A stretch of 64,000 nt of DNA from Rhodococcus sp. 06-462-5 (GTDB lineage Bacteria > Actinomycetota > Actinomycetes > Mycobacteriales > Mycobacteriaceae), in NCBI RefSeq assembly GCF_002258315.1, contig NZ_NOYD01000001.1, positions 186,001 to 250,000 of the forward strand, written 5' to 3'. Positions 1 to 64,000 of the stretch are shown here, piece by piece; within the stretch, counting starts at the first letter, position 1; every line of letters starts with the position of its first letter. The translations under genes were made by a program, and so were the position numbers. Under the pieces are notes generated by a model, which made no database searches, had not been told where the DNA came from, and saw only the letters and a program-made list of their open reading frames with translations.

Positions 1-3000
1 TCACGGTCGGCCGGGCGCATGCCGCCGACGCTGCGTGCCGGAGCCGCATCCCCGGATACGACGGCACCGCCGGTGGTATCGGACAGCGGCCACCGGGCGG
101 TGATCAGGGCGTAGAGCATCGCGCCGAGTCCGCGAACGTCCGAGCTCGGGTCGGCGTCGGCCAGTGTCGCGGGGAAGGCGAGAACCGCATTGCCGCTGGA
201 GCTGATGCGCACGCGATCGGGGTGATCGATCGACAGGGCACCCCCGCTGCGGTGCGCTGCCTCGGCCGCTGCGGCCAGGACCTTGATCGCGCGCGCAGCG
301 CCGGTGGGTGCGGGCACGGTGTCGGCCATTTCACGCAGCGAGCGGCCGGGCGTCCACTCCGCGACGACGATGCCGCCCGAGCTGCCGCGTACCACGTCGA
401 GCACGCGGGCGAGGCCGGGCGAATTGATCCGACCCAGACGCAGCGTGCGCGAGAGAATCGCCTGCGGTCCCTGCGTGCGGTCGTCGGTCGAGGCGGTCGA
501 TTGCTGATCGGCGTCGACGAACGTCAACGCGACCTCGCGATCGAGCTTGACGTCGTGGGCCTGCCAGAACTTGAGTCCACGCGCTCCGCCGTGCGGTGCC
601 AGCAGTCGGTACCGACCACCGGCAACGGAGGCACCGGGAATGAGCGTCGGGCCGCGGAGCGTGCGCTCGGGAGCGCTCGCCGGGGCCGCCGCAGTGGCAA
701 CCTCGTCCGTGGTGGCCGACTCGGACGCGTCGGGTGTGGCCGGTGCCGCTGCGGTCTTCTCGGAATCCGCATCCGCTGTGGAATCAGCGTCGGCCGCAGG
801 CTTCGACTCCGGCGTGGACTTCTTGTCGCCGTCGGCTTCGACCGGCAGATCGGCCTTCGAGATGGAGATGGTCTTGTCGGTCGGACGCGCCGCGAGAGCG
901 GCCTTGGAGATGGAGACCGTCTTGTCGACCGGCTTCGGAGCAGGCTTGTCGGTGGGAGCCGCCTGTTCGGCTGTCTTCTCGACGTCCTGTTCGGGAGCTG
1001 CGGCCGGTTTCTTGGATTCGAGCGCAGCCTTCGATTCGGCCGGCTTCGGCGTCTTGGCGGACGAGGCAGCCTCGGCCTTCACGGGCTCGGTGCGGTCCTG
1101 GGTGTCGACCTCGACGCCGCCGCTCGTTCGGTCGGCTTCGCTTGCTGGAGATTGTGCCGGCCCCCCAGCAACTTCGTCGTCGGTCACTGTCACTCCTTCA
1201 GGCGAATATGCCCCGTGTTGTCCTGCAAAAGGTCGACCTGCGTTGGCTTCTGCCCCCGGGTGCCGATGACCAGGGTACGGGAGCCGATCCCGCGCAGTGT
1301 CCCATGTGGGCTCGGTTCGAATAACCGGAATCACGCCGGTTTCTGCGGCGGCCGGATCGGCGTCCGTTCGATCGGCTGTACCGCGGAATTTCCGTACGAC
1401 CCGGCTCAGGGCAACGGTGACCGCCAGGACTTCGGGGATCTTGCCGAACCAGAGTATCGAGAACGTGATGCCGAGCATGACGACGGCGTCGATCGCGACG
1501 CGGGCGAAGTTGCCGATCCAGCCGTTCATCATGGCGTCGAGACCGAGGATCCGGTCGATCGCGAGCATGGCCGCGCCGCCTGCCAGTGAGGCGATGAGGA
1601 CGAGCCAGACCGTCTTGCCGACGTTGGCCATCCGCAGGCTGCCCAGGCTCTTGTGCAGTAGGTATCCGCCGATGATCGCGCCGACCGTGTAGCCCAGGCC
1701 GGTCGCTGCGCCGAGGAGCAGCACCACCTGCTCGGGCGAGGACGCGACTATCGGGGCGAGCAACGACAGGCCGATCTTGACGGCGGTGATGCCGAGGATG
1801 ATCCACGTCGGCGTCCAGGCTTTTTCGCGGGCGTAGAAGACCCGTAGGTGGATCAGGACGAGGGCGTACGGGATGAGGGAGAACGCGGACCAGCTGACGG
1901 CCTCGCCGAGTCTGGGTGCGACCTCGGCGAACCGGCCGAAGCCGTACAGCGCCTCGCCCACCGACGGCCCCGCGAAGGTCAGGAACACCACGATCGGCAC
2001 CAGCGCGACCATCGTCAGGCGGGTCGCGACCGAGAGATCGTCGACGACGGACGGAGTGTCACCGTTGGCGGCATTGCGGCTGAGCCTGGGCATGATGGCC
2101 GTCAGAACCGTCACGCCGAGGATGCCGTAGGGCAACTGCAGCACGATCCAGGCCTGCGAGTAGATCACGTTGCTCGCATCGTCGGTGCCCGACGCGATCC
2201 TGGTGGCCACGATCAGCCCGATCTGGCTGACGACGACGTAGAGCACGATCGCAGCGGCCATCGCGCCGAACTTCTTGAGTCGCTCGTCGAATCCCCAGAG
2301 TGGGCGCAGGTCGATGCGTTCGCGGCGTAGCGCCGGGATCAGCGCAACGACCTGGGTGATGACACCGGCGGTGACGCCGAGGCCGAGAACGAGGATCTTG
2401 GGGTTGCTCATCTCGATCGTGTTCAGGGTGATCTCGCCCGGGACGAAGGGGTACAGCGCGAAGACGCCGAGCACGATCAGGTTGTTGTACACCGGTGCCC
2501 AGGCCCCGGGCTTGAAGTTCTGCCGGGTGTTGAGCACCGCCGTGAGCAGCCCGGACAATCCGTAGAACATCAGCGCGGGCAGCACCAGATAGGTGAAGGC
2601 GATGGTCAGGTCCTCGTTGACCTTCGGATCGCCGTCGAGCATCAGCCGCGCCAGCAGCGGGGCCGCGATCGTTGCGGCGAGCGCCACGGTTCCGAGCAGG
2701 GCCACTGCGATGGTGAACAGGCGTCGAACGAATGCCCGTCCGCCGTCGGCGTCCTCCTGCTCGGCACGGACCAACACCGGAACGACGATGGCTCCGAGCA
2801 CTGCGCCCAGGACGAGCTCGGAGATCATGTTCGGCAGGATCGTCGAGACGGTGAACGCACTGGCCAGCGCCGCGCCGAGGGTGGCCGTCATGGCGACCTG
2901 CTTGGCGAAGCCCGTGATGCGGCTGACCAGGGTCGCTACCGCGATCGAACCGGACGCCGCCAGCAGTGACTTCTGCGGCCTCGGTTCGGGCTGCGGCGCC

Positions 3001-3287
3001 GGGTCGGGCCCGCCCGGCGGAATTCTCGGCGGAACCGTTCCGGACGGTGCTGTGCTCGACGAAGGATAGGGGTAGTCCTCGTCCCGGAATCGCGGGATCA
3101 TCTGTGTGACCGTGTCGTCGGCGGCGGGCTGACCGTCGAGCGGCGGCGGTGCCGGGTACGAGCGCAGCTCCGGCCGCGACTGCCGTTCCCAGGGCGCGGG
3201 CCGCGGTGGCGTCGTACGTCGGAACACCTGCGATGCGGGCAGGCGTGACCGCGGCAGGTCGCCGTCGTACGGGACGTTGCCTGTCAT
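1..3287 (-). CDS. murJ: MurJ/MviN lipid II flippase fused to a pseudokinase domain (3' end cut by window edge)
   Basis: The reading frame runs from ATG at 3287 off the left edge, giving at least 1095 residues. A Pro-rich cytoplasmic N-terminus (about residues 1-100) is followed by the many membrane segments of the MATE/MurJ fold (about 105-630), which moves lipid II across the membrane for peptidoglycan synthesis. Next comes an acidic Ala/Lys/Thr linker with two copies of DKT(V/I)SISKA at residues 788-796 and 804-812. From about 880 there is a protein-kinase-like domain in which the usual VAIK lysine is replaced (VALT), so it is probably a pseudokinase. This is the architecture of M. tuberculosis MviN (Rv3910), whose pseudokinase region is phosphorylated by PknB and bound by FhaA. 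The ATG overlaps the upstream stop codon as ATGA, so translation is probably coupled. Confidence 0.93.
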   Translation of the reverse strand, partial: MTGNVPYDGDLPRSRLPASQVFRRTTPPRPAPWERQSRPELRSYPAPPPLDGQPAADDTVTQMIPRFRDEDYPYPSSSTAPSGTVPPRIPPGGPDPAPQPEPRPQKSLLAASGSIAVATLVSRITGFAKQVAMTATLGAALASAFTVSTILPNMISELVLGAVLGAIVVPVLVRAEQEDADGGRAFVRRLFTIAVALLGTVALAATIAAPLLARLMLDGDPKVNEDLTIAFTYLVLPALMFYGLSGLLTAVLNTRQNFKPGAWAPVYNNLIVLGVFALYPFVPGEITLNTIEMSNPKILVLGLGVTAGVITQVVALIPALRRERIDLRPLWGFDERLKKFGAMAAAIVLYVVVSQIGLIVATRIASGTDDASNVIYSQAWIVLQLPYGILGVTVLTAIMPRLSRNAANGDTPSVVDDLSVATRLTMVALVPIVVFLTFAGPSVGEALYGFGRFAEVAPRLGEAVSWSAFSLIPYALVLIHLRVFYAREKAWTPTWIILGITAVKIGLSLLAPIVASSPEQVVLLLGAATGLGYTVGAIIGGYLLHKSLGSLRMANVGKTVWLVLIASLAGGAAMLAIDRILGLDAMMNGWIGNFARVAIDAVVMLGITFSILWFGKIPEVLAVTVALSRVVRKFRGTADRTDADPAAAETGVIPVIRTEPTWDTARDRLPYPGHRHPGAEANAGRPFAGQHGAYSPEGVTVTDDEVAGGPAQSPASEADRTSGGVEVDTQDRTEPVKAEAASSAKTPKPAESKAALESKKPAAAPEQDVEKTAEQAAPTDKPAPKPVDKTVSISKAALAARPTDKTISISKADLPVEADGDKKSTPESKPAADADSTADADSEKTAAAPATPDASESATTDEVATAAAPASAPERTLRGPTLIPGASVAGGRYRLLAPHGGARGLKFWQAHDVKLDREVALTFVDADQQSTASTDDRTQGPQAILSRTLRLGRINSPGLARVLDVVRGSSGGIVVAEWTPGRSLREMADTVPAPTGAARAIKVLAAAAEAAHRSGGALSIDHPDRVRISSSGNAVLAFPATLADADPSSDVRGLGAMLYALITARWPLSDTTGGAVVSGDAAPARSVGGMRPADR

Positions 3288-5695
3288 GGTCTCTCGTACC
3301 CTTCGTCGGCCGGGTCGGGTTGACCTCTGAATCGGTGCCAGAGGCGTCGACCTGCAAGTAACAGTAGGAGAGCACCGGCGCAGGCGGTAATTATCGCCAG
3401 TGCCTGACCGTATGCGTTCGATCGCACCGACACCGTCGACACTTCACCGAGCCGGGAGCCGTCGAGCGTCGTGACGGAGAAGTCGACGGACAGATTGCGG
3501 GTGTCGTCCACTTCGGCCGGGACGGTGATGGTCCGTGATCCGCGGGCCGGAAGTTGGGTGACGCCGACGTCGCTGATCGTCATCTCCGGCGGCGCATCGA
3601 CCCGGAGCAGCACGTTGACCGGGACCGGAAGGTCGTTGCGGGCGACGAGCAGCAGCGGGCTCTGCTCCGAGGCGAGGGTGTAGACGCCGCCCGGGGCCAG
3701 CACGGTCACCGATCCGTAGATGGTGTCGAGTCCGATGCGGATGGCGGCGAGTCGGTCGCGCGCCATGGTGCCGGTTTCTTCACTGGCGGCGCTCGCTCGA
3801 CCCGCCGTCGACAGCGCGCGGAGCATGTCCTCACGCAGCGGGGCGGTGTACAGGCGCGGGGTCAGCTCGGACTGCGGATCCTCGACGAGCGATTGCATCA
3901 GGGTGTTCACGCGGGCGCTCTGCGATCGCACCAGGTCGATGGTGCCGGTATCGAGTTCCGTGACCGCGTCGATGCTGCTCACCGGGGTGCCCGAGGTGGG
4001 CTCGGCGAGCAGCTCGGACAACGGCCGCGGCGTCGCCAGACCGGACCGCAGCAGCGAGGACACCGTCGACAGAATCGCCGACGGTTCGTCTCCCCCCGCG
4101 GTCCAGTACTGCGGGGGCGCGACGGTGACGGTGCGCCCGGGGCGATCGGTGCCGACGAGCGCATGGAAGTTCACAGCCCCCAACGCGTCCTGCAGGCGCG
4201 CGGTACGTGAGTCGGTGGCGAGGTCGAAGCGCTGCTCGGAGGGGGTGAGGGCAGGGGTGGACGGGGTGTTCCCGACGCCGGCGAGTGCCGCTGCGGTGGC
4301 GGCGTCGTAGTGGGTGGCGGCCAGGGTCTCGGTCTGCTGGGTTTCCGACGGCTGGGTTTCGGACGAGACCAGCAACGAGGTCGGAGCCGAGGTCGGCGGG
4401 CTGATGCTGTTGTCGGCGACCAGCACGGTGCCGGTGCCTGCCGTTCGCAGGGCGTCGGCGGTGATCGCGTCCACCCCACCGGTGCTGCTCCAGGTGAATC
4501 CGCGCGTCGAGGTGGTGCCGAGGATGCCGTCGACGATGTCTGCCGGGGCGCTGACGGCGCTGCTGAGCAACGTGGGATCGCCGATGTCGGCCACTGCCCC
4601 CAGATCGGTCTGGGCGAACGGCATCGCCGTCACGCAGGTGCTCGACGCGATCGTTTCCAGTCGTGACAGCCACTGGGCTGCGGCTGCGCTTCCGGTGCCC
4701 TCGCGGGTCGTGCTTGCAGGATCGGCCGGGTTGTCGACGACGAGGTAGCCGCGGGTCATGTTCGAGACGGTGACGAGCAGGTCGGGATCCAGGCCGATAC
4801 ACAGGCTCGACGCCAGTCTGCCCTCGGGATCCAGGCCGGGTTGCGTCGCGAATTCGACGGCCTTGAGCAGGGTGTCGAGTCGCCCGCCTGCGGCGAGTTC
4901 GCCGGCGAGTTCGTCGTCGATCAACCGAACGCGCTCGTCGACGGAGCCGGGGATTCCGGCAGCGAGGCGAGGAATGTCGGCCAGCGGCCACAGGACCGTC
5001 ATCGCGACGGGGTTGCGGGTGTTGGGCGGCAGTGGCATCGCGCCGGGGGCGGCGGGGTCCATCTCACCGGGGTTGCGGGGCAGTCCGACGACCGGGAGCA
5101 GGAAGCGGGCGTCGTCGAGTCGAGCGGTTCCGCCGTATTCGGGGGTGCCGTTGACGTTGAGCAGCAGCGGGTAGACGCCAGGGGCCTCGATTCCCAGCGA
5201 GGGTTCGGTGGTGCTGCGCAGCTGCATCGACATGTCGAACTGGCGGCTCTCGTCCTTCTCCAGTGAGTCGGCAACCGTGACGAAATCGCCGACGCGCTCG
5301 AATCGGTCCTGGTCGAGGGTCAGCGAGGTCCGCAGTCCGGCCGTGGTGTCGACGGCGGCAGCGGCCTGCATCCGGACACTGACGTCGTCGACGCGTCGGT
5401 CCCCGGTGTTTCTCACGGTGGCGCGGACCGTCACGAAGGGGTCGCTGCTGGTGGTGACGGTGGAGGGCGCGACGGTCTCGATGCTCAGCGTCAGGAAGGG
5501 GTTGCCGTCCTGGGTCATCGGAGTGTCCGGAACAGCGCTGGTGGTGCCGCTGCTGTCGCCGACGGAGGAGTCGGGTTGGGCGGCGGCGTCGGGAAGCTGC
5601 GTGGGGACCAGAGTCGCGGTGCCGACCGACGGTGCCACCGCAAGAAAGAACGTGGTCAATGCGGCGGCAGCGACCTTCCGGGCCCGCACGATCAC
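3284..5695 (-). CDS. DUF6049 exported membrane-anchored protein (Rv3909-like)
   Basis: 803 residues from GTG 5695, which overlaps the upstream Nudix stop as GTGA; a second GTG at 5689 is also possible. An N-terminal hydrophobic segment (about residues 6-24) ends near an Ala-rich cleavage region, so the bulk of the protein should lie outside the membrane. A single transmembrane helix at about residues 763-782 is followed by a short basic and acidic cytoplasmic tail ending GYERP. Length and position between a Nudix gene and mviN match M. tuberculosis Rv3909 (about 800 residues). Its function is unknown; fixed linkage to murJ suggests an envelope role. Confidence 0.88.
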
Positions 5696-6261
5696 TTCCC
5701 GCCGGGGATGGGTGCGCCCGAGTTGCCACTGCTCATGTCGTCGATCAGGCGGGTGGCGATGGCGGCGAGTTTGCGTTCGTCGGCGTAGGCGAGCCTGGAC
5801 GGCAGTTCGGTCAGTGGAACCCACGCGACCTCGGTCACTTCGAGGTCCTCGTCCGAGAGTTCACCGCCGAGGAATCGGAGGAGGTAGTGGTGGACGGTCT
5901 TGTGGACGCGTCGTCCTTCGGTGACGAACCAGTAGTCGATGCTGCCCAGCGAGGCCAGGACGGTACCGCGGATGCCGGTTTCCTCGGCGACCTCGCGCAT
6001 GGCCGTCTGTTCGGCCGTCTCGCCCTGCTCGATGTGACCCTTGGGCAGGGACCAGAGGAGGCGTCCGCGGCGGTCGGTGCGGCCGATCAGGGCTGCGCAG
6101 CGTTTGGCGGGCGGCCCGTCGAGGCCGTCGACCACCAGGCCTCCGGCCGAGGTTTCGCGGACGGTCCGCAGCTTCGGTGCTTCGGTGTCGGCGCGTGCCT
6201 GACGCCGCCGCGGGTTGCGGCGGCTCCTGTTCGCACGTTCGGCAGCAGACACCCGATCCAT
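5692..6261 (-). CDS. mutT4: Nudix hydrolase (MutT4-like)
   Basis: 189 residues from ATG 6261; longer upstream frames would run into the divergent pcnA promoter. A basic N-terminal tail of about 40 residues precedes the Nudix fold. The Nudix box is canonical: GHIEQGE, seven residues, then REVAEETGI, supplying the metal-binding glutamates. The family hydrolyses nucleoside diphosphates linked to another moiety; the substrate cannot be read from the sequence. It is the first gene of the Nudix-DUF6049-murJ operon, in the same order as Rv3908-Rv3909-Rv3910. Confidence 0.9.
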
Positions 6262-6340
6262 ACTAGTTGCCTGTGCGCACTCTTCTACCGTGCCGCACCG
6301 CGGGGGTGAAGGCCGGGACAATCGATCGGCTCGGCGCAAG

Positions 6341-6346
6341 TAGGCT
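6341..6346 (+). promoter_or_regulatory. Candidate -10 box for pcnA (leaderless)
   Basis: TAGGCT lies 8 nt before the GTG start of pcnA, and no Shine-Dalgarno is visible between them. A start at +1 would make the transcript leaderless. No good -35 element is seen. Confidence 0.45.
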
Positions 6347-6354
6347 CTTCCACC

Positions 6355-7821
6355 GTGGCCGATCAGTCCTTGTCCTCCGTTTCCGCCGAGCACACCGATG
6401 CCCGCCGGGAGAGGTTGCTGGCGGGAGCTGCTGTGACGCTGCGCGAACTGGCTCCGGTGTTGACTCCGCTCGGTGCCCTGTTCGCCGCGGCCGGGCACGA
6501 GCTCTTTCTCGTCGGCGGCACGGTGCGGGACGCAGTTCTCGGTCGACTCGGAACCGATCTGGATTTCACCACCGACGCCAGGCCCGAGGAGGTTCAGTCA
6601 TTGCTGACGGGCTGGGCGGACCATCAGTGGGACACCGGCATCGCGTTCGGGACCATCAGCGCGGCCAAGGACGGCCAGACGATCGAGATCACCACCTATC
6701 GCACCGATTCCTACGATCAGGTGTCCCGCAATCCCGAGGTGCAGTACGGCAACAGCCTCGAAGAGGATCTCGTTCGGCGCGATTTCACCGTCAACGCCAT
6801 GGCGGTACGTCTCGGAGCCGACGGCACCCAGGAGTTCGTCGATCCGCTCGGCGGTATGGACGCATTGCTCGAGGGTGTTCTCGACACCCCGTCGGCACCG
6901 GAGGTGTCGTTCGGAGACGATCCACTGCGGATGCTGCGGGCCGCGCGGTTCGTCTCCCAGTTGGGCTTCACGCTGATGCCTCGGGTGCACCGAGCCATCG
7001 AGGACATGGCCGATCAGATCGACCGCATCACCGCCGAGCGAATCCAGGTGGAGCTGGACAAGCTGATCCTCGGCGCGCACCCGATCGACGGCATCGACGT
7101 GATGTGCGAGACGGGTCTGGCGCAGCGCATCATTCCCGAGGTGCCCAACATGAAGCTCGAGATCGACGAGCATCACCAGCACAAGGACGTGTACTCGCAC
7201 TCGCTGACGGTGCTCAAGCAGGCGATCGATCTCGAGGACGGCGATCCCGATCTCGTATTGCGTTGGGCCGCACTGCTGCACGACATCGGCAAGCCCGACA
7301 CCAAACGAAACGAACCGGGCGGCGGAGTCAGCTTCCATCACCACGAGGTCGTCGGCGCCAAGCTGGTGCGAAAGCGTATGCGCGCCTTGAAGTATTCGAA
7401 GAAGATGATCGAGGACGTCTCGCATCTGGTGTTCCTGCACCTGCGGTTTCACGGTTACGGCAAGGGTCAGTGGACCGACTCCGCCGTCCGCCGCTACGCC
7501 ACCGATGCCGGCGAGCTACTTCCCAAGCTGCACAAGCTGGTTCGAGCCGACTCGACCACGAGAAACAAGCGTCGAGCTGCGGCGCTCCAGGCCACCTACG
7601 ACGACCTGGAAGAACGCATCGCCCGCATCGCCGAGCAGGAGGACCTGGCTCGCGTGCGGCCCGACCTCGACGGCAACGCGATCATGGAGCTGCTGAACAT
7701 CCCGGCCGGACCCGACGTGGGCAAGGCCTGGAAGTTTCTGAAGGAACTGCGCCTCGATCGGGGACCGCTGTCCCGCGAGGACGCCGAGGCCGCGCTGCTC
7801 GAGTGGTGGCCCACGCACTAG
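6355..7821 (+). CDS. pcnA: CCA tRNA nucleotidyltransferase / poly(A) polymerase family
   Basis: 488 residues from GTG 6355. The nucleotidyltransferase core has the GGTVRD motif (about residue 55) and the DLDFTTD metal-binding aspartates. An RNA-binding region follows ([13 protein letters not shown], about 182-194). A C-terminal HD domain shows HDIGKP (about 309-314) and a downstream HHHE cluster. The enzyme builds or repairs the 3' CCA end of tRNAs. Length matches M. tuberculosis PcnA (Rv3907c, 480). It faces away from the Nudix-DUF6049-murJ operon, as in mycobacteria. Confidence 0.95.
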
Positions 7822-7872
7822 GCGTGTCCCGCGCACGTGCACGAAAGTTCGTAGCCCACTGCAAATTTCCGC

Positions 7873-9375
7873 TCACGACGAGCGAAGCTCGGCCTTGACC
7901 AGATAGACGTTGTAGCTGTCCCACTCCGAGACGGTGAAGTACAGCTCGTTCGCCGTCGACCACGGGTGAACGAAGCCGCCGTACGTCTTGGGGTACTCGG
8001 CGGTGTCGATCAGAGTGGTCGGCGCGGTCCACTGCCCCTGCGGCGAATTCGATTCGCGCAGAACGATATCGCCGCGCAGCGGATCGAGATACGTCATCCG
8101 CCAGAGGCCACGGGCCTCGTCGTGATGAACCGACAGTTCCCCGGCCATACCGTCGGCGATGGGGGTGGCCTCGTTCGATCCGACGGGAGCCCAGGTGCCG
8201 TTCACCCAGTACTGGTAGGCAGTCTTGTTCAACACGTCCGCCTTCGGGACGCGCGCGAGCCCGACCTGACCGGCGCGTCCGTTGACGGTGCCGAACATGT
8301 ACACGTACTCCCCCGCCGGCACCATCGTCGAGACCTGGAACTTGGAGAAGCCGAAAACGTTGTCCCACTTGGCATGCTCGTCCTTGACCCAGGTGGAACC
8401 GTTGTCGTCCGAGTAGGCGATGCCGCCGTAGTTGGTCCACCACATGCCGGGAATCGTGCTCCAGCGCCGAATGGACATGTAGGACATGTACTGCCGGTCG
8501 TCGATCGCGAATCCGGAGGTGGGGATGACCGTGGTCTCCCAGTTCTTGATCTTGCGCGAGGGCAGCAGTTCGGCTGCGTGACAACGCGAGTCCTGCACCA
8601 TCGAGTCGAGGGTCATGCCGTCGGACAGGTCGGTGTCGGTGCTGTGTCCCAGTGCGTTCGAGCGCCAGTCGTCGCCGCCGACGACGCCGAATTCCCAACC
8701 CTTGCCGAACGAGTCGCCGAAGGCCACGGCGACCTCGCCGGGCTTGCTCTCCCACATGATACCGAGGTCGGTGCCGTCGACCTGCCAGCGCTTGTCGGTG
8801 CGGTTCTCCGATCCCGGTCCGGTCAGCTGCGAGACGACCTCGACGTTTCCGACGGCAGGTGCCCCGGGCGGCATCGTCGTCGGCCCGGGCTCTGCTGTGG
8901 TGACGGCGGCAGCGGGCGGCGGGGTTCCCGGAGTACCGCCGGGGCCGGGGATCGGGATGGGAATGGTCTCGGGTTGCGGGTCGATCTCGATGCGGGGGAA
9001 CGGCAGATGGTCTGCGGAGCCTGTTGCCGGCGTCTGAGAATCGGTGTCGTCGGTGAGATCGGGACAGGGGTCAGCACACGGATCGGTCAGCGGTTCGGCC
9101 TGCACGCGGGTGTTGTCGGGAGCCGGGTCGGGCACCGGCACGAGTTCGATCGACGGATACGGCACGGGGATGACCACGCGGTCCGGCAACGGCGGCAGCT
9201 GCGGCGGATTGCCCGGCCCGATGGGCTCGGGTGGGTAGTCCTTGGGGTCGAATCCTGTTTCACTGCAGGAGTTCACCGGCGGCGGCGGGGCTGCGAACGC
9301 CGGGGGCGCAGCAAGAACGGCTGTACCTGCGGCAACCGCGAGTATGCAGCCGAGCGATGTCGTGCGGCCGTGCAT
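7873..9375 (-). CDS. Exported DUF4185 protein with Pro-rich N-terminal region
   Basis: 500 residues from ATG 9375, with a purine-rich GGGGGC stretch just upstream. A signal peptide (about residues 1-28, ending AFA-APP) is followed by a Pro-rich, poorly ordered stretch to about residue 190. The remaining 310 residues resemble DUF4185, seen in actinobacterial secreted proteins, with repeated aromatic beta-strand blades such as IAYSDDNGSTW that suggest a propeller-like fold related to sialidase/glycosidase domains. No catalytic set can be assigned. It converges with pcnA; the 51-bp gap between them shows no clear terminator. Confidence 0.8.
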   Translation of the reverse strand: MHGRTTSLGCILAVAAGTAVLAAPPAFAAPPPPVNSCSETGFDPKDYPPEPIGPGNPPQLPPLPDRVVIPVPYPSIELVPVPDPAPDNTRVQAEPLTDPCADPCPDLTDDTDSQTPATGSADHLPFPRIEIDPQPETIPIPIPGPGGTPGTPPPAAAVTTAEPGPTTMPPGAPAVGNVEVVSQLTGPGSENRTDKRWQVDGTDLGIMWESKPGEVAVAFGDSFGKGWEFGVVGGDDWRSNALGHSTDTDLSDGMTLDSMVQDSRCHAAELLPSRKIKNWETTVIPTSGFAIDDRQYMSYMSIRRWSTIPGMWWTNYGGIAYSDDNGSTWVKDEHAKWDNVFGFSKFQVSTMVPAGEYVYMFGTVNGRAGQVGLARVPKADVLNKTAYQYWVNGTWAPVGSNEATPIADGMAGELSVHHDEARGLWRMTYLDPLRGDIVLRESNSPQGQWTAPTTLIDTAEYPKTYGGFVHPWSTANELYFTVSEWDSYNVYLVKAELRSS

Positions 9376-9434
9376 GCGGTGCCCCCGTGTTCTCCGACGA
9401 AACCCGTCGGTCCGATACGAGAAGATACACCACG

Positions 9435-10721
9435 TCAGCGGCGTGCGCGCCTGGTGTCGATCACCGCCGCAGCCAAGCCGAGGGCGTAGATACCTGCCCC
9501 GACGAACACCAGGATGTGCGCGGTGGGGTCCTGGTTCAGATCGGTCGTATCGGGGCCGACAGCGAATGCCGCAGCGGCGAGGGCAGCGACGAACGCCACG
9601 TTGAACACGGTGTCCTGCAACGCGAAGACGCGTCCACGATGGGCGTCGTCGATCTCGATCTGCATGGCAGCGTCACCACTGAGTTTGACGGTCTGCCCGG
9701 CGATGCCCAGCAGGAAGGCTCCGATCAGCAAGCTGGTCTGCGTCAGACCCGAGACGGCACCGAGCTGCGCCACGATGGCGAGCACGAGAGCGGCGGCGAT
9801 CGTGCGGGTACGCCCGAACCTGGGAACGGCAAAGGGGGTGATCAGGGCGGCGAGGAACATGCCGGTGGCCGTGGCACCGACGGCTATGCCGAAACCCGCG
9901 AGTCCGCCGGGCAAGCTACTGGTGGTCGTCTCGCGAAGAATCAACACCATGATCAGGGTGTTGATACCGAAGACGATGCGGTGTGCGCCGATGCCGAGCA
10001 TCGCGGTCGTGACACCGGCGGAGCGCCAGACGGCCTGTGCGCCCGATTTCAAGCCTGCTGCAACGTCTTTCAGTGGATTGTCGGTGCGGCTCTCGACACC
10101 GGGTCCGAGGGATCGCGGGCGGAACCGCGCCGCAGCGAAAGCCCCGACGACCGATCCGGTGGACGCGAGACCGACGGCGACCCCCGAGCCGAGATCGCCT
10201 GCGCCGACGACACCGATCACCGCGACAGCGACGCCCGCACCCGCCGCTGCGAAACCGGATCCGACAGTGGCCAGCACCGAGTTCATCGGCACCAACCACG
10301 ATTGTCGAACCACGTGGGGCAGTGACGCGGATGCCCCCGCGAGTACGAACCGACTGAGCCCCACGGTGGCCAAGGCCAACAGCAACAACGGTGTGGCGTC
10401 CACCCCGGCGCACAGCAGCAAAGCGGTGGTGACGATCAGTACGATGCGAACGATGTTGGCCCACAGCAGGACCGAGCGGCGATCCCAGCGATCGAGCAGC
10501 GCCCCGGCGAACGGACCCACCAGCGAATACGGGACGAGCAACACCGCGAAGCCGGCTGCTATTTCGGCCGGATTCGTCGCGCGCTCCGGGTTGAACAGAA
10601 TGGCACCGCTGAGCGCGGCCTGGAACAACCCGTCGCCGAACTGACCGGCGAACCGAATGGTCGTCAGCTTGCCGACCCCCGGGGATTCGCGCAGTCGGGT
10701 ACGGAAGGAAGCGTCGCTCAC
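9435..10721 (-). CDS. MFS transporter
   Basis: 428 residues from GTG 10721. About 12 hydrophobic segments are visible, with the loop LLDRWDRRSVLLW between helices 2 and 3 in the position of the MFS signature. It is most like drug or metabolite exporters, but the substrate cannot be inferred. It follows the NAD-dependent epimerase gene by 24 bp on the same strand and probably shares its TetR-controlled promoter, which would make it the efflux arm of that regulon. Confidence 0.85.
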   Translation of the reverse strand: MSDASFRTRLRESPGVGKLTTIRFAGQFGDGLFQAALSGAILFNPERATNPAEIAAGFAVLLVPYSLVGPFAGALLDRWDRRSVLLWANIVRIVLIVTTALLLCAGVDATPLLLLALATVGLSRFVLAGASASLPHVVRQSWLVPMNSVLATVGSGFAAAGAGVAVAVIGVVGAGDLGSGVAVGLASTGSVVGAFAAARFRPRSLGPGVESRTDNPLKDVAAGLKSGAQAVWRSAGVTTAMLGIGAHRIVFGINTLIMVLILRETTTSSLPGGLAGFGIAVGATATGMFLAALITPFAVPRFGRTRTIAAALVLAIVAQLGAVSGLTQTSLLIGAFLLGIAGQTVKLSGDAAMQIEIDDAHRGRVFALQDTVFNVAFVAALAAAAFAVGPDTTDLNQDPTAHILVFVGAGIYALGLAAAVIDTRRARR

Positions 10722-10745
10722 CGACGGGACTTTAGCCCCCGCCCG

Positions 10746-11675
10746 TCATACGGAGACGGCGGGAGTCGCCGCCCACCACCCCATCGTGGCGGCCGCACCG
10801 TCGAGGAGTGAGGTGGACTGCTGTCCGAGGATCGCCTCGCTGCGGCTCGAGTCGAGGACGTAGGGGTAGCGGAACTGATACAGCGTGTCGCCGAGTTCCT
10901 TCATCGGGCCGGACACCAGGGTCAGTGCGCGCATCACCCAGGTCGGAATGACGCCGACCTTCGGTGTGGTGAGTCCAGCTGCAGCCGAGAACATCTCGAT
11001 CATCGCCCGCTGCGAGACGGCAGGAGCGGTTGGTGCATGCAGGACGGTGTTCCACAGCGATGGCGACGCCGCGGCCGTGATCATCGCGGCTGCCAGATCC
11101 GGGACGTAGGTGAACGAGTGGGGCAGATCGGCGGAGGCGACGACGCGGATCGGCTTGCCGGCCAGGATGGGCGCAATCACCCGCTCCCCCATGTGGGAGG
11201 TCAGCACGCGCGGTCCGTAGAAATCCGAGGCAGCGACGCTGACGGTGGGGGTCGCGTGCGCATCACGCGCAGCGAGGAGCTCGGTACGTACTCCCAATTT
11301 CCGGAACGTCGCGTCTCGGGGCGAGTCCTCGCGGATCGGACCGTCGACCCGGCCGTAGGCGTACAGACTTTCGGGGAACGCGACAACGGTGCCCGCGGCC
11401 GCGTCGAGCACGCGGTTCTCCATGGCGACGAGCTTGCTCCGCCACACCTCGTTCTCGTAGGCGACGTGGGTGCAGTGGTAGATCGCGGTGGCACCGCTCA
11501 GGTGGGGTCGAAGATCGTCGGATTCGATGTCGACGGCGCGGCGTTCGATCATCGGATGATCCGGTCCGCTACCCGACCGGGTGAGGACGCGCACCGAGTG
11601 GCCCTGTGCAGCAAGCTGTTCGGCCACGGTCCAGCCGACGGGTCCGGCTCCGATGACGACGTGTAGTTCGGTCAT
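10746..11675 (-). CDS. NAD(P)-dependent epimerase/reductase (extended SDR, NmrA-like)
   Basis: 309 residues from ATG 11675; GGAG about 7 nt upstream supports this start over longer frames. The N-terminus carries a dinucleotide-binding loop, VVIGAGPVGWTVAEQL, followed by a Rossmann fold. An atypical SDR core follows (SLYAYGRVDGP near 108). Substrate is unknown. It is divergent from a TetR gene with palindromic operators between them, the usual layout of a TetR-controlled detoxification or efflux cassette. Confidence 0.83.
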   Translation of the reverse strand: MTELHVVIGAGPVGWTVAEQLAAQGHSVRVLTRSGSGPDHPMIERRAVDIESDDLRPHLSGATAIYHCTHVAYENEVWRSKLVAMENRVLDAAAGTVVAFPESLYAYGRVDGPIREDSPRDATFRKLGVRTELLAARDAHATPTVSVAASDFYGPRVLTSHMGERVIAPILAGKPIRVVASADLPHSFTYVPDLAAAMITAAASPSLWNTVLHAPTAPAVSQRAMIEMFSAAAGLTTPKVGVIPTWVMRALTLVSGPMKELGDTLYQFRYPYVLDSSRSEAILGQQSTSLLDGAAATMGWWAATPAVSV

Positions 11676-11698
11676 GACTGCTCCAATTCGGTGGAAAC

Positions 11699-11713
11699 GA
11701 GAGCGGTGCTCTC
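11699..11713. promoter_or_regulatory. TetR operator 1 (perfect palindrome)
   Basis: GAGAGC-ggt-GCTCTC, 6-bp arms with a 3-bp centre, sits 24-38 nt upstream of the epimerase ATG, where its promoter should be. The same arm sequence recurs at 11752-11775 beside the tetR promoter. Confidence 0.75.
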
Positions 11714-11751
11714 TGATGTACCGAGTGTGCACCCGTGGCGGCGATAAAGCA

Positions 11752-11775
11752 AGAGCAGTGCTCTCCAAAAAGAGC
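11752..11775. promoter_or_regulatory. TetR operator 2 plus extra half-site
   Basis: AGAGC-agt-GCTCT (11752-11764) is followed after ccaaaa by another AGAGC (11771-11775). The site covers the expected -35 to -10 region of the tetR promoter, whose -10 candidate is TACTGT at 11782-11787, 7 nt before ATG. This would give autorepression together with repression of the divergent operon. Confidence 0.72.
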
Positions 11776-11794
11776 GGCAGTTACTGTGAGAGCC

Positions 11795-12484
11795 ATGGCG
11801 AGCACCCCCCGCACCCGAGCCCGTGCGCAGACCTTGGCCGACATCACGCGGATCGGACGCGAACACCTGGCCGCCGACGGCGCGGCGGCCCTGTCGCTGC
11901 GGGCAGTCGCGCGCGACCTCGGCGTCGTGTCCTCCGCCGTCTACCGGTACGTCGCCAGCCGCGACGAGCTGCTGACCCTGCTCGTCGTCGACGGATACAC
12001 CGAGCTCGGGGACGCTGTCGACGTGGCGGTGGACGCGGTGGACAGTCCCAGGGAGAAGTTCCTCGCGCTCGGCCGGACGGTTCGACAGTGGGGATTGCGG
12101 GAGCCGGCGCGCTACGCGTTGCTGTTCGGCAGCCCGGTGCCCGGCTATCACGCGCCCGCGGAGCAAACGACCGGGCCGGGCACGCGCGTGATCACCACTT
12201 TGGTGGCCGTCCTGCACTCGGCGTGGCAGACCCGTCGACCGGACGTCGAAACCGATCCGCCCGAGCTGGCGTCGCTGCACGGAAGCTTCGAGGACATCCG
12301 GGCACAGATGGAGATGGATCTGCCCGACGGGCTGATCGCACTGGGAGTCATGGTGTGGGCGTCGCTGTTCGGAGCGATCAGCTTCGATGTGTTCGATCAG
12401 TACGGTGCTACGACGTTCGCCAGCAGGGACGACTTGTTCGAGTACCAGTTGGGATTGTTGACGAAGATCGCGGGGCTCGAGTAG
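11795..12484 (+). CDS. TetR/AcrR family repressor
   Basis: 229 residues from ATG 11795. The N-terminal helix-turn-helix shows LSLRAVARDLGVVSSAVYRYV (within about residues 31-55). The C-terminal part looks like the TetR_C/WHG ligand-binding region (RYALLFGSPVPGY). The start fits a TACTGT -10 box 7 nt upstream, so the message may be leaderless. It very likely binds the two AGAGC-N3-GCTCT palindromes in its own upstream region and controls the divergent epimerase-MFS pair. The inducer is unknown. Confidence 0.9.
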   Translation: MASTPRTRARAQTLADITRIGREHLAADGAAALSLRAVARDLGVVSSAVYRYVASRDELLTLLVVDGYTELGDAVDVAVDAVDSPREKFLALGRTVRQWGLREPARYALLFGSPVPGYHAPAEQTTGPGTRVITTLVAVLHSAWQTRRPDVETDPPELASLHGSFEDIRAQMEMDLPDGLIALGVMVWASLFGAISFDVFDQYGATTFASRDDLFEYQLGLLTKIAGLE

Positions 12485-12534
12485 GAGGACTGGCCGCATC
12501 GCTTGCGCCACATCCGGCGGTGCGCGGTGCCACA

Positions 12535-13152
12535 ATGGCTAGCGTGGCAGCGCATGCGGAGGAACCCGAGGACCAGACGGCGTCGGCCTTGCGCGATGTT
12601 CGTCCCGGCAGTCTGTTGGTGTCGTCCATCGAACTCGTCGAACCCACGTTTCGGCGCACCGTCATCTACGTCATCGAACACAACGACGCCGGCAGTCTCG
12701 GTGTGGTGATCAACCGTCCCAGCGAGACCGCGGTGCAGAACGTGCTGCCGAACTGGTCCGAGCTGGCCGCCAAGCCGCAGGCGTTGTACGTCGGTGGCCC
12801 GGTCAAGCGCGATTCGGCTCTGTGCCTGGCGACGCTGCGGACCGGCGTGTCGCTCGACGGCGTTCCCGGTCTACGACGCGTCGACGGCCGAGTGGTGATG
12901 GTCGATCTCGATTCCGATCCTGCCGATATCGCCCCACTCGTCGAGGGCGTCCGCATCTTCGCCGGCTACTCGGGCTGGACGTTCGGCCAACTCGAGGGCG
13001 AACTCGACCGGGAAGACTGGATGGTGTTGTCTGCCTTGCCATCCGACGTGATCGGGCCGCCGCGCATCGACCTGTGGGCGCACGTGTTGCGTCGACAGCC
13101 GATGCCGTTGGCGCTGCTGGCATCCCATCCGATCGACGTCGACCGTAATTAG
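12535..13152 (+). CDS. yqgE: YqgE/AlgH family protein (DUF179)
   Basis: 205 residues from ATG 12535. Family hallmarks are present: PGSLLVSS near the N-terminus, FRRTVIYVIEHND, GVVINRP, YVGGPV and FAGYSGWTFGQLEGEL. The M. tuberculosis counterpart Rv0038 (202 residues) also lies a few genes before leuS. The biochemical role of the family is not settled. It converges on gadB, with a strong hairpin between them. Confidence 0.93.
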   Translation: MASVAAHAEEPEDQTASALRDVRPGSLLVSSIELVEPTFRRTVIYVIEHNDAGSLGVVINRPSETAVQNVLPNWSELAAKPQALYVGGPVKRDSALCLATLRTGVSLDGVPGLRRVDGRVVMVDLDSDPADIAPLVEGVRIFAGYSGWTFGQLEGELDREDWMVLSALPSDVIGPPRIDLWAHVLRRQPMPLALLASHPIDVDRN

Positions 13153-13158
13153 TGCCTA

Positions 13159-13210
13159 CGGCAGTGGTGCGGTTAGGTGCCGCCCAGGGCACTCAACCGC
13201 ACCACTGCCG
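13159..13210. terminator. Bidirectional hairpin between yqgE and gadB
   Basis: A perfect 16-bp stem (13159-13174 with 13195-13210) encloses a 20-nt loop that can itself pair GTGCC with GGCAC. There is no long T tract on either side. Position between convergent stops supports a shared terminator. Confidence 0.7.
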
Positions 13211-13217
13211 CAGACAC

Positions 13218-14579
13218 TCAGTGCGAGAAGGCCCTCGCGCTCGAGTGCCCGCCCGATTTGAGTCCGGCGATCACTTCGTCGATGGCGATGCACAGCATGC
13301 GGCCGAGGTCCGCGCTGAAACCCTCTCGGACGACGACTCTGAGTACTGCGACGTCGGTTGCGTTGTCGGGCATCGTGTATGCCGGCACCTGCCAGCCGCG
13401 GGCGCGTAGTTCGTGGGAGACGTCGAAGACCGTGAATCCGCAGTCCGCTTTCAGCATGAACGACAGCACCGGGATGGCCGATCCGTCGGTGATCACTTCG
13501 ATGTCGGGGTGTTTGTCGAGGTGGCGGCTGACCCGAACGGCCGTGTCGCGCAGTGCTTTCATGATGTCGGTGTAGCCGGATCGGCCGAGGCGTAAGAAGT
13601 TGTAGTACTGCCCGATCACCTGATTGCCCGGCCTGGAGAAGTTCAACGTGAAGGTGGGCATGTCGCCACCGAGGTAGTTGACGCGGAACACGAGGTCCTC
13701 GGGCAGGTCTTCCTTGGTTCGCCAGACGGCGAATCCGATTCCTGGGTAGGTCAGTCCGTACTTGTGGCCGCTGGCGTTGATGGACTTGACGCGAGGCAAC
13801 CGGAAATCCCATTGGAGTTCCGGATACAGGAACGGTACGACGAATCCGCCACTGGCCGCGTCGACGTGCACCGGTACGTCTGGCCCACCGCCGCTGGCGA
13901 TCTCGTCCAGTGCGGTGCAGATCTCCTGCACCGGTTCGAGTTCTCCGGTGAACGTGGTGCCGAGGATGGCGACGACGCCGATGGTGTTCTCGTCCACTGC
14001 ATCCCGAACCTGTTCCGGGGTGATGACGTAGCGTCCACGTTCGACGGGCAGGTACTTGGGCTCCACGTCGAAGTAGCGGCAGAATTTCTCCCACACCACC
14101 TGAACGTTGCTGCCCAGCACCAGGTTCGGCGTGCCCGTTCCGGTGCCCTTGGCTCGCCAGCGCCACTTCAGTGCCAATCCGGCCAGCATGACGGCTTCAC
14201 TGGATCCGATGGTCGACACGCCCGTGGCCGACGATGGGTCCTCCCGGTCGAGTCCGGGAGCGTGGAACAGGTCGGCGACGATGTTGACGCAGCGTTCCTC
14301 GATGGCGGCGGTGGACGGATACTCGTCCTTGTCGATCATGTTCTTGTCGAACGTCTCCGCCATGAGCTTCTCGGCCTGTGGATCCATCCACGTGGTGACG
14401 AACGTCGCCAGATTCAGGCGTGAGCTGCCGTCGAGCATCAGTTCGTCGTGGATGTATCGGTAGGCCGCCTCGGGATCGAGCTGATCCTCGGGAAGTCGCA
14501 GTGCGGGTACAGGATTGGTGGCAAGGCGGCCGGTGTAGGCGGCAGAGACGACGCCGTCGGTGTGCAGTTTCCTGGTCAA
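13218..14579 (-). CDS. gadB: Glutamate decarboxylase (PLP-dependent)
   Basis: 453 residues, close to the 466 of E. coli GadB. Pyridoxal-phosphate-binding features are visible: HVDAASGGFV (PLP-ring aspartate region, about 235-245) and SGHKYG with the Schiff-base lysine at residue 273. The product would convert glutamate to GABA and CO2, consuming a proton, usually for acid resistance. It is the last gene of a leftward group behind an SBF-like transporter (36-bp gap). No glutamate/GABA antiporter gene is present in the window. Confidence 0.94.
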   Translation of the reverse strand: MTRKLHTDGVVSAAYTGRLATNPVPALRLPEDQLDPEAAYRYIHDELMLDGSSRLNLATFVTTWMDPQAEKLMAETFDKNMIDKDEYPSTAAIEERCVNIVADLFHAPGLDREDPSSATGVSTIGSSEAVMLAGLALKWRWRAKGTGTGTPNLVLGSNVQVVWEKFCRYFDVEPKYLPVERGRYVITPEQVRDAVDENTIGVVAILGTTFTGELEPVQEICTALDEIASGGGPDVPVHVDAASGGFVVPFLYPELQWDFRLPRVKSINASGHKYGLTYPGIGFAVWRTKEDLPEDLVFRVNYLGGDMPTFTLNFSRPGNQVIGQYYNFLRLGRSGYTDIMKALRDTAVRVSRHLDKHPDIEVITDGSAIPVLSFMLKADCGFTVFDVSHELRARGWQVPAYTMPDNATDVAVLRVVVREGFSADLGRMLCIAIDEVIAGLKSGGHSSARAFSH

Positions 14580-14615
14580 CGTCTTCTCCCGTGATCGGCT
14601 CGAATGACACCCAAT

Positions 14616-15617
14616 CTAGTCCGCGACGCTGCCCACCGGGCTCTGTTCCGATTCCGGTCGTCGAGCGAAATGCTGAGCGATCACGGTGCACACCATCAGC
14701 TGAATCTGGTGGAAGATCAACAGCGGCAGCACGATCAGTCCGACGGGTTGGCCGACGAACAGCACTGCCGCCATGGGTAGCCCGCTGGCCAGGCTCTTCT
14801 TGGAGCCGCAGAACAGCAGCACCACCCGATCTTCGAAGGCGAAGCCCAGCCACTTGCCTCCGTACCAGGTGATCGTCAGCACGAGGGCGAGCAGGGCGGC
14901 GCTCACTGCGACGACGACGCCGATGCGCCACGCCGCGACCGACGACCACACGTTCTGGTTCATCGATTCGCTGAAGGCGGCGAAGACGACCAGCAGGATC
15001 GAACCCCGGTCGACGAGTTTGGTCGGCGCGCTGTGCCGGGTGAGCCACCCCGTAACCCAGGGCCGGATCAGCTGACCGACGGCGAACGGAAGCAACAGCT
15101 GGACCACGATGTCGAGGATCGAGCCGGGATCGATGGTCACCGAACCGGTGGTGGTCATCAGGGCGATCACGAGCAGTGGTGTGACGAACACGCCGATGAT
15201 GTTGGAGAACGATGCACTCACGACAGCTCCGGCGACGTTGCCGCGGGCAATGGAGGTGAAGGCTATCGAGGACTGCACGGTCGAGGGGACCAGGCAGAGG
15301 AACAGGATTCCGGTGTAGAGGTCGTCACTGATCACCCCGGGGACGAGAATCCGCAGCGCAAGCCCGAGCGCGGGGAACAGCAGGTACGTGCACGCCAGGA
15401 TCACCGAGTGCAGTCGCCAGTGCTTGACGCCGTCCCAGGCGTCGCGCGGCGAGAGCCGAGCGCCGTAGATCAGGAACAGCAGCGCAATGGCGATGCGCGT
15501 GATCCAGCCCAGGACGTCCTCCGCTGTGCCGGTGGCCGGGAAAAGACTTGCCAGCGCGGCGACCGCGAAGATGCCCAACAGGAAGGGATCCAGCACGGTA
15601 TCCCGCAACAACTTCAC
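14616..15617 (-). CDS. SBF-like (bile acid:Na+ symporter family, YfeH type) membrane transporter
   Basis: 333 residues with about 10 hydrophobic segments. Family features include LCLVPSTVQSSIAFTSIARGN (within about 108-130, the crossover region) and FCGSKKSLASGLPMA (about 269-283). This is the SBF-like/YfeH branch rather than the Acr3 arsenite branch. The substrate is unknown. It sits 9 bp downstream of the DUF1648 gene and 36 bp upstream of gadB. Confidence 0.87.
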   Translation of the reverse strand: MKLLRDTVLDPFLLGIFAVAALASLFPATGTAEDVLGWITRIAIALLFLIYGARLSPRDAWDGVKHWRLHSVILACTYLLFPALGLALRILVPGVISDDLYTGILFLCLVPSTVQSSIAFTSIARGNVAGAVVSASFSNIIGVFVTPLLVIALMTTTGSVTIDPGSILDIVVQLLLPFAVGQLIRPWVTGWLTRHSAPTKLVDRGSILLVVFAAFSESMNQNVWSSVAAWRIGVVVAVSAALLALVLTITWYGGKWLGFAFEDRVVLLFCGSKKSLASGLPMAAVLFVGQPVGLIVLPLLIFHQIQLMVCTVIAQHFARRPESEQSPVGSVAD

Positions 15618-15626
15618 TCGGCTAAC

Positions 15627-16607
15627 TTAATCCACCGTGGCGCTGCGGGTGCGGGCGGTCAAGGTGTTGAGCGTGCCTGCGATCGTCTTCGCGTCTGCCG
15701 AACCGATGGTGAGCCGGTCTCCGTTGGCGAACGTGACGAAGGCTGCCGGTCCGGCGTCGGTGGCGACGGCGTAGTTGCCGCGTCCCTTGGCCCGCAGCCC
15801 CCATCCGCCGAATTCCTTCGAGGGATCGACCGCCCGAACCGATGCGCCGGTGATCTCGTCGATGTCGTAGTCGAAGGCCGCCATGCCGAGGCTCGAGACG
15901 AAGAGGCCGTCGCTGTCGATATGGACGGTGAAGCGCAGCAGCGACAGGATCAGAATCGTCAGTGGGGCGAACAGGAAGATGGGCCACAGTGAGCTGGACA
16001 GGTAGCACGTCAGCGCGGCCCCGGCCAGGGACACTGCCGCGACGGTGATGCCGGCGATGCGACTGGCACCGACGTGGACCACCAGGGGTAGTTCCGGATT
16101 GCACCGCGGCAGATCGGAGTGCGGCGGCAACGTGGCGAGAACGCGTTCGCGGTGATCGCGCAGCCTCGACGCGCCGAACAGCCCGGTCGCGAAGCCGACG
16201 ACGGTTCCCACCGCCATGGCCCAACCGGGGATGGTGACGCTCTGCGCGGTCGCCATGTCCAGTTCGCGAACGAGGGTGGCGATCTGCAGAACACCGATCG
16301 TCCCGACGACGGTCAGCCCGATGATCAGCATCGTGCGACGCATGATCAACAGCACCCGGGCCAATGATGCGACGGCGCTGCACCCGCCTCCCACCAGCAC
16401 GATCACGACCGCGAGGGTCCAGGCATTGGAGAGGGGGTTGGAGAAGTCGTCCGGTTCGGTGCCGCTGAAGTGCGTGGCGACCTGCTCCGGCAGACGGTCT
16501 TGCCACAGATACGCGAGGACGAGAACGAGAGCAGCGACGATCAGAGGTCCGAGGACACCGAAAACGACCCCGGCGGGATCGAATGTGCGGGCAGCTCTCG
16601 ATTTCAT
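15627..16607 (-). CDS. DUF1648 integral membrane protein
   Basis: 326 residues, about six hydrophobic segments. The N-terminal part (about 15-75) resembles DUF1648, with LPEQVATHFSGTEPDDF between helices 1 and 2. The C-terminal third is a soluble beta-rich segment (DIDEITGASV, FGGWGLRAKGRGNYAV) that resembles a PH-like domain. DUF1648 is often joined to an SdpI domain; here the SdpI-like protein is a separate gene 4 bp upstream. Function unknown, possibly an immunity or stress membrane protein. Confidence 0.75.
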   Translation of the reverse strand: MKSRAARTFDPAGVVFGVLGPLIVAALVLVLAYLWQDRLPEQVATHFSGTEPDDFSNPLSNAWTLAVVIVLVGGGCSAVASLARVLLIMRRTMLIIGLTVVGTIGVLQIATLVRELDMATAQSVTIPGWAMAVGTVVGFATGLFGASRLRDHRERVLATLPPHSDLPRCNPELPLVVHVGASRIAGITVAAVSLAGAALTCYLSSSLWPIFLFAPLTILILSLLRFTVHIDSDGLFVSSLGMAAFDYDIDEITGASVRAVDPSKEFGGWGLRAKGRGNYAVATDAGPAAFVTFANGDRLTIGSADAKTIAGTLNTLTARTRSATVD

Positions 16608-16611
16608 CTGC

Positions 16612-17067
16612 TCAGCTCGGCTGGCAGGCGTCCTTGAGGCTGCACGAGATGCACGAGCTTCCGCATCCGTCCGCCTCGGCGGGTGGCGGAACGGCCGCTG
16701 CTGCGCGGGCCCCGATGGATCCGCCGGCTGCGGCGATGAACAGCGCGGCCACGAGGGCTACGACGACGCCGACGACGGCGGCGATGCCGCTCAATGCGAG
16801 AGCGGCCACTGCGCCGATGGCCAGTACCAGGGCCGATGCGGCGGTGGTGGGACCGGCGACGCGGTTGGCGAGGGTGAACGTCTCGTCGTCACGCATGGCC
16901 TCGGCGGTGCGGACGCCGGCGAAACGGTTACGTGGCAGCCGGCCCAGCAGTGACAGGGCAGCGACAGCGCCGACGACGAGGGCGAGCACGAACAACACAA
17001 CCGAGACGATGACCACCTGGCCAGGATACGGCGCAGCGAGGTCCTGGTACCAGGCGGGCCGCGTCAC
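16612..17067 (-). CDS. SdpI-like membrane protein with Cys-rich tail
   Basis: 151 residues from GTG 17067; an internal GTG at 17016 is an alternative, because only 17 bp separate 17067 from the divergent leuS start. Three hydrophobic segments flank [15 protein letters not shown] and [10 protein letters not shown], the pattern of SdpI/YhfL proteins. The C-terminal tail carries four cysteines in [14 protein letters not shown], which could bind a metal or form disulfides and is not a usual SdpI feature. It heads the leftward SdpI/DUF1648/SBF/gadB group. Confidence 0.72.
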
Positions 17068-17071
17068 ACTT

Positions 17072-17077
17072 TAGGCT
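17072..17077 (+). promoter_or_regulatory. Candidate -10 box for leuS (leaderless)
   Basis: TAGGCT, identical to the pcnA box, lies 7 nt before GTG 17085. No Shine-Dalgarno fits in the gap. The corresponding -35 region would lie inside the divergent SdpI-like gene. Confidence 0.45.
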
Positions 17078-17084
17078 GGTCGGT

Positions 17085-19907
17085 GTGACCGATTCCGTTG
17101 AAGCACCCACCGAGTCCGCTCCCGAGTACCGCTACACAGCCGAACTCGCCGGGCGCCTCGAGGAGCAGTGGCAGGACCTGTGGGAGACGCAGGGCACGTT
17201 CGACGCGCCCAATCCGGTCGGAACGCTCGCCGGAGACGTCCCGAAGGACAAGCTGTTCGTCCAGGACATGTTCCCGTACCCCTCGGGGAGCGGACTGCAC
17301 GTCGGTCACCCCCTCGGCTACATCGCCACCGACGTCTTCGCGCGGTACCACCGCATGCAGGGTCGCAACGTGCTGCACGCGCTGGGCTACGACGCGTTCG
17401 GTCTGCCGGCCGAGCAGTACGCCGTGCAGACGGGCACGCACCCGCGCAGCACCACCGAGGACAACATCACCAACATGCGACGCCAATTGCGTCGCCTCGG
17501 TCTGGGGCACGATCGCCGACGGTCCCTGGCGACGACGGACGTCGACTTCTACCACTGGACGCAGTGGATCTTCCTGCAGATCTTCAACTCGTGGTTCGAC
17601 GTGGACCAGAACAAGGCGCGTCCGATCTCCGAGCTGGAGGCGGCCTTCGCCTCGGGCGAGCGGACTCTCGACGACGGCCGTTCCTGGGAATCGTTGACCG
17701 TCGGTGAACGCCGCGAGGTGATCGACGGCTTCCGTCTGGTGTACGAGTCCAACTCGATGGTCAACTGGTGCCCCGGCCTGGGCACGGTGTTGGCCAACGA
17801 GGAGGTCACCGCCGACGGACGCAGCGATCGCGGAAACTTCCCGGTGTTCCGAAAGAACCTGCGGCAGTGGATGATGCGAATCACCGCATACTCCGACCGC
17901 CTGGTCGACGACCTCGAGTACCTGGATTGGCCCGAGAAGGTCAAGACCATGCAGCGCAACTGGATCGGGCGCTCCCGCGGTGCGCAGGTCTCGTTCTCGA
18001 ACATCGAGGTGTTCACCACCCGTCCCGACACGCTGTTCGGTGCCACCTACGTGGTGCTCGCCCCCGAGCATGAACTGGTCGACGGGTTGGTTGCTCCCGA
18101 GTGGCCATCGGACGTCTCCGACAAGTGGACCGGCGGAGCCGCCACCCCTGCGGAAGCCGTTGCGGCATACCGTGCGTCGATCGCCGCCAAGTCGGATCTG
18201 GAGCGGCAGGAGAACAAGGAGAAGACCGGCGTCTTCATCGGTGCCTACGTGAAGAACCCGGTCAACGGTGAGCAGGTGCCGGTGTTCATCGCCGACTACG
18301 TGCTGACGGGCTACGGCACCGGCGCGATCATGGCCGTCCCCGGACACGACGCGCGCGACTGGGAATTCGCCACTGCGTTCGGTCTGCCTGTGCGCGAGGT
18401 CATCTCGGGCGGAGACGTCACCGAGGCGGCATACGTCGGCGACGGTGAGCTGGTGAACTCCGACTTCCTCGACGGCCTGCCCGTGGACGAGGCCAAGGCT
18501 GCCGTCATCACGCGACTGGAAGCCGACGGCACCGGCCGCGGCACCATTCAGTACAAGCTGCGCGACTGGCTGTTCGCTCGCCAACGCTACTGGGGTGAGC
18601 CCTTCCCGATCGTCTGGGACTCCGAGGGCAACCCGCACGGCCTGCCGGATTCTGCTCTGCCGGTGGAACTTCCGGAGGTCGAGAACTACGCACCGGTCTC
18701 CTTCGATCCCGACGACGCCGGTTCCGAGCCGTCTCCGCCGTTGGCCAAGGCCGCCGAGTGGGTCGAGGTCGAACTCGATCTGGGCGACGGGTTGCAGACC
18801 TACACCCGCGACACCAACGTCATGCCGCAGTGGGCCGGTAGTTCCTGGTATCAGCTGCGCTACATCGACCCCACCAACTCCGAGGCCTTCGCCGACCCGG
18901 AGAACGAGAAGTACTGGGTCGGACCGCGTCCGGAGATCCACGGACCCAACGATCCCGGCGGAGTCGATCTCTACGTCGGTGGCGTCGAGCATGCGGTACT
19001 GCATCTGCTGTACTCGCGCTTCTGGCACAAGGTGTTGTTCGATCTGGGGCACGTCAGCTCGAGCGAGCCGTACCGTCGCCTCTACAACCAGGGCTATATC
19101 CAGGCCTACGCCTACACCGATGCGCGCGGCGTCTACGTGCCCGCGGCCGAGGTGATCGAGCGCGACGGCGGTTACTTCCATCAGGACCAGCCCGTCAACC
19201 GTGAATACGGGAAAATGGGTAAGTCGCTGAAGAACTCGGTCTCTCCCGACGAGATCTTCGCCGAGTACGGTGCCGACACCCTGCGCTTCTACGAGATGTC
19301 GATGGGCCCGCTGGACACCTCGCGGCCGTGGGCGACGAAGGACGTCGTCGGCGCTCAGCGGTTCCTGCAGCGGGTGTGGCGCTTGGTGCTCGACGAGGTG
19401 ACCGGCGAGGTCCGCGTCACCGACGCCAAGCCCACCGAGGACACGTTGCGGGTACTCAACCGCGTTATCGACGGTGTGCACGCGGATTACGCTGCGCTGC
19501 GCGACAATACGGCCGGCGCCAAGCTGATCGAGCTGACCAACCACATCACCAAGGCGTACCCGGACGGCGCCCCGCGTGGGGTCGTCGAGCCGCTGATCCT
19601 GATGCTCGCTCCGCTGGCACCGCACCTGTCCGAGGAACTGTGGAGCAAGCTCGGGCACGAGAAGTCGTTGGCGCATGGGCCTTTCCCGCGCGTGGAGAAG
19701 AAGTGGCTCGTCGCCGATACCGTCGACTACCCCATCCAGGTCAACGGCAAGGTCCGCAGCCGCATCACCGTGCCCGCCGATGCGACGAAGGACGACGTCG
19801 AGAAGACTGCGCTGGCCGACGAGAAAATCGTGGCCCTGCTCGACGGCAAGGCCCCGACCAAGGTCATCGTGATCCCGGGTCGAATGGTGAACATCGTCCT
19901 GAAGTAG
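17085..19907 (+). CDS. leuS: Leucyl-tRNA synthetase
   Basis: 940 residues from GTG 17085. Class I signatures are clear: HVGH at 72-75 (HIGH motif) and KMGKS at 710-714 (KMSKS motif). Between them lies the CP1 editing domain, with [11 protein letters not shown] and a [12 protein letters not shown] aspartate motif that hydrolyses mischarged tRNA. The C-terminal anticodon-binding and tail domains end [14 protein letters not shown]. It charges tRNA-Leu and is essential. Length is a little under M. tuberculosis LeuS (Rv0041, 969). The large antisense frame over this gene is a G+C shadow. Confidence 0.98.
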
Positions 19908-19912
19908 CCCCG

Positions 19913-19989
19913 CCCCCGCCGAACTCGAAGTTGTGGACGAAAATCTGGCGATTTCCGTCCATGACTTCGAGCTCGCGGGGGTTTAATTT
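19913..19989 (+). terminator. leuS terminator
   Basis: A long imperfect hairpin pairs CCCCCGC with GCGGGGG (ending 19981), CTCGAAGT with ACTTCGAG, TGGACG with CGTCCA and AAAT with ATTT. TTTAATTT follows at 19982-19989. The tail ends only 5 nt before the next ATG, so it may also form part of the lipase promoter. Confidence 0.8.
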
Positions 19990-19994
19990 GGTGC

Positions 19995-21269
19995 ATGTCA
20001 CTGGCTGGTAGTGGGTTTGCGTTGAGGCTGATCGCCTCGGTCGTTCTACTTCTCGGGTCCGCGTCGCTCGTGAGTGTTCCTGTTGCACAAGCAGATCCGG
20101 GACCCGGCTCACCGGTTCCGGCCGACGATCCGTTCTACGATTGGGACGGCGGCCTGGACGTCTCCCCGGGAACGGTGTTGCGGTCGAGGCCCATGACGTT
20201 CCGTACCCCCACCCAGCCGACGCCGATCACGGGTAGCCAGGTTCTCTACAGAACTACCGACCAGCAGGGCGACGGGGTCGTCACCGTCGCCACAGTGCTG
20301 CGGCCCCTGGTGCCCGGGCCGACGCGGATCGTCTCGTACCACATGGCCTACGACGCCCTCGGCTCCCAGTGCAATCCCTCGTACACCCTCAGTGGCGGGT
20401 CCACGAGCCCCATTGCCGGCGCGGAACAGGCGGTCATCGCGGGCTACCTCGCAGCGGGCTACACCGTCGTCGTACCGGATTACGAGGGTGAGGAGCTCGA
20501 GTGGACGATCGGGCGGCAGTCGGGCTACGCAGCTCTGGACGGTATTCGTGCGGCTCAGTCCTTCTTACAGCTTCCGTCGGGCACGCCCGTCGGCATGGTC
20601 GGGTACTCCGGGGGATCCGTGCCGACGCAGTGGGGTGCCGAGATTGCCCCTGCGTACGCACCCGAGCTGAATCTCGTCGGGGTGGCGGCCGGCGGGCTAC
20701 CGGTCGACCTGGCTCACAACCTGCCGTACGTCAGCGGTAACAAGCAGTGGGCGGGTGTCATCCCGGCACTGATCGTCGCTTACGAACGTGCATACGGCCT
20801 CGACCTGAACAGTTTCATCTCCGACTACGGCCTCGAGGTGATCGATCAGGTCGATCAGGAGTGCATTGCCCAGTTCGCCGACGACTACCCGACACTCACC
20901 GACGCCTCGATGGTCAAGGCCCCGTACAACTCCCTGCTGGACGTACCCGAGGTGGTGGCGGCGATCGACGACAACATCATGGGCAGTCAGGGCACTCCGC
21001 GGACGCCGATGTTTCTCGCTGTCGGGCACGCCGATCCGATCGGCGACACCGTCATGATCACCGCCGACGTGCAGGGGCTTGCGTACGGGTACTGCGGCCG
21101 AGGCGTCGACGTGCAGTACGCGCAGTACGACGGCTTGACGCACAGCGAAGCCTTCCCGGTGTTCGAGGCGCAGAGTCTGCAGTTCCTGGCAGAGCGATTT
21201 GCCGGTGGGCCGACGCCCAGCAACTGTGCGACCATCCCGCCCGGAAACAGCCTGGCACCGACTCCGTAG
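19995..21269 (+). CDS. Secreted lipase (LIP family, alpha/beta hydrolase)
   Basis: 424 residues from ATG 19995. A signal peptide (about 1-33, ending AQADP) marks an exported protein. The family core is seen in RIVSYHMAYDAL, VVVPDYEGEE and the nucleophile elbow GYSGG (about 197-201). The acid and histidine are likely in VGHADPIGD (about 343-351) and GLTHSEAF (about 378-385). This matches the fungal-type secretory lipase family common in mycolic-acid bacteria. It would hydrolyse lipid esters outside the cell; the exact substrate is unknown. Confidence 0.88.
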   Translation: MSLAGSGFALRLIASVVLLLGSASLVSVPVAQADPGPGSPVPADDPFYDWDGGLDVSPGTVLRSRPMTFRTPTQPTPITGSQVLYRTTDQQGDGVVTVATVLRPLVPGPTRIVSYHMAYDALGSQCNPSYTLSGGSTSPIAGAEQAVIAGYLAAGYTVVVPDYEGEELEWTIGRQSGYAALDGIRAAQSFLQLPSGTPVGMVGYSGGSVPTQWGAEIAPAYAPELNLVGVAAGGLPVDLAHNLPYVSGNKQWAGVIPALIVAYERAYGLDLNSFISDYGLEVIDQVDQECIAQFADDYPTLTDASMVKAPYNSLLDVPEVVAAIDDNIMGSQGTPRTPMFLAVGHADPIGDTVMITADVQGLAYGYCGRGVDVQYAQYDGLTHSEAFPVFEAQSLQFLAERFAGGPTPSNCATIPPGNSLAPTP

Positions 21270-21288
21270 TACGAACCCGCGTGGTCTT

Positions 21289-21714
21289 TCAGATCGCGCC
21301 CAGATCGGCCGAAAGCCAATGTTCCGGCTGAAGGTAGAACACCACGTTCTCTTCGTGCTCGCTGTCGGCCATTTCGAGATAGCCGTCGACCTTCTCCGGC
21401 GGTAGGTAGCGCGCAGCCATGGCGCGTAGTAGCTCCGGCGTGCTCGGCTCTTCGCGCGCAACCGGTCCCTCGACCGACACGTATCTGATGGTCGGATTCG
21501 TCTGCTCGATCATGAGCGTGAAACGCCTTGCAGCCCTGATCGATTCGGCTTTCCTGGACGTCTTTCCGGTGAGAACCCAGGCCTGGCCACCAGGTGTGTA
21601 GTCGTACCAGATGGGGACGGTCAACGGACCGCGATCCGGGCCCGCGGAGACGGACAGCGCGGCGACGTGAGACTCGGCCAGAAATTCTTCGCGTTCTGCC
21701 TTCGACAGTGCCAT
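21289..21714 (-). CDS. Pyridoxamine 5'-phosphate oxidase-fold (PPOX/FDOR) protein
   Basis: 141 residues from ATG 21714. A split beta-barrel flavin/F420-binding pattern is visible: LTVPIWYDYTPGG near the N-terminus and SKAESIRAARRFTLMIEQ typical of small PPOX-class proteins. Such proteins bind FMN, F420 or heme; the cofactor cannot be told from sequence alone. It converges with the lipase gene, only 19 bp separating the stops, and is not obviously co-transcribed with a partner. Confidence 0.8.
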   Translation of the reverse strand: MALSKAEREEFLAESHVAALSVSAGPDRGPLTVPIWYDYTPGGQAWVLTGKTSRKAESIRAARRFTLMIEQTNPTIRYVSVEGPVAREEPSTPELLRAMAARYLPPEKVDGYLEMADSEHEENVVFYLQPEHWLSADLGAI

Positions 21715-21780
21715 GACACAACCGTAGGACTTTCGCAGGCCGAGTTCCAGACCTGCGACGCACCCTCGGGCCGGGTGATG

Positions 21781-23040
21781 TCAGGGCGTCCTGGTCGAGA
21801 CGCCCGGCATCAGTACTCGCAGCACACCGGTGACGACGTCCGACGCGGTTTCGGTGGGACGCGTCAGGCATCGGAAGAGAACGTTGTTGGTCAGCATGAT
21901 CGCCACCTCGGGTGCGGGTGCCTCGTCGCTGAACACACCGGTTTCGCGTCCGCGTTCGAGGATGGGGACGACGGCAGCGGGGAGGTAGAGGTTCTCGATC
22001 ACGGTCGTGATCGTGCTCGGCTGCTGGAACTGCTCGAAGCTCAGGGCGAGGAGCATCCCCGAGCTCATCGCCCGGTTGTCGATCACGAAGTCCCCCAGCG
22101 AGATCAGGGTCCGCTGCAGTGCGACGGCGGGCTCGATGCCGAGGCGTTCGTCGGCGCGGCGCAACCGTAGGACGCGATCGAACTCGGGTTTCAGTGCGGC
22201 GACGATGATGTCGACCTTGCTGGGAAACAGGCGGCGAAGATCCTCGACCCGGATCTTCGCCGCTGCGGCGATGTCGGCGAGCGTGACCAGGAAGTATCCG
22301 TTGTCGAGGAAGAGTGCTTCCGTAGCCGCGATGACGTCGGCCTCGAGATCCGGGCGAAGGGAAGCGGCACCCTCGAGCGCGTCGACGGGGTCGGGTTCCG
22401 GTGCATTCCGATCGGAATGCACCGGGTCGATGGCCCACCGCAGGATCGAGGTGACGCCGTCGGATACCTCGCCCGTGGAAACCGAACCGGGCGTGAGCAT
22501 CTCACGGAGCGCGTAGCCGTCGAGGAGTGCGCCCAGTGCAGTGGACAGGGACGTCAACGACAACGGCCGACGCACGGACCCACCCTGGGCCTGGATCGCC
22601 TGACCCACCACGGTGCGGAAATCTGCATCGAGGCGTTCGAATTCCGGGGTGACTGCCTTGCGGGCTCCGTCGTGGTCGGCTGCGAACAGGACGGCGATGA
22701 GTCGGCGCCGCATCAATCCCGACGTCAGGTCGTCGAACAGGGCCGACACCGGCGCAGCCGCGTCGCGCCATCCCGTCGGAGGGTCGGTGGGCGCGACGGT
22801 TCCGGAGTAGTTGACGGTGAGGTTGTCCAGCAGATCCGCGACGAACGCCTCTTTGCCCCCGGAGCCACCGCTGCGTGAGTTGCCGGGGTAGGCGTTGTGA
22901 AAGGTCTGATGGGACAGACCGGCACCGTCGACGACGGCCGCGATGGAGAGCGATCGCGCCAGATCGGTGGTGTCGAGTTCGTCCAGCAGCCGATAGCCGG
23001 TCCGAAGGAACTGCTCGCGCGGGGTCGGCTTGGTGTTCAA
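21781..23040 (-). CDS. Tandem TetR-like regulator
   Basis: 419 residues, about twice the usual TetR length, from TTG 23040 preceded by GAGGCGG. The first half has a divergent N-terminal HTH (LSIAAVVDGAGLSHQTFHNAY) and a TetR C-terminal region. The second half starts near residue 215 with a second HTH (FLVTLADIAAAAKIRVEDLRR) and its own ligand-binding region. A single chain may therefore act as a pseudo-dimer. It is divergent from the LuxR-type gene at 23267. Target and ligand are unknown. Confidence 0.82.
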   Translation of the reverse strand: MNTKPTPREQFLRTGYRLLDELDTTDLARSLSIAAVVDGAGLSHQTFHNAYPGNSRSGGSGGKEAFVADLLDNLTVNYSGTVAPTDPPTGWRDAAAPVSALFDDLTSGLMRRRLIAVLFAADHDGARKAVTPEFERLDADFRTVVGQAIQAQGGSVRRPLSLTSLSTALGALLDGYALREMLTPGSVSTGEVSDGVTSILRWAIDPVHSDRNAPEPDPVDALEGAASLRPDLEADVIAATEALFLDNGYFLVTLADIAAAAKIRVEDLRRLFPSKVDIIVAALKPEFDRVLRLRRADERLGIEPAVALQRTLISLGDFVIDNRAMSSGMLLALSFEQFQQPSTITTVIENLYLPAAVVPILERGRETGVFSDEAPAPEVAIMLTNNVLFRCLTRPTETASDVVTGVLRVLMPGVSTRTP

Positions 23041-23121
23041 CGACTACCGCCTCTACAGACTGCACAGCACCGGAATGGACCTCGAACCATAGCAATCCGA
23101 TGTGTTGCGCGCATGGTTTAC

Positions 23122-23145
23122 AACCAACTACATCGGGAGTTAGTT
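23122..23145. promoter_or_regulatory. Possible operator in the TetR/LuxR intergenic region
   Basis: AACCAACT and AGTTAGTT form an inverted repeat (7 of 8 pairs) around 8 bp, in the 226-bp region between the divergent tandem-TetR and LuxR genes. No other convincing promoter element was seen there. Confidence 0.3.
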
Positions 23146-23266
23146 CGAACCCTCTAATCGATAACGTACTCGAATTGGTTTGTGTTGCAGGGGATTCGCA
23201 GGCCGTGGTCAGATTCACATCCAGCCGAGGGATCGTATTGTCGGCCGATATCGCGAGGAGGCACAC

Positions 23267-23629
23267 ATGGTGTTGATCGGTCATCGACCCCCCGTACAGC
23301 CGCGAGTGCTGGCACCGCTCGGCACCAGACAGCCGGTGACGCGTTCCGCGCACCCTGCAGCGCGGGTGCAGAGCCCACCGCCGCAGGCTGTGCCGGTGTA
23401 CGCATCCCCAGGATTGACCGAGCGTGAGGTCACCGTCCTGAAGGCTTGGCTGGACTGCGACTCCAAAGTCGACGTCGGGGCCCGTCTTCACATCGCGCTG
23501 GGAACCGTCAACACGCATCTGACGCGAATCCGCGACAAATACTCCCGCGTGGGTAGAGCTGCTCCCACGAAGGCGGCATTGGTCGCCCGGGCACTGCAGG
23601 ACGGCATCGTGACGCTCGACGACCTCTGA
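23267..23629 (+). CDS. Small LuxR-type HTH protein without a sensor domain
   Basis: 120 residues from ATG 23267, chosen because GAGGAGG lies at ideal distance; longer frames lack a ribosome site. The first 50 residues are Pro/Arg-rich and low complexity. The rest is a LuxR/GerE helix-turn-helix: LTEREVTVLKAWL, then VGARLHIALGTVNTHLTRI. There is no receiver, autoinducer or NTPase domain, so it probably acts as a stand-alone DNA binder. Its partner and targets are not evident. Confidence 0.82.
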   Translation: MVLIGHRPPVQPRVLAPLGTRQPVTRSAHPAARVQSPPPQAVPVYASPGLTEREVTVLKAWLDCDSKVDVGARLHIALGTVNTHLTRIRDKYSRVGRAAPTKAALVARALQDGIVTLDDL

Positions 23630-23703
23630 GCGTTGTGAGCGGAAATTCGACCCCTGCTACGAGCCCGGAGTGGAGCCTGCGCAACGACCGAGGGCACTGC
23701 CGC

Positions 23704-24375
23704 TCACCTGGTGCGCAGCACCAACTCTGTCGGATGAGCGTCGGCGGGCGTATCGATGGCGTTGCGTACTGCACGGGCAACGGTGCTGGGCTGCAGGAAC
23801 TTCGAGCCGTCGTATTCCCCACCCTCATGTGCGACGATCTCGCGCTGCATCTCGGTATCGATCCGTCCGGGATGAATCGAGGTCACGCGAAGGGTCGGCT
23901 CCTCCAGTCGCAGTGCATCCCCGAAGGCCCGTAGCGCGAACTTGCTCGCCGCGTAGCCGCCCCAACCGGGGTTCGCGCGAATGCCGGCACCCGAATTGAT
24001 CAGCACCACATGGCCGTTGGCCTTTCGTAGCGCCGGAAGGAGCAGCCGAGTCAGCTCGACGACGGCGATGACGTTCACCTCGTACTGTCGCCGCCAGTCC
24101 TCCGCCGTCGACTCCTCGACGGTCCCCAGCGCCGCGACTCCGGCGTTGTGCACCAACACGTCCAGAGAATCGATGCCCGACGCGGCCGCCGCCACCGCGT
24201 CGGGATCGGTCAGTTCCACCGGCCACGGGGTGGCTTCTGCCAGTTCCGACGAGATGGACTCGAGAGACTCGGCCGATCGTCCGCCGAGCAGGACGTGGTG
24301 ATCCGGGGCGAGCAATCGGGCGATATGGGCTCCGAGCCCACGGCTTGCCCCGGTCACCAACGCAGTACGAGTCAT
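23704..24375 (-). CDS. Short-chain dehydrogenase/reductase
   Basis: 223 residues, classical SDR. The cofactor loop is TGASRGLG (8-15), the structural motif is NAG near 77, and the active site has Ser in LINSGAG with YAASK about 13 residues later. The PGRID block follows. It is 13 bp downstream of the DinB-like gene on the same strand. The substrate is unknown. Confidence 0.9.
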   Translation of the reverse strand: MTRTALVTGASRGLGAHIARLLAPDHHVLLGGRSAESLESISSELAEATPWPVELTDPDAVAAAASGIDSLDVLVHNAGVAALGTVEESTAEDWRRQYEVNVIAVVELTRLLLPALRKANGHVVLINSGAGIRANPGWGGYAASKFALRAFGDALRLEEPTLRVTSIHPGRIDTEMQREIVAHEGGEYDGSKFLQPSTVARAVRNAIDTPADAHPTELVLRTR

Positions 24376-24388
24376 GCAGCCAGACTAA

Positions 24389-24904
24389 CTAGAAGCTCAT
24401 CCCCGCCTCGGATGCCCAGGTCTGGGTGGTGTTCGCTCCGTCGAGTTCCTCGCGAATGATGTCGGCATGTCCCGCGTGCTGGGAGATCTCGCGCAGGATG
24501 TGCAGCACCGTGAATCGTGCGCTCTGCCAGATGCGTTCGGGTGCCCAGGGTGCGGTCGGGACCGGGACGGACAGATTCAGATCCAACGTCGCCAGGGCAT
24601 CGCTGGTCGAGCGCGCCACCTCTTCCCATTCGGCGATCAGCCCTGCGACGGTTTCGTCGTCCGCCATGACGTACTCGCCGCCGGCGGACTCCATGTCGAA
24701 CTGGGCCGTCTCGTCCAGGTCTGCGATCACCTTCATCCAGTGCCGCTCGTTGCTGATCACGTGATGCAGCAGTCCGCCGAGAGTCAGTTCGCTGACGGTC
24801 GTGCGGGCGCGCGCCTGCTCGTCGTCGATTCCGCGGACGGTGATGAGGAAGTTCGCGCGCTGTTCGTCGAGCATCTTGGTGATGTCGGTGTTTTCGTTGG
24901 TCAT
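24389..24904 (-). CDS. DinB-family (DUF664) protein
   Basis: 171 residues from ATG 24904 with a strong AGGAGG 6 nt upstream. A four-helix DinB fold is indicated by LLHHVISNERHWM (about 45-57) and LREISQHAGHADIIREELDG (about 136-155), supplying the histidines that bind a divalent metal. Actinobacterial members are often mycothiol-dependent transferases, but nothing here proves that. It is probably co-transcribed with the downstream SDR. Confidence 0.87.
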   Translation of the reverse strand: MTNENTDITKMLDEQRANFLITVRGIDDEQARARTTVSELTLGGLLHHVISNERHWMKVIADLDETAQFDMESAGGEYVMADDETVAGLIAEWEEVARSTSDALATLDLNLSVPVPTAPWAPERIWQSARFTVLHILREISQHAGHADIIREELDGANTTQTWASEAGMSF

Positions 24905-24945
24905 TGTTTCCTCCTGGGTGGGCTGGTGAAACCCACACTAGGAAC

Positions 24946-24972
24946 AATCGAGGTCATGTTCGGTCCTCGATT
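24946..24972. promoter_or_regulatory. Inverted repeat upstream of glucosylglycerate hydrolase
   Basis: AATCGAGG and CCTCGATT are perfect 8-bp arms around an 11-bp centre, 42 nt before the GgH start and 42 nt after the divergent DinB start. It may be an operator for one or both genes. Confidence 0.4.
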
Positions 24973-25013
24973 TCAAACGAGCGGAATCTCGCGCGCGGAC
25001 GCAAACTGTCTGC

Positions 25014-26351
25014 ATGGGCGATCGAGGTTTCACTTCCACGCAGTTGGCGGCGCGCGCGGCATATCTGCTCAGGGGCAACGACCTGGGCACCATGACCAGC
25101 GCGGCCCCGCGACTGTATCCGCACATGTGGAGCTGGGATGCGGCGTTCGTCTCGGTCGGGCTGGCTCCGCTGAGCGTGGAGCGGGCCGTGGTGGAGATGG
25201 ACACCTTGCTCTCCGCGCAGTGGAAGAACGGGATGATCCCGCACATCGTCTTCGCCAACGGCGTCGACGGCTACTTCCCCGGTCCTGCGCGGTGGGCGAC
25301 CGGCACGCTCGCGTCGCACGCACCGATGAGCCCGCAGACCTCGGGGATCACCCAACCGCCGGTGCACGCGATCGCGGTGCAACGCATCCTCGATCATTCC
25401 AAGCGCCACGGACGTACGACGCGTGCCGTCGCCGAGGAATTCCTCGACCGCCGCTGGGGTGATCTGGTGCGGTGGCATCGCTGGCTCGCTCAGGCCCGCG
25501 ATGTCGACGACAACGGACGGATCGCGGTCTTCCACGGCTGGGAGTCGGGGATGGACAATTCGCCTCGTTGGGATTCGGCCTACGCCAATGTGGTTCCCGG
25601 AGAGATGGATCCGTACTTCCGAGAGGACAAGGCGGTGATCTCCGACGCCTCCCAGCGGCCGAGCAATCTCGAGTACGACCGCTACATCTGGCTGGTGGAG
25701 GAGATGAAGCAGGTCGGGTACGACGACGATGCATTGAAGACGAAGATGAGCTTCGCCGTCGAGGATGTCTTCGTCAGCGCCATCTTCGCGGTGGCATGCG
25801 ATGTGCTCGCGACCATCGGCGAGGACCATTCGCGTCCCCACTCCGATGTTCGGGAGCTGCGTTCGTGGGCGGAGAAGTTCCGCAAGGGAGTCATCGCGAC
25901 GACGGACGCACGCTCCGGTGGCGCCCGCGACTTCGATCTACGGACGGGCCAGTGGATCGGCACCGAGACCATCGCGATGTTCGCACCGTTGCTGTGCGGC
26001 GGACTGCCCCGCGAGCAGGAGCGCAACCTGATTCGCATCTTCGAGGGCACCCGGTTCTGCGGGCATCCGGATCTGCGATATGCGGTCCCGCCGTCCACGT
26101 CCCCCGTGTCGAAGGACTTCCGTGCCCGTGAGTACTGGCGCGGACCGGTATGGCCGGTGATGACGTGGCTGTTCTCGTGGGCGTTCGCGCGTCGTGGTTG
26201 GTCGGAGCGGTCACTGTCGTTGCGCGACGAAGGCCTGCGCCAGGCCAGCGACGGCAGCTTCGCCGAGTACTACGAGCCGTTCACCGGCAAGCCGCTCGGC
26301 AGCATGCAGCAATCCTGGACGGCCGCGGCCGTGCTGGACTGGCTGGGGTAG
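25014..26351 (+). CDS. ggh: Glucosylglycerate hydrolase (GH63)
   Basis: 445 residues forming an (alpha/alpha)6-type barrel. The sequence closely follows the mycobacterial enzyme as I recall it: LRGNDLGTM, YPHMWSWD, GITQPPVHAI, GWESGMDNSPRWD and SDGSFAEYYEPFTG. Asp181 and Glu418 fall where catalytic Asp182 and Glu419 were described in M. hassiacum GgH, and the length differs by one residue. It hydrolyses glucosylglycerate, a solute accumulated under nitrogen limitation, to glucose and glycerate. No ribosome site is clear before ATG 25014. No glucosylglycerate synthesis gene is nearby. Confidence 0.9.
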   Translation: MGDRGFTSTQLAARAAYLLRGNDLGTMTSAAPRLYPHMWSWDAAFVSVGLAPLSVERAVVEMDTLLSAQWKNGMIPHIVFANGVDGYFPGPARWATGTLASHAPMSPQTSGITQPPVHAIAVQRILDHSKRHGRTTRAVAEEFLDRRWGDLVRWHRWLAQARDVDDNGRIAVFHGWESGMDNSPRWDSAYANVVPGEMDPYFREDKAVISDASQRPSNLEYDRYIWLVEEMKQVGYDDDALKTKMSFAVEDVFVSAIFAVACDVLATIGEDHSRPHSDVRELRSWAEKFRKGVIATTDARSGGARDFDLRTGQWIGTETIAMFAPLLCGGLPREQERNLIRIFEGTRFCGHPDLRYAVPPSTSPVSKDFRAREYWRGPVWPVMTWLFSWAFARRGWSERSLSLRDEGLRQASDGSFAEYYEPFTGKPLGSMQQSWTAAAVLDWLG

Positions 26352-26360
26352 CGAGAAGGA

Positions 26361-27047
26361 TCAGCCGAGGTAGCTGTCGACAAGAGGGCCGACGACGTCG
26401 AACGAGGTGGCGTCGGGCACGAGGTACTTGGCGACGGTGCCGCAGACGAAGGGATGCCACGCGGAGCCGGAGTCGGTACCCAGGGACGAGACGGCGAGGA
26501 CGTTGCCGAAGTAGATGCCGGGCAGGTGGCGCTGGACGAGTTCGTCGTTGTGCGACGCGACGGCGAGCAGTTCCTCGACGTGGCTGCGATCGATCTCGTC
26601 GCCCATGGCTCCGAGCAGATCTGCGCCCTCGGCGCGGGCCCGGACCGGGTCGCTGTCGAGCAGCGTCAGTGCTCCGACGGTGACGCCCCGGTTCTGCAGT
26701 TCGACGGCGATGGCGTGGGCGAGAACTCCACCGAACGACATGCCCAGGAGGTGGACGGTGCCGTCGGTCTGAATGCGAACGATGTCGTCGGCGTACTGCG
26801 ACGCCAATGCTGCGAGGGACTCGGCACGCTCACCGGACGCGGGCACCTGGACGCCGTAGATCGGGCGCTCGTCGTCGACGTGAGGTGCCAGGCCTGCGTA
26901 GCAGTCCACCAGACCGACCAGGGGGTGGATGCAGAACACTGGGTCGAGGTGTCCGGCGGTTCGGATCGGCGCGATGGTCGGCACCGCATAGTCGGACGGG
27001 TCGAGTTCCGTGAGAGCCAGATGCGATAGATCGTTCACGACAGTCAT
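26361..27047 (-). CDS. Thioesterase-domain protein (alpha/beta hydrolase)
   Basis: 228 residues from ATG 27047, supported by GGAGGCG 5 nt upstream. The fold is that of non-ribosomal peptide/polyketide synthase thioesterases: FCIHPLVGL (oxyanion region), IYGVQVP, HLLGMSFGG with the nucleophile serine, LTLLDSDP with the acid, and a C-terminal SAWHPF histidine. It is free-standing with no synthase nearby, so it may act in trans on a carrier-protein-bound acyl chain. Its 3' end lies 9 bp past the GgH stop, in convergent orientation. Confidence 0.82.
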   Translation of the reverse strand: MTVVNDLSHLALTELDPSDYAVPTIAPIRTAGHLDPVFCIHPLVGLVDCYAGLAPHVDDERPIYGVQVPASGERAESLAALASQYADDIVRIQTDGTVHLLGMSFGGVLAHAIAVELQNRGVTVGALTLLDSDPVRARAEGADLLGAMGDEIDRSHVEELLAVASHNDELVQRHLPGIYFGNVLAVSSLGTDSGSAWHPFVCGTVAKYLVPDATSFDVVGPLVDSYLG

Positions 27048-27206
27048 GGGTGCGCCTCCGAGCCAAGAGATGTAGTTCGTGTTTTCATTGGGTTTGTTGG
27101 TGCCGACTCTGGGTATGTCGCAGTCGGCGTCGTGAGTGTTACCCACGTCTCATTACCGAAGACTCAATCACGTCTGTGGACAGAACGCATTAGTGACTGT
27201 TCACCA

Positions 27207-27235
27207 TTGAGTGCCCAGGTCCGGGCCCCTAATCT
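27207..27235 (+). promoter_or_regulatory. Promoter of the GH25 lysozyme gene
   Basis: TTGAGT (27207-27212), a 17-bp spacer and TAATCT (27230-27235) lie 7 nt before GTG 27243. This good sigma-A-type promoter implies a leaderless transcript. Confidence 0.68.
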
Positions 27236-27242
27236 CACCCGG

Positions 27243-27953
27243 GTGGTCTTCTCCCGCACGTCGCGTGCCCTGTTCGGATTGTTCTCGGCCGGTGTCATCG
27301 CCTGTGCTGCGCCCGGGGTCGCGTCGGCCGTTCCGCAGGGCCCGGACGTCTCGTCGTGGCAACACATCGACGGCACCGCGATCGATTGGCATGCGGTGAA
27401 GGCTGCAGGTCACGGATTCGCGATGGTCAAGGCCACCGAGGGTCTGGATTACGTCAACCCGTACTTCGTCGAGGACTCCATCGTCATGCGCACGGCGAAC
27501 GTGGCGCGCGGCGCGTACCACTACGCCGATGTGACGCTCTCACCCGAGTTGCAGGGCGCGTACTACTCGGCACTGGTGCTGGGCATCAACGGTCCGGGTG
27601 ATCTGCCGCCGGTGCTCGACCTCGAAGATGCCAAGGGGAGGTCGCCTGCCGAGGTGATCGACTGGACGCACCGGTACCTCGATACCGTCCAGACGCTGAC
27701 CGGCCGTCAGCCGATCATCTACACCTATCCGAACTTCTGGCGGACGGCGATGGCCGATACCCACGAGTTCAACGACTACCCGCTGTGGATCGCCGATTAC
27801 GACGAAGAGCTGGGCCCGCTGCCCGGCGGCTGGACGAACTGGCTGTTCTGGCAGTTCACCGACCGCGGCACCATTCCCGGAATCGACGGGCGTACCGACA
27901 TCAATCACTACGCGGGCACGCCGGAATCGCTGCGGACACTCGCTCGGTGGTGA
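27243..27953 (+). CDS. Secreted GH25 lysozyme
   Basis: 236 residues from GTG 27243, chosen because the promoter ends just upstream and because this start gives a clean signal peptide (about 1-28, ending ASAVP). The GH25 barrel starts GPDVSSWQ, with FAMVKATEG, PPVLDLED holding the catalytic Asp and Glu, LWIADY and a final WQFTDRG near the Asp/Asn closing strand. It would cut muramidase bonds in peptidoglycan, so a role in wall turnover or in attacking other bacteria is plausible. Confidence 0.92.
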   Translation: MVFSRTSRALFGLFSAGVIACAAPGVASAVPQGPDVSSWQHIDGTAIDWHAVKAAGHGFAMVKATEGLDYVNPYFVEDSIVMRTANVARGAYHYADVTLSPELQGAYYSALVLGINGPGDLPPVLDLEDAKGRSPAEVIDWTHRYLDTVQTLTGRQPIIYTYPNFWRTAMADTHEFNDYPLWIADYDEELGPLPGGWTNWLFWQFTDRGTIPGIDGRTDINHYAGTPESLRTLARW

Positions 27954-27999
27954 CGACCGTTCACCTGTACGTCTTGCCACCACACCGGTAGCGCGAAAA

Positions 28000-28030
28000 C
28001 GCCCGCAGTCGATCGTCTCGACTACGGGCG
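28000..28030 (-). terminator. Hairpin between lysozyme and phoX
   Basis: CGCCCG/CGGGCG and AGTCGA/TCGACT form a two-part stem with a small loop. On the minus strand it is followed by TTTT, so it mainly terminates phoX; the lysozyme gene converges on it. Confidence 0.72.
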
Positions 28031-28058
28031 CCTTCGGTTCACTGCCGATCCTGAACTA

Positions 28059-30110
28059 TTACGCCGACTTCCACACTGCGACGACGGAGGGCCGCGGCTG
28101 GGTGTCTCCGCCGTCGGGCCAGTGCGAGATCGGTGCGTCGGCGGTGGCGTCGTCGCTTTCGCCCGGGTGCTGCACGCACACCACGACCCGCTCGTCGGAG
28201 ACGATGGGACCACAGGTCTCGCCGCCGGCGGGAACCGTCAGGAACTGACGGGTCTCACCACGACGTGGGCCGTCGAGCACCACGGCGAACAGGCCGTCGT
28301 TGGAGTCGAGGGCGTTGCCGTCGGTGGAGACCCACAGGTTGCCCTTCGAGTCGAACGCGAGGTTGTCGGGGCACGAGATGGGGCTGACCTGGCTCTTGTC
28401 GAAGCCGCCGAAGTACGTGTCGGCCTCGTTCGGGTCACCGCACACCAGCAGCAGGTTCCAGGTGAACGACGTGCCCGCATGGTCGTCGTCGAGCTCGAGC
28501 ACCTGGCCGTTCTTGTTGGTGTTGCGAGGGTTGGCCTCGTCGGCGGCCGCGTTGCCCTCGGTGCCTCGGTTGGAGTTGTTCGTCAGCGCCACGTAGACCT
28601 TGCCGGTCACCGGGTTGGGCTCGAAGTCCTCCGGACGGTCCATCTTGGTGGCGCCCACCTTGTCGCCTGCCTGACGGGTGAACACCGCGACCTCCTCCGC
28701 CGACATACCGTCGACGAGGGACCGTCCACGTCCGTCCTCTCCGGTCTCGAGCAACGGGATCCACGTTCCGGTGCCGCGGAATTCACCCGTGGACGGCAAG
28801 GTGCCCGAGCCGTCGATCTCGTCCGGGGAGTCGCCGGTGAGAGTGGCGACGTAGAGCGTTCCCGCGTCCAGCAAGGTCAGGTTGTTGCGCATCGCAGCCG
28901 CGCCGGTGCCGGGCATCATCTTTCGACTGGAGACGAACTTGTACATGTAGTCGAAGCGCTCGTCGTCGCCGCTGTAGGCCACCACGGTGCCGTCGTCGGT
29001 GACGTGGATCGTCGCGGCCTCGTGCTTGAATCGGCCGAGAGCGGTGTGCTTGATCGGAGACGACTGCGGATCCCACGGGTTCACCTCGACGATGTATCCG
29101 AAGCGGTTGACCTCGTTGGGTTCCTGCGCCAGGTCGAAGCGCTTGTCGAAGCGTTCCCACTTGCGATCGCTCGCGGCACCCTCGACTCCGTAGCGTGAGA
29201 GCCGCTCGGCCACAACGGGATCGGTGACGGACTCGGCGTTGCCGAAGTACTGGTTGAAGTTCTCCTCGCCGGAGAGCACGGTTCCCCACGGCGTCAGGCC
29301 GCCCGAGCAGTTGTTGAACGTGCCGAGCACCTTGGTGCCGGTGGGGTCGACGCTCGTCTTGAGGAAGTTGCTGCCCGCAGCGGGGCCGGTGACGACGAAC
29401 TCGGTGCTACCGGTGATGCGACGGTTGTACTGGCCCATGGCCGGGGTCAGTTTGCCGGTGCCCGACTCGCCCTGCACCTGCACCACCGAAAGTCCGTGTG
29501 CGGCAATGGCGACGTCGAATTGCTCGCGGGTGGGGTTCTCGGCGTCGTAACCCTTGAACATCGCCGGCTCGGTGCTGTACTCGTGGTTGACCACCAGTAG
29601 GTGCGCGTTCGGCGTGCCCTCGACGGGCAGCAGGCCGGCGAAGTCGTTGTTGAAACCGAACTGCTTCTCCTGCGCGGCGGCAGTCTGATTGTCGAAGTCG
29701 AATGCCGGCGCGCCTGCCACGACCGCGTCACCCCAGCGAATGACGATTTCCTGCTCGTAGCCCTCGGGCACCACCACGGCATCCTCGGTGTTCGGTTCCA
29801 CCGCAACGAAATCCACACCGTCGACCGGCGAGGCATCGGCACCCGAGGTGGTGGAGCTTCCCGTGGCGGCCGGCTCGTCGGTGGAGCACGCTGCCAGAGC
29901 ACTGCCCGCGCCCACCGCGAGCACTGCCATCGCTCCGCCCTTGATCACGCCACGTCGCGACATCGCGGTCTTGACGATGTCGCCGAAGTACTCACCCTTC
30001 GACGTGTTGGGAATCTCGTGGAAGCACGCATCACCGCACTTGTACTTGCACGTCAGGGATGAGCGCTTGGAGCTTCCGTCGTGAACGGCGAACAAGGGTA
30101 GTGGCTTCAT
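28059..30110 (-). CDS. phoX: PhoX-family alkaline phosphatase (DUF839), Tat-exported lipoprotein
   Basis: 683 residues from ATG 30110 (GTG 30128 is possible). An N-terminal stretch of about 48 residues holds a Cys cluster, CKYKCGDACFHE, and precedes a Tat signal, SRRGVIKGG, with a hydrophobic run and the lipobox LAAC. The body is the DUF839 beta-propeller, with LVVNHEYS, LSGEENFNQYFG and RFKHEA providing likely Ca/Fe ligands. PhoX enzymes release phosphate from organic esters outside the cell. A PHO-box-like repeat lies upstream. Confidence 0.9.
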   Translation of the reverse strand: MKPLPLFAVHDGSSKRSSLTCKYKCGDACFHEIPNTSKGEYFGDIVKTAMSRRGVIKGGAMAVLAVGAGSALAACSTDEPAATGSSTTSGADASPVDGVDFVAVEPNTEDAVVVPEGYEQEIVIRWGDAVVAGAPAFDFDNQTAAAQEKQFGFNNDFAGLLPVEGTPNAHLLVVNHEYSTEPAMFKGYDAENPTREQFDVAIAAHGLSVVQVQGESGTGKLTPAMGQYNRRITGSTEFVVTGPAAGSNFLKTSVDPTGTKVLGTFNNCSGGLTPWGTVLSGEENFNQYFGNAESVTDPVVAERLSRYGVEGAASDRKWERFDKRFDLAQEPNEVNRFGYIVEVNPWDPQSSPIKHTALGRFKHEAATIHVTDDGTVVAYSGDDERFDYMYKFVSSRKMMPGTGAAAMRNNLTLLDAGTLYVATLTGDSPDEIDGSGTLPSTGEFRGTGTWIPLLETGEDGRGRSLVDGMSAEEVAVFTRQAGDKVGATKMDRPEDFEPNPVTGKVYVALTNNSNRGTEGNAAADEANPRNTNKNGQVLELDDDHAGTSFTWNLLLVCGDPNEADTYFGGFDKSQVSPISCPDNLAFDSKGNLWVSTDGNALDSNDGLFAVVLDGPRRGETRQFLTVPAGGETCGPIVSDERVVVCVQHPGESDDATADAPISHWPDGGDTQPRPSVVAVWKSA

Positions 30111-30151
30111 GAGTGGGCACGCTGTCACCCAAAAGCGAAAGTAAAGGAACG

Positions 30152-30173
30152 TTCAGGTGAAGTTGGGGAGAAC
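30152..30173 (-). promoter_or_regulatory. Candidate PHO box (PhoP-type direct repeats) for phoX
   Basis: On the minus strand GTTCTCCCCAA is followed directly by CTTCACCTGAA: two 11-nt units resembling the GTTCACC direct repeats bound by actinobacterial PhoP. They end 41 nt before the phoX ATG. Confidence 0.5.
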
Positions 30174-30190
30174 GAGGCTGCCCTAACGTG

Positions 30191-30919
30191 CTACAGCACC
30201 TGCGACAGAAACGTTTTCAGTCGATCGGTGTGCGGATCGTCGAACAACTGCTCCGGCGTTCCGGTTTCGACGGCGCTGCCGTGGTCCATGAACAGCACTC
30301 TGTTCGACACCGATCGCGCGAAGCCCATCTCGTGGGTCACCACGACCATGGTCATACCGCCCTTGGCCAGATCCGCCATCAGCGCCAGGACGCCCTTGAC
30401 CAACTCGGGGTCCAGCGCCGAGGTGGCCTCGTCGAAGAACATCACCTCGGGCTTCATCGCGAGAGCGCGGGCGATGGCGACGCGCTGCTGCTGGCCGCCG
30501 GAGAGATTGCCCGGGCGAGAATCCGCCTTGTCGGTCAGTCCCACCAGTTCGAGCTGATCCATCGCTGCCGCACGAGCGGTCTCCTTGGACAGGCCGAGCA
30601 GCTTTCGTGGGCCGAGCGCGATGTTGTCGGCAACGGTCTTGTGCGGGAACAGATTGAACTGCTGGAACACCATGCCGATGCGTTGACGCAACACGTCCGG
30701 GTTGTCCTTCAGTACCGATTTGCCGTCGAGCAGGATGTCGCCCTGCTCGGGCTCGTGCAGTCGATTCAGGGCCCGCAGCAGCGTGGATTTGCCCGACCCG
30801 GATGGGCCGATGACCGTCGTCGTCGTGCCGGCCGGGACGTCGATGCTCACCCCGCGCAGCACCTTGTTGGTACCGAACGACAGGTGAATGTCCTTGCCTA
30901 CGAGCGAAACAGAAGTCAT
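30191..30919 (-). CDS. Polar amino acid ABC transporter, ATP-binding protein
   Basis: 242 residues. Walker A is GPSGSGKS (about 38-45), the Q-loop is [11 protein letters not shown], the signature is LSGGQQQR (about 139), and Walker B with its glutamate is [12 protein letters not shown]. The FNLFPH segment and overall length mark the GlnQ/HisP amino-acid subfamily. It starts 1 bp after the stop of the fused binding protein-permease, so the two genes make a complete importer. Confidence 0.94.
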
Positions 30920-30920
30920 G

Positions 30921-32729
30921 TCAGCCTCTTTCCACGACGACGGCCTGCTCCACCGGGTCGAGCGTCTGCTCGGCCTTCCCGGTGCGCAGTCGCTTGTCGA
31001 TGTAGTTCACGAGATGGGTGAGCGGCACGGTCAACACCAGGTAGAACAATCCGGCCGCGACGAGTGGCGACAGGTTTCCGGTCTGTGCGTTGAGATCTCG
31101 GCCGACGGCGAAGAGCTCACGCTGGGTGGCGAGCAGTCCGAGGAAGTAGATCAGCGACGAGTCCTTGATCAGCGAGATGAACTGGTTCATCAGCGCCGGC
31201 AACACGCGTCGGACACCCTGAGGAACGACGACGAGGTTCATCGAGCGACGACGGCTGAAGCCCAATGCCCGTGCGGCTTCCATCTGCCCTGCCTCCACGC
31301 TCTGGATGCCGGACCGAAAGATCTCACCGATGTACGCCGCGGCGAGCAGCGACAGCGCCGCAGCGCCGAGCCAGTACGGATTGCCGCCGGTCACCCCTTG
31401 CACCACCGGCCCGATACCGAGTCCGATGATCAGAATGATGACCACGGCGGGCAGTCCGCGGAAGATGTCGGTGTAGACGCGGGCAGGCCAGCGCAGCCAG
31501 CGTGTGCGAGACAGGCCCGCCAGAGCCAGCAACATGCCGAGGACCGTTCCGATGATGCCCGACGCCAACGCGAGAATCAGCGTGTTCGGCAGACCCACCT
31601 TGAACAGGTCGGGGATGGCCGACTTGTACAGCGACCAATCGAAGAACGTATCCCCCAGCTGCGCCAGCGTGGATTTGGGCTGAACGGAAACGGCTTCGGG
31701 AGCATTCGCGTCGTTCTGTGCTGCGATGGCAGCGAAGTCGGGTAGCTCCGGCTGGGGGGCGGCCTTGCTGCCAGGCTTGAAGCCGTCGGGCAACTCGCGA
31801 GGAACCCAGTCGGAGTACAGGTTTGCCCACGTGCCGTCGGCGATCACCGCGTCGAGACCGGAGTTCAACGCGTCGATCAGCGGTTGATTGTCGCGGGCGA
31901 CAGCCCAGCCGACGAAGTTGTTCAGCGAGAACGTGTTCTGTGTGATCGCGGTGCCGTCCTCGGGCTTGACCAAGCCCTCGGCCTGCTGCGACGGAGCCAC
32001 CCAGGCGTCGATCTGACCGGTCCGCAGGTTCGCGTAGGCGGTGTTGTAGTCCGGGAACTTCACCGGATCGAGGCCGAGCGTGTTCACCACGTAGTCGTCC
32101 TGCACGGTGCCCTGCACCACGCCGATCCTGGTGCTCGCGTTCAGGTCTTCGAAGCGGCTGATCGGACCGCCGGTTTGAGCGACGAGGGAGAAGTAGCCGA
32201 AGTCGTATCCGTTGGTGAATCCGACGGTGTTGCGTCGCTCGTCCGTCGTCGTGATCGAGGACGACCCGACGTCGAAGCGGCGGCCCGCAACCTGGGCGAG
32301 CAGGCCCGAGAACTCGGTGCCCGAGAAGTTGATCTGCAGCCCGAGCTTGTCCGCGACGGCCTTCAGCAGTTCGTTGTCGTAGCCGGTGTACTGGCCGGCC
32401 GAGTCGAGGCAGATGCTCGGCGGGGCGTCGGAGAGGGTGCCGACGGTCAACACTCCCGGCGTCGCCAATCCCAGGGCGTTCGTGTCGATGCGGTCCAGCG
32501 GGGTGACGTTGTCCGTCGTGTACCTGTCCTCCGTCGCGGCCGCTGCGGCAGCGTCGAAGTTCGTCGGCGTGGACGACGCACTGTCGACTCCGGGAGGGGC
32601 GCACAGGTCGGTCGGACCTGCCGCCGCCTGATCATCGGAGTTCGAGGTTCCACACGCGGCGAGCGTGAGGGCCATCAACAGTCCGAGAACGAGAACCACG
32701 AGCGCGCGTGAAGCGCGTACGGCAACCAT
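30921..32729 (-). CDS. Fused substrate-binding protein and permease of a polar amino acid ABC importer
   Basis: 602 residues from ATG 32729. A lipoprotein signal with LTLAACG (about 16-22) precedes a family 3 binding domain (about 80-320) with [15 protein letters not shown] and [12 protein letters not shown] HisM/GlnP-type permease domain follows (about 370-590), with the EAA loop [16 protein letters not shown]. Such GlnPH-like fusions put the receptor on the transporter itself. No ribosome site is seen; a TAGGGT box 7 nt before ATG suggests a leaderless message. The substrate is probably glutamine or another polar amino acid. Confidence 0.92.
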
Positions 32730-32736
32730 GGACAAA

Positions 32737-32742
32737 ACCCTA
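32737..32742 (-). promoter_or_regulatory. Candidate -10 box for the fused binding protein-permease
   Basis: TAGGGT on the minus strand ends 7 nt before ATG 32729, the same spacing as the other leaderless candidates in this window. The -35 region is not convincing. Confidence 0.42.
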
Positions 32743-32815
32743 AGCGGACCAGGGCCCACTCACCCAAACGGCCGACGCGCAAGGGTTTCGCTCAACGAAC
32801 TGCCGTGACGTGTGA

Positions 32816-33580
32816 CTACCGGTGCGCGTCCCGCCACGCGATGGCTTCGCCCAGTTCCGTGAGGTCGTACTCGGGGCCTCCGGTACCCACGGTGAACAGG
32901 GTGGCTCCGGCGTCGACGAAGTCCTGGGCGGTGTCCGCGCCCGGCCACGAGACCGACCGGGTGATTCCCGAGACGTCGCGTCCGACGGTGGTGCCGTGCT
33001 CGGCGAGAATCTCGGACTTGCGCTTCAGCGCCTCGAGATCGGCGAAGCTGTGCCAGATGTGCGCATACTCGGCGACCATCTTCAGTGTCTTCTTCTCTCC
33101 GCCGCCGCCGATGAGAATCGGGATGTCGCGGGTGGGAGCCGGGTTTCCGACGTCGAGGCGGTGTCGGATTCTGGCCAGGCTCTCTTTCAGCAAGGCCAGA
33201 CGCGAACCGGCCGTGCCGAATTCGTACCCGAAGTTGTCGTAGTCCTTCTCGTTCCACCCAGCACCGATGCCGAGGATCAGCCGGCCGCCGCTGATGTGGT
33301 CGACGGTGCGTGCCATGTCGGCCAACAGGTCCGGATTGCGGTAACCGCCGCCGGTGACGAGTGCGCCGATCTCGACGTTCGACGTCTGCTCGGCCCAGGC
33401 ACCGAGCATCGTCCAGCACTCGAAATGCGCGCCGTCGAGGTCGCCGTACAGCGGATAGAAGTGGTCCCAGTTGAAGACGATGTCGACACCCGCATCCTCC
33501 GAGCGCAACACCGCGTCGCGGATCAACTGGTAGTCGGGAGCGTGCTGGGGCTGAAGCTGAACACCGATCTTGACGGTCAT
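32816..33580 (-). CDS. LLM-class F420-dependent oxidoreductase
   Basis: 254 residues from ATG 33580, with GAGGAGA upstream. The luciferase-like TIM barrel is shown by VDIVFNWDHFYP near residue 32, IGALVTGGGYRNPDLLADMARTVD (within about 75-100), RLILGIGAGWNEKDYDNFGY and PILIGGGGEKKTL. These blocks are typical of F420-dependent enzymes of mycolic-acid bacteria. The substrate is unknown. It lies downstream of the TIGR04338-like gene on the same strand. Confidence 0.9.
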   Translation of the reverse strand: MTVKIGVQLQPQHAPDYQLIRDAVLRSEDAGVDIVFNWDHFYPLYGDLDGAHFECWTMLGAWAEQTSNVEIGALVTGGGYRNPDLLADMARTVDHISGGRLILGIGAGWNEKDYDNFGYEFGTAGSRLALLKESLARIRHRLDVGNPAPTRDIPILIGGGGEKKTLKMVAEYAHIWHSFADLEALKRKSEILAEHGTTVGRDVSGITRSVSWPGADTAQDFVDAGATLFTVGTGGPEYDLTELGEAIAWRDAHR

Positions 33581-33632
33581 GTACGTCTCCTCGTCGTGTG
33601 GGCTGCGTCTCCCATGATGCACCCGAATTCGA

Positions 33633-34142
33633 TCAGCCGATGCGGACGCCGCTCTCGGCCATCATCGCGCGGAGCACGAACCCGGCCTCGGAGCCGACGA
33701 TCTCGCCGACGAGGGTGATGTAGCGGTCCACGAATGCGCCGCCGTGCTGCTGCTCGTCCTCGTCGGCGAAATGGTGCGCGAGCTCGTGCAACACCACCAA
33801 CTCCCGCAGCGCCCACGCCCTGTTGCCCCGATGCAGGGGCACGGCAATGGTGGCGGTGTCCGATTCGTAATGCGCCGCAGCCGAACCCGAACGGGCCCGG
33901 ACGGTGATGACGCGACCGGCGTCGGGCCACGTGGCTGCGACCCAATCCAGCCCGAGCACCGCATCGACGTACGCCTGCACCGAGTCGATGGAGGCGAACT
34001 TGCGCTCGATCGGCAGCGTGATCTGCGAACCCATCACCTCCACCATGCGGAGGCCCCGCTCCTCGGCACGATCGAACATGGTGCGAACCAGTTGCTCGGC
34101 GTCGTAGACGGCCGCGCGTTGCGAGTCCCTCGCCCTGCTCAT
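33633..34142 (-). CDS. TIGR04338-like putative metallohydrolase
   Basis: 169 residues from ATG 34142. A zinc-protease-like HELAHHF motif (about 119-125) sits in the C-terminal half, followed by an acidic and His stretch and FVDRYI. This combination matches a small family found mainly in mycolic-acid actinomycetes. No signal peptide is seen, so it is probably cytoplasmic. It may be co-transcribed with the downstream LLM oxidoreductase (52-bp gap). Confidence 0.8.
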   Translation of the reverse strand: MSRARDSQRAAVYDAEQLVRTMFDRAEERGLRMVEVMGSQITLPIERKFASIDSVQAYVDAVLGLDWVAATWPDAGRVITVRARSGSAAAHYESDTATIAVPLHRGNRAWALRELVVLHELAHHFADEDEQQHGGAFVDRYITLVGEIVGSEAGFVLRAMMAESGVRIG

Positions 34143-34156
34143 GTGAGCAGCCTAAT

Positions 34157-34185
34157 TTGTGTCGCCCTCACGACTCGCCTACAGT
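34157..34185 (+). promoter_or_regulatory. Promoter of the family 5 ABC/MFS operon
   Basis: TTGTGT (34157-34162), a 17-bp spacer and TACAGT (34180-34185) place the start of transcription at about 34191-34193, right at the edge of the palindrome at 34192-34208. Confidence 0.55.
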
Positions 34186-34191
34186 CTTCTA

Positions 34192-34208
34192 TCGACAACG
34201 ATTGTCGA
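34192..34208. promoter_or_regulatory. FUR-family (Zur-like) operator palindrome
   Basis: TCGACAA-CGA-TTGTCGA is a perfect 7-3-7 inverted repeat. Its A/T-rich inner arms around a CGA centre resemble Zur/FurB boxes of mycobacteria. It overlaps the predicted +1 and lies 33 nt before the first gene, as expected for a repressor site. Confidence 0.55.
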
Positions 34209-34240
34209 ATTCGTTCCCACATCGAAGCTCAGGAGAAAAC

Positions 34241-34966
34241 GTGCTCGCCGTCGATGACCTCTGCATCGACGCCGGACGCTCGCGCATCGTTCGGCACGTG
34301 TCCTTCGAGATTCCCGCGGGTCGACGCCTCGGCCTTCTCGGCGCGTCGGGATCGGGAAAGTCGATGATCGCGGCAGCCCTCGTCGGTGCGCTGCCGCCGG
34401 GGATCACCTGCACCGGACGCATCGTCGTCGACGGCCACGACGTCGCCGGGGTTCCGACGCCCCGCCGGCCGCACACCGCCCGCCCGGCGATGGTCTTCCA
34501 GGATTCGGCCACTGCACTGAACCCGATGGTCACCGTCGGCAGGCAACTCCGCACGCCCGACGCCTCCGCGCTGCTCGAGCGCGTGGGTCTGCGCGACACC
34601 GAACGCATCCTGGCCTCGCACCCGCTCGAGCTGTCCGGCGGTCAGCGTCAACGCGTCTGTATCGCAGTCGCATTGGCGCGCGAGAGCCCACTGGTGATCG
34701 CGGACGAACCCACGACGGCCCTCGATGTGCTCAGTCAGGCGCGGGTGCTCGACGCTCTTCGTGAGGTGGCCTCGCTGCTGCTGATCACGCACGACATCGC
34801 CGTCGCTGCGCAGCTGTGCGACCATCTGATGGTCCTCGACTCGGGGCGCATCGTCGAATCCGGTTCCACAACAGCGATTCTCGACACTCCCGAGTCCGAT
34901 CTCGTGGTGCGCATGCTCGATCGAGCTCGCGCCGCCGACCCGTTTCGCCAGCTGGTAGCGCGATGA
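34241..34966 (+). CDS. ABC transporter ATPase 1 (dipeptide/nickel/metallophore type)
   Basis: 241 residues from GTG 34241, with AGGAG upstream. Walker A is GASGSGKS (about 36-43), the Q-loop is MVFQDSATALNP, the signature is LSGGQRQR, and Walker B is LVIADEPTTALD. These blocks belong to the OppD/DppD/NikD subfamily, although the C-terminal zinc-binding/oligopeptide extension of OppD is missing. It is the first gene of a five-gene operon in which every ATPase and permease part of an importer is present. Its stop overlaps the next start (ATGA). Confidence 0.92.
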   Translation: MLAVDDLCIDAGRSRIVRHVSFEIPAGRRLGLLGASGSGKSMIAAALVGALPPGITCTGRIVVDGHDVAGVPTPRRPHTARPAMVFQDSATALNPMVTVGRQLRTPDASALLERVGLRDTERILASHPLELSGGQRQRVCIAVALARESPLVIADEPTTALDVLSQARVLDALREVASLLLITHDIAVAAQLCDHLMVLDSGRIVESGSTTAILDTPESDLVVRMLDRARAADPFRQLVAR

Positions 34967-35733
34967 CTGCGGGCCTGGTGGCCAGGGACATCACCCGCAC
35001 CTACGTTCGACACGGCTCGTCTCGTACCGCGCTGGACGCTGTCTCGCTTTCGCTATCGCCGGCCGGTCGCATCGCTGTTGTGGGCGAATCCGGTTCGGGA
35101 AAGACCACAGTGCTGCGCATGCTGCTGGCACTGGACTCCCCCGATGCGGGAACCGTGGAACTGGAGGGGCGCACAGTCCGTCCGGGTTCCGCGCGATCGC
35201 TGCGGTGGTTTCGCAGACTCGTGCAGTACGTTCCTCAGGATCCCGCGACCAGCCTCGACCCACGCCGCAGTGTCCTGGATCTGGTGGCGACGCCGCTGCG
35301 ACTTCTCGGCGTCGACGGCGATCATCGAGCCAAAGCAGGTGCCGCACTCGCTGCCGTCGGGCTGGACGAGCGCTACCTGCAGCGCCGACCGACGGAACTG
35401 TCCGGTGGCCAGAATCAACGCGTCGCCATTGCGCGTGCAGTGGCATGCGAACCGCAGTACCTGCTGGCGGACGAGCCGGTCAGCGGACTTGACCCTGATC
35501 TTCGCGAGCAGGTCCTCGCAGTCCTGGCCGGACTGCCGAGCGCATTGCTGATCGTGAGCCACGACCTGTCCGCGGTCGCTCGACTCTGCAGCGACGTATC
35601 GGTGATGCACGACGGCCGGATCGTCGAAACCGGCAGCGTACGGGACATTCTCACCGACCCGCAGCACTCCTACACCCGAGACCTGATCGACGCCGTACCC
35701 CGGCTTGCACAACCATCACAGGAGATCCATTGA
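34963..35733 (+). CDS. ABC transporter ATPase 2 (dipeptide/nickel/metallophore type)
   Basis: 256 residues from ATG 34963 inside the previous stop. Walker A GESGSGKT (about 43-50), Q-loop VPQDPATSLDP, signature LSGGQNQR, Walker B YLLADEPVSGLD, and the C-terminal HSYTRDLIDAVP block that is typical of OppF/NikE partners. With the preceding ATPase it would form the heterodimeric motor of a family 5 importer. Its stop overlaps the TTG start of the binding protein. Confidence 0.92.
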   Translation: MTAGLVARDITRTYVRHGSSRTALDAVSLSLSPAGRIAVVGESGSGKTTVLRMLLALDSPDAGTVELEGRTVRPGSARSLRWFRRLVQYVPQDPATSLDPRRSVLDLVATPLRLLGVDGDHRAKAGAALAAVGLDERYLQRRPTELSGGQNQRVAIARAVACEPQYLLADEPVSGLDPDLREQVLAVLAGLPSALLIVSHDLSAVARLCSDVSVMHDGRIVETGSVRDILTDPQHSYTRDLIDAVPRLAQPSQEIH

Positions 35734-37223
35734 CCACCACTCTGTTGTCTACCAACGTGTTCCGTATCGGTGCCCTGGCCGCGGTAGGCACCCTCACGCT
35801 CACCGGCTGCTTTACTTCGGGCGCTTCCGACGACACCACAGATCGGGCCCGCGTTGCGATGCTGCAACCGCCACGCTCGGGGCTCTCGCAGTTCAGCGAC
35901 GATGCCTTCAAGCTCTCGCGCTGGTCCACCGCCGAAACCCTCGTCACCCTCGACGATCTCGGTGATGCTCAGCCCGGGTTGGCCACCGACTGGAACCGCG
36001 TCGACGAGCGCACCTGGAGTTTCGACATCCGACCCGACGTGAGGTTCCACAACGGTGCGCCGCTCGATTCCGCCGCCGTCGTCACCGCACTGACCGCTGC
36101 CACCACCGCCGCGCCGAAGCCGCGCATCCTCGACGGCGTCGAGCTGACGGTGACCGCCACCGACGACGACACGGTGGAGGTGGCCACCGAGAACGTCGAT
36201 CCACTGGTGCCGCAACGACTCTCGAGCCCGCAGCTCGCCATCCTGGCACCCGGGGCCTACTCCGCAGACGGCAGCGACCCCGTCGGGACCGGCACCGGAC
36301 CGTTCGTGTTGACCGGAGTCAACGGCACGTCCAGTGCCACGCTGGACCGTAACGAGAACTACTGGGGTGAGCCCGCGAAGCTAGCCGGCATCGACGTCGA
36401 CTTCGTGCCCGACGGTACGGCCCGCGCAGCGGCGCTCCGCAACGGCACCGCCGATGTGGTGGAGGCGATTCCGGTATCGCAGGCCGCCAACATCGACCCG
36501 TCGCTGGTGCACGAGGTTCCGATGCCGCGTACCAACACCCTGTACCTGAACACGTCGTCCGGCGTGTTCGCCGATCCGGCCATGCGCGCCGCCGCACGTG
36601 AGTCGGTGGACAAGGATCGTCTGGTCGAGCAGGTCTACGAGGGCCGCGCAGACGCCGCGAACGGATTGCTCGGCCCCGCGCTGCCGTGGGCGGCGGACCG
36701 TCCCGCGCGCACCGACACACCGGCGGGCGATGCCACCGGTAAGAAGATCACGCTCGCCACCTTCACCGACCGCGCCGAACTTCCCGAGGTAGCCGTGCTG
36801 CTGCAGCAGGAACTCGAGGCGAAGGGCTTCGTCGTCGAGCAGGTGGTGCGCGAATACCAGTTCATCGAAACCGACGCGCTCAGTGGCGCATTCGATGCCT
36901 TCATCCTCTCCCGCGCCACCGTGCTCGATTCCGGTGACCCCGTGGCATACATGTTCTCCGACTTCGCTTGCGAGGGATCGTTCAACATCTCCCAGTTCTG
37001 CGACCCGCAGGTCGACGCGGCGTTGGCAGACGCCTCGGCCACCGAACCAGGAGACGAGCGCCGCGCCGCGATCCTGGACGCCGAGAAGCTGATCCTGGAG
37101 AAGGATGCGGCCGTTCCGATGCTGCACGAACGCGTCATCCAGGGCGAATCCGACGACATCACCGGCGTCGCCCGCGATCCGAGGGAACGCACGCTCATCA
37201 CCAACCAGACCGCCTTCGAGTAA
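35730..37223 (+). CDS. Family 5 substrate-binding lipoprotein
   Basis: 497 residues from TTG 35730; AGGAG 6 nt upstream and the TTGA overlap with the previous stop fix the start. The signal peptide ends in the lipobox LTGC (about 24-27). The body is an SBP_bac_5 (OppA/NikA/CntA) fold: WSFDIRPDVRFHNGAPLDSA, GTGPFVL, DRNENYWG and TLYLNTSSG. It captures peptides, nickel or metal-metallophore complexes; context with a FUR-type operator favours the metal option, but the ligand cannot be read from sequence. Confidence 0.9.
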   Translation: MTTTLLSTNVFRIGALAAVGTLTLTGCFTSGASDDTTDRARVAMLQPPRSGLSQFSDDAFKLSRWSTAETLVTLDDLGDAQPGLATDWNRVDERTWSFDIRPDVRFHNGAPLDSAAVVTALTAATTAAPKPRILDGVELTVTATDDDTVEVATENVDPLVPQRLSSPQLAILAPGAYSADGSDPVGTGTGPFVLTGVNGTSSATLDRNENYWGEPAKLAGIDVDFVPDGTARAAALRNGTADVVEAIPVSQAANIDPSLVHEVPMPRTNTLYLNTSSGVFADPAMRAAARESVDKDRLVEQVYEGRADAANGLLGPALPWAADRPARTDTPAGDATGKKITLATFTDRAELPEVAVLLQQELEAKGFVVEQVVREYQFIETDALSGAFDAFILSRATVLDSGDPVAYMFSDFACEGSFNISQFCDPQVDAALADASATEPGDERRAAILDAEKLILEKDAAVPMLHERVIQGESDDITGVARDPRERTLITNQTAFE

Positions 37224-37226
37224 GCA

Positions 37227-38978
37227 GTGAGAACAACCGCCTCGCGGCTGGTTGCCGTCGCCGGTGTCGTTCTCCTCGTCGGAATGCTGCCGTGGCTGTC
37301 CGATCGCGATCCGGCACTGAGCATTCTGCGGGCCCGCTCGGCCGAGCAGGAAGCAACCCCCGAGGCCCTCGCAGCCATCCGTCGCGACCTCGGCCTCGAT
37401 GCCGGGCCGCTGCGAATGTTCTGGGACTGGCTCACCGGCATCGCGTCGGGCAATCCCGGAACGTCCTGGAACACAGGTGAACCGGTGCTGCCGGGGGCCC
37501 TCGATGCGCTGCTGGTGTCGCTGACCCTGATGGGCTTCGCGATGGTCGTCGCGATCGCCGTCGCCGCCCTCGTGGTCGTCCCCAGCGTCCGGGCCGGACT
37601 CCGGGGCACCCCGAGGCGTACCGGGGGCGGCGTCGCGGCAGCGCTCACGTCGATGCCGGAGTTTCTGCTCGCGTCGGTACTCGTCGTTCTCGGTGCCGTG
37701 TGGTTGTCGTTCCCGGCCTACGGCTGGAACGGTCCCGAGTACGCGGTGCTGCCTGCACTGGCGCTCGGGTTGCCTGCGGGCGGGCTGATCGGGCGACTGC
37801 TCGCCGACGCGATCGCCGTCACCTTCACCGAGGGCTGGGTCATCACGTGGACGGTCGCAGGCTTCTCGCGGCCCCAGATCGCCGGTGCGGTTCTGCGACG
37901 CGCCCTCCCCGGCCTGGCATCGCAGATCGGTCTGATCATGGTCGCGATGACCGGCGGGGCGGTGGCCGTCGAAAAAGTATTTGCCATACCGGGATTGGGC
38001 CGCACCACCCTCGGCGACGCGCAATCGCAGGATCTCCCTGCTCTGCAGATCGACATCCTGTTACTGCTGGCCGTCAGTGCCGTTCTGGGGATTTCCGCCG
38101 AACTCGTGCGACGGCTGCTGCTCGGCAGCGCACTGCACGAGAAGGCGATGCCCATCCCATCCGGCGTCTTCCACCCGTCGCCGCGGCGGTGGCTGGTGCC
38201 GATCGCTGCGGCAACGCTCCTACTGGTCATGGTCCTTGCCGGACTCCCACGCGACGGCCAGGCGACGACGCGGGAGAAGTTCGCGGCTCCATCGCGTGCC
38301 TACCCTTTCGGAACGGACGCGTCGGGTCGAGATCTGCTGGCCCGCGTCGCCGACGGCGCACTGCGCTCCATCGGTCTCTCGCTTGCCGTGACGCTCGCAG
38401 CCTTGGTGGTCGGCGTGCTGCTGGGACTGATTCCGCGGGCCTCCCGTGGTGTGGTCGAGGTGACCAATGCGGCGCCGCCCGTCGTCACCGGCATTCTGAT
38501 CGCAGCGATCTGGGGTCCGAGTGCAGGCGGGGCGGCCGTCGCCGTTCTCATCGTCACGTGGGCTCCGCTCGCCGCGCACACCGCCGCTCTCGTCGAGGAG
38601 ACCCGCGCTCGGCCGTACATCTCCATCCTGCCGACACTCGGTGCAGGCAATGCGCGAATCCTGTTCGGGTCCGTCGTGCCCAGCGTCGTTCCGGTAGTGC
38701 TGCGGCACGCCATGATTCGGCTCCCCGGCGTCGCTCTCGCGCTCGCGGCCCTCGGATTCCTCGGCCTCGGTCCGCAACCCCCCACTGCGGATTGGGGATT
38801 GATACTGTCCGACGGGGTCGCCGCCGTCGAGCGGGCACCGTGGGTCACCGCTGCTCCACTCGCGTCCTTGATCGCACTCGCCGTTCTCGCAGTCTCGCTC
38901 GCCGGTGCCACCTCGGGGCGTGTGCGGAAGACCGGTAGCGTCATCGAGAAAGTCGACGCAGGAGGACGCAGTACGTGA
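37227..38978 (+). CDS. Double permease (DppB-DppC type fused in one chain)
   Basis: 583 residues from GTG 37227. The first half (about 1-290) is a DppB-like permease, with AVEKVFAIPGLGRTTLGDAQ in its EAA-loop region. The second half (about 300-575) is a DppC-like permease, starting with a Pro/Arg-rich joint and carrying YPFGTDASGRDLLARVADGA plus an EAA-type loop, LGAGNARILFGSVVPS. Most family 5 importers use two separate permease genes, so this is a fusion covering both. The stop overlaps the GTG of the MFS gene. Confidence 0.9.
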   Translation: MRTTASRLVAVAGVVLLVGMLPWLSDRDPALSILRARSAEQEATPEALAAIRRDLGLDAGPLRMFWDWLTGIASGNPGTSWNTGEPVLPGALDALLVSLTLMGFAMVVAIAVAALVVVPSVRAGLRGTPRRTGGGVAAALTSMPEFLLASVLVVLGAVWLSFPAYGWNGPEYAVLPALALGLPAGGLIGRLLADAIAVTFTEGWVITWTVAGFSRPQIAGAVLRRALPGLASQIGLIMVAMTGGAVAVEKVFAIPGLGRTTLGDAQSQDLPALQIDILLLLAVSAVLGISAELVRRLLLGSALHEKAMPIPSGVFHPSPRRWLVPIAAATLLLVMVLAGLPRDGQATTREKFAAPSRAYPFGTDASGRDLLARVADGALRSIGLSLAVTLAALVVGVLLGLIPRASRGVVEVTNAAPPVVTGILIAAIWGPSAGGAAVAVLIVTWAPLAAHTAALVEETRARPYISILPTLGAGNARILFGSVVPSVVPVVLRHAMIRLPGVALALAALGFLGLGPQPPTADWGLILSDGVAAVERAPWVTAAPLASLIALAVLAVSLAGATSGRVRKTGSVIEKVDAGGRST

Positions 38979-40240
38979 GCACGAGGACCGACGGATCTCC
39001 GACGCGGTGGCGGTGGTCGTTTCTGGCCGATCTGCGGCGGGCCACCCCCACCGTTCGCTTGCTCGTCCTGACTCAAATGACCTTCAACATCGGCTTTTTC
39101 ATGGTGTTGCCGTATCTGTCGGTGCACCTGACGAGTGATCTCGGGCTCGGTGCCGCGCTCGTCGGCGTGGTCCTCGGAATCAGGACCTTCTCGCAGCAGG
39201 GACTGTTCTTCGTCGGTGGCACCCTCGCCGATCGATGGGGCATCAAGCCGGTCGTCCTCGTCGGCTGTGTGCTGCGGGTGCTGGGATTCGTGGGCCTGGC
39301 CTTCGCCGATTCGCTGCCGGCGGTGCTGATCGCCACGGTGCTGGTGGGATTTGCAGCCGCATTGTTCTCTCCCGCAGTCGAATCCGCAGTCGCGATCGAG
39401 GCGGGCAAGAGCGAACGCGACGGCGGACCCACGCGCGTGGAGAGCTTCGCGCTGATGTCGGTGTGCAGCCAGATCGGTTCGTTCACCGGCCCGCTCGTCG
39501 GATCGGTGTTGCTGCTCGTCGATTTTCGGATCGCGTGTCTCGTGGCTGCGGCGATCTTCGTCCTGGTCGTCGCCGCTCACGTGCGGTGGCTGCCGCGTGA
39601 GCGCGGCGAACATCGCGACGACCCATGGCTCTCGGGTTGGACCGACGTGGTGCGCAACCGGACCTTCGTGCTGTTCGCGGTGGCGATGAGCGCACAGTTG
39701 GTGGCCTACAACCAGCTGTACCTGCTGTTGCCACTCGAGGTCGAACGCGCCTGGGGCTCACAGACGGTGCTGGGCTGGTTCTTCGCAATCTCGGCGGTAC
39801 TCGTGGTGGCAGCGCAACTGCCCATCACCCGACGCGTCGCCGAGATATCGCCTCGTGTCACGCTGCCGATCGGATTCGCGGTCATGGCAGCGTCGTTCGC
39901 GCTCGTTGCGGCCACCTCCCCGCTCGAGTTGCAGGGGCTTATCGGTCTGGTCCCGGCCGCCCTGTTCGTTCTGCTGCTGGCGCTGGGTCAGATGATCGCC
40001 ATGCCTCAGGCGCGGGATCTGGTGCCGCGCATGGCCGCCGAACGTCGACTCGGTTCGTACTACGGCTTCATGGCCTCGCTCGGGGGCATCGGAGTGCTCA
40101 TCGGTTCGACCGCCCTCGGTGTGGTGATCGACGCCGCCCCCGACACCGGCTGGGGCGCAGCCATCCCGTGGCTGGTCGCGGCCCTGTTCCCCATTGCCAG
40201 TGTCATCGGACTCCGCGTGGTGCTGGCGCGCCTCGACTGA
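38975..40240 (+). CDS. MFS exporter linked to the family 5 ABC importer
   Basis: 421 residues from GTG 38975, with GGAGG upstream and GTGA overlap with the permease stop. About 12 membrane helices; MFS loop GGTLADRWGIKP (about 77-88) and a related loop in the second half. In staphylopine-type loci the MFS protein CntE exports the metallophore while CntABCDF imports the metal complex; the gene set here parallels this. A general drug exporter remains possible. No CntL/CntM-like biosynthesis genes lie in the window. Confidence 0.87.
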   Translation: MSTRTDGSPTRWRWSFLADLRRATPTVRLLVLTQMTFNIGFFMVLPYLSVHLTSDLGLGAALVGVVLGIRTFSQQGLFFVGGTLADRWGIKPVVLVGCVLRVLGFVGLAFADSLPAVLIATVLVGFAAALFSPAVESAVAIEAGKSERDGGPTRVESFALMSVCSQIGSFTGPLVGSVLLLVDFRIACLVAAAIFVLVVAAHVRWLPRERGEHRDDPWLSGWTDVVRNRTFVLFAVAMSAQLVAYNQLYLLLPLEVERAWGSQTVLGWFFAISAVLVVAAQLPITRRVAEISPRVTLPIGFAVMAASFALVAATSPLELQGLIGLVPAALFVLLLALGQMIAMPQARDLVPRMAAERRLGSYYGFMASLGGIGVLIGSTALGVVIDAAPDTGWGAAIPWLVAALFPIASVIGLRVVLARLD

Positions 40241-40476
40241 CCGGCCACACCCGAATCTGCAGGCCGGTGGTTCGCCAGCAGCGGGGACGAGCAGAACTCC
40301 GGTTTTGTTTCTGTACTCACCGAACAGTGTTCGGCCGCAGCAGCTTTGGAAATGGTCGACGCGGCCGCAGTGCTCCGCCGGTTCAGCACGTCGATGGCCG
40401 AGATTTATGCGGCCGTTTCCGACACCACAGGACCACCGGCGAGGTACTGCTCGCTTCTTCACCACGAACGCAGTGG
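40241..40476. other. Intergenic region between MFS and DUF2786 genes
   Basis: The genes converge here across 236 bp. No strong terminator hairpin, RNA or convincing coding region was seen; a 55-codon frame from ATG 40352 to 40519 overlaps the end of the DUF2786 gene and has no ribosome site. Confidence 0.5.
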
Positions 40477-41295
40477 TCAGCGTCCCAGCTGCCTGCTTGC
40501 TCCGTCGATTTCGGCATGACCGCCGATCTTCGCGTTTCGCCCCGCTCGGTCCCCGGCCTTTCGGGCTCCTTCCGAATAGCCGGCGTTCGCGCTCTGGCCT
40601 CGCCAGTGTCCGCGCGCGGTCGAGGTCTGGCGATAATAGTCGCGGAGCTCGATCTCTTTGTTGCGCAACACCAGTGCTGTCCCAGCGCCCTGTTGTTCCT
40701 GTTCGATGGCCTTGGCCTCGGTGTCCTTCTTCACTTCGCTCAGCCGTTGCCCGATGCGCGACGCGAACGCGGTCTGGAAGTTCAGCCTGGCCGTCACCGC
40801 AGCGACCGGCACTTCCTCGCGTCGGGTGTAGCGCCGGCGGTTCTTGATCTCGGTGACGGTACGGATGGCCGTCTCGGACCTGTAGGCACCGGACTTGATG
40901 TACGCGTCCGACGCTCGCACCATCTGAATCAGCAGGGAGGAGTACAGGGCCTCGGTGGTCTCGATGTCGGAGTCGAAACCGTAGGCGAACACCTGCGTCG
41001 ACGATCGGGACACATCGCACTGGACGTCGTTTGCGTGCGCGATGGCCACGAACAGATGCACGTAGGTCTTGAGTCCACGCTTGCCCGGCTCTCCGATGGG
41101 GATGACCTTCTGGCTCGGCGTGGCCTGCCGCTCCCTGGACGCGCTGTGCGAACGAGCGACCGCCAGATCGACCGACGCCGAGGTCGCCAGACGCTGAGCT
41201 GCCTCCATGAAGGCCTCGGCCTCGTGTGGGTTGTCGGTGGACTCCGCTTGGCGCAGCAGCCCGCCGATCCGCGTCAGCATCTTGTCCGAACTCAT
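40477..41295 (-). CDS. DUF2786-domain protein
   Basis: 272 residues from ATG 41295. The N-terminal 40 residues match the DUF2786 pattern (MLTRIGGLLRQAES, then EAEAFMEAAQRLA). A longer conserved region (KTYVHLFVAIAHANDV, to about residue 180) follows, then a charged, mainly helical tail rich in Gln, Ala and Arg that resembles the C-terminal part of many actinobacterial and phage-borne DUF2786 proteins. Function unknown. It is divergent from the sugar ABC operon. Confidence 0.8.
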   Translation of the reverse strand: MSSDKMLTRIGGLLRQAESTDNPHEAEAFMEAAQRLATSASVDLAVARSHSASRERQATPSQKVIPIGEPGKRGLKTYVHLFVAIAHANDVQCDVSRSSTQVFAYGFDSDIETTEALYSSLLIQMVRASDAYIKSGAYRSETAIRTVTEIKNRRRYTRREEVPVAAVTARLNFQTAFASRIGQRLSEVKKDTEAKAIEQEQQGAGTALVLRNKEIELRDYYRQTSTARGHWRGQSANAGYSEGARKAGDRAGRNAKIGGHAEIDGASRQLGR

Positions 41296-41394
41296 GAGCG
41301 AAAGGCTACCGGCCTCCTCCGACACGTCCGGGTTGACCGATTCAGGAACGCAGAAATGACCACTGCGCGGTGCGATGTGTGCCACAGTACCCAT

Positions 41395-41408
41395 CGACAT
41401 ATGTGTCG
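41395..41408. promoter_or_regulatory. Possible operator upstream of sugar ABC operon
   Basis: CGACA-TATG-TGTCG is a short inverted repeat about 77 nt before the binding-protein start, in the 189-bp divergent region. It could be a repressor site for the operon. Confidence 0.35.
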
Positions 41409-41484
41409 GGGGGAGCATCACAGCGAGATTCTGCGTGCCCAACTCCGGGCACATACCACCGCGTAGAAGTAAGTGGAGAGAACA

Positions 41485-42765
41485 ATGGCGTCTTTGATCA
41501 CGAAGGTGGCAGTGGTTGCGACAGCAGCCACGCTGCTGACGCTCACCGGATGTTCGAGCGACAGCGGATCGAGCGGCGATTCGGGCGCTGCGTCCGAAAA
41601 TGCCGACGGCCGTGGACCTATCACCTATGTAGAGGGGCAGGACACCACCGAGACCGGTGTCGTCCAGCAGATCATCTCGGAGTGGAACGCCGCCAACCCC
41701 GACGAGCAGGTCACCTTCAAGGAGCAGTCCGCCGACGCCGATCAGGCCCACGACGACTTCGTTCAGCAACTCCAGGCTCAGCAGAGCGACTACGACGTGA
41801 TGGCACTCGACGTCGTCTGGACCGCCGAGTTCGCGGCCAAGGGCTGGCTCGTGCCGCTCGAGGGCGAATTCGCACTCGACAACGCAGGCGTTCTGCCCGC
41901 GACCGTCGCGAGTGCGACCTACAACGGCACGCAGTACGCCGCGCCGAAGAACACCAACGGTGGATTGCTCTACTACCGCAGTGATCTGCTCCCCGAAGCG
42001 CCCACCACCTGGGCCGAGCTCACCGAGGACTGCCAGGTCGCCCGCGACAACAACATCGACTGCTACGCAGGGCAATTCGCCCCCTACGAGGGTCTGACGG
42101 CCAATGCGTCGGAGATCATCAACGCGCACGGCGGATCGATCGTCGGCGAAGACGGCAAGACCCCCACCGTCGACAGCCCGGAGGCGAAGGCCGGACTGCA
42201 GACCCTGGTCACCGCGTTCGAGACAGGCGTCATCCCGGCCCAGGACACCACGTTCAAGGAGTCCGAGAGCCAGCAGGCGTTCCAGGACGGAAAGACACTG
42301 TTCCTGCGCAACTGGCCGTACGTCTACGGCACCGCTGCAGAAGAAGGTTCGGCTGTGGCCGGCAAGTACGCGGTCGCACCGCTTCCCGGAGTCACCGGAG
42401 TCGGCACCTCGACGCTCGGCGGATACAACGCCGCGATCAGTGCGTACTCCGAGAACAAGGCCACTGCTGCGGACTTCCTGCGGTTCCTGCAGGGCGAGCA
42501 GGCTCAGCGCATCATCGCCGAGGGCGCTCTGCCGCCCGTGCTCTCGTCGCTGTACGACGATCCCGCACTGATCGCCGCGATGCCGTACCTTCCCGCATTG
42601 AAGGCATCCATCGAGAACGCAGTTCCGCGTCCTGTCACCCCGTTCTACCCGGCCGTCTCGAAGGCCGTGCAGGACAACGTTTCTGCCGCCATCAAGGGTG
42701 AGAAGAGCGTCGACCAGGCGATCACGGACATGCAGGCCGGTATCGAAACCGCCGGCGCGAACTGA
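41485..42765 (+). CDS. Sugar-binding lipoprotein of an ABC importer
   Basis: 426 residues from ATG 41485, with GTGGAGAG upstream. The signal ends in the lipobox LTGC (about 19-22). The rest is a family 1 (MalE/LpqY-like) binding protein: SADADQAHDDFVQQLQAQ, YDVMALDVVWTAEFAAKGWL, and YAAPKNTNGGLLYYRSDLLPEAP. It resembles LpqY of the mycobacterial trehalose importer and other disaccharide receptors, but the ligand is not certain. It is the first gene of a four-gene operon. Confidence 0.9.
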   Translation: MASLITKVAVVATAATLLTLTGCSSDSGSSGDSGAASENADGRGPITYVEGQDTTETGVVQQIISEWNAANPDEQVTFKEQSADADQAHDDFVQQLQAQQSDYDVMALDVVWTAEFAAKGWLVPLEGEFALDNAGVLPATVASATYNGTQYAAPKNTNGGLLYYRSDLLPEAPTTWAELTEDCQVARDNNIDCYAGQFAPYEGLTANASEIINAHGGSIVGEDGKTPTVDSPEAKAGLQTLVTAFETGVIPAQDTTFKESESQQAFQDGKTLFLRNWPYVYGTAAEEGSAVAGKYAVAPLPGVTGVGTSTLGGYNAAISAYSENKATAADFLRFLQGEQAQRIIAEGALPPVLSSLYDDPALIAAMPYLPALKASIENAVPRPVTPFYPAVSKAVQDNVSAAIKGEKSVDQAITDMQAGIETAGAN

Positions 42766-42779
42766 TTTCGGGAGAACCA

Positions 42780-43826
42780 ATGGCTGTACCTGCTGGTGTG
42801 ACCAGTGGGGCCGGCGCAACCACCGCGGCCGGGGGCTCGTCCCCCGGCCGCGGTCGGCATGTGCGGTCCAAGAACAAGCGCTTCGGCCTGACACCCGGTC
42901 GGGCCTGGCTGCTGATCGCACCGACGCTGGTGATCCTCGCGATCGTCATCGTCTACCCCGTGATTCGGGCCCTGGTGATGTCCTTCTCCAAGGATCCCGG
43001 TCTCGATCCCGCCACCGGCATGTTCGTCACCGGTGGATCTGCCGGCTTCGACAACTACACGCACTGGATCCTGCAGCAGTGCACCTCGGCGTCGGGCACG
43101 TCGGTGCCCTGCCCGCCGGGAACTCTCGGGTCTCAGTTCTGGGGCGCGGTCGGCAACACGGCGTACTTCACCGTCGTGACCGTCTCCATCGAGGTGGTCA
43201 TCGGCTTCGCGATGGCAGTGATCATGGGCAAGACCTTCGCCGGACGCGCCCTGCTGCGCGCCGCGATCCTGATTCCATGGGCCATCCCGACGGCTGTCAC
43301 CGCCAAGCTCTGGTACTTCATCTTCGCGTACGACGGCATCGCCAATCGTATTCTGGGAACGAACATTCTGTGGACCGGCGACGCCTGGCCCGCTCGATTT
43401 GCAGTGATCATCGCCGACGTATGGAAGACGACGCCGTTCATGGCGCTGTTGATTCTGGCCGGGCTGCAGATGATTCCCGCCGACGTCTACGAGGCAGCTC
43501 GAGTCGACGGGGCTTCGGCGTGGCAGCGATTCACCAAGATCACACTGCCGTTGGTCAAGCCGGCGCTCATGGTGGCAATTCTGTTCCGCACCATGGACGC
43601 GCTGCGTATGTACGACCTGCCCGCCATCCTCACCGAGGGCAACCCCGCCACGCGAACAATCTCCATCCTGGTGGTGGAGCAGATCCGGCAGGGATTCAAC
43701 AGCGCTGCGTCGCTGTCGACCATCTCGTTCGTCATGATCTTCATCGTGGCCTTCATCCTGGTGAAGTTTCTCGGTGCCAATGCCGTTGCCACTCAGGAGA
43801 ATCAGCGCAAGGGGGCCGGTCGATGA
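42780..43826 (+). CDS. Sugar ABC transporter permease 1 (SugA/MalF type)
   Basis: 348 residues from ATG 42780. A Gly/Ala-rich cytoplasmic N-terminus of about 35 residues precedes six membrane helices. The EAA loop reads YEAARVDGASAWQRFTKITLP (about 238-258). A periplasmic insertion after helix 1 contains two cysteines about ten residues apart (CTSASGTSVPC). It overlaps the second permease by 4 nt (ATGA). Confidence 0.92.
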   Translation: MAVPAGVTSGAGATTAAGGSSPGRGRHVRSKNKRFGLTPGRAWLLIAPTLVILAIVIVYPVIRALVMSFSKDPGLDPATGMFVTGGSAGFDNYTHWILQQCTSASGTSVPCPPGTLGSQFWGAVGNTAYFTVVTVSIEVVIGFAMAVIMGKTFAGRALLRAAILIPWAIPTAVTAKLWYFIFAYDGIANRILGTNILWTGDAWPARFAVIIADVWKTTPFMALLILAGLQMIPADVYEAARVDGASAWQRFTKITLPLVKPALMVAILFRTMDALRMYDLPAILTEGNPATRTISILVVEQIRQGFNSAASLSTISFVMIFIVAFILVKFLGANAVATQENQRKGAGR

Positions 43827-44644
43827 AGCAGGCCCGCATCTATCTCGGTGTCGTCGTCATCCTCGTCTGGGGACTGGCACCGTTCTATTGGATGGTCGTC
43901 ACCGCGTTCCGCGACCCGCGCTACACCTTCGACACGACGCCGTGGCCGACCCACGTCACGTGGGAGAACTTCGAGAACGCGTTGTCGACGGCGAACGGCA
44001 ACAATTTCCTGCGTGCGGTGGGCAACAGCCTCATCGTGGGCGGGGCGACCACGTTGATCGCGTTGGTCATCGGAATCTTCACGGCATACGCGCTCTCCCG
44101 CATCGACTTCCGCTTCAAGTACGTCGTGACAGGCATCATCCTGGGTGCGTCCATGTTCCCCGTCGTCGCATTGGTGACCCCGCTGTTCCAGTTCTTCACC
44201 AACATCGGGTGGATCGGCAGCTACCAGGCCATGGTCATCCCCAACATCTCGTTCGTGCTGCCGCTGACGATCTACACGCTGGCTGCGTTCTTTGCCGAAT
44301 TGCCCTGGGAACTCGAAGAAGCCGCGCGGATCGACGGAGCGGGCCGGTTTCAGGCGTTCCGCTTGGTGATGTTGCCGCTCGCCGCGCCTGCCCTGTTCAC
44401 CACGGCGATCCTCGCGTTCATCGCAGCGGTGAACGAGTACTTGCTGGCCAGTCAGCTCTCGAGTGACAGGACCGAACCGGTGACCGTGGCCATCGCGCGG
44501 TTCACCGGCAACGATCCGTTGGTGGTGCCGTATGCCGCGATCATGGCCGCGGGCACCATCGTTGCGATTCCACTGGTGATCATGGTGCTGCTGTTCCAGC
44601 GCCGCATCATCTCGGGCCTCACTGCAGGTGGCGTCAAATCGTGA
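43823..44644 (+). CDS. Sugar ABC transporter permease 2 (SugB/MalG type)
   Basis: 273 residues from ATG 43823. Six membrane helices with PFYWMVVTAFRDPRY near the N-terminus and the EAA loop LEEAARIDGAGRFQAFRLVMLP (within about 169-192). It pairs with the preceding permease. There is no sugar ATPase gene next to it; the complex probably uses a shared MsiK/SugC-type ATPase encoded elsewhere. Its stop overlaps the next small gene (GTGA). Confidence 0.92.
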   Translation: MKQARIYLGVVVILVWGLAPFYWMVVTAFRDPRYTFDTTPWPTHVTWENFENALSTANGNNFLRAVGNSLIVGGATTLIALVIGIFTAYALSRIDFRFKYVVTGIILGASMFPVVALVTPLFQFFTNIGWIGSYQAMVIPNISFVLPLTIYTLAAFFAELPWELEEAARIDGAGRFQAFRLVMLPLAAPALFTTAILAFIAAVNEYLLASQLSSDRTEPVTVAIARFTGNDPLVVPYAAIMAAGTIVAIPLVIMVLLFQRRIISGLTAGGVKS

Positions 44645-44814
44645 CGGCCCAGGACCATCTGCAATTGCTGGCGGGCATTCTGGGATTCTTCGCGCTCGTT
44701 GCCCTGATCGTTGCGGTAGGCGGGATCATCGGAGGTGATCCCGGCGTTCTGCCGTCGGTGACCCTGCTGGGTCTGTTGATTGCACTGTGGTTCACCGTCA
44801 AGAAGATTCGCTGA
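44641..44814 (+). CDS. 57-residue membrane protein, last gene of the sugar ABC operon
   Basis: Starts at GTG 44641, which overlaps the permease stop as GTGA, and ends at TGA 44814. It has a short polar start (TAQDHLQLL), two hydrophobic helices (about 9-29 and 36-52) joined by a Gly/Asp-Pro turn, and a basic end (VKKIR). The overlap and clean two-helix plan support a real gene that is too short for most gene finders. Function unknown; it may associate with the permease. Its 3' end overlaps the convergent LysR gene by 17 nt. Confidence 0.72.
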   Translation: MTAQDHLQLLAGILGFFALVALIVAVGGIIGGDPGVLPSVTLLGLLIALWFTVKKIR

Positions 44815-45682
44815 AGCTGCGCGTCGCCACCGAAACCAACTCGGTCAGTGCCGCGTTCATCCTGGGCCGCCAGACCAGGGCCAGCAGCGCGGCGGTGTGC
44901 GAGTCCGTGAGCTCCACTGCAATGAGTTTTTCGTCGTGGGACTTCGTCATCGATGAGCTGAGGATCGCCACCCCCAGGCCGCGGCCGGCGAGGTCGGCCA
45001 CGGCATCAGGGGCGGTGGCCTGCAACGCAATCGACGGCGCGAGTCCTACTCCGGCACAGTCCCGGTCGAACACCGCACGGATGCCGGTGCCGGGGGGAAG
45101 GGCGATGATCGGGTGTTCGCACACCTGCGCCAACGTCGCCTCGTCCTGCGCTGCCAGAGGATGCTGCGGTGGAACGGCTGCGACGATGCGCTCGTCGATC
45201 ACCACCATCGATTCCAATCCGTCCGGGGCCCGAGCTGCGACACCGGCGAGTGCGATGTCGAGTTCTCCTGCACGCACATCGGCCACCAAGCGATCCGAAT
45301 TACCCTCCTGCAGAGAAAGTTCGACGCCGGGATGCGCAGAATGGAAACGAGCCAACGCGTCGAACAGCTGTGGGACGGTGCAGGCGGTGACCATCCCGAC
45401 GCGAAGCGAACCGCGCAGGAGTCCGGCAACGTCGTCGACGGATTGCCGGACCGAGCCGGCGGCGGCCAGCGTCGCACGAGCTTGTGTCAGCGCGGCCTGA
45501 CCTGCGGTGGTCAATGTTGCTGTGCCACCCGATCTGTCGATCAACTCGGCACCGAGTTCGCGTTCGAGTGCTCGGATCTGGGCGCTGACTCCTGATTGGC
45601 TGATGTGCACTCTGGCTGCGGCGCGAGTGAAGTTCGCTTCCTCGGCCACCGCGACGAAGTACTCCAGCTGTCTCAATTCCAC
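44798..45682 (-). CDS. LysR-family transcriptional regulator
   Basis: 294 residues from ATG 45682. The N-terminal winged HTH is typical: LRQLEYFVAVAEEANFTRAA and VHISQSGVSAQIRALERELG. A C-terminal type 2 periplasmic-binding-fold effector domain runs from about 90 onward (LRGSLRVGMV). It overlaps the upstream YjbR-like gene by 10 nt and may be translated with it. LysR proteins usually act on a divergent neighbour; none is directly divergent here, so the target is unknown. Confidence 0.92.
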   Translation of the reverse strand: MELRQLEYFVAVAEEANFTRAAARVHISQSGVSAQIRALERELGAELIDRSGGTATLTTAGQAALTQARATLAAAGSVRQSVDDVAGLLRGSLRVGMVTACTVPQLFDALARFHSAHPGVELSLQEGNSDRLVADVRAGELDIALAGVAARAPDGLESMVVIDERIVAAVPPQHPLAAQDEATLAQVCEHPIIALPPGTGIRAVFDRDCAGVGLAPSIALQATAPDAVADLAGRGLGVAILSSSMTKSHDEKLIAVELTDSHTAALLALVWRPRMNAALTELVSVATRSFSESS

Positions 45683-46098
45683 TGCTGAACCCCCAGATTC
45701 GGGCCCTCACCGGCGTCGAGCCTGGCGATGTTTCGCTTCGGGGCAGTGACGCGGTAGCTGCAGTCGATCAATTCGGCGGCCTCGGCCCAGACGTCGTCGT
45801 CGGCGTCGCTCAGGTCGAATCCCACCCAGCCGGCCGGGCCGAGGTAGGCGGGATGGAAGTAGCGGGGTTCGAGTTCGCAGGCGCGCTGTTCCTCGGCGCT
45901 CTCGCACTTGACCAGGATCGAGAGGTCGTATTGGTCGCCGCCTTTGACGCCACCGCCGAAGTAGACGAACACCGAGGCGGTACGGAAGGTCGGCCGGCCG
46001 TGGGAGATCTTCTCGGACACCTCGGGATAGGCGAACGCCAACGCGCGAACACGTTCGAGGACCGGATGCTTGGAGGTGGGATCGATGGCCACGAGCAC
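45673..46098 (-). CDS. MmcQ/YjbR-like protein
   Basis: 141 residues from GTG 46098 (a second GTG at 46092 is possible). Family blocks: VSEKISHGRPTFR, VFVYFGGG and PRYFHPAYLGPAGWVGFDL, with EAAELIDCSYRVTAPKR at the end. YjbR proteins have a double-wing DNA-binding-like fold, but a general function is not known. It runs straight into the LysR gene with a 10-nt overlap. Confidence 0.85.
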   Translation of the reverse strand: MLVAIDPTSKHPVLERVRALAFAYPEVSEKISHGRPTFRTASVFVYFGGGVKGGDQYDLSILVKCESAEEQRACELEPRYFHPAYLGPAGWVGFDLSDADDDVWAEAAELIDCSYRVTAPKRNIARLDAGEGPNLGVQQWN

Positions 46099-46200
46099 AC
46101 GATAGCGCGCGAACTCTAGCTGCGGCTATGAGTAGAACTTCTGATGATCATCGGAGGCAACTGTTGGACTTCTGGCCGGCCTCGTTCGAGACTCGATGTC

Positions 46201-46551
46201 ATGACACAGACACCGAAAGAAGTTGCAGCGACCTACTTCGAGGCCTGGAAAGCCAAGGATTTCGACACTCTGGCGTCGATCCTGCACGAGGACGCGACGT
46301 TCCGGGGGCCACTGGGCACAGCAGCCAACGGCGCGGAATGCGTGGCCGGATTGAAAGGAATGTCGGAGATCGTCACCGACATCGACATCGCCCACGTCTT
46401 CGTGGACGGCCCGCACGTACTGACGTGGTTCGATTTGCACACGTCCATCGCGTCCCCGGCAAGCACGGCCAATTGGCAGCGAATCGAGGACGGAAGAATC
46501 AGGGAAATCAAGGTGACATTCGATCCGCGAGAAATCACCGCGGCCGGATAG
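46201..46551 (+). CDS. SnoaL-like (NTF2-fold) protein
   Basis: 116 residues from ATG 46201. The N-terminal VAATYFEAWKAKDFDTLASIL and DATFRGPLG blocks and the later beta-strands are typical of the SnoaL/NTF2 cone fold. Stand-alone members are often small isomerases, cyclases or ligand-binding proteins; no activity can be assigned. It converges on ino1 with a large hairpin between. Confidence 0.82.
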   Translation: MTQTPKEVAATYFEAWKAKDFDTLASILHEDATFRGPLGTAANGAECVAGLKGMSEIVTDIDIAHVFVDGPHVLTWFDLHTSIASPASTANWQRIEDGRIREIKVTFDPREITAAG

Positions 46552-46556
46552 ACGAA

Positions 46557-46630
46557 CGCCCGCCGGTACTCAATGTGACGTTCAGTGACCTTTTGGGGGG
46601 TCAATGTCACATCGAGTGGACCGGCGGGCG
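46557..46630. terminator. Three-tier bidirectional terminator hairpin (SnoaL-like / ino1)
   Basis: Nested perfect stems: 46557-46567 with 46620-46630 (11 bp), ATGTGAC with GTCACAT (46573-46579/46606-46612), and TGACC with GGTCA around a TTTTGGGG loop. It lies exactly between convergent stops. There is no strong T tract outside the stem. Confidence 0.78.
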
Positions 46631-46654
46631 GAAGTTCGCGTCTAGCTGCGGGCC

Positions 46655-47737
46655 CTACGCGTCGATGATGAACGCTTCGAGTTGTTCGCGAGCGACGTCG
46701 TCGGCCAGCTGCTTCGGCGGGCTCTTCATCAGGTAGGCCGAAGCCGGGATGACGGGTCCACCGATGCCGCGGTCCTTGGCGATTTTCGCGGCGCGGACTG
46801 CGTCGATGATGACGCCTGCGGAGTTGGGCGAGTCCCATACTTCGAGCTTGTACTCGAGGCTCAGGGGAACGTCACCGAAGGCGCGGCCTTCGAGGCGGAC
46901 GTAGGCCCACTTGCGGTCGTCGAGCCAGCCGACGTGGTCGGACGGTCCGATGTGGACGTCCTTGGCGTTGAATTCCTTCTGCAGGTTCGACGTCACGGCC
47001 TGGGTCTTGGAGATCTTCTTCGACTCGAGGCGGGTGCGCTCGAGCATGTTGAGGAAGTCCATGTTGCCGCCGACGTTGAGCTGCATGGTGCGGTCGAGCT
47101 GCACGCCGCGGTCTTCGAAGAGCTTCGCCATGACGCGGTGGGTGATGGTGGCACCGACCTGGCTCTTGATGTCGTCGCCGACGATGGGGACGCCTGCGTC
47201 CTCGAACTTCTTGGCCCAGACGGGATCCGATGCGATGAAGACGGGAAGTGCGTTGACGAAGGCGACGCCTGCGTCGATGGCGGCCTGTGCGTAGAACTTG
47301 TCGGCTTCTTCGGATCCGACGGGGAGGTAGGACACGAGCACGTCCACCTTGGCGTCGCGCAGGGCCTGCGCTACGTCGACGGCGTCGCCGTCGGCCTCGG
47401 TGATGGTCTCGCGGTAGTACTTGCCGAGGCCGTCGAGGGTCGGTCCGCGCAGGACGTGGACGTCCTTCGGCGGTACGTCGGCGATCTTGATGGTGTTGTT
47501 CTCGCTGGAGAAGATGGCCTCGGAGAGATCGAAGCCGACCTTCTTGGCGTCCACGTCGAACGCGGCGACGAACTCGACGTCGCGGACGTGGTACTTGCCG
47601 AACATGACGTGCATGAGGCCGGGGACGGTGGCGTTCTCGTCCGCGTCCTTGTAGTACTCGACACCCTGGACCAGGGATGAGGCGCAGTTGCCCACACCCA
47701 CAATGGCCACGCGGATTGCGTTGTTGTTCTCACCCAT
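46655..47737 (-). CDS. ino1: Inositol-3-phosphate synthase
   Basis: 360 residues from ATG 47737 with AAGGAG upstream. NAD-binding start [16 protein letters not shown], then [37 protein letters not shown] (about 214-228), [12 protein letters not shown], and [20 protein letters not shown]. It turns glucose-6-phosphate into inositol-1-phosphate, the source of phosphatidylinositol, mycothiol and lipoarabinomannan-type lipids in mycolic-acid bacteria. M. tuberculosis Ino1 (Rv0046c) is 367 residues and likewise sits beside a PadR gene. Its start overlaps the PadR stop by 8 nt. Confidence 0.97.
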
Positions 47738-48335
47738 GGTCGGGTTCTCCTTCTGTCTTGACTGTCCTGTTTGGTGCTGTGTGGGACGGTGCTGTGTGGG
47801 ACGGTGCTGGGTTGGGGTCGGCCTGCTCGGCTGCGATGACTTCGTTGAGCCAGCGCACCTCGCGTTCGCTCGATTCGAGTCCGAGCTGGTGTAGCTGCCT
47901 GGTGTAGCGGTCGAGTGTCCCGTTCGCCTTGGCCACAGCGTCGCGGAGGCCTTCTCGGCGCTCCTCGACCTGGCGACGTCTGCCTTCGAGGATGCGGACT
48001 CGAGCTTCCGCGGGAGTCCGACTGAAGAAGGCAAGATGTACGCCGAATCCGTCGTCGGTGTAGTTCTGCGGTCCGGTGTCGGCCACCAGTTCGGCAAATC
48101 GTTCCCTGCCGAGCGGGGTGAGCTGATACACCCGTTTTGCTCGTCTCTTCACGAGCAAGTCGGGACCGGCGTCCTCGGCGATGAGACCGTCGGTTTGAAG
48201 TCGACGGAGTGCCGGGTACAGCGATCCGTACGAAAACGCTCGAAAAGCTCCGAGCAGGCCGGTCAGCCGCTTGCGGAGCTCGTAACCGTGCATGGGTGAT
48301 TCGAGAAGCAGTCCGAGAATTGCGAGCTCGAGCAT
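47730..48335 (-). CDS. PadR-family repressor upstream of ino1
   Basis: 201 residues from ATG 48335. A PadR winged HTH ([39 protein letters not shown]) is followed by a helical C-terminal dimerisation region. The last residues include three [10 protein letters not shown] repeats encoded by 15-bp repeats. It is the ortholog by position of Rv0047c. A perfect ATGTATCG palindrome 66 nt upstream is its likely operator, so it may regulate itself and ino1. Confidence 0.9.
47773..47817. repeat. 15-bp tandem repeat in the 3' end of the PadR gene
   Basis: GGTGCTGTGTGGGAC occurs twice exactly (47773-47787 and 47788-47802), and a third degenerate copy follows. On the minus strand it encodes APSHT units near the PadR C-terminus, and copy number is likely variable between strains. 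Confidence 0.85.
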
Positions 48336-48400
48336 GCAACTCCCCCTTCTCGAATCCAACGATCACATCATGGCGATGCGATTGACCGCACTATCGAAGA

Positions 48401-48419
48401 ATGTATCGCGCCGATACAT
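48401..48419. promoter_or_regulatory. PadR-type operator
   Basis: ATGTATCG-cgc-CGATACAT is a perfect 8-3-8 palindrome with the ATGT/ACAT ends typical of PadR sites. It lies in the divergent region between padR and the membrane protein gene, so it can control both directions. Confidence 0.72.
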
Positions 48420-48456
48420 ATTCTGACAACTCGGCCGTGAACGTATTGTGCGACGC

Positions 48457-48864
48457 ATGACCCCGGTCGACGCGCTCGCCGCCGCTGCCGCCCTTCACCT
48501 CGGCTTTCAGATGGTGGTGACCGCCGTCGTCTACCCGGCGTTGGCGGAGGTGCCGGACGACGACTGGCAGCGTGCCCACGACGCTCACTCGCGGCGGATC
48601 ACCCTCGTAGTCGGGCTGGTCTACGGACTACTCGCTGCTGCGTGTCTGTGGGTGTTGGTGTCCGGATCGACCCACCTTGCTGCCCTGATCAGCGTTGCCG
48701 GCGCAGTGATCTCCGCGCTCGCGACTGCATTCGTGGCTGCTCCAGTCCATGGCGAACTAGGGCGTACGGGACGCAACGGACGTTTGATGAGTCGACTGCG
48801 ATCAGCAGACCGCGTACGTCTCTGCGGTGCGGTGGTGTGTGCACTGTTTGCTTTGTTGGCGTGA
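48457..48864 (+). CDS. Small integral membrane protein (DUF1772-like)
   Basis: 135 residues from ATG 48457 (GTG 48448 is possible). Four hydrophobic helices, with LGFQMVVTAVVYPAL in the first and WQRAHDAHSRR before the second; the arrangement resembles DUF1772 proteins. Function unknown. It is divergent from padR, with the ATGTATCG palindrome between, so it is a candidate PadR target. Confidence 0.68.
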   Translation: MTPVDALAAAAALHLGFQMVVTAVVYPALAEVPDDDWQRAHDAHSRRITLVVGLVYGLLAAACLWVLVSGSTHLAALISVAGAVISALATAFVAAPVHGELGRTGRNGRLMSRLRSADRVRLCGAVVCALFALLA

Positions 48865-48898
48865 CCGAGCGCGGGTTAACGTGGAGTGGCTTGTCGGT

Positions 48899-49429
48899 TC
48901 AGCGAACCGGAGCCACCATGAGCACCGCGTCGACTCGGTATTCACCCCACTGCTGCGCAGCCGTCCCGATTTCTTGCCAGCCTCGCCTGCGGTAGAAGCC
49001 GAGAGCTGCGCTACTCGGATCGACGAGCAGTACCGGTGCACGGCCCGCGTTCCGTGCCGCATTCACTGCGTGTGCGAGCAAGATCGTTCCGCTGCCCGGA
49101 ACGGTGCCGTCGGTCACCAAGCGCGAGACGACAGCGAGTCGATCGGCAGGGACCCCCGTTGCTCGCTGCCACTGCGCGCTCGCATCGTCCGCACCGGGAT
49201 CCTGCTCCGGTGATGCCGTCGGATGCAGCGCGATATGCCCCACGACGGTGTCCTCGTGGTCGGCGACCCAGGCTGCGAGTTCGTTCGGTGCAGCAAGCCA
49301 GTCGGCTCGCACCGCCGCTGCGCGGACGGGATAGCGCTGAGTTTCGTGCGTACGTTGCAGGATGGGTAGGAGGGTGCTCAGGTCGCCGTCCCGTCGGGGC
49401 CGCACGTGGATTCCCGATGTGGCGAACAT
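48899..49429 (-). CDS. GNAT-family acetyltransferase
   Basis: 176 residues from ATG 49429. IHVRPRRDGDLSTLLPIL at the N-terminus, WVADHEDTVVGHIALHP for beta strands 3-4, LAVVSRLVTDGTVPGSGTILL for the acetyl-CoA loop region, and AALGFYRRRGWQEIG at the end. The pyrophosphate-binding loop is less canonical than usual. The acyl acceptor is unknown. Confidence 0.87.
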   Translation of the reverse strand: MFATSGIHVRPRRDGDLSTLLPILQRTHETQRYPVRAAAVRADWLAAPNELAAWVADHEDTVVGHIALHPTASPEQDPGADDASAQWQRATGVPADRLAVVSRLVTDGTVPGSGTILLAHAVNAARNAGRAPVLLVDPSSAALGFYRRRGWQEIGTAAQQWGEYRVDAVLMVAPVR

Positions 49430-49690
49430 GTGAACGAGTGTAGGTACCGGATGGGACAGGTTCGGGCCGAGTCTCGCACGCAGCGAACGTGTTACGGCCG
49501 GAGGGGGTGGGCAGATACCGAACGGTGAGGGCCACGTCGAGGAGCAGCGCAGTGTTCATCGATCACGAACGACGGATCAGTGCGTCGGCACAGGTGGAGA
49601 GCCGTTTCCGGCCGTCGGAGAAGGCCCTTCTCGTTGCCCAGGCGGGGTTCGCAGGTCCGCATCGGAGGGGCCGCACGTACTCTGGTCCTC
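49430..49690 (+). promoter_or_regulatory. Divergent region between GNAT and DUF5318 genes, with -10 candidate at 49678-49683
   Basis: 261 bp between divergent starts. TACTCT lies 7 nt before the DUF5318 GTG, giving a possible leaderless transcript. No other promoter, RNA or credible coding region was recognised. Confidence 0.4.
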
Positions 49691-50122
49691 GTGCGACTTC
49701 AGCGACAGGTGGTGGACTACGCCCTTCAGCGTCGGTCGCTGCTGGCCGAGGTCTACTCCGGTAAGACGGGTGTCGCAGCGGTCTGCGACGCAGATCCGTA
49801 CCTGCTGCGCGCTGCCAAGTTCCACGGGCGCGGCAGCGACGTGGTCTGCCCCATCTGCCGCAAAGAGCAGCTCACGCTGGTGTCCTGGGTGTTCGGCGAG
49901 AAGCTCGGGGCACTGTCCGGGTCGGCGAGAACGGCGGACGAGCTCGTCCGCCTCGCGGCGACCCAGGAGGAGTTCTCGGTCCATGTGGTCGAGGTGTGTA
50001 GGTCGTGCAGTTGGAACCACCTCGTCCAGTCCTATGTCCTCGGGGCCGTCCCCGCGCCCAAACAACCCCGTCGTCCGCGATCGGGTTCCCGTCAACCGAA
50101 CCGTCGAACAGCGAGTGAGTGA
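49691..50122 (+). CDS. DUF5318 protein (Rv0049-like)
   Basis: 143 residues from GTG 49691. Pairs of cysteines, VVCPIC and VCRSC (about 54-59 and 104-108), suggest a zinc-ribbon-like site. The start VDYALQRRSLLAEVYSG and the region HLVQSYVLG match the actinobacterial DUF5318 family. It precedes ponA1 by 69 bp, in the same order as Rv0049-ponA1, and probably forms an operon with it. Function unknown. Confidence 0.85.
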   Translation: MRLQRQVVDYALQRRSLLAEVYSGKTGVAAVCDADPYLLRAAKFHGRGSDVVCPICRKEQLTLVSWVFGEKLGALSGSARTADELVRLAATQEEFSVHVVEVCRSCSWNHLVQSYVLGAVPAPKQPRRPRSGSRQPNRRTASE

Positions 50123-50191
50123 CACAATCGCTCCGCTGATCCCATCCACCGAGAATTCGACGCGGCCGCCGAAATTACTGGAGATTCGTAC

Positions 50192-52930
50192 GTGAGTTCC
50201 CCCTACGACAACAACCCGGGTAGCAACGAACCGGGCCGTAGCGACTCCGGACGGCGTCCCGACGTGCCCGGGCCGCCGCGCGGCAGTCGACACTCCGATC
50301 CTCCCGGGCGTCGCCCGGTACCACCTCCCGGCCAGCGTCCGATGCCGCCGCAGGGTCGTCCTCCGATGCCTCCTGCCGGCCAACGACCTGGACCTCCCCC
50401 TGGGCAGCGCCCCGGCCCTCCGCCCGGGCAGCGTCCGATGCCGCCGCAGGGTCGTCCTCCGATGCCCCCTCCCGGCCAACGACCTGGACCTCCTCCCGGC
50501 CAGCGCCCCGGCCCTCCGCCCGGGCAGCGTCCGATGCCGCCGCAGAGCCGGCCCGTTCAGGGCAGGCCGCCGGTGGACCCGGTGAGTGGACGTCCCGCAG
50601 GCGAACGTCCCTACGGCGAACGTCGGTACGGAGAGCCGCCGATCGCGCCTCCGGTTCGGTCCGCAGCCCCGATGGGCGTCACTCGGTCCGGCTCCGTGCC
50701 ACCACCCCACGAACCGAACGATCCATCAGTTCTCTCCTCGGGCAGTGAACCGCCCGAGCCGCCCGAAAGAGGTCCCGCCGCGAAAACGAAGAAGAAGTCC
50801 AAGTGGCGGGTCGTTCGACGCACGATGTACGCGTTGATCGCCCTGGGTCTGATCGTGCCCATCCTGGCGTTCATGGTCGCGTACACCGTCGAGGACGTGC
50901 CGCGTCCCGGCGACATCAGGACCAACCAGGTCGCCACGATCTTCGCCGCCGACGGCTCGAGTGTGCTCGGCAAGGTGGTGCCGCCCGAGGGCAACCGCAC
51001 CGACGTGACGATCGACCAGATTCCGGAGCATGTGCGCAATGCCGTGCTCTCGGCCGAGGACCGCGATTTCTACTCCAACCCCGGATTCTCGGTGACCGGT
51101 TTCGGCAGAGCGCTACGTGACAACGTGCTCGGACGCGACAGCGCAGGCGGCGGTTCGACCATCACCCAGCAGTACGTGAAGAACGCTCTGGTCGGTAACG
51201 ATCGGACGCTGACCCGCAAGATGCGCGAGCTCGTCATCTCCTCGAAGATGGCGCGTCAGTGGTCCAAGGACGACATTCTCGCTGCGTATCTCAACACCAT
51301 CTACTTCGGCCGCGGTGCGTACGGCATCGCTGCCGCGTCGACGGCGTACTTCGGCAAGTCCGTCGATCAGCTCTCGGTCGAAGAGGGTGCAGTCCTCGCG
51401 GCGGTCATCCAGCAGCCCTCCAACCTCGATCCCGAGTTCAACCCCACCGGTGCCCAAGCGCGTTGGGACTACGTGCTCGACGGCATGGTCACCCAGGGGC
51501 AGCTCGACGCGACCCAGCGAGCCGCGATGATGTTCCCGGCGGTGGTCCCCACGTCACAGGTCGATACCGGCGATGCCCAGGATGCCGGGCCGGACGGTCT
51601 GATCAAGGCACAGGTGCTGCGTGAGCTGTCAGCGGTGGGTATCAGTGATCAGGACCTCAACACCGAGGGCCTGCAGATCACGACGACCATCGATCCGAAA
51701 GCGCAGGCGGCGGCGGTCGATGCCGTGAACAGCAATCTCGAGGGTGAACCGTCCGAACTGCGGACGGCCTCGGTGTCGATCGATCCACGCACCGGCGCGG
51801 TCCGCTCGTATTACGGCGGAGCGGACGGACGAGGATTCGACTTCGCGCAGTCCGGTTTGCAGACCGGATCCTCGTTCAAGGTGTTCGGTCTGGCCGCGGC
51901 GCTGGATCAGGGCATTCCGCTCTCGAAGATGTACGACAGCTCGCCGCTCGACGTCAACGGCATCGAGATCAGCAACGTCGAGGGTGCCTCCTGTGGAACG
52001 TGCACCATCGCCGAGGCGCTCAAGCGGTCGCTCAACACGAGCTTCTACCGCATGATGCTCAGCATGGACAACGGTCCGCAGGCCATCGCGGACATGGCGC
52101 ACACGCTCGGCATCCCGCAGGAGATCGAAGGCGTCGGCCCCACCCTCACCGAGCCCGACAACGCAGGCCCCAACTACGGAGTCGTCCTCGGCCAGTATCA
52201 GTCTCGCGTCATCGACATGGCTTCGGCCTACGCGACACTGGCTGCTTCCGGCGTCTATCACACTCCGCACTTCGTGCAGAAGGTCGTCACCGCCGACGGC
52301 ACCGTGCTTCTCGACCGTGCTCCCGAAGCCGGCCAGCAGGTCGTCTCGGCCGCTGTCGCGGACAACGTGACCTCGGCGATGCGTCCGATCGCCGGCTACT
52401 CCAACGGTCACAACCTCGCCGGCGGTCGTCAGTCGGCAGCCAAGACCGGTACCGCTCAGCTCGGAGACACCGGGCAGAACAAGGACGCCTGGATGGTCGG
52501 TTACACGCCGTCACTGTCCACGGCCGTGTGGGTCGGCACCGAGCAGGGTCTGCCGCTCGAGAACAGTTACGGCGGACCGATCTACGGATCGGGCATACCG
52601 TCGGACATCTGGAAAGACACGATGGACGGCACGTTGGAGGGCACCTCTAACGAGACCTTCCCGACGCCGGAGGCCATCGCGGGTCAGGCCGGGGTGCCGC
52701 AGTACTCCGCACCGGCCCCGACGGCGACGGTGGCACCGTCGACAGCTCCGCCGCAGGTGACCCTGCCGATTCCGACGGAGATCTCGCCGCCGGTGGTCAT
52801 CACTCCGCGGCAGGTCGAGATTCTGCCCGGCGTCACCATCCCGCTGCCAGGGCTGGCACCGGCGCAGCCCGCACCTGAACCGGCGGCGCCCGAACCCGCA
52901 GCGCCCGAACCAGTGGCGCCCGGGCAGTAA
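50192..52930 (+). CDS. ponA1: Bifunctional penicillin-binding protein PonA1 (class A)
   Basis: 912 residues from GTG 50192. A long cytoplasmic Pro/Gly/Arg-rich tail (about 1-200) holds 32-residue repeats, and one membrane helix follows (about 211-233). The GT51 glycosyltransferase domain has SAEDRDFY with catalytic Glu289. The transpeptidase domain has SSFK with nucleophile Ser560, an SLN block, and KTGTA (Lys751). A Pro-rich outer tail ends the protein. It polymerises and cross-links peptidoglycan. Gene order with DUF5318 and GT87 matches Rv0049-ponA1-Rv0051. Confidence 0.97.
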   Translation: MSSPYDNNPGSNEPGRSDSGRRPDVPGPPRGSRHSDPPGRRPVPPPGQRPMPPQGRPPMPPAGQRPGPPPGQRPGPPPGQRPMPPQGRPPMPPPGQRPGPPPGQRPGPPPGQRPMPPQSRPVQGRPPVDPVSGRPAGERPYGERRYGEPPIAPPVRSAAPMGVTRSGSVPPPHEPNDPSVLSSGSEPPEPPERGPAAKTKKKSKWRVVRRTMYALIALGLIVPILAFMVAYTVEDVPRPGDIRTNQVATIFAADGSSVLGKVVPPEGNRTDVTIDQIPEHVRNAVLSAEDRDFYSNPGFSVTGFGRALRDNVLGRDSAGGGSTITQQYVKNALVGNDRTLTRKMRELVISSKMARQWSKDDILAAYLNTIYFGRGAYGIAAASTAYFGKSVDQLSVEEGAVLAAVIQQPSNLDPEFNPTGAQARWDYVLDGMVTQGQLDATQRAAMMFPAVVPTSQVDTGDAQDAGPDGLIKAQVLRELSAVGISDQDLNTEGLQITTTIDPKAQAAAVDAVNSNLEGEPSELRTASVSIDPRTGAVRSYYGGADGRGFDFAQSGLQTGSSFKVFGLAAALDQGIPLSKMYDSSPLDVNGIEISNVEGASCGTCTIAEALKRSLNTSFYRMMLSMDNGPQAIADMAHTLGIPQEIEGVGPTLTEPDNAGPNYGVVLGQYQSRVIDMASAYATLAASGVYHTPHFVQKVVTADGTVLLDRAPEAGQQVVSAAVADNVTSAMRPIAGYSNGHNLAGGRQSAAKTGTAQLGDTGQNKDAWMVGYTPSLSTAVWVGTEQGLPLENSYGGPIYGSGIPSDIWKDTMDGTLEGTSNETFPTPEAIAGQAGVPQYSAPAPTATVAPSTAPPQVTLPIPTEISPPVVITPRQVEILPGVTIPLPGLAPAQPAPEPAAPEPAAPEPVAPGQ
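50333..50545 (+). repeat. 96-bp tandem repeat in ponA1
   Basis: CAGCGTCCGATGCCGCCGCA starts at 50333, 50429 and 50525, exactly 96 bp apart. Each unit encodes 32 residues of GQRPMPP, GRPPMPP and GQRPGPP motifs in the cytoplasmic tail. Two full units plus part of a third are present. Confidence 0.88.
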
Positions 52931-52941
52931 CGACTCCAGCG

Positions 52942-54495
52942 GTGACGACCGAACCCGAGCGCAAGGGTCGAGCAGTGGCCAGCCCCGGTCGCCTCGACTC
53001 GGCGAGTGCAGCAGACCGCGATCTACCCAGTCGTACCGATCCGATGACCGAGGAACTGTCCTCGGTCATCGGCGGGCCGGTCGGCAAGCACGCGCTGATC
53101 GGTCGGCAGCGGTGGTTCACCGCGCTACGGGTCGTTCTGCTGCTGGCGGTGGTATTCCTGTGCTTCGGTTGGTTCGCCAAGGCTGCGTGTATCCAGCAGG
53201 CACCGGTGGGACCGGGCGGCGAGCTCGGACTCGATTGGAGTGGCAGCAGGCAGTACGTGGCGATGTGTTATTCCGACACCGTGCCGCTCTACGGTGCGGA
53301 GCGACTCGATCAAGGTGCATTCCCGTACAAGAAGTCCTGGGAAGAAACCAAGGCCGACGGGTCGAGTCAGATCAGGTACATGGAGTACCCGGTGCTCGCG
53401 GGGCTGTACCAATACGGCTCGATGGTCGTCGGAAAGGCCTGGAACTCACTGAGTTTCCTGCCTCAGGCGTTGCCGGTCGTCGTCTACTTCAACGTGGTCG
53501 CGCTGGGATTGGCCGTCGCCTGGTTGGTCACCGTATGGGCCACCGCGATAGCTGCAGGACGCCGTATCTGGGATGCCGCACTGGTGGCGGCCTCGCCGCT
53601 GGTGATCGTGCACGGATTCACCAATTTCGATGCTCTCGCAACGGCTTTCGCGCTCACCGGTTTGCTGGCGTGGGCCAAGAAGCGGCCGGTCCTGGCCGGG
53701 GTGCTGATCGGTCTCGGCGGTGCCACCAAGCTCTATCCCCTGCTGTTCCTCGGGCCCCTGCTGGTGCTGTGCTGGCGCACCGGAAAGATGCGTGAGTGGG
53801 GCATCACCGCCTGCGCGGCGCTCGGGGCCTGGCTCGCGGTCAATCTTCCGCTCGCACTGCTGTATCCGTCGGGATGGTACGAATTCTTCCGGCTCAACTC
53901 CGAGCGCGGTGCCGACCCGGATTCGCTGTACAACGTCGTCACCTCGTTCACCGGCTGGACCGGTTTCGACGGTCCCCTGTACCCGGGCGACAAACCGTTG
54001 GTTCTCAATGCCGTGACGCTCGTGTTGTTCGCCATCGTGTGTGCGTTGATCGCATACATCGGCACGACGGCACCGACGCGGCCGCGGCTCGCGCAACTGG
54101 TGTTCCTGGTGGTGGCCGGGTTCCTGCTCACCAACAAGGTGTGGAGCCCGCAGTATTCGCTGTGGCTGGTTCCGTTGGCCGTACTGGCGCTGCCACATCG
54201 CCGAATTCTGTTGGTGTGGATGACGATCGACGCATTCGTCTGGTTCCCGCGGATGTACTACTACCTGGGTGTGGAGAACAAGGGCCTGCCCGAACAGTGG
54301 TTCACCGCGACCGTCCTGGTGCGCGATGTCGCCGTGATCGGATTGTGCGCGTTGATCGTTCGGCAGATCTATCGCCCGGGCGAGGATCTCATTCGAAACG
54401 GCAGCGCCGTCGACCCGCTCGGTGGCGTGCTCGACGGCGCTGCAGATCGGACGACAACCGCCCGAAAGGTCACATATAGCGGCCCAGCTGTTTGA
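52942..54495 (+). CDS. GT87 (DUF2029) polyprenyl-linked glycosyltransferase
   Basis: 517 residues from GTG 52942, 11 bp after the ponA1 stop. A cytoplasmic N-terminus (about 55 residues) and about ten membrane helices form a GT-C fold. Conserved features are YMEYPVLAGLYQYG after the first large loop, GFTNFDALATAFALTG, GGATKLYPLLFLGPLL and NKVWSPQYSLWLVPL. The family transfers mannose from polyprenyl-phosphate-mannose in envelope glycan assembly. It corresponds in position to Rv0051. Its 3' end overlaps the convergent TerD gene by 26 nt. Confidence 0.9.
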   Translation: MTTEPERKGRAVASPGRLDSASAADRDLPSRTDPMTEELSSVIGGPVGKHALIGRQRWFTALRVVLLLAVVFLCFGWFAKAACIQQAPVGPGGELGLDWSGSRQYVAMCYSDTVPLYGAERLDQGAFPYKKSWEETKADGSSQIRYMEYPVLAGLYQYGSMVVGKAWNSLSFLPQALPVVVYFNVVALGLAVAWLVTVWATAIAAGRRIWDAALVAASPLVIVHGFTNFDALATAFALTGLLAWAKKRPVLAGVLIGLGGATKLYPLLFLGPLLVLCWRTGKMREWGITACAALGAWLAVNLPLALLYPSGWYEFFRLNSERGADPDSLYNVVTSFTGWTGFDGPLYPGDKPLVLNAVTLVLFAIVCALIAYIGTTAPTRPRLAQLVFLVVAGFLLTNKVWSPQYSLWLVPLAVLALPHRRILLVWMTIDAFVWFPRMYYYLGVENKGLPEQWFTATVLVRDVAVIGLCALIVRQIYRPGEDLIRNGSAVDPLGGVLDGAADRTTTARKVTYSGPAV

Positions 54496-55735
54496 CGGCT
54501 TCACCGGCGTGCTTGGCCTGGATGCCGTCGCCGATCGCCTGGAGCTTCCATTCACTGCCCTGGCGATACACCTTGGCCATCACCAAGCCGGTGAAGGGCA
54601 TGCCGCCCTGGAGTGTGAAGCGAGCGAGTTCGGTGTTGGTGGTGTTGTCCACCAGCCGGCAGAACGCGTTCGCGACCTGCTCGAACGTCTGACCGCGGTA
54701 CGAGGTGACGGTGAAGATGATGCCGGTGACGTGCTTGGGCACCCGCGTCAGGTCGACTACGATCACCTCGTCGTCGCCCTCGCCCTCGCCGGTGAGGTTG
54801 TCGCCCTGGTGCACGATCGAGCCGTCCTTGGCCTTGAGCTGCCCGTAGTAGACGACATCGTTGACGTTGCGGTCGGCGAGCATGATCGCCGACGCGTCCA
54901 GGTCGATGTTCGCGGCTCGGCCTCCGCCGCCGAACAGTCCGCCCTTCTTCGGAGTGGTCACCGGATCCCAGCCGAGGCCCATGCGGATGACCGTCAGAGC
55001 CACGCCGCCGTCCTTGCGGAGGGTGACCTTCTGGCCCTTCGTGAGGCTGACGGGCTTGGACTTGGTGAGGCTGACTTCCGGAGCCTCGGTACGGACCGGG
55101 GCGGCGGGTGGTGCGGGAGGCGCAGCGGGCGGCGGTGGAGTGGCGGGAGCGGGAGGAGGCGTCGGTGCGGGAGCAGGGGCGTCGTCCACTGACACACCGT
55201 GGTCGGTCACCAGGGCGGCGAACCCGCCGGCGTAACCCTGCCCGACGGCTCGCACCTTCCAACTTCCCTGACGGCGGTAGATCTCCAGTGCGATCACGAT
55301 CGACTCCGAGCTCAAACCGTCGATCGTGTACTCGTACAACACGTTTCCGCTCGCGTCGCTCACTCGCGCGACGGGAGCGGCGGATCGACCGAAGTTGCTC
55401 GACGCGTCGTCGAGGGTGATGACAGCGCGGATCTGCTCGATGTCGGCGGGAACTGCAGCGAGCGACACGGCGAGCCGGGCCGGTCCGCCCTGACCGGGCT
55501 CGAGGCGTACGCCGGGGCCGGTGGGCTGGTTGAAGAACACGAAATCGGCGTCGGTGCGCACTTTTCCGGCGTCGGTGACCAGTAGCGCAGACAGGTCCGC
55601 GGGTACGGCCAGCGAGATGGAGACGACGACGTCACCGACGGTGAGTGGGCCGTTCTGACCCTTGGACAACGGTTGACCGGCCGGAGCAGACAATGTGATG
55701 GACTCTCTCTCGTAGTGCTGGTTACCGTCATCCAA
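54470..55735 (-). CDS. Double TerD-domain protein (tellurium/stress response family)
   Basis: Up to 421 residues. The start is uncertain: TTG 55735 opens the frame, and TTG 55693 (preceded by GAGAGAG) is the alternative. The first TerD-like domain (about 14-185) is followed by a Pro-rich linker and a second (about 222-421). Domain two has the calcium-binding set DLDAS and GDNLTGEGEGDDE plus VVDLTRVP; domain one is more degenerate (DADFVFFNQPTGPGV). TerD proteins bind Ca2+ and occur with Ter-linked stress operons. It lies near the PRTase/lyase/HAD operon at 58873-63154. Confidence 0.9.
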   Translation of the reverse strand: MDDGNQHYERESITLSAPAGQPLSKGQNGPLTVGDVVVSISLAVPADLSALLVTDAGKVRTDADFVFFNQPTGPGVRLEPGQGGPARLAVSLAAVPADIEQIRAVITLDDASSNFGRSAAPVARVSDASGNVLYEYTIDGLSSESIVIALEIYRRQGSWKVRAVGQGYAGGFAALVTDHGVSVDDAPAPAPTPPPAPATPPPPAAPPAPPAAPVRTEAPEVSLTKSKPVSLTKGQKVTLRKDGGVALTVIRMGLGWDPVTTPKKGGLFGGGGRAANIDLDASAIMLADRNVNDVVYYGQLKAKDGSIVHQGDNLTGEGEGDDEVIVVDLTRVPKHVTGIIFTVTSYRGQTFEQVANAFCRLVDNTTNTELARFTLQGGMPFTGLVMAKVYRQGSEWKLQAIGDGIQAKHAGEAVKQLGRYM

Positions 55736-55783
55736 TGTACTTGTTCGATTTGTCCGACTGGTGCGGCTGCGTTTCGGCGGACG

Positions 55784-56011
55784 TCAGATCTGGCGCAGGG
55801 TGAACAGGTCGCCGGGTGCGCAGCCGAGGGCGCGACACACGGCGGTGAGTGTCGAGAATCGGATGGCCTTGGCGCGGTCGTTCTTGAGCACCGACAGATT
55901 GACGACGCTGACTCCGGCGAGACGCGAGAGCTCGGCAAGCGTCATGCCGCGGGCGTCGAGAATCTCTCCCAGATGGCAGACGACGAGATGGTCGACGAAC
56001 TCTTCCGCCAT
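55784..56011 (-). CDS. XRE/Cro-type regulator (YozG-like)
   Basis: 75 residues from ATG 56011, which shares one base with the DUF2975 stop (TGATG). The whole protein is a single HTH domain: LGEILDARGMTLAELSRLAGVSV, with NLSVLKNDRAKAIRF for helix 4, and a GCAPGDLF end. Small XRE proteins of this type usually follow a DUF2975 membrane protein, as here. It is the best candidate to bind the TATCGA-N3-TCGATA array upstream of the pair. Confidence 0.9.
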   Translation of the reverse strand: MAEEFVDHLVVCHLGEILDARGMTLAELSRLAGVSVVNLSVLKNDRAKAIRFSTLTAVCRALGCAPGDLFTLRQI

Positions 56012-56610
56012 CAGACCAGCCCCTCGGCATCGCGAGCGAGCTTGGTGCCCTGAGTGATGGTGGCGTAGACGAACTGGAGAAACACCGCTACGACGACTGC
56101 CACGTAGAGGCCGACGGTCGATAGCGACGACTTTGCGACGTCCGATAGCTCCAGTGCGCCGACGACACTGTTCGTGCCCAGCAGATTCATGAAGCCGGTG
56201 ACGGCGGGATAGACGGCGATGCAGACGCCGATCATCATCACGTCGGTGCGGGCGGCGTTGGTGAACGGGTTGCCCACGATGACGCGGTCGCAGAATCGGT
56301 AGACGAACAGCAGCCCGACCAGAATGATGACCATCCCTACGACGATGGACCCGTAGCGCATGAAATCGATGATGCCCATCAGTCGGGTCAGGTCCGCTTT
56401 GGGCACGCTGAGCTCGATCGAGTTGCCCGGTTCCAACCGACCGCCGAACAACTCGGCTGGTGGTGTGCCCGATTGCAGTTCCAACCGCGCGAGGACGTCC
56501 TCAGACGAGTGGTACTGCCACAGCCTCCTTCCCGACCACACCACCGCGATTGCCGCGTACAGGGCCATTGCCCATTTGTTGGCCCGTGCCGAGCCGAGTC
56601 CATATGCCAT
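56011..56610 (-). CDS. DUF2975 membrane protein
   Basis: 199 residues from ATG 56610, with GGAGG at good distance. Four hydrophobic helices and a conserved FCDRVIVGNPFTNAA segment after helix 2 are typical of DUF2975. Function unknown; the family pairs with a small XRE regulator. The operators lie 14-62 nt upstream of this start. Confidence 0.85.
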   Translation of the reverse strand: MAYGLGSARANKWAMALYAAIAVVWSGRRLWQYHSSEDVLARLELQSGTPPAELFGGRLEPGNSIELSVPKADLTRLMGIIDFMRYGSIVVGMVIILVGLLFVYRFCDRVIVGNPFTNAARTDVMMIGVCIAVYPAVTGFMNLLGTNSVVGALELSDVAKSSLSTVGLYVAVVVAVFLQFVYATITQGTKLARDAEGLV

Positions 56611-56623
56611 GCCGACGCCTCCA

Positions 56624-56672
56624 TATCGATAGTCGATAACAACGAATATCGATAACCTATCGAAAATCGATA
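56624..56672. promoter_or_regulatory. Operator array upstream of the DUF2975-XRE pair
   Basis: Two copies of TATCGA-N3-TCGATA (56624-56638 and 56658-56672), 34 bp apart centre to centre, flank a self-complementary TATCGATA at 56647-56654. The array covers the expected promoter and is probably bound by the small XRE protein. Confidence 0.72.
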
Positions 56673-56691
56673 CGGTGTCAAGGGCTGACAG

Positions 56692-57438
56692 TCATTGCCT
56701 CAGCGCGACCGCCACGTGCCCTTCGATCTCCGACGCCAGCCCGGCACTATCGGCGGGCGCAATCTCGATCGACTCTGCGGAGTGAACGATGTACCGGCCG
56801 TCCCGCTCGAAGTCCATCCAGAAGAACGAGACGGCATCGGTGTCGCGGCGGTTGTCGTAGGTCGTGCCACGCGCGACGATGATCTCGCCGACTGCCGACC
56901 GTGGGCGGTCGAAGAACGACCGGAACTGCTCGTCCGCTGTCGCTCCTCTCGTTGCGGTGGACAGATGCGATCCACCCGATTGCGCTGCAGCAGTGACGCG
57001 TTCGAGTCGCTCGGCCGGTCGATGGCCTGCAGCGACATTCGGCACGGATCCGAGAACTGCGGCGGGGGCGCCGTCCGGGCCGGTCAGTTCGATCGTGACG
57101 TCACCGCCGGAGGAGGCGTCGGGGCCCGGTTGCTGAGTGAGCACCGCGGCCGTGTCGTGACGAATCGCTGCGTGACTGCGCATGATTGCATAGCGGGAAT
57201 CGGTTGTCTCGCAGCGACATTCGATACGAACGATCGGGTCGACGATGCTCCGAACAGCTGCGCCGAGCTCCTCGTCCATCATCGCATCGATCCTCGCCGA
57301 CGCCTCCAGTCGCAGTTGCCGCAGTTCGTCCACGGTATCGACGTCGATGGTGACCGCCAGGGGGTACGGCAGTCGGTCGCGTCCGAATCGACTGCACAGC
57401 ATCATGAAGTCGATGCCGGGCATGGTCCAGGTCGTCAT
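56692..57438 (-). CDS. EspG-like ESX secretion-associated protein
   Basis: 248 residues from ATG 57438, 2 bp after the upstream stop. The mixed alpha/beta layout and blocks (DVDTVDELRQLRLEASARIDA, RYAIMRSHAAIRH, then a beta-rich C-terminal half with RGTTYDNRRDTDAVSFFWMDF) resemble EspG chaperones, which bind PPE-type substrates and carry them to a type VII secretion system. It directly follows a PPE/WXG-like gene, its probable client. No ESX core genes (eccB-E, mycP) lie in the window. Confidence 0.78.
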   Translation of the reverse strand: MTTWTMPGIDFMMLCSRFGRDRLPYPLAVTIDVDTVDELRQLRLEASARIDAMMDEELGAAVRSIVDPIVRIECRCETTDSRYAIMRSHAAIRHDTAAVLTQQPGPDASSGGDVTIELTGPDGAPAAVLGSVPNVAAGHRPAERLERVTAAAQSGGSHLSTATRGATADEQFRSFFDRPRSAVGEIIVARGTTYDNRRDTDAVSFFWMDFERDGRYIVHSAESIEIAPADSAGLASEIEGHVAVALRQ

Positions 57439-57440
57439 CG

Positions 57441-58832
57441 TCAGCCGCCGAGTACCGGAGGTGCAACGAGAGGTAGATCGCCGATCAGTTCGCTGCCGTT
57501 GCTCACGTCGACCAGGTAGCCGGGAGTCGCGTGTTCGCCGCCGTTGTCGCCGGCTCCCCGCGCGCCTGCTGCGCCCATGGCACCCATTCCCGGCATGCCG
57601 TGGGCTCCCGCACGGCCGGCCGCTGCCGCGCTGCCCAGTCCGCCGCCCGCACCGTTGCTGCCTGCCCCGTTGCCGCCCGCCCCGCCGCCGATCGGAGGGC
57701 CGAGAACCGATCCGCCGTAACCCGATCCGGCACCGGCACCGGAACCGCCTGCGCCTGCATATCCGGCACTGCCGCCGTAGCCCGAACCACTGGATCCTGC
57801 GAAGCCGCCGCTGCCCGGTCCCGTTCCGCCGTAGCCGCCGCCGGGACCCGCGCCGACCCCGGATCCCGCACCACCACCGGATGCGCCGGGCCCGGTGGCC
57901 GATGCGGCACGGGTTTCACCGGAGTTGTCGGCCGGAGGCAGGGAGCCCGAACCGCCGGCCCCCGCCTGCTCCGATGGCGTACCGGCCCGACCCGTTTCGG
58001 CACCCTCGGCACCGCCGGGTTGCGCCTGTGTTGCAGCCGTCGGGGCCGCCGAATCCGCCCCACTCGCACCACCGCTTCCAAAAGCCGAACCGAGACCACC
58101 GCCCCCGACGGAATTGCCGAGGCCCCAGCCGCTGCTGGAACCGCCACCGTCGGCGACCGGATTGTGCGCGGCCGGCAGTACCGGGACCTGGGAATCGGAC
58201 TGCAGCACCCCTGGTACGTAGACCGAGCGCATGATTCGACGCGCTTCCTCCTGCTGCTCCTCCCGGGCCGACACTGCATCCTTCGCGGCGAAGGGAATGG
58301 GCAGAAGGGAATCGATCATGGCGCTTCCACCCGGCGGAACCACCGGCGGCATCCTCGACTGCGTCTGGGTGAAGCCGGAGTGCGCCTCGAGCAATTTGTT
58401 GCTGATCAGGCTCATCGAGGTGGACAACGAGTTCGCCGACGAGACGTAGTTGCCCACACCGCCGCGGACGGCGTCGGCTGTGGGTCCCGACCAACCCGAC
58501 GCCATGGCCGCCTCGATGCCGGACCGGAAGCCGTCGGATCCGGTGGTTGCGGCGGCGGACAAGTCGTTCCAGTTCTTGGACGAGCCTTCGATGGGGCCGG
58601 TTCCCAGCGATCCGACCATGGCCACGATCTGCTCGTGCGACATCACCTCGAACGCCTCGGTGATGACCACTTCGGTCGGCTCGAACTCGCCGCGGTAGTC
58701 GAGGGCCACGTTCGCCTTCTCGAATGCAGCTTCCAGGACGGATCCGAGAAATTCGGGGCCCATCGGGGTCACGAACGTACTGGTGACGATGTTGTCGATC
58801 GCCGCTGCGAGTTCCTCGTACGGATCCGTCAT
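57441..58832 (-). CDS. PPE/WXG100-like ESX substrate with Gly-rich tail
   Basis: 463 residues from ATG 58832, chosen for the GGGGTGG upstream; GTG 58838 is possible. The first 170 residues are helical with a WSG turn (SGWSGPTADAVRGGV) in the WXG100/PPE manner. A long Gly/Ala/Ser-rich low-complexity segment (about 225-440) follows, then a short ordered end. Such plan is common for orphan ESX substrates in Nocardia and Rhodococcus. It is co-transcribed with the EspG-like gene and lies 40 bp after the HAD gene. Confidence 0.72.
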   Translation of the reverse strand: MTDPYEELAAAIDNIVTSTFVTPMGPEFLGSVLEAAFEKANVALDYRGEFEPTEVVITEAFEVMSHEQIVAMVGSLGTGPIEGSSKNWNDLSAAATTGSDGFRSGIEAAMASGWSGPTADAVRGGVGNYVSSANSLSTSMSLISNKLLEAHSGFTQTQSRMPPVVPPGGSAMIDSLLPIPFAAKDAVSAREEQQEEARRIMRSVYVPGVLQSDSQVPVLPAAHNPVADGGGSSSGWGLGNSVGGGGLGSAFGSGGASGADSAAPTAATQAQPGGAEGAETGRAGTPSEQAGAGGSGSLPPADNSGETRAASATGPGASGGGAGSGVGAGPGGGYGGTGPGSGGFAGSSGSGYGGSAGYAGAGGSGAGAGSGYGGSVLGPPIGGGAGGNGAGSNGAGGGLGSAAAAGRAGAHGMPGMGAMGAAGARGAGDNGGEHATPGYLVDVSNGSELIGDLPLVAPPVLGG

Positions 58833-58872
58833 GCCCACCCCTTGCCCTACGTCCTGTCTCCCCGACGAACAG

Positions 58873-59676
58873 TTAGACGCGGCGCACGGCGGTTCGGTTC
58901 CGCAGCCATTCGAGAATTTCCTCGCTGGCCCGGACGCCGGAGGAGTCGGTGACGGTCAACCCGGGCCGGGTGAATCCGAGCAGCTCGAGTTCGCCATGCC
59001 GTGGTCGGATCGCAGCATCGGCGGCGATGAGCATCTCGGCGTCGAGTGCGCCGTCACCGGCGGCGAACAGTCGCGCCTCGGCTTCCAGCGTGCCGTCCTG
59101 GATCAGTCGGGACCGCACCTCGGCAACCGCAGAGCTCTTGCACACCGCGTTGGGCATCGTGTAGATCTTCCGACCCTGCTGCGAGACGTTCCAGTCCCGA
59201 GCGGCGCACCACTGAGACCACTCCGTGACGAAACCCTCGGGCACAGCGGCCGTGTCCACCACCAGGTAGCAGAACAGGCCGTCGGCCTCGCGGTACTTGA
59301 GCACCCAGTCCTCGGAGACCCGCGCTCTGAGCTCCGCGCCGATGCCGGCCAGATCCAGGTCGAAAGCGTTGCGCCACTGCATGTCCGGCTCACCGTCGAC
59401 GAGGATGTTGCCGCCGTTGCTGGTGATGGCATACCGCCAGGGTGCCCCGGGCAGCGCGATCCGCTGAAACTGTTCGATGGTTCGCGTGGTGGTCGGCACC
59501 ACGACCGTGGTCTCGCTCAACTCCCGAAGCAGCGAGACCGAGTGAGAGCTCATGTAGGACAGCGGTTTTCCCTCGTACATCTCCACGCACTCGAACGAAT
59601 CGTCCAGAAGTACACCGAGTGCGCCCTCGGAGAAGATCATCGTGCGGTCGAGATCCACCGCGACGACAGTGCTCAC
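58873..59676 (-). CDS. HAD-superfamily hydrolase of the Ter-linked module
   Basis: 267 residues from GTG 59676, which overlaps the upstream stop (GTGA). HAD motif I is DLDRT (Asp8 and Asp10), motif II is TTTRT, motif III is the Lys in KIYTMPNAVCKSSA, and motif IV is GDGALD. The cap is of the Cof type. In Ter loci a HAD phosphatase is part of a set predicted to make a nucleoside-like compound. It is translated directly after the PRTase fusion. Confidence 0.9.
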   Translation of the reverse strand: MSTVVAVDLDRTMIFSEGALGVLLDDSFECVEMYEGKPLSYMSSHSVSLLRELSETTVVVPTTTRTIEQFQRIALPGAPWRYAITSNGGNILVDGEPDMQWRNAFDLDLAGIGAELRARVSEDWVLKYREADGLFCYLVVDTAAVPEGFVTEWSQWCAARDWNVSQQGRKIYTMPNAVCKSSAVAEVRSRLIQDGTLEAEARLFAAGDGALDAEMLIAADAAIRPRHGELELLGFTRPGLTVTDSSGVRASEEILEWLRNRTAVRRV

Positions 59677-62006
59677 GACGCGTCCCCGCTCGAGACGTTC
59701 TTGATCAGCCCCATGCACGAATAGGCGAGGTCGGGCACCACGTCCACCGGCACTCCCCTGGCCGCGGCGAGCATTCGAATGTGTTCGTGCTCGGGCGCAT
59801 CGGCGTCCCGCACCAGTACCCGCCACGGGACCCGGCGCAGCAGCACCCGAGTGGTTTCGCCGACTCCGGGCTTGACGAAATTGACGTGCGAGATGCCGTA
59901 CTCCTCACGCACCTTCTCCACCGATGCCCATCCCGTCCAGGTGGGGGTTCGGTCCGAGGCGAGCACGGCGGTCACCGAGGCGGCGACCTCGTCCCGGACG
60001 TCGTCGAAACGCGCAGCGACGGTGTCGAGCAGGTGACGCGAGACGTCGTCGGGGGCGAGATCGGCGTAGTACTTCGCGCCGTGGAAATCCCCGGGACGAA
60101 TCAGGCTGTCGTTGAGGACGGTTCGTGAAACCAACCCCGAGACGGTCGAATTGAGGCAGGCGGACGCGATGAGGAAATCGTCGCGGGTGCCGTACGTGCG
60201 CGCGCAGTTGCCCGGATCGGCGAGCACGGCGAGGTCGTCGTCGAACTCGGCACCCGGAAAGTCGCGGAGGGCGGCGGTGAGTTCGCGAGCGATCGCACCC
60301 TTGCCGGTCCAGCCGTCGACGAACACCACCGAGCGTGAGTCGTGGTGTTCGGCGAGGTAGCGCAGTGCCACGGCGTCGATGCCTCGATCACGCACGATCG
60401 AGACGGCGTAGTGCGGAATCTCGATGCCGTGGGCCGCGAATGCCCAGCGGCGCATCAGAATTCCGACGGGTGTGCCCGCCCGAGCCAACGACGCGAGTGC
60501 GATGTCGTGTCCGCGCTCGGCCAGCACGACCTCGGTGACGGTTCCGACCGCGACCGCCAGCCGTGACGCGCTCTCCTGCAGCACCTTCTCGAACAACTCG
60601 CGGTAGGCGAGATCCGGTTGATACTCGACCGGAAGCGATTCGGCGTAGTGGGCCTCGCCGGCCTGAATGCGCTGCTCCCGCTCCTCGATTCCTGCTTCGA
60701 GTGAGACCGACGAGAGGTCCTTGAGCAGCCACGTCACTTCGTCCGCTGCGTACGAGCCGAATTCGGGTCCGCGGAGCGGGCGTGCGCGCCGGGAAACCTC
60801 GAGCGCCACCGGATCGGCTCCCGTCACGACCACCAGGAGTACGTCGGTGCCCGAGGCGGCGAGTGTCTCGGCGGCGGCCGCGAGGGTGTCGGTGTCCGCG
60901 GGGGCATCGGCGACGAGGACCAGTGTGGTCTCGTGCGGGGCGGACGCGTTGTAGAGGTAGCGCAGTCCCGATTCGTCCTCGGGTGCAGCGAATTCGAAAC
61001 CTCGGCGTAGGGGATAGTCGGGCACGTCCAGCACGTATGCCGGTGACCGAGTTGTGGTTTGGAACAGGGCATGGTGTCCCCGTTTCTGCAGGGCCGCCGC
61101 CAGCCGGAGCGGCAGATACATCAGTTCCTCGTGGCCGATGACGACCACCGGTGCCGATTCGGGGAGCGAGCCATCCACGGTGGCTGCGAGAGCGTCGATC
61201 GCGGAGTCGAAACCCGCCGCGTCGGATCGGAGGAATCCGTGGCGCCCGCCGTCGGGCAGGGTCGCGGGCCAGTGGGCGTCGACTCGATGAACCGAACCGG
61301 ATTGTGCAGCAGTGGGATTGAAGACCGGATCGGGTAGGTCCAGCACCGTCTCCACCAGTCCCGGCTCGAGCTCCACCGATCCCTGCGCCAGGCTCACGTT
61401 GTCGATCCGAACGCCGAGTTCGGTTGCCACCGCAGCGGCAGCAGCAAGATGCTCGGCGGTGCGCATGTCCACCAGGGATGCGATGACGTAGTGCGCGCGC
61501 CCGGCCGTCGAGTGAATCTGTCGCAACGCATCCAGCGCGGTCGCTCCGGTCGAGATCTCGTCGTCGACCAGTATCAACGGCAGGTCGCCGGCGAGAAGGT
61601 CGGCCGATGTGGGCATCAGCAGGTGGTCGGTGGCGTGCGAGTGCCCCTCCTCGAACTCGCCGTGCACCGTCATGCCGGGTACGGCGCGACGCGTCGAGTG
61701 CAGGTAGCAGTGCGCGCCCAGAGCCGAGGCGACCGTGTGGCCCAATCCCGTTGCTGTTTCTGCGAATCCGAGAACATCGACATCGGAACCGTCCACCGCG
61801 GTGTGCACCAGGGCAGCCAGTTCGTTACCGGCGGCGATCACGACGTCCGGATCGACGGGTATGTGTTTGCCGAGCACCGTCGAGACCAGCAGGTGGGCGC
61901 GGCGGGGGTTGCGACGCAGGCCGGGACGCACCAATTGTGTTGCTGTCCAGGACGACGACGAACCGGTGTCGGTGAGCGCGATGCCGTCGGCCGGGTTCGC
62001 GTTCAT
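59673..62006 (-). CDS. Phosphoribosyltransferase-TRSP-StiP triple fusion (Ter-linked)
   Basis: 777 residues from ATG 62006, which overlaps the upstream stop (ATGA). Residues 1-230 are a phosphoribosyltransferase with the PRPP loop ILVDDEISTGATA (145-157). About 285-410 is a TRSP domain with its name-giving TRSP at 319-322. About 415-777 is StiP-like: FGSYAADEVTWLLKDL, VEYQPDLAYRELFEKVLQ, GTPVGILMRRW, VFVDGWTGKGAI, and conserved cysteines near NCARTYG and YSCMGL. These parts belong to the Ter-linked nucleoside-like metabolite pathway proposed by Anantharaman, Iyer and Aravind. PRTase-TRSP fusions are known; inclusion of StiP in the same chain is less usual. Confidence 0.88.
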   Translation of the reverse strand: MNANPADGIALTDTGSSSSWTATQLVRPGLRRNPRRAHLLVSTVLGKHIPVDPDVVIAAGNELAALVHTAVDGSDVDVLGFAETATGLGHTVASALGAHCYLHSTRRAVPGMTVHGEFEEGHSHATDHLLMPTSADLLAGDLPLILVDDEISTGATALDALRQIHSTAGRAHYVIASLVDMRTAEHLAAAAAVATELGVRIDNVSLAQGSVELEPGLVETVLDLPDPVFNPTAAQSGSVHRVDAHWPATLPDGGRHGFLRSDAAGFDSAIDALAATVDGSLPESAPVVVIGHEELMYLPLRLAAALQKRGHHALFQTTTRSPAYVLDVPDYPLRRGFEFAAPEDESGLRYLYNASAPHETTLVLVADAPADTDTLAAAAETLAASGTDVLLVVVTGADPVALEVSRRARPLRGPEFGSYAADEVTWLLKDLSSVSLEAGIEEREQRIQAGEAHYAESLPVEYQPDLAYRELFEKVLQESASRLAVAVGTVTEVVLAERGHDIALASLARAGTPVGILMRRWAFAAHGIEIPHYAVSIVRDRGIDAVALRYLAEHHDSRSVVFVDGWTGKGAIARELTAALRDFPGAEFDDDLAVLADPGNCARTYGTRDDFLIASACLNSTVSGLVSRTVLNDSLIRPGDFHGAKYYADLAPDDVSRHLLDTVAARFDDVRDEVAASVTAVLASDRTPTWTGWASVEKVREEYGISHVNFVKPGVGETTRVLLRRVPWRVLVRDADAPEHEHIRMLAAARGVPVDVVPDLAYSCMGLIKNVSSGDAS

Positions 62007-63154
62007 CGCTGTGCCAGTGCGGTCAGTAGATCCACGAACGTGATCCCCTCGTTGGTGACGCCGAACGCCCTGGCGCGCACCACCGTCTGCTTCGCCCAAT
62101 TGCGGTGCGGGCCCAGCTCGTTCATCTTGTTGCGGTAGCCGGACGCTTGGACGCCACCCTGGTCGGAGGAGAGAATGTCGAGTGCGTCGTGGTACTCCTC
62201 GTGCGTCACCGCGGACAGCGCGTGCACGGCAGGCACATGCGAGGGGTGGATGACGGTCTTGCCCTGAATACCGTTCGCACGGTCGAGTGCCACCTCGCGC
62301 AGCAGGGCGTCGAGGTCGCTGCTGACCATTTGCTGGCGGAAGCGTACGGCCTCTTGATCGACGAACGGCGTCTGACGCAGCAGTGGACGGAACATGCGTT
62401 CGTGGTCTGCGAAGTACTCCCACACCGGCCCGGTGATGACGAATCCCGATCCGTCGTACCGGCCGAGGTGATTGACGATCGCGCTGATGACGTCGGCGAC
62501 GACGCGGACGTCGTAGATCGTCAGGTCGCGGTCGCGGCGGATGCCGAAGGTGCCGCACATGTCGGTGGCGCCGATGCGCACCGCCAGCACGACGTCGCGG
62601 TATTCACCGAGCAGTTCGCGAATGGCAACCAGTTCCGCGTCGCGGGTCTCCCGGTGCACCACTTCCGGTGATTCGAGAACCGGCATGGCGAACAGACGGC
62701 TGCCGTGTGTCTTCGACGCAGCGACGATCTCGTCGAGGAACTCGGCTCCGCGTGCCGCGGTGAACTTGGGTACGACGAATCCGGCGAGCCCGGCGGCACC
62801 GTGGTCGAGGCCTGCGCAGATGCTGCGGATGTGCGCGGCGGTACGGGCCCGAACGAACACGAGCGATCCCGAACCCGAGAGTTCGTTCAGAGTTCGCACG
62901 GTGTTGGCCAACGCTTCTTCCAGATCATGGTCCGCCACAGCGTCTTCGAGGTCGATGACGATCGACCGCACGCCCTCTTCGGTGCGTTTGTTCACCGTCG
63001 CAGTCAGGTCGGGACGGGTGGCCGGGATGTACAGCGTTGCGCCGAGAGCCGTTGCCACGAGGTCGTTTCCGTCGCTCGTCTCGATGTCTTCCGGTTGCAT
63101 GAAGAACACTCGTTCACGGGTGTCTGCGTCGAGATGGCGAAAGTGTTGCACCAC
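62003..63154 (-). CDS. CitE-like C-C bond lyase (Ter-linked)
   Basis: 383 residues from GTG 63154 (or 63151), with AAGGA just upstream; longer frames have no ribosome site. A TIM-barrel of the citrate lyase beta/HpcH type: ATLYIPATRPDL near the start, IVIDLEDAVADHD with the metal-binding acids (about 88-100), GFVVPKF, FAMPVLESPEVVHRE, and GIQGKTVIHPSHVPAVH near the end. It is the C-C bond lyase of Ter-linked gene sets and probably acts on a small metabolite in the same pathway as the PRTase and HAD enzymes. Confidence 0.88.
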   Translation of the reverse strand: MVQHFRHLDADTRERVFFMQPEDIETSDGNDLVATALGATLYIPATRPDLTATVNKRTEEGVRSIVIDLEDAVADHDLEEALANTVRTLNELSGSGSLVFVRARTAAHIRSICAGLDHGAAGLAGFVVPKFTAARGAEFLDEIVAASKTHGSRLFAMPVLESPEVVHRETRDAELVAIRELLGEYRDVVLAVRIGATDMCGTFGIRRDRDLTIYDVRVVADVISAIVNHLGRYDGSGFVITGPVWEYFADHERMFRPLLRQTPFVDQEAVRFRQQMVSSDLDALLREVALDRANGIQGKTVIHPSHVPAVHALSAVTHEEYHDALDILSSDQGGVQASGYRNKMNELGPHRNWAKQTVVRARAFGVTNEGITFVDLLTALAQR

Positions 63155-63174
63155 TGTCCTTCGTGTGAATGTAG

Positions 63175-64000
63175 TCAGTGCGAGGTACGCATGCGGTCGA
63201 TCACGCCTGCGATGAAGTCCGAAATGGTATCCAGATCCTGCAGATATGACCAGTAGTCGGGGTGGGTACCCGTCAGCGCTGTGCTCGCCCTGTCGATCCG
63301 GGCGAGCTGAGCATCCAACACCGAGCCCCATTCGGCAACCAGACCGCGATTGATCGCGAGTTGTTGAGCGTCACGAAGTTTGAACCGCACTTTGTTCTCG
63401 GTCTCTTTCGGATCGGCCTTGACCGCGCGCAGGAGACGAACGCGGTCGGTGACCGCGTCGACCAGCTGTTCGGCATCACTGAGGTGTTGACGGGCTTGGG
63501 TCACCAGATCCAGTGCGTGTTCGGGATTGCCGGCGCCGAGTGCAGAACGGGCCGCGCTCAGATCCTCGTCTGCCTGCTCGATGTGGCGCGCACTCGACCG
63601 CTCGTTGCGAGACAGGTCTGCCGAGCTCTTGGCGTTGAACTCCCGAAGCAAGCTCGAGAAGGCAGGCGCAATGCCCTCGGATCTCGTTCGCACGGCTTCG
63701 ATTCGGGTGCGCACCGAGGCCAGTGCCGTTCTGGCCTCCTGAAGGCGTCCCGGGGCCGAATCCACTGCAGCACGCAGTGCGGCCGCCCGGTCGCGGACCT
63801 GGGCGGCATGCTCTCGGGCGCGCAGAGGGTCGCGCTGATCGGTCTGCAATTGCGTTGTCGCCGAATCGAGTTCGCGCCACGCCTGCCGGAGTGAGGGGTA
63901 GCCGGCAAACTGCTCGTCGACGGTGGAGCGGGCTGCGTCGGCCTCGGCCAAAGCGTCCTGGACCAGGCGCGGGGTCGCGGCGAACTGAGCCGAGGCCTGC
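63175..64000 (-). CDS. Coiled-coil protein, possibly C-terminal part of a TPM-domain protein (5' end outside window)
   Basis: The frame stays open to the right edge, so at least 275 residues are present and the N-terminus is missing. The visible part is almost wholly helical and charged: REHAAQVRDRAAALRA, LREFNAKSSADLSRNERSS, and EHALDLVTQARQHLSDAEQLVD. This resembles the C-terminal region of actinobacterial TPM-domain membrane proteins, but the end (DTISDFIAGVIDRMRTSH) is not the usual Gly-rich one. It ends 20 bp before the lyase start and is probably the preceding gene of the operon. Confidence 0.6.
   Translation of the reverse strand, partial: QASAQFAATPRLVQDALAEADAARSTVDEQFAGYPSLRQAWRELDSATTQLQTDQRDPLRAREHAAQVRDRAAALRAAVDSAPGRLQEARTALASVRTRIEAVRTRSEGIAPAFSSLLREFNAKSSADLSRNERSSARHIEQADEDLSAARSALGAGNPEHALDLVTQARQHLSDAEQLVDAVTDRVRLLRAVKADPKETENKVRFKLRDAQQLAINRGLVAEWGSVLDAQLARIDRASTALTGTHPDYWSYLQDLDTISDFIAGVIDRMRTSH

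Follow-up and report, generated by a model that had tools for sequence, protein, structure and literature searches.

A PRTase_2–TRSP–StiP–PELOTA_1 fusion in a Rhodococcus Ter-type locus, a candidate enzyme with two phosphoribosyltransferase-type sites

The stretch of Rhodococcus DNA analysed here (the window; 64,000 nucleotides) carries on its minus strand a single open frame that runs from an ATG at 62006 to a stop at 59673 and encodes a chain of 777 residues (59673..62006; stop-to-stop frame, 59673-62603). An overlap of 4 bases (ATGA) with the lyase gene upstream supports the start, and the stop sits within a GTGA overlap with the downstream HAD gene. A Pfam search on the chain returns four matches, all above the Pfam cut-offs: PRTase_2 (PF15609; residues 25-209, 61380..61934; E 9.2e-63, 211.6 bits against a cut-off of 28.8), TRSP (PF12500; residues 252-377, 60876..61253; E 1.7e-32, 112.4 bits against 25), StiP (PF11202; residues 417-663, 60018..60758; E 1.2e-104, 349.4 bits against 28.7), and the L7Ae-like PELOTA_1 (PF15608; residues 690-770, 59697..59939; E 9e-36, 122 bits against 25). 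A reading made from the sequence only had named the first three of these families on one chain, as is found, and its positions for the two N-terminal motifs are correct: the PRPP loop VDDEISTG of PRTase_2 lies at residues 147-154 (61545-61568), and the TRSP motif, C-terminal to PRTase_2, at residues 319-322 (61041-61052). The StiP-like region that it drew at 415-777 does contain StiP, but is not a single region, as its distal part is PELOTA_1, the fourth domain that had been overlooked. StiP contains a PRPP-type loop, VDGWTGKG (60297-60320), and PELOTA_1 contains the stretch KPGVGETTR (59847-59873). The fusion protein has no match in PHROGs or PADLOC, and its sole NCBIfam match, ribose-phosphate diphosphokinase, is below threshold.

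The genes on either side of the fusion lie on the same strand. Directly upstream, and joined to the fusion by the ATGA overlap, is a C-C bond lyase gene (PF15617; 62003..63151, presumed GTG start at 63151), followed further upstream by a gene for a conserved coiled-coil protein without a clear Pfam family (63175..64000, start at about 64260, past the window end). Directly downstream is a gene for a HAD-type phosphatase (58873..59676), whose matches are weak: Pfam returns none, a HAD-IIB match is below cut-off, and relatives are annotated as haloacid dehalogenase or trehalose-6-phosphatase. A two-domain TerD protein is encoded at 54470..55735, as found with Pfam and with a TerD search of the genome, and past the window end, divergent from the coiled-coil gene, are another TerD gene (C17:250481-251041) and a TerC/DUF475 gene. 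Scans for ribosome sites and for promoters and terminators give no signal beyond chance.

With a HAD gene (weak matches), a C-C lyase gene, and TerD and TerC neighbours all present, the locus has the gene company of a Ter biosynthetic module. This linkage recurs in the genome_contigs loci, where, among the best 80 of at least 590 candidates, the HAD gene is near the module in 80, the lyase gene in 78, and the coiled-coil gene in 67 (on the same strand as the module in 37 and on the opposite strand in 30). Both lyase-less loci start inside the module at contig ends. The Ter ATP-grasp (PF15632) has no match above cut-off in this genome, the one sub-threshold match being on another contig (26.9 against 29.1 bits), and therefore this pathway may not be the same as in proteobacteria.

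Between the HAD and TerD genes (56692-58838) are two further genes, one of the EspG family (PF14011) and one that is PPE/WXG100-like, with a long tail rich in Gly and Ala. These are parts of a type VII secretion system within the Ter neighbourhood.

Related loci were classified by searching their six-frame ORFs with a profile for each of the four domains. The domains form a single chain in 72 of 119 other actinobacterial loci, and the two halves are separate genes in the remaining 47; 80 of these loci are the best of at least 590 candidates, and a few identical proteins come from two collections. The 80 genome_contigs loci (56 fused and 24 split) were ranked on their similarity to a window-led query, and the fused share among them is therefore no census; in one of the 56 (L122) a contig end truncates the gene, leaving only TRSP, StiP, and PELOTA_1 visible. 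The 39 loci of the genome sample, mostly the best-scoring ones and counted without the window's own genome, comprise 16 fused and 23 split, and a fused locus is also present on a Nocardia replicon. By-eye comparison of open-frame lengths indicates fusion in 24 of 30 genomes of the same genus, own included, and in 23 of 24 genomes of genus g3. The expectation that StiP is usually separate is thus half true: the halves are split in those 47 loci, but fused genes are frequent among the Streptomyces and Nocardia loci that were classified, and likewise in the genus of the window.

For the StiP part, the closest relative with a name, among the matches listed, is from Rhodococcus sp. 14-1411-2a (97%). 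The nearest relative among the classified loci, L049 (97% identity in the StiP part, among the matches listed), is likewise fused. The sequence-only reading had considered that a frameshift might have joined two genes; this, and an assembly artefact, is ruled out by the 72 fused actinobacterial loci, L049 among them.

Plasmid, phage, and viral-contig loci (L044-L047 and L129-L131, L131 being the same phage as L046) show no fusion in any of seven. In one 67.5-kb IMG/VR contig (L129 4814-7047), the genes follow the actinobacterial order, lyase, PRTase_2-TRSP, StiP, and HAD, and are split with an ATGA overlap. A phage-borne Ter-type cluster occurs in Acinetobacter phage vB_AbaM_ME3 (L046 7995-9062 and neighbours), where a PRTase_2–HAD–StiP module is close to genes with the annotations von Willebrand A and chemical-damaging agent resistance protein C. 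In a distant pair of StiP and PRTase_2 from actinobacteria (L012 1117-3410; 33% identity over 170 residues), the loop reads VDGWTSGG in place of VDGWTGKG, and the profiles found no TRSP or PELOTA_1 in the stretch covered.

In the window's family, StiP is found in 151 of 301 genomes (limit E 1e-3) and PRTase_2 in 152 (limit E 1e-20); by eye the two sets agree except for G238, a 360-contig draft with PRTase_2 only. StiP is rare in a phylum-wide draw (10 of 198 genomes, own included). Split genes overlap by 4 bases in 45 of 47 actinobacterial loci (46 of 48 with the viral contig L129 added). The exceptions are Streptomyces rimosus and S. monomycini, in which an in-frame TGA is followed by one codon and an ATG (L090 5980-5988; L100 4744-4752); this split, inside an otherwise fused clade, is probably secondary. 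A StiP tree of 127 rows, of a quick kind without bootstrap and with some long-branched rows, requires at least nine changes between the fused and split states, seven of them forced by well-supported branches, compared with about 41 when the labels are shuffled. The own-genome copies L001, L002, and L010 and the duplicate phage L131 are left out of the tree and of the conservation count below. The shared presence pattern, the 4-base overlaps of split pairs, and the repeated fusion indicate that the two halves belong together, as had been proposed.

The same observations could mean that the fusion as such has no functional meaning, and that genes which are always adjacent and overlapping drift into and out of one frame. 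With an overlap of 4 bases between split genes, one small indel is enough to fuse them. Fused and split rows are mixed in Nocardia, in Gordonia, and in the window's genus, and a Gordonia pair differs by several small indels at the junction. Against this, large clades keep the fusion stably (42 of 44 Streptomyces/Actinacidiphila rows and all six rows of the window's clade), and therefore it is at least tolerated. We regard such drift as a substantial minority possibility. It bears on the fusion alone and not on the coupling of the two halves.

PRTase_2 carries a classical PRPP loop with two acids, VDDEISTGAT, in which DDE..TG.T is invariant in 75 rows. The underlying PRTase_2-TRSP alignment omits L091, L108, L111, L114, L116, L118, L126, and L128, as well as L122, where PRTase_2 is missing. 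No usable PRPP loop is seen in TRSP, which may, on weak sequence evidence, be a degenerate copy of PRTase_2. Profile alignment of the two with hhalign gives P 0.0027 (reversed controls of that pair, 0.15 and 0.25). On two of 75 TRSP stretches, in matching register, the PRTase_2 profile reaches 15.7 and 15.5 bits, with a median over the 75 of only -1.4 bits (maxima of 0.8 for reversed and -0.7 for shuffled controls). Other matches of PRTase_2 on TRSP, obtained with an iterated profile, are possibly inflated. The converse search is weak, with a maximum of 6.2 bits against a shuffled maximum of 5.6. The secondary-structure order score of TRSP, 154, exceeds all 60 segment shuffles and hardly beats that of the reversed string (144.7).

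StiP is predicted to adopt the fold of a type I phosphoribosyltransferase. In an AF2 model of residues 406-777 (pLDDT 90), its nearest neighbour is CriT of Bcs3 (the best VIA match), followed by PyrR and HGPRT. Foldseek alone is modest (best E 3.6e-4, TM 0.25/0.48), and its list has the PLP enzyme IscS at rank 2 and more PLP and SIS-type enzymes below. Comparison of the StiP and PRTase_2 profiles hardly connects the two, giving P 0.0067 with 8 and 5 rows (an uncontrolled comparison) and P 0.25 with 84 and 75 rows. The secondary-structure order test is weaker for StiP than for TRSP: the observed score is reached by 2 of 60 shuffles in the comparison with PRTase_2 and by 2 of 60 in that with TRSP. 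The PRPP-type loop of StiP is nearly invariant in 127 sequences, as are the three loops of the presumed site. VDGWTGKG contains one acid only, D564, with D-G in place of the D-D/E of the classical loop; StiP thus lacks the pair of adjacent acids, but has the phosphoribosyltransferase fold in the predicted model.

The current Pfam and RefSeq name of the family is cysteine protease, and most of 60 listed plasmid annotations say the same. If StiP were a protease, the fusion would link nucleotide synthesis with proteolysis. Besides the names, conserved cysteines are consistent with this: among 120 actinobacterial-type rows, C601 and C764 are present in all and C617 in 119, residues whose catalytic role is only putative. 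But the cysteines are lost outside the actinobacterial group. In seven divergent rows C601 is missing in five, C617 in six, and C764 in all, so that no cysteine column is invariant in the 127 rows (best column, 122), and L047 has none of the three despite its annotation as a StiP family cysteine protease. The predicted fold and the nearly invariant PRPP-type loops also argue against a protease, as do the phosphoribosyltransferase names used in two other sources, the phage ME3 annotation and PMC5571608 (PRTase_1). Peptidases are absent from the StiP fold lists, among the matches listed, although such an absence does not in itself amount to a test. A search of the open-licence literature did not show where the protease name comes from. 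The name fits poorly, and we consider a protease very improbable. We know of no enzyme activity for any member of the family.

The C-terminal domain resembles L7Ae weakly in sequence (best E 0.014), and Foldseek matches it to 2hvy_D, 1pxw_B, and 3hjw_C at E 0.006-0.008. Its conserved K-P-G..E.TR, the PyrR rows that top the StiP fold list after Bcs3, and the StiP loop that is one acid short would all fit a regulator: StiP-PELOTA would be a non-enzymatic, RNA-binding sensor of PRPP or nucleotides like PyrR, joined to PRTase_2-TRSP as the true synthase. The near invariance of the three loops of the presumed StiP site speaks against this. PyrR, moreover, binds RNA through its phosphoribosyltransferase domain rather than through an L7Ae domain. 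No Rfam family is found at cut-off in the window's locus, where one sub-threshold snoRNA-type match (E 0.23) is likely due to chance; six loci gave two Rfam matches elsewhere, an ar14 sRNA and a tRNA. We consider a regulator unlikely.

The reading we prefer, at a probability of roughly 0.6, is that the fusion is a PRPP-dependent enzyme with two phosphoribosyltransferase-type sites in one chain, within a Ter cluster for a nucleoside-like compound. From the computed domains, predicted folds, loops, and gene linkage, we infer two active sites, an order of steps, and a type of product. The N-terminal PRTase_2 would be an APRT/XPRT-like site, TRSP probably a relative of that domain lacking a functional PRPP loop, and StiP a second phosphoribosyltransferase-type site rather than a protease; the L7Ae/Pelota-like end may bind RNA or merely serve as a scaffold. 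The C-C lyase would make or trim an acceptor, to which the phosphoribosyltransferases would then add ribose-5-phosphate, and the HAD enzyme would take off the 5-phosphate, leaving a small molecule, nucleoside-like or ribosylated, that would serve the TerD/TerC stress system. Addition followed by dephosphorylation is proposed here because of the analogy with CriT/CrpP and gPRT/PRP. The fusion would hold the two transferases at 1:1, a ratio that split relatives may approach via their 4-base overlaps.

A more specific version, which we think improbable, makes StiP-PELOTA a CriT-type O-ribosyltransferase acting on an RNA hydroxyl, with the L7Ae-like domain as RNA guide and the HAD enzyme removing the phosphate as CrpP does; TRSP would be a third phosphoribosyltransferase-type unit and its motif a remnant of a substrate loop. 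If this were true, Ter loci would respond to stress by ribosylating RNA, or else an acceptor that is a polyol or is linked to RNA, rather than by making a free nucleoside only.

The earlier proposal that the fusion joins three steps acting on the same intermediate is not borne out. StiP resembles a second phosphoribosyltransferase-type domain, TRSP has no usable loop, and PELOTA_1 adds a fourth domain; a shared intermediate is not supported, because fusion indicates coupling rather than a common substrate. Nor did the direct hint about the product that had been expected emerge beyond two PRPP-type sites and one phosphatase.

The literature searched gave no identification of the compound that the biosynthetic genes of Ter loci produce. 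If StiP is truly a second PRPP-using enzyme, the product question reduces to a simple PRPP assay, and the label needs correction on plasmid records, of which 2567 of 72,556 carry StiP relatives. The natural fusion supplies both transferases in one chain at a fixed ratio and is a convenient start for reconstitution.

The families and their Ter context are already known, and the four-domain chain occurs in many public genomes. No description of the chain was found in the open-licence literature; the 2012 Ter paper, outside that scope, may well describe it. A Ter-linked biosynthetic module was reportedly described by Anantharaman, Iyer and Aravind in 2012. As that module is described in citing papers, the locus shares with it PRTase_2-TRSP, StiP-PELOTA, HAD, and HpcH/C-C lyase beside TerD/TerC genes. 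The locus differs in its fusion, since each of six loci compared from plasmids, phages, and viral contigs (L044-L047, L129, and L130) encodes PRTase_2 and StiP separately, four of them with the HAD gene in between. It differs also in the ATP-grasp, which is annotated in the Klebsiella and Pseudomonas islands and has no match above cut-off in this genome.

In the CriT/CrpP and gPRT/PRP systems, a phosphoribosyltransferase is reported to add ribose-5-phosphate and a HAD enzyme to remove the phosphate (PMC10299916, PMC11231755, PMC11127046). StiP resembles the CriT/gPRT ribofuranosyltransferases in its phosphoribosyltransferase-type fold, its PRPP loop without an adjacent acid pair, and its partner HAD phosphatase (PMC10299916, PMC11231755, PMC11127046). 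In contrast to these systems, the immediate neighbours of the fusion that were searched include no identified gene for a glycosyltransferase or a transporter. StiP further differs from CriT/Bcs3 by its L7Ae-like tail, and Bcs3 is absent from the matches in profile searches of the PDB with StiP; the match to CriT is one of predicted fold. PyrR and HGPRT/XGPRT share the fold of StiP, but are short single-domain chains in the fold list. They have the classical two-acid PRPP loop, unlike StiP. PRTase_2 resembles APRT, XPRT, and OPRT in fold and PRPP loop, and is set apart from them by a conserved HSH...H stretch (75-row alignment) and by the attached TRSP domain.
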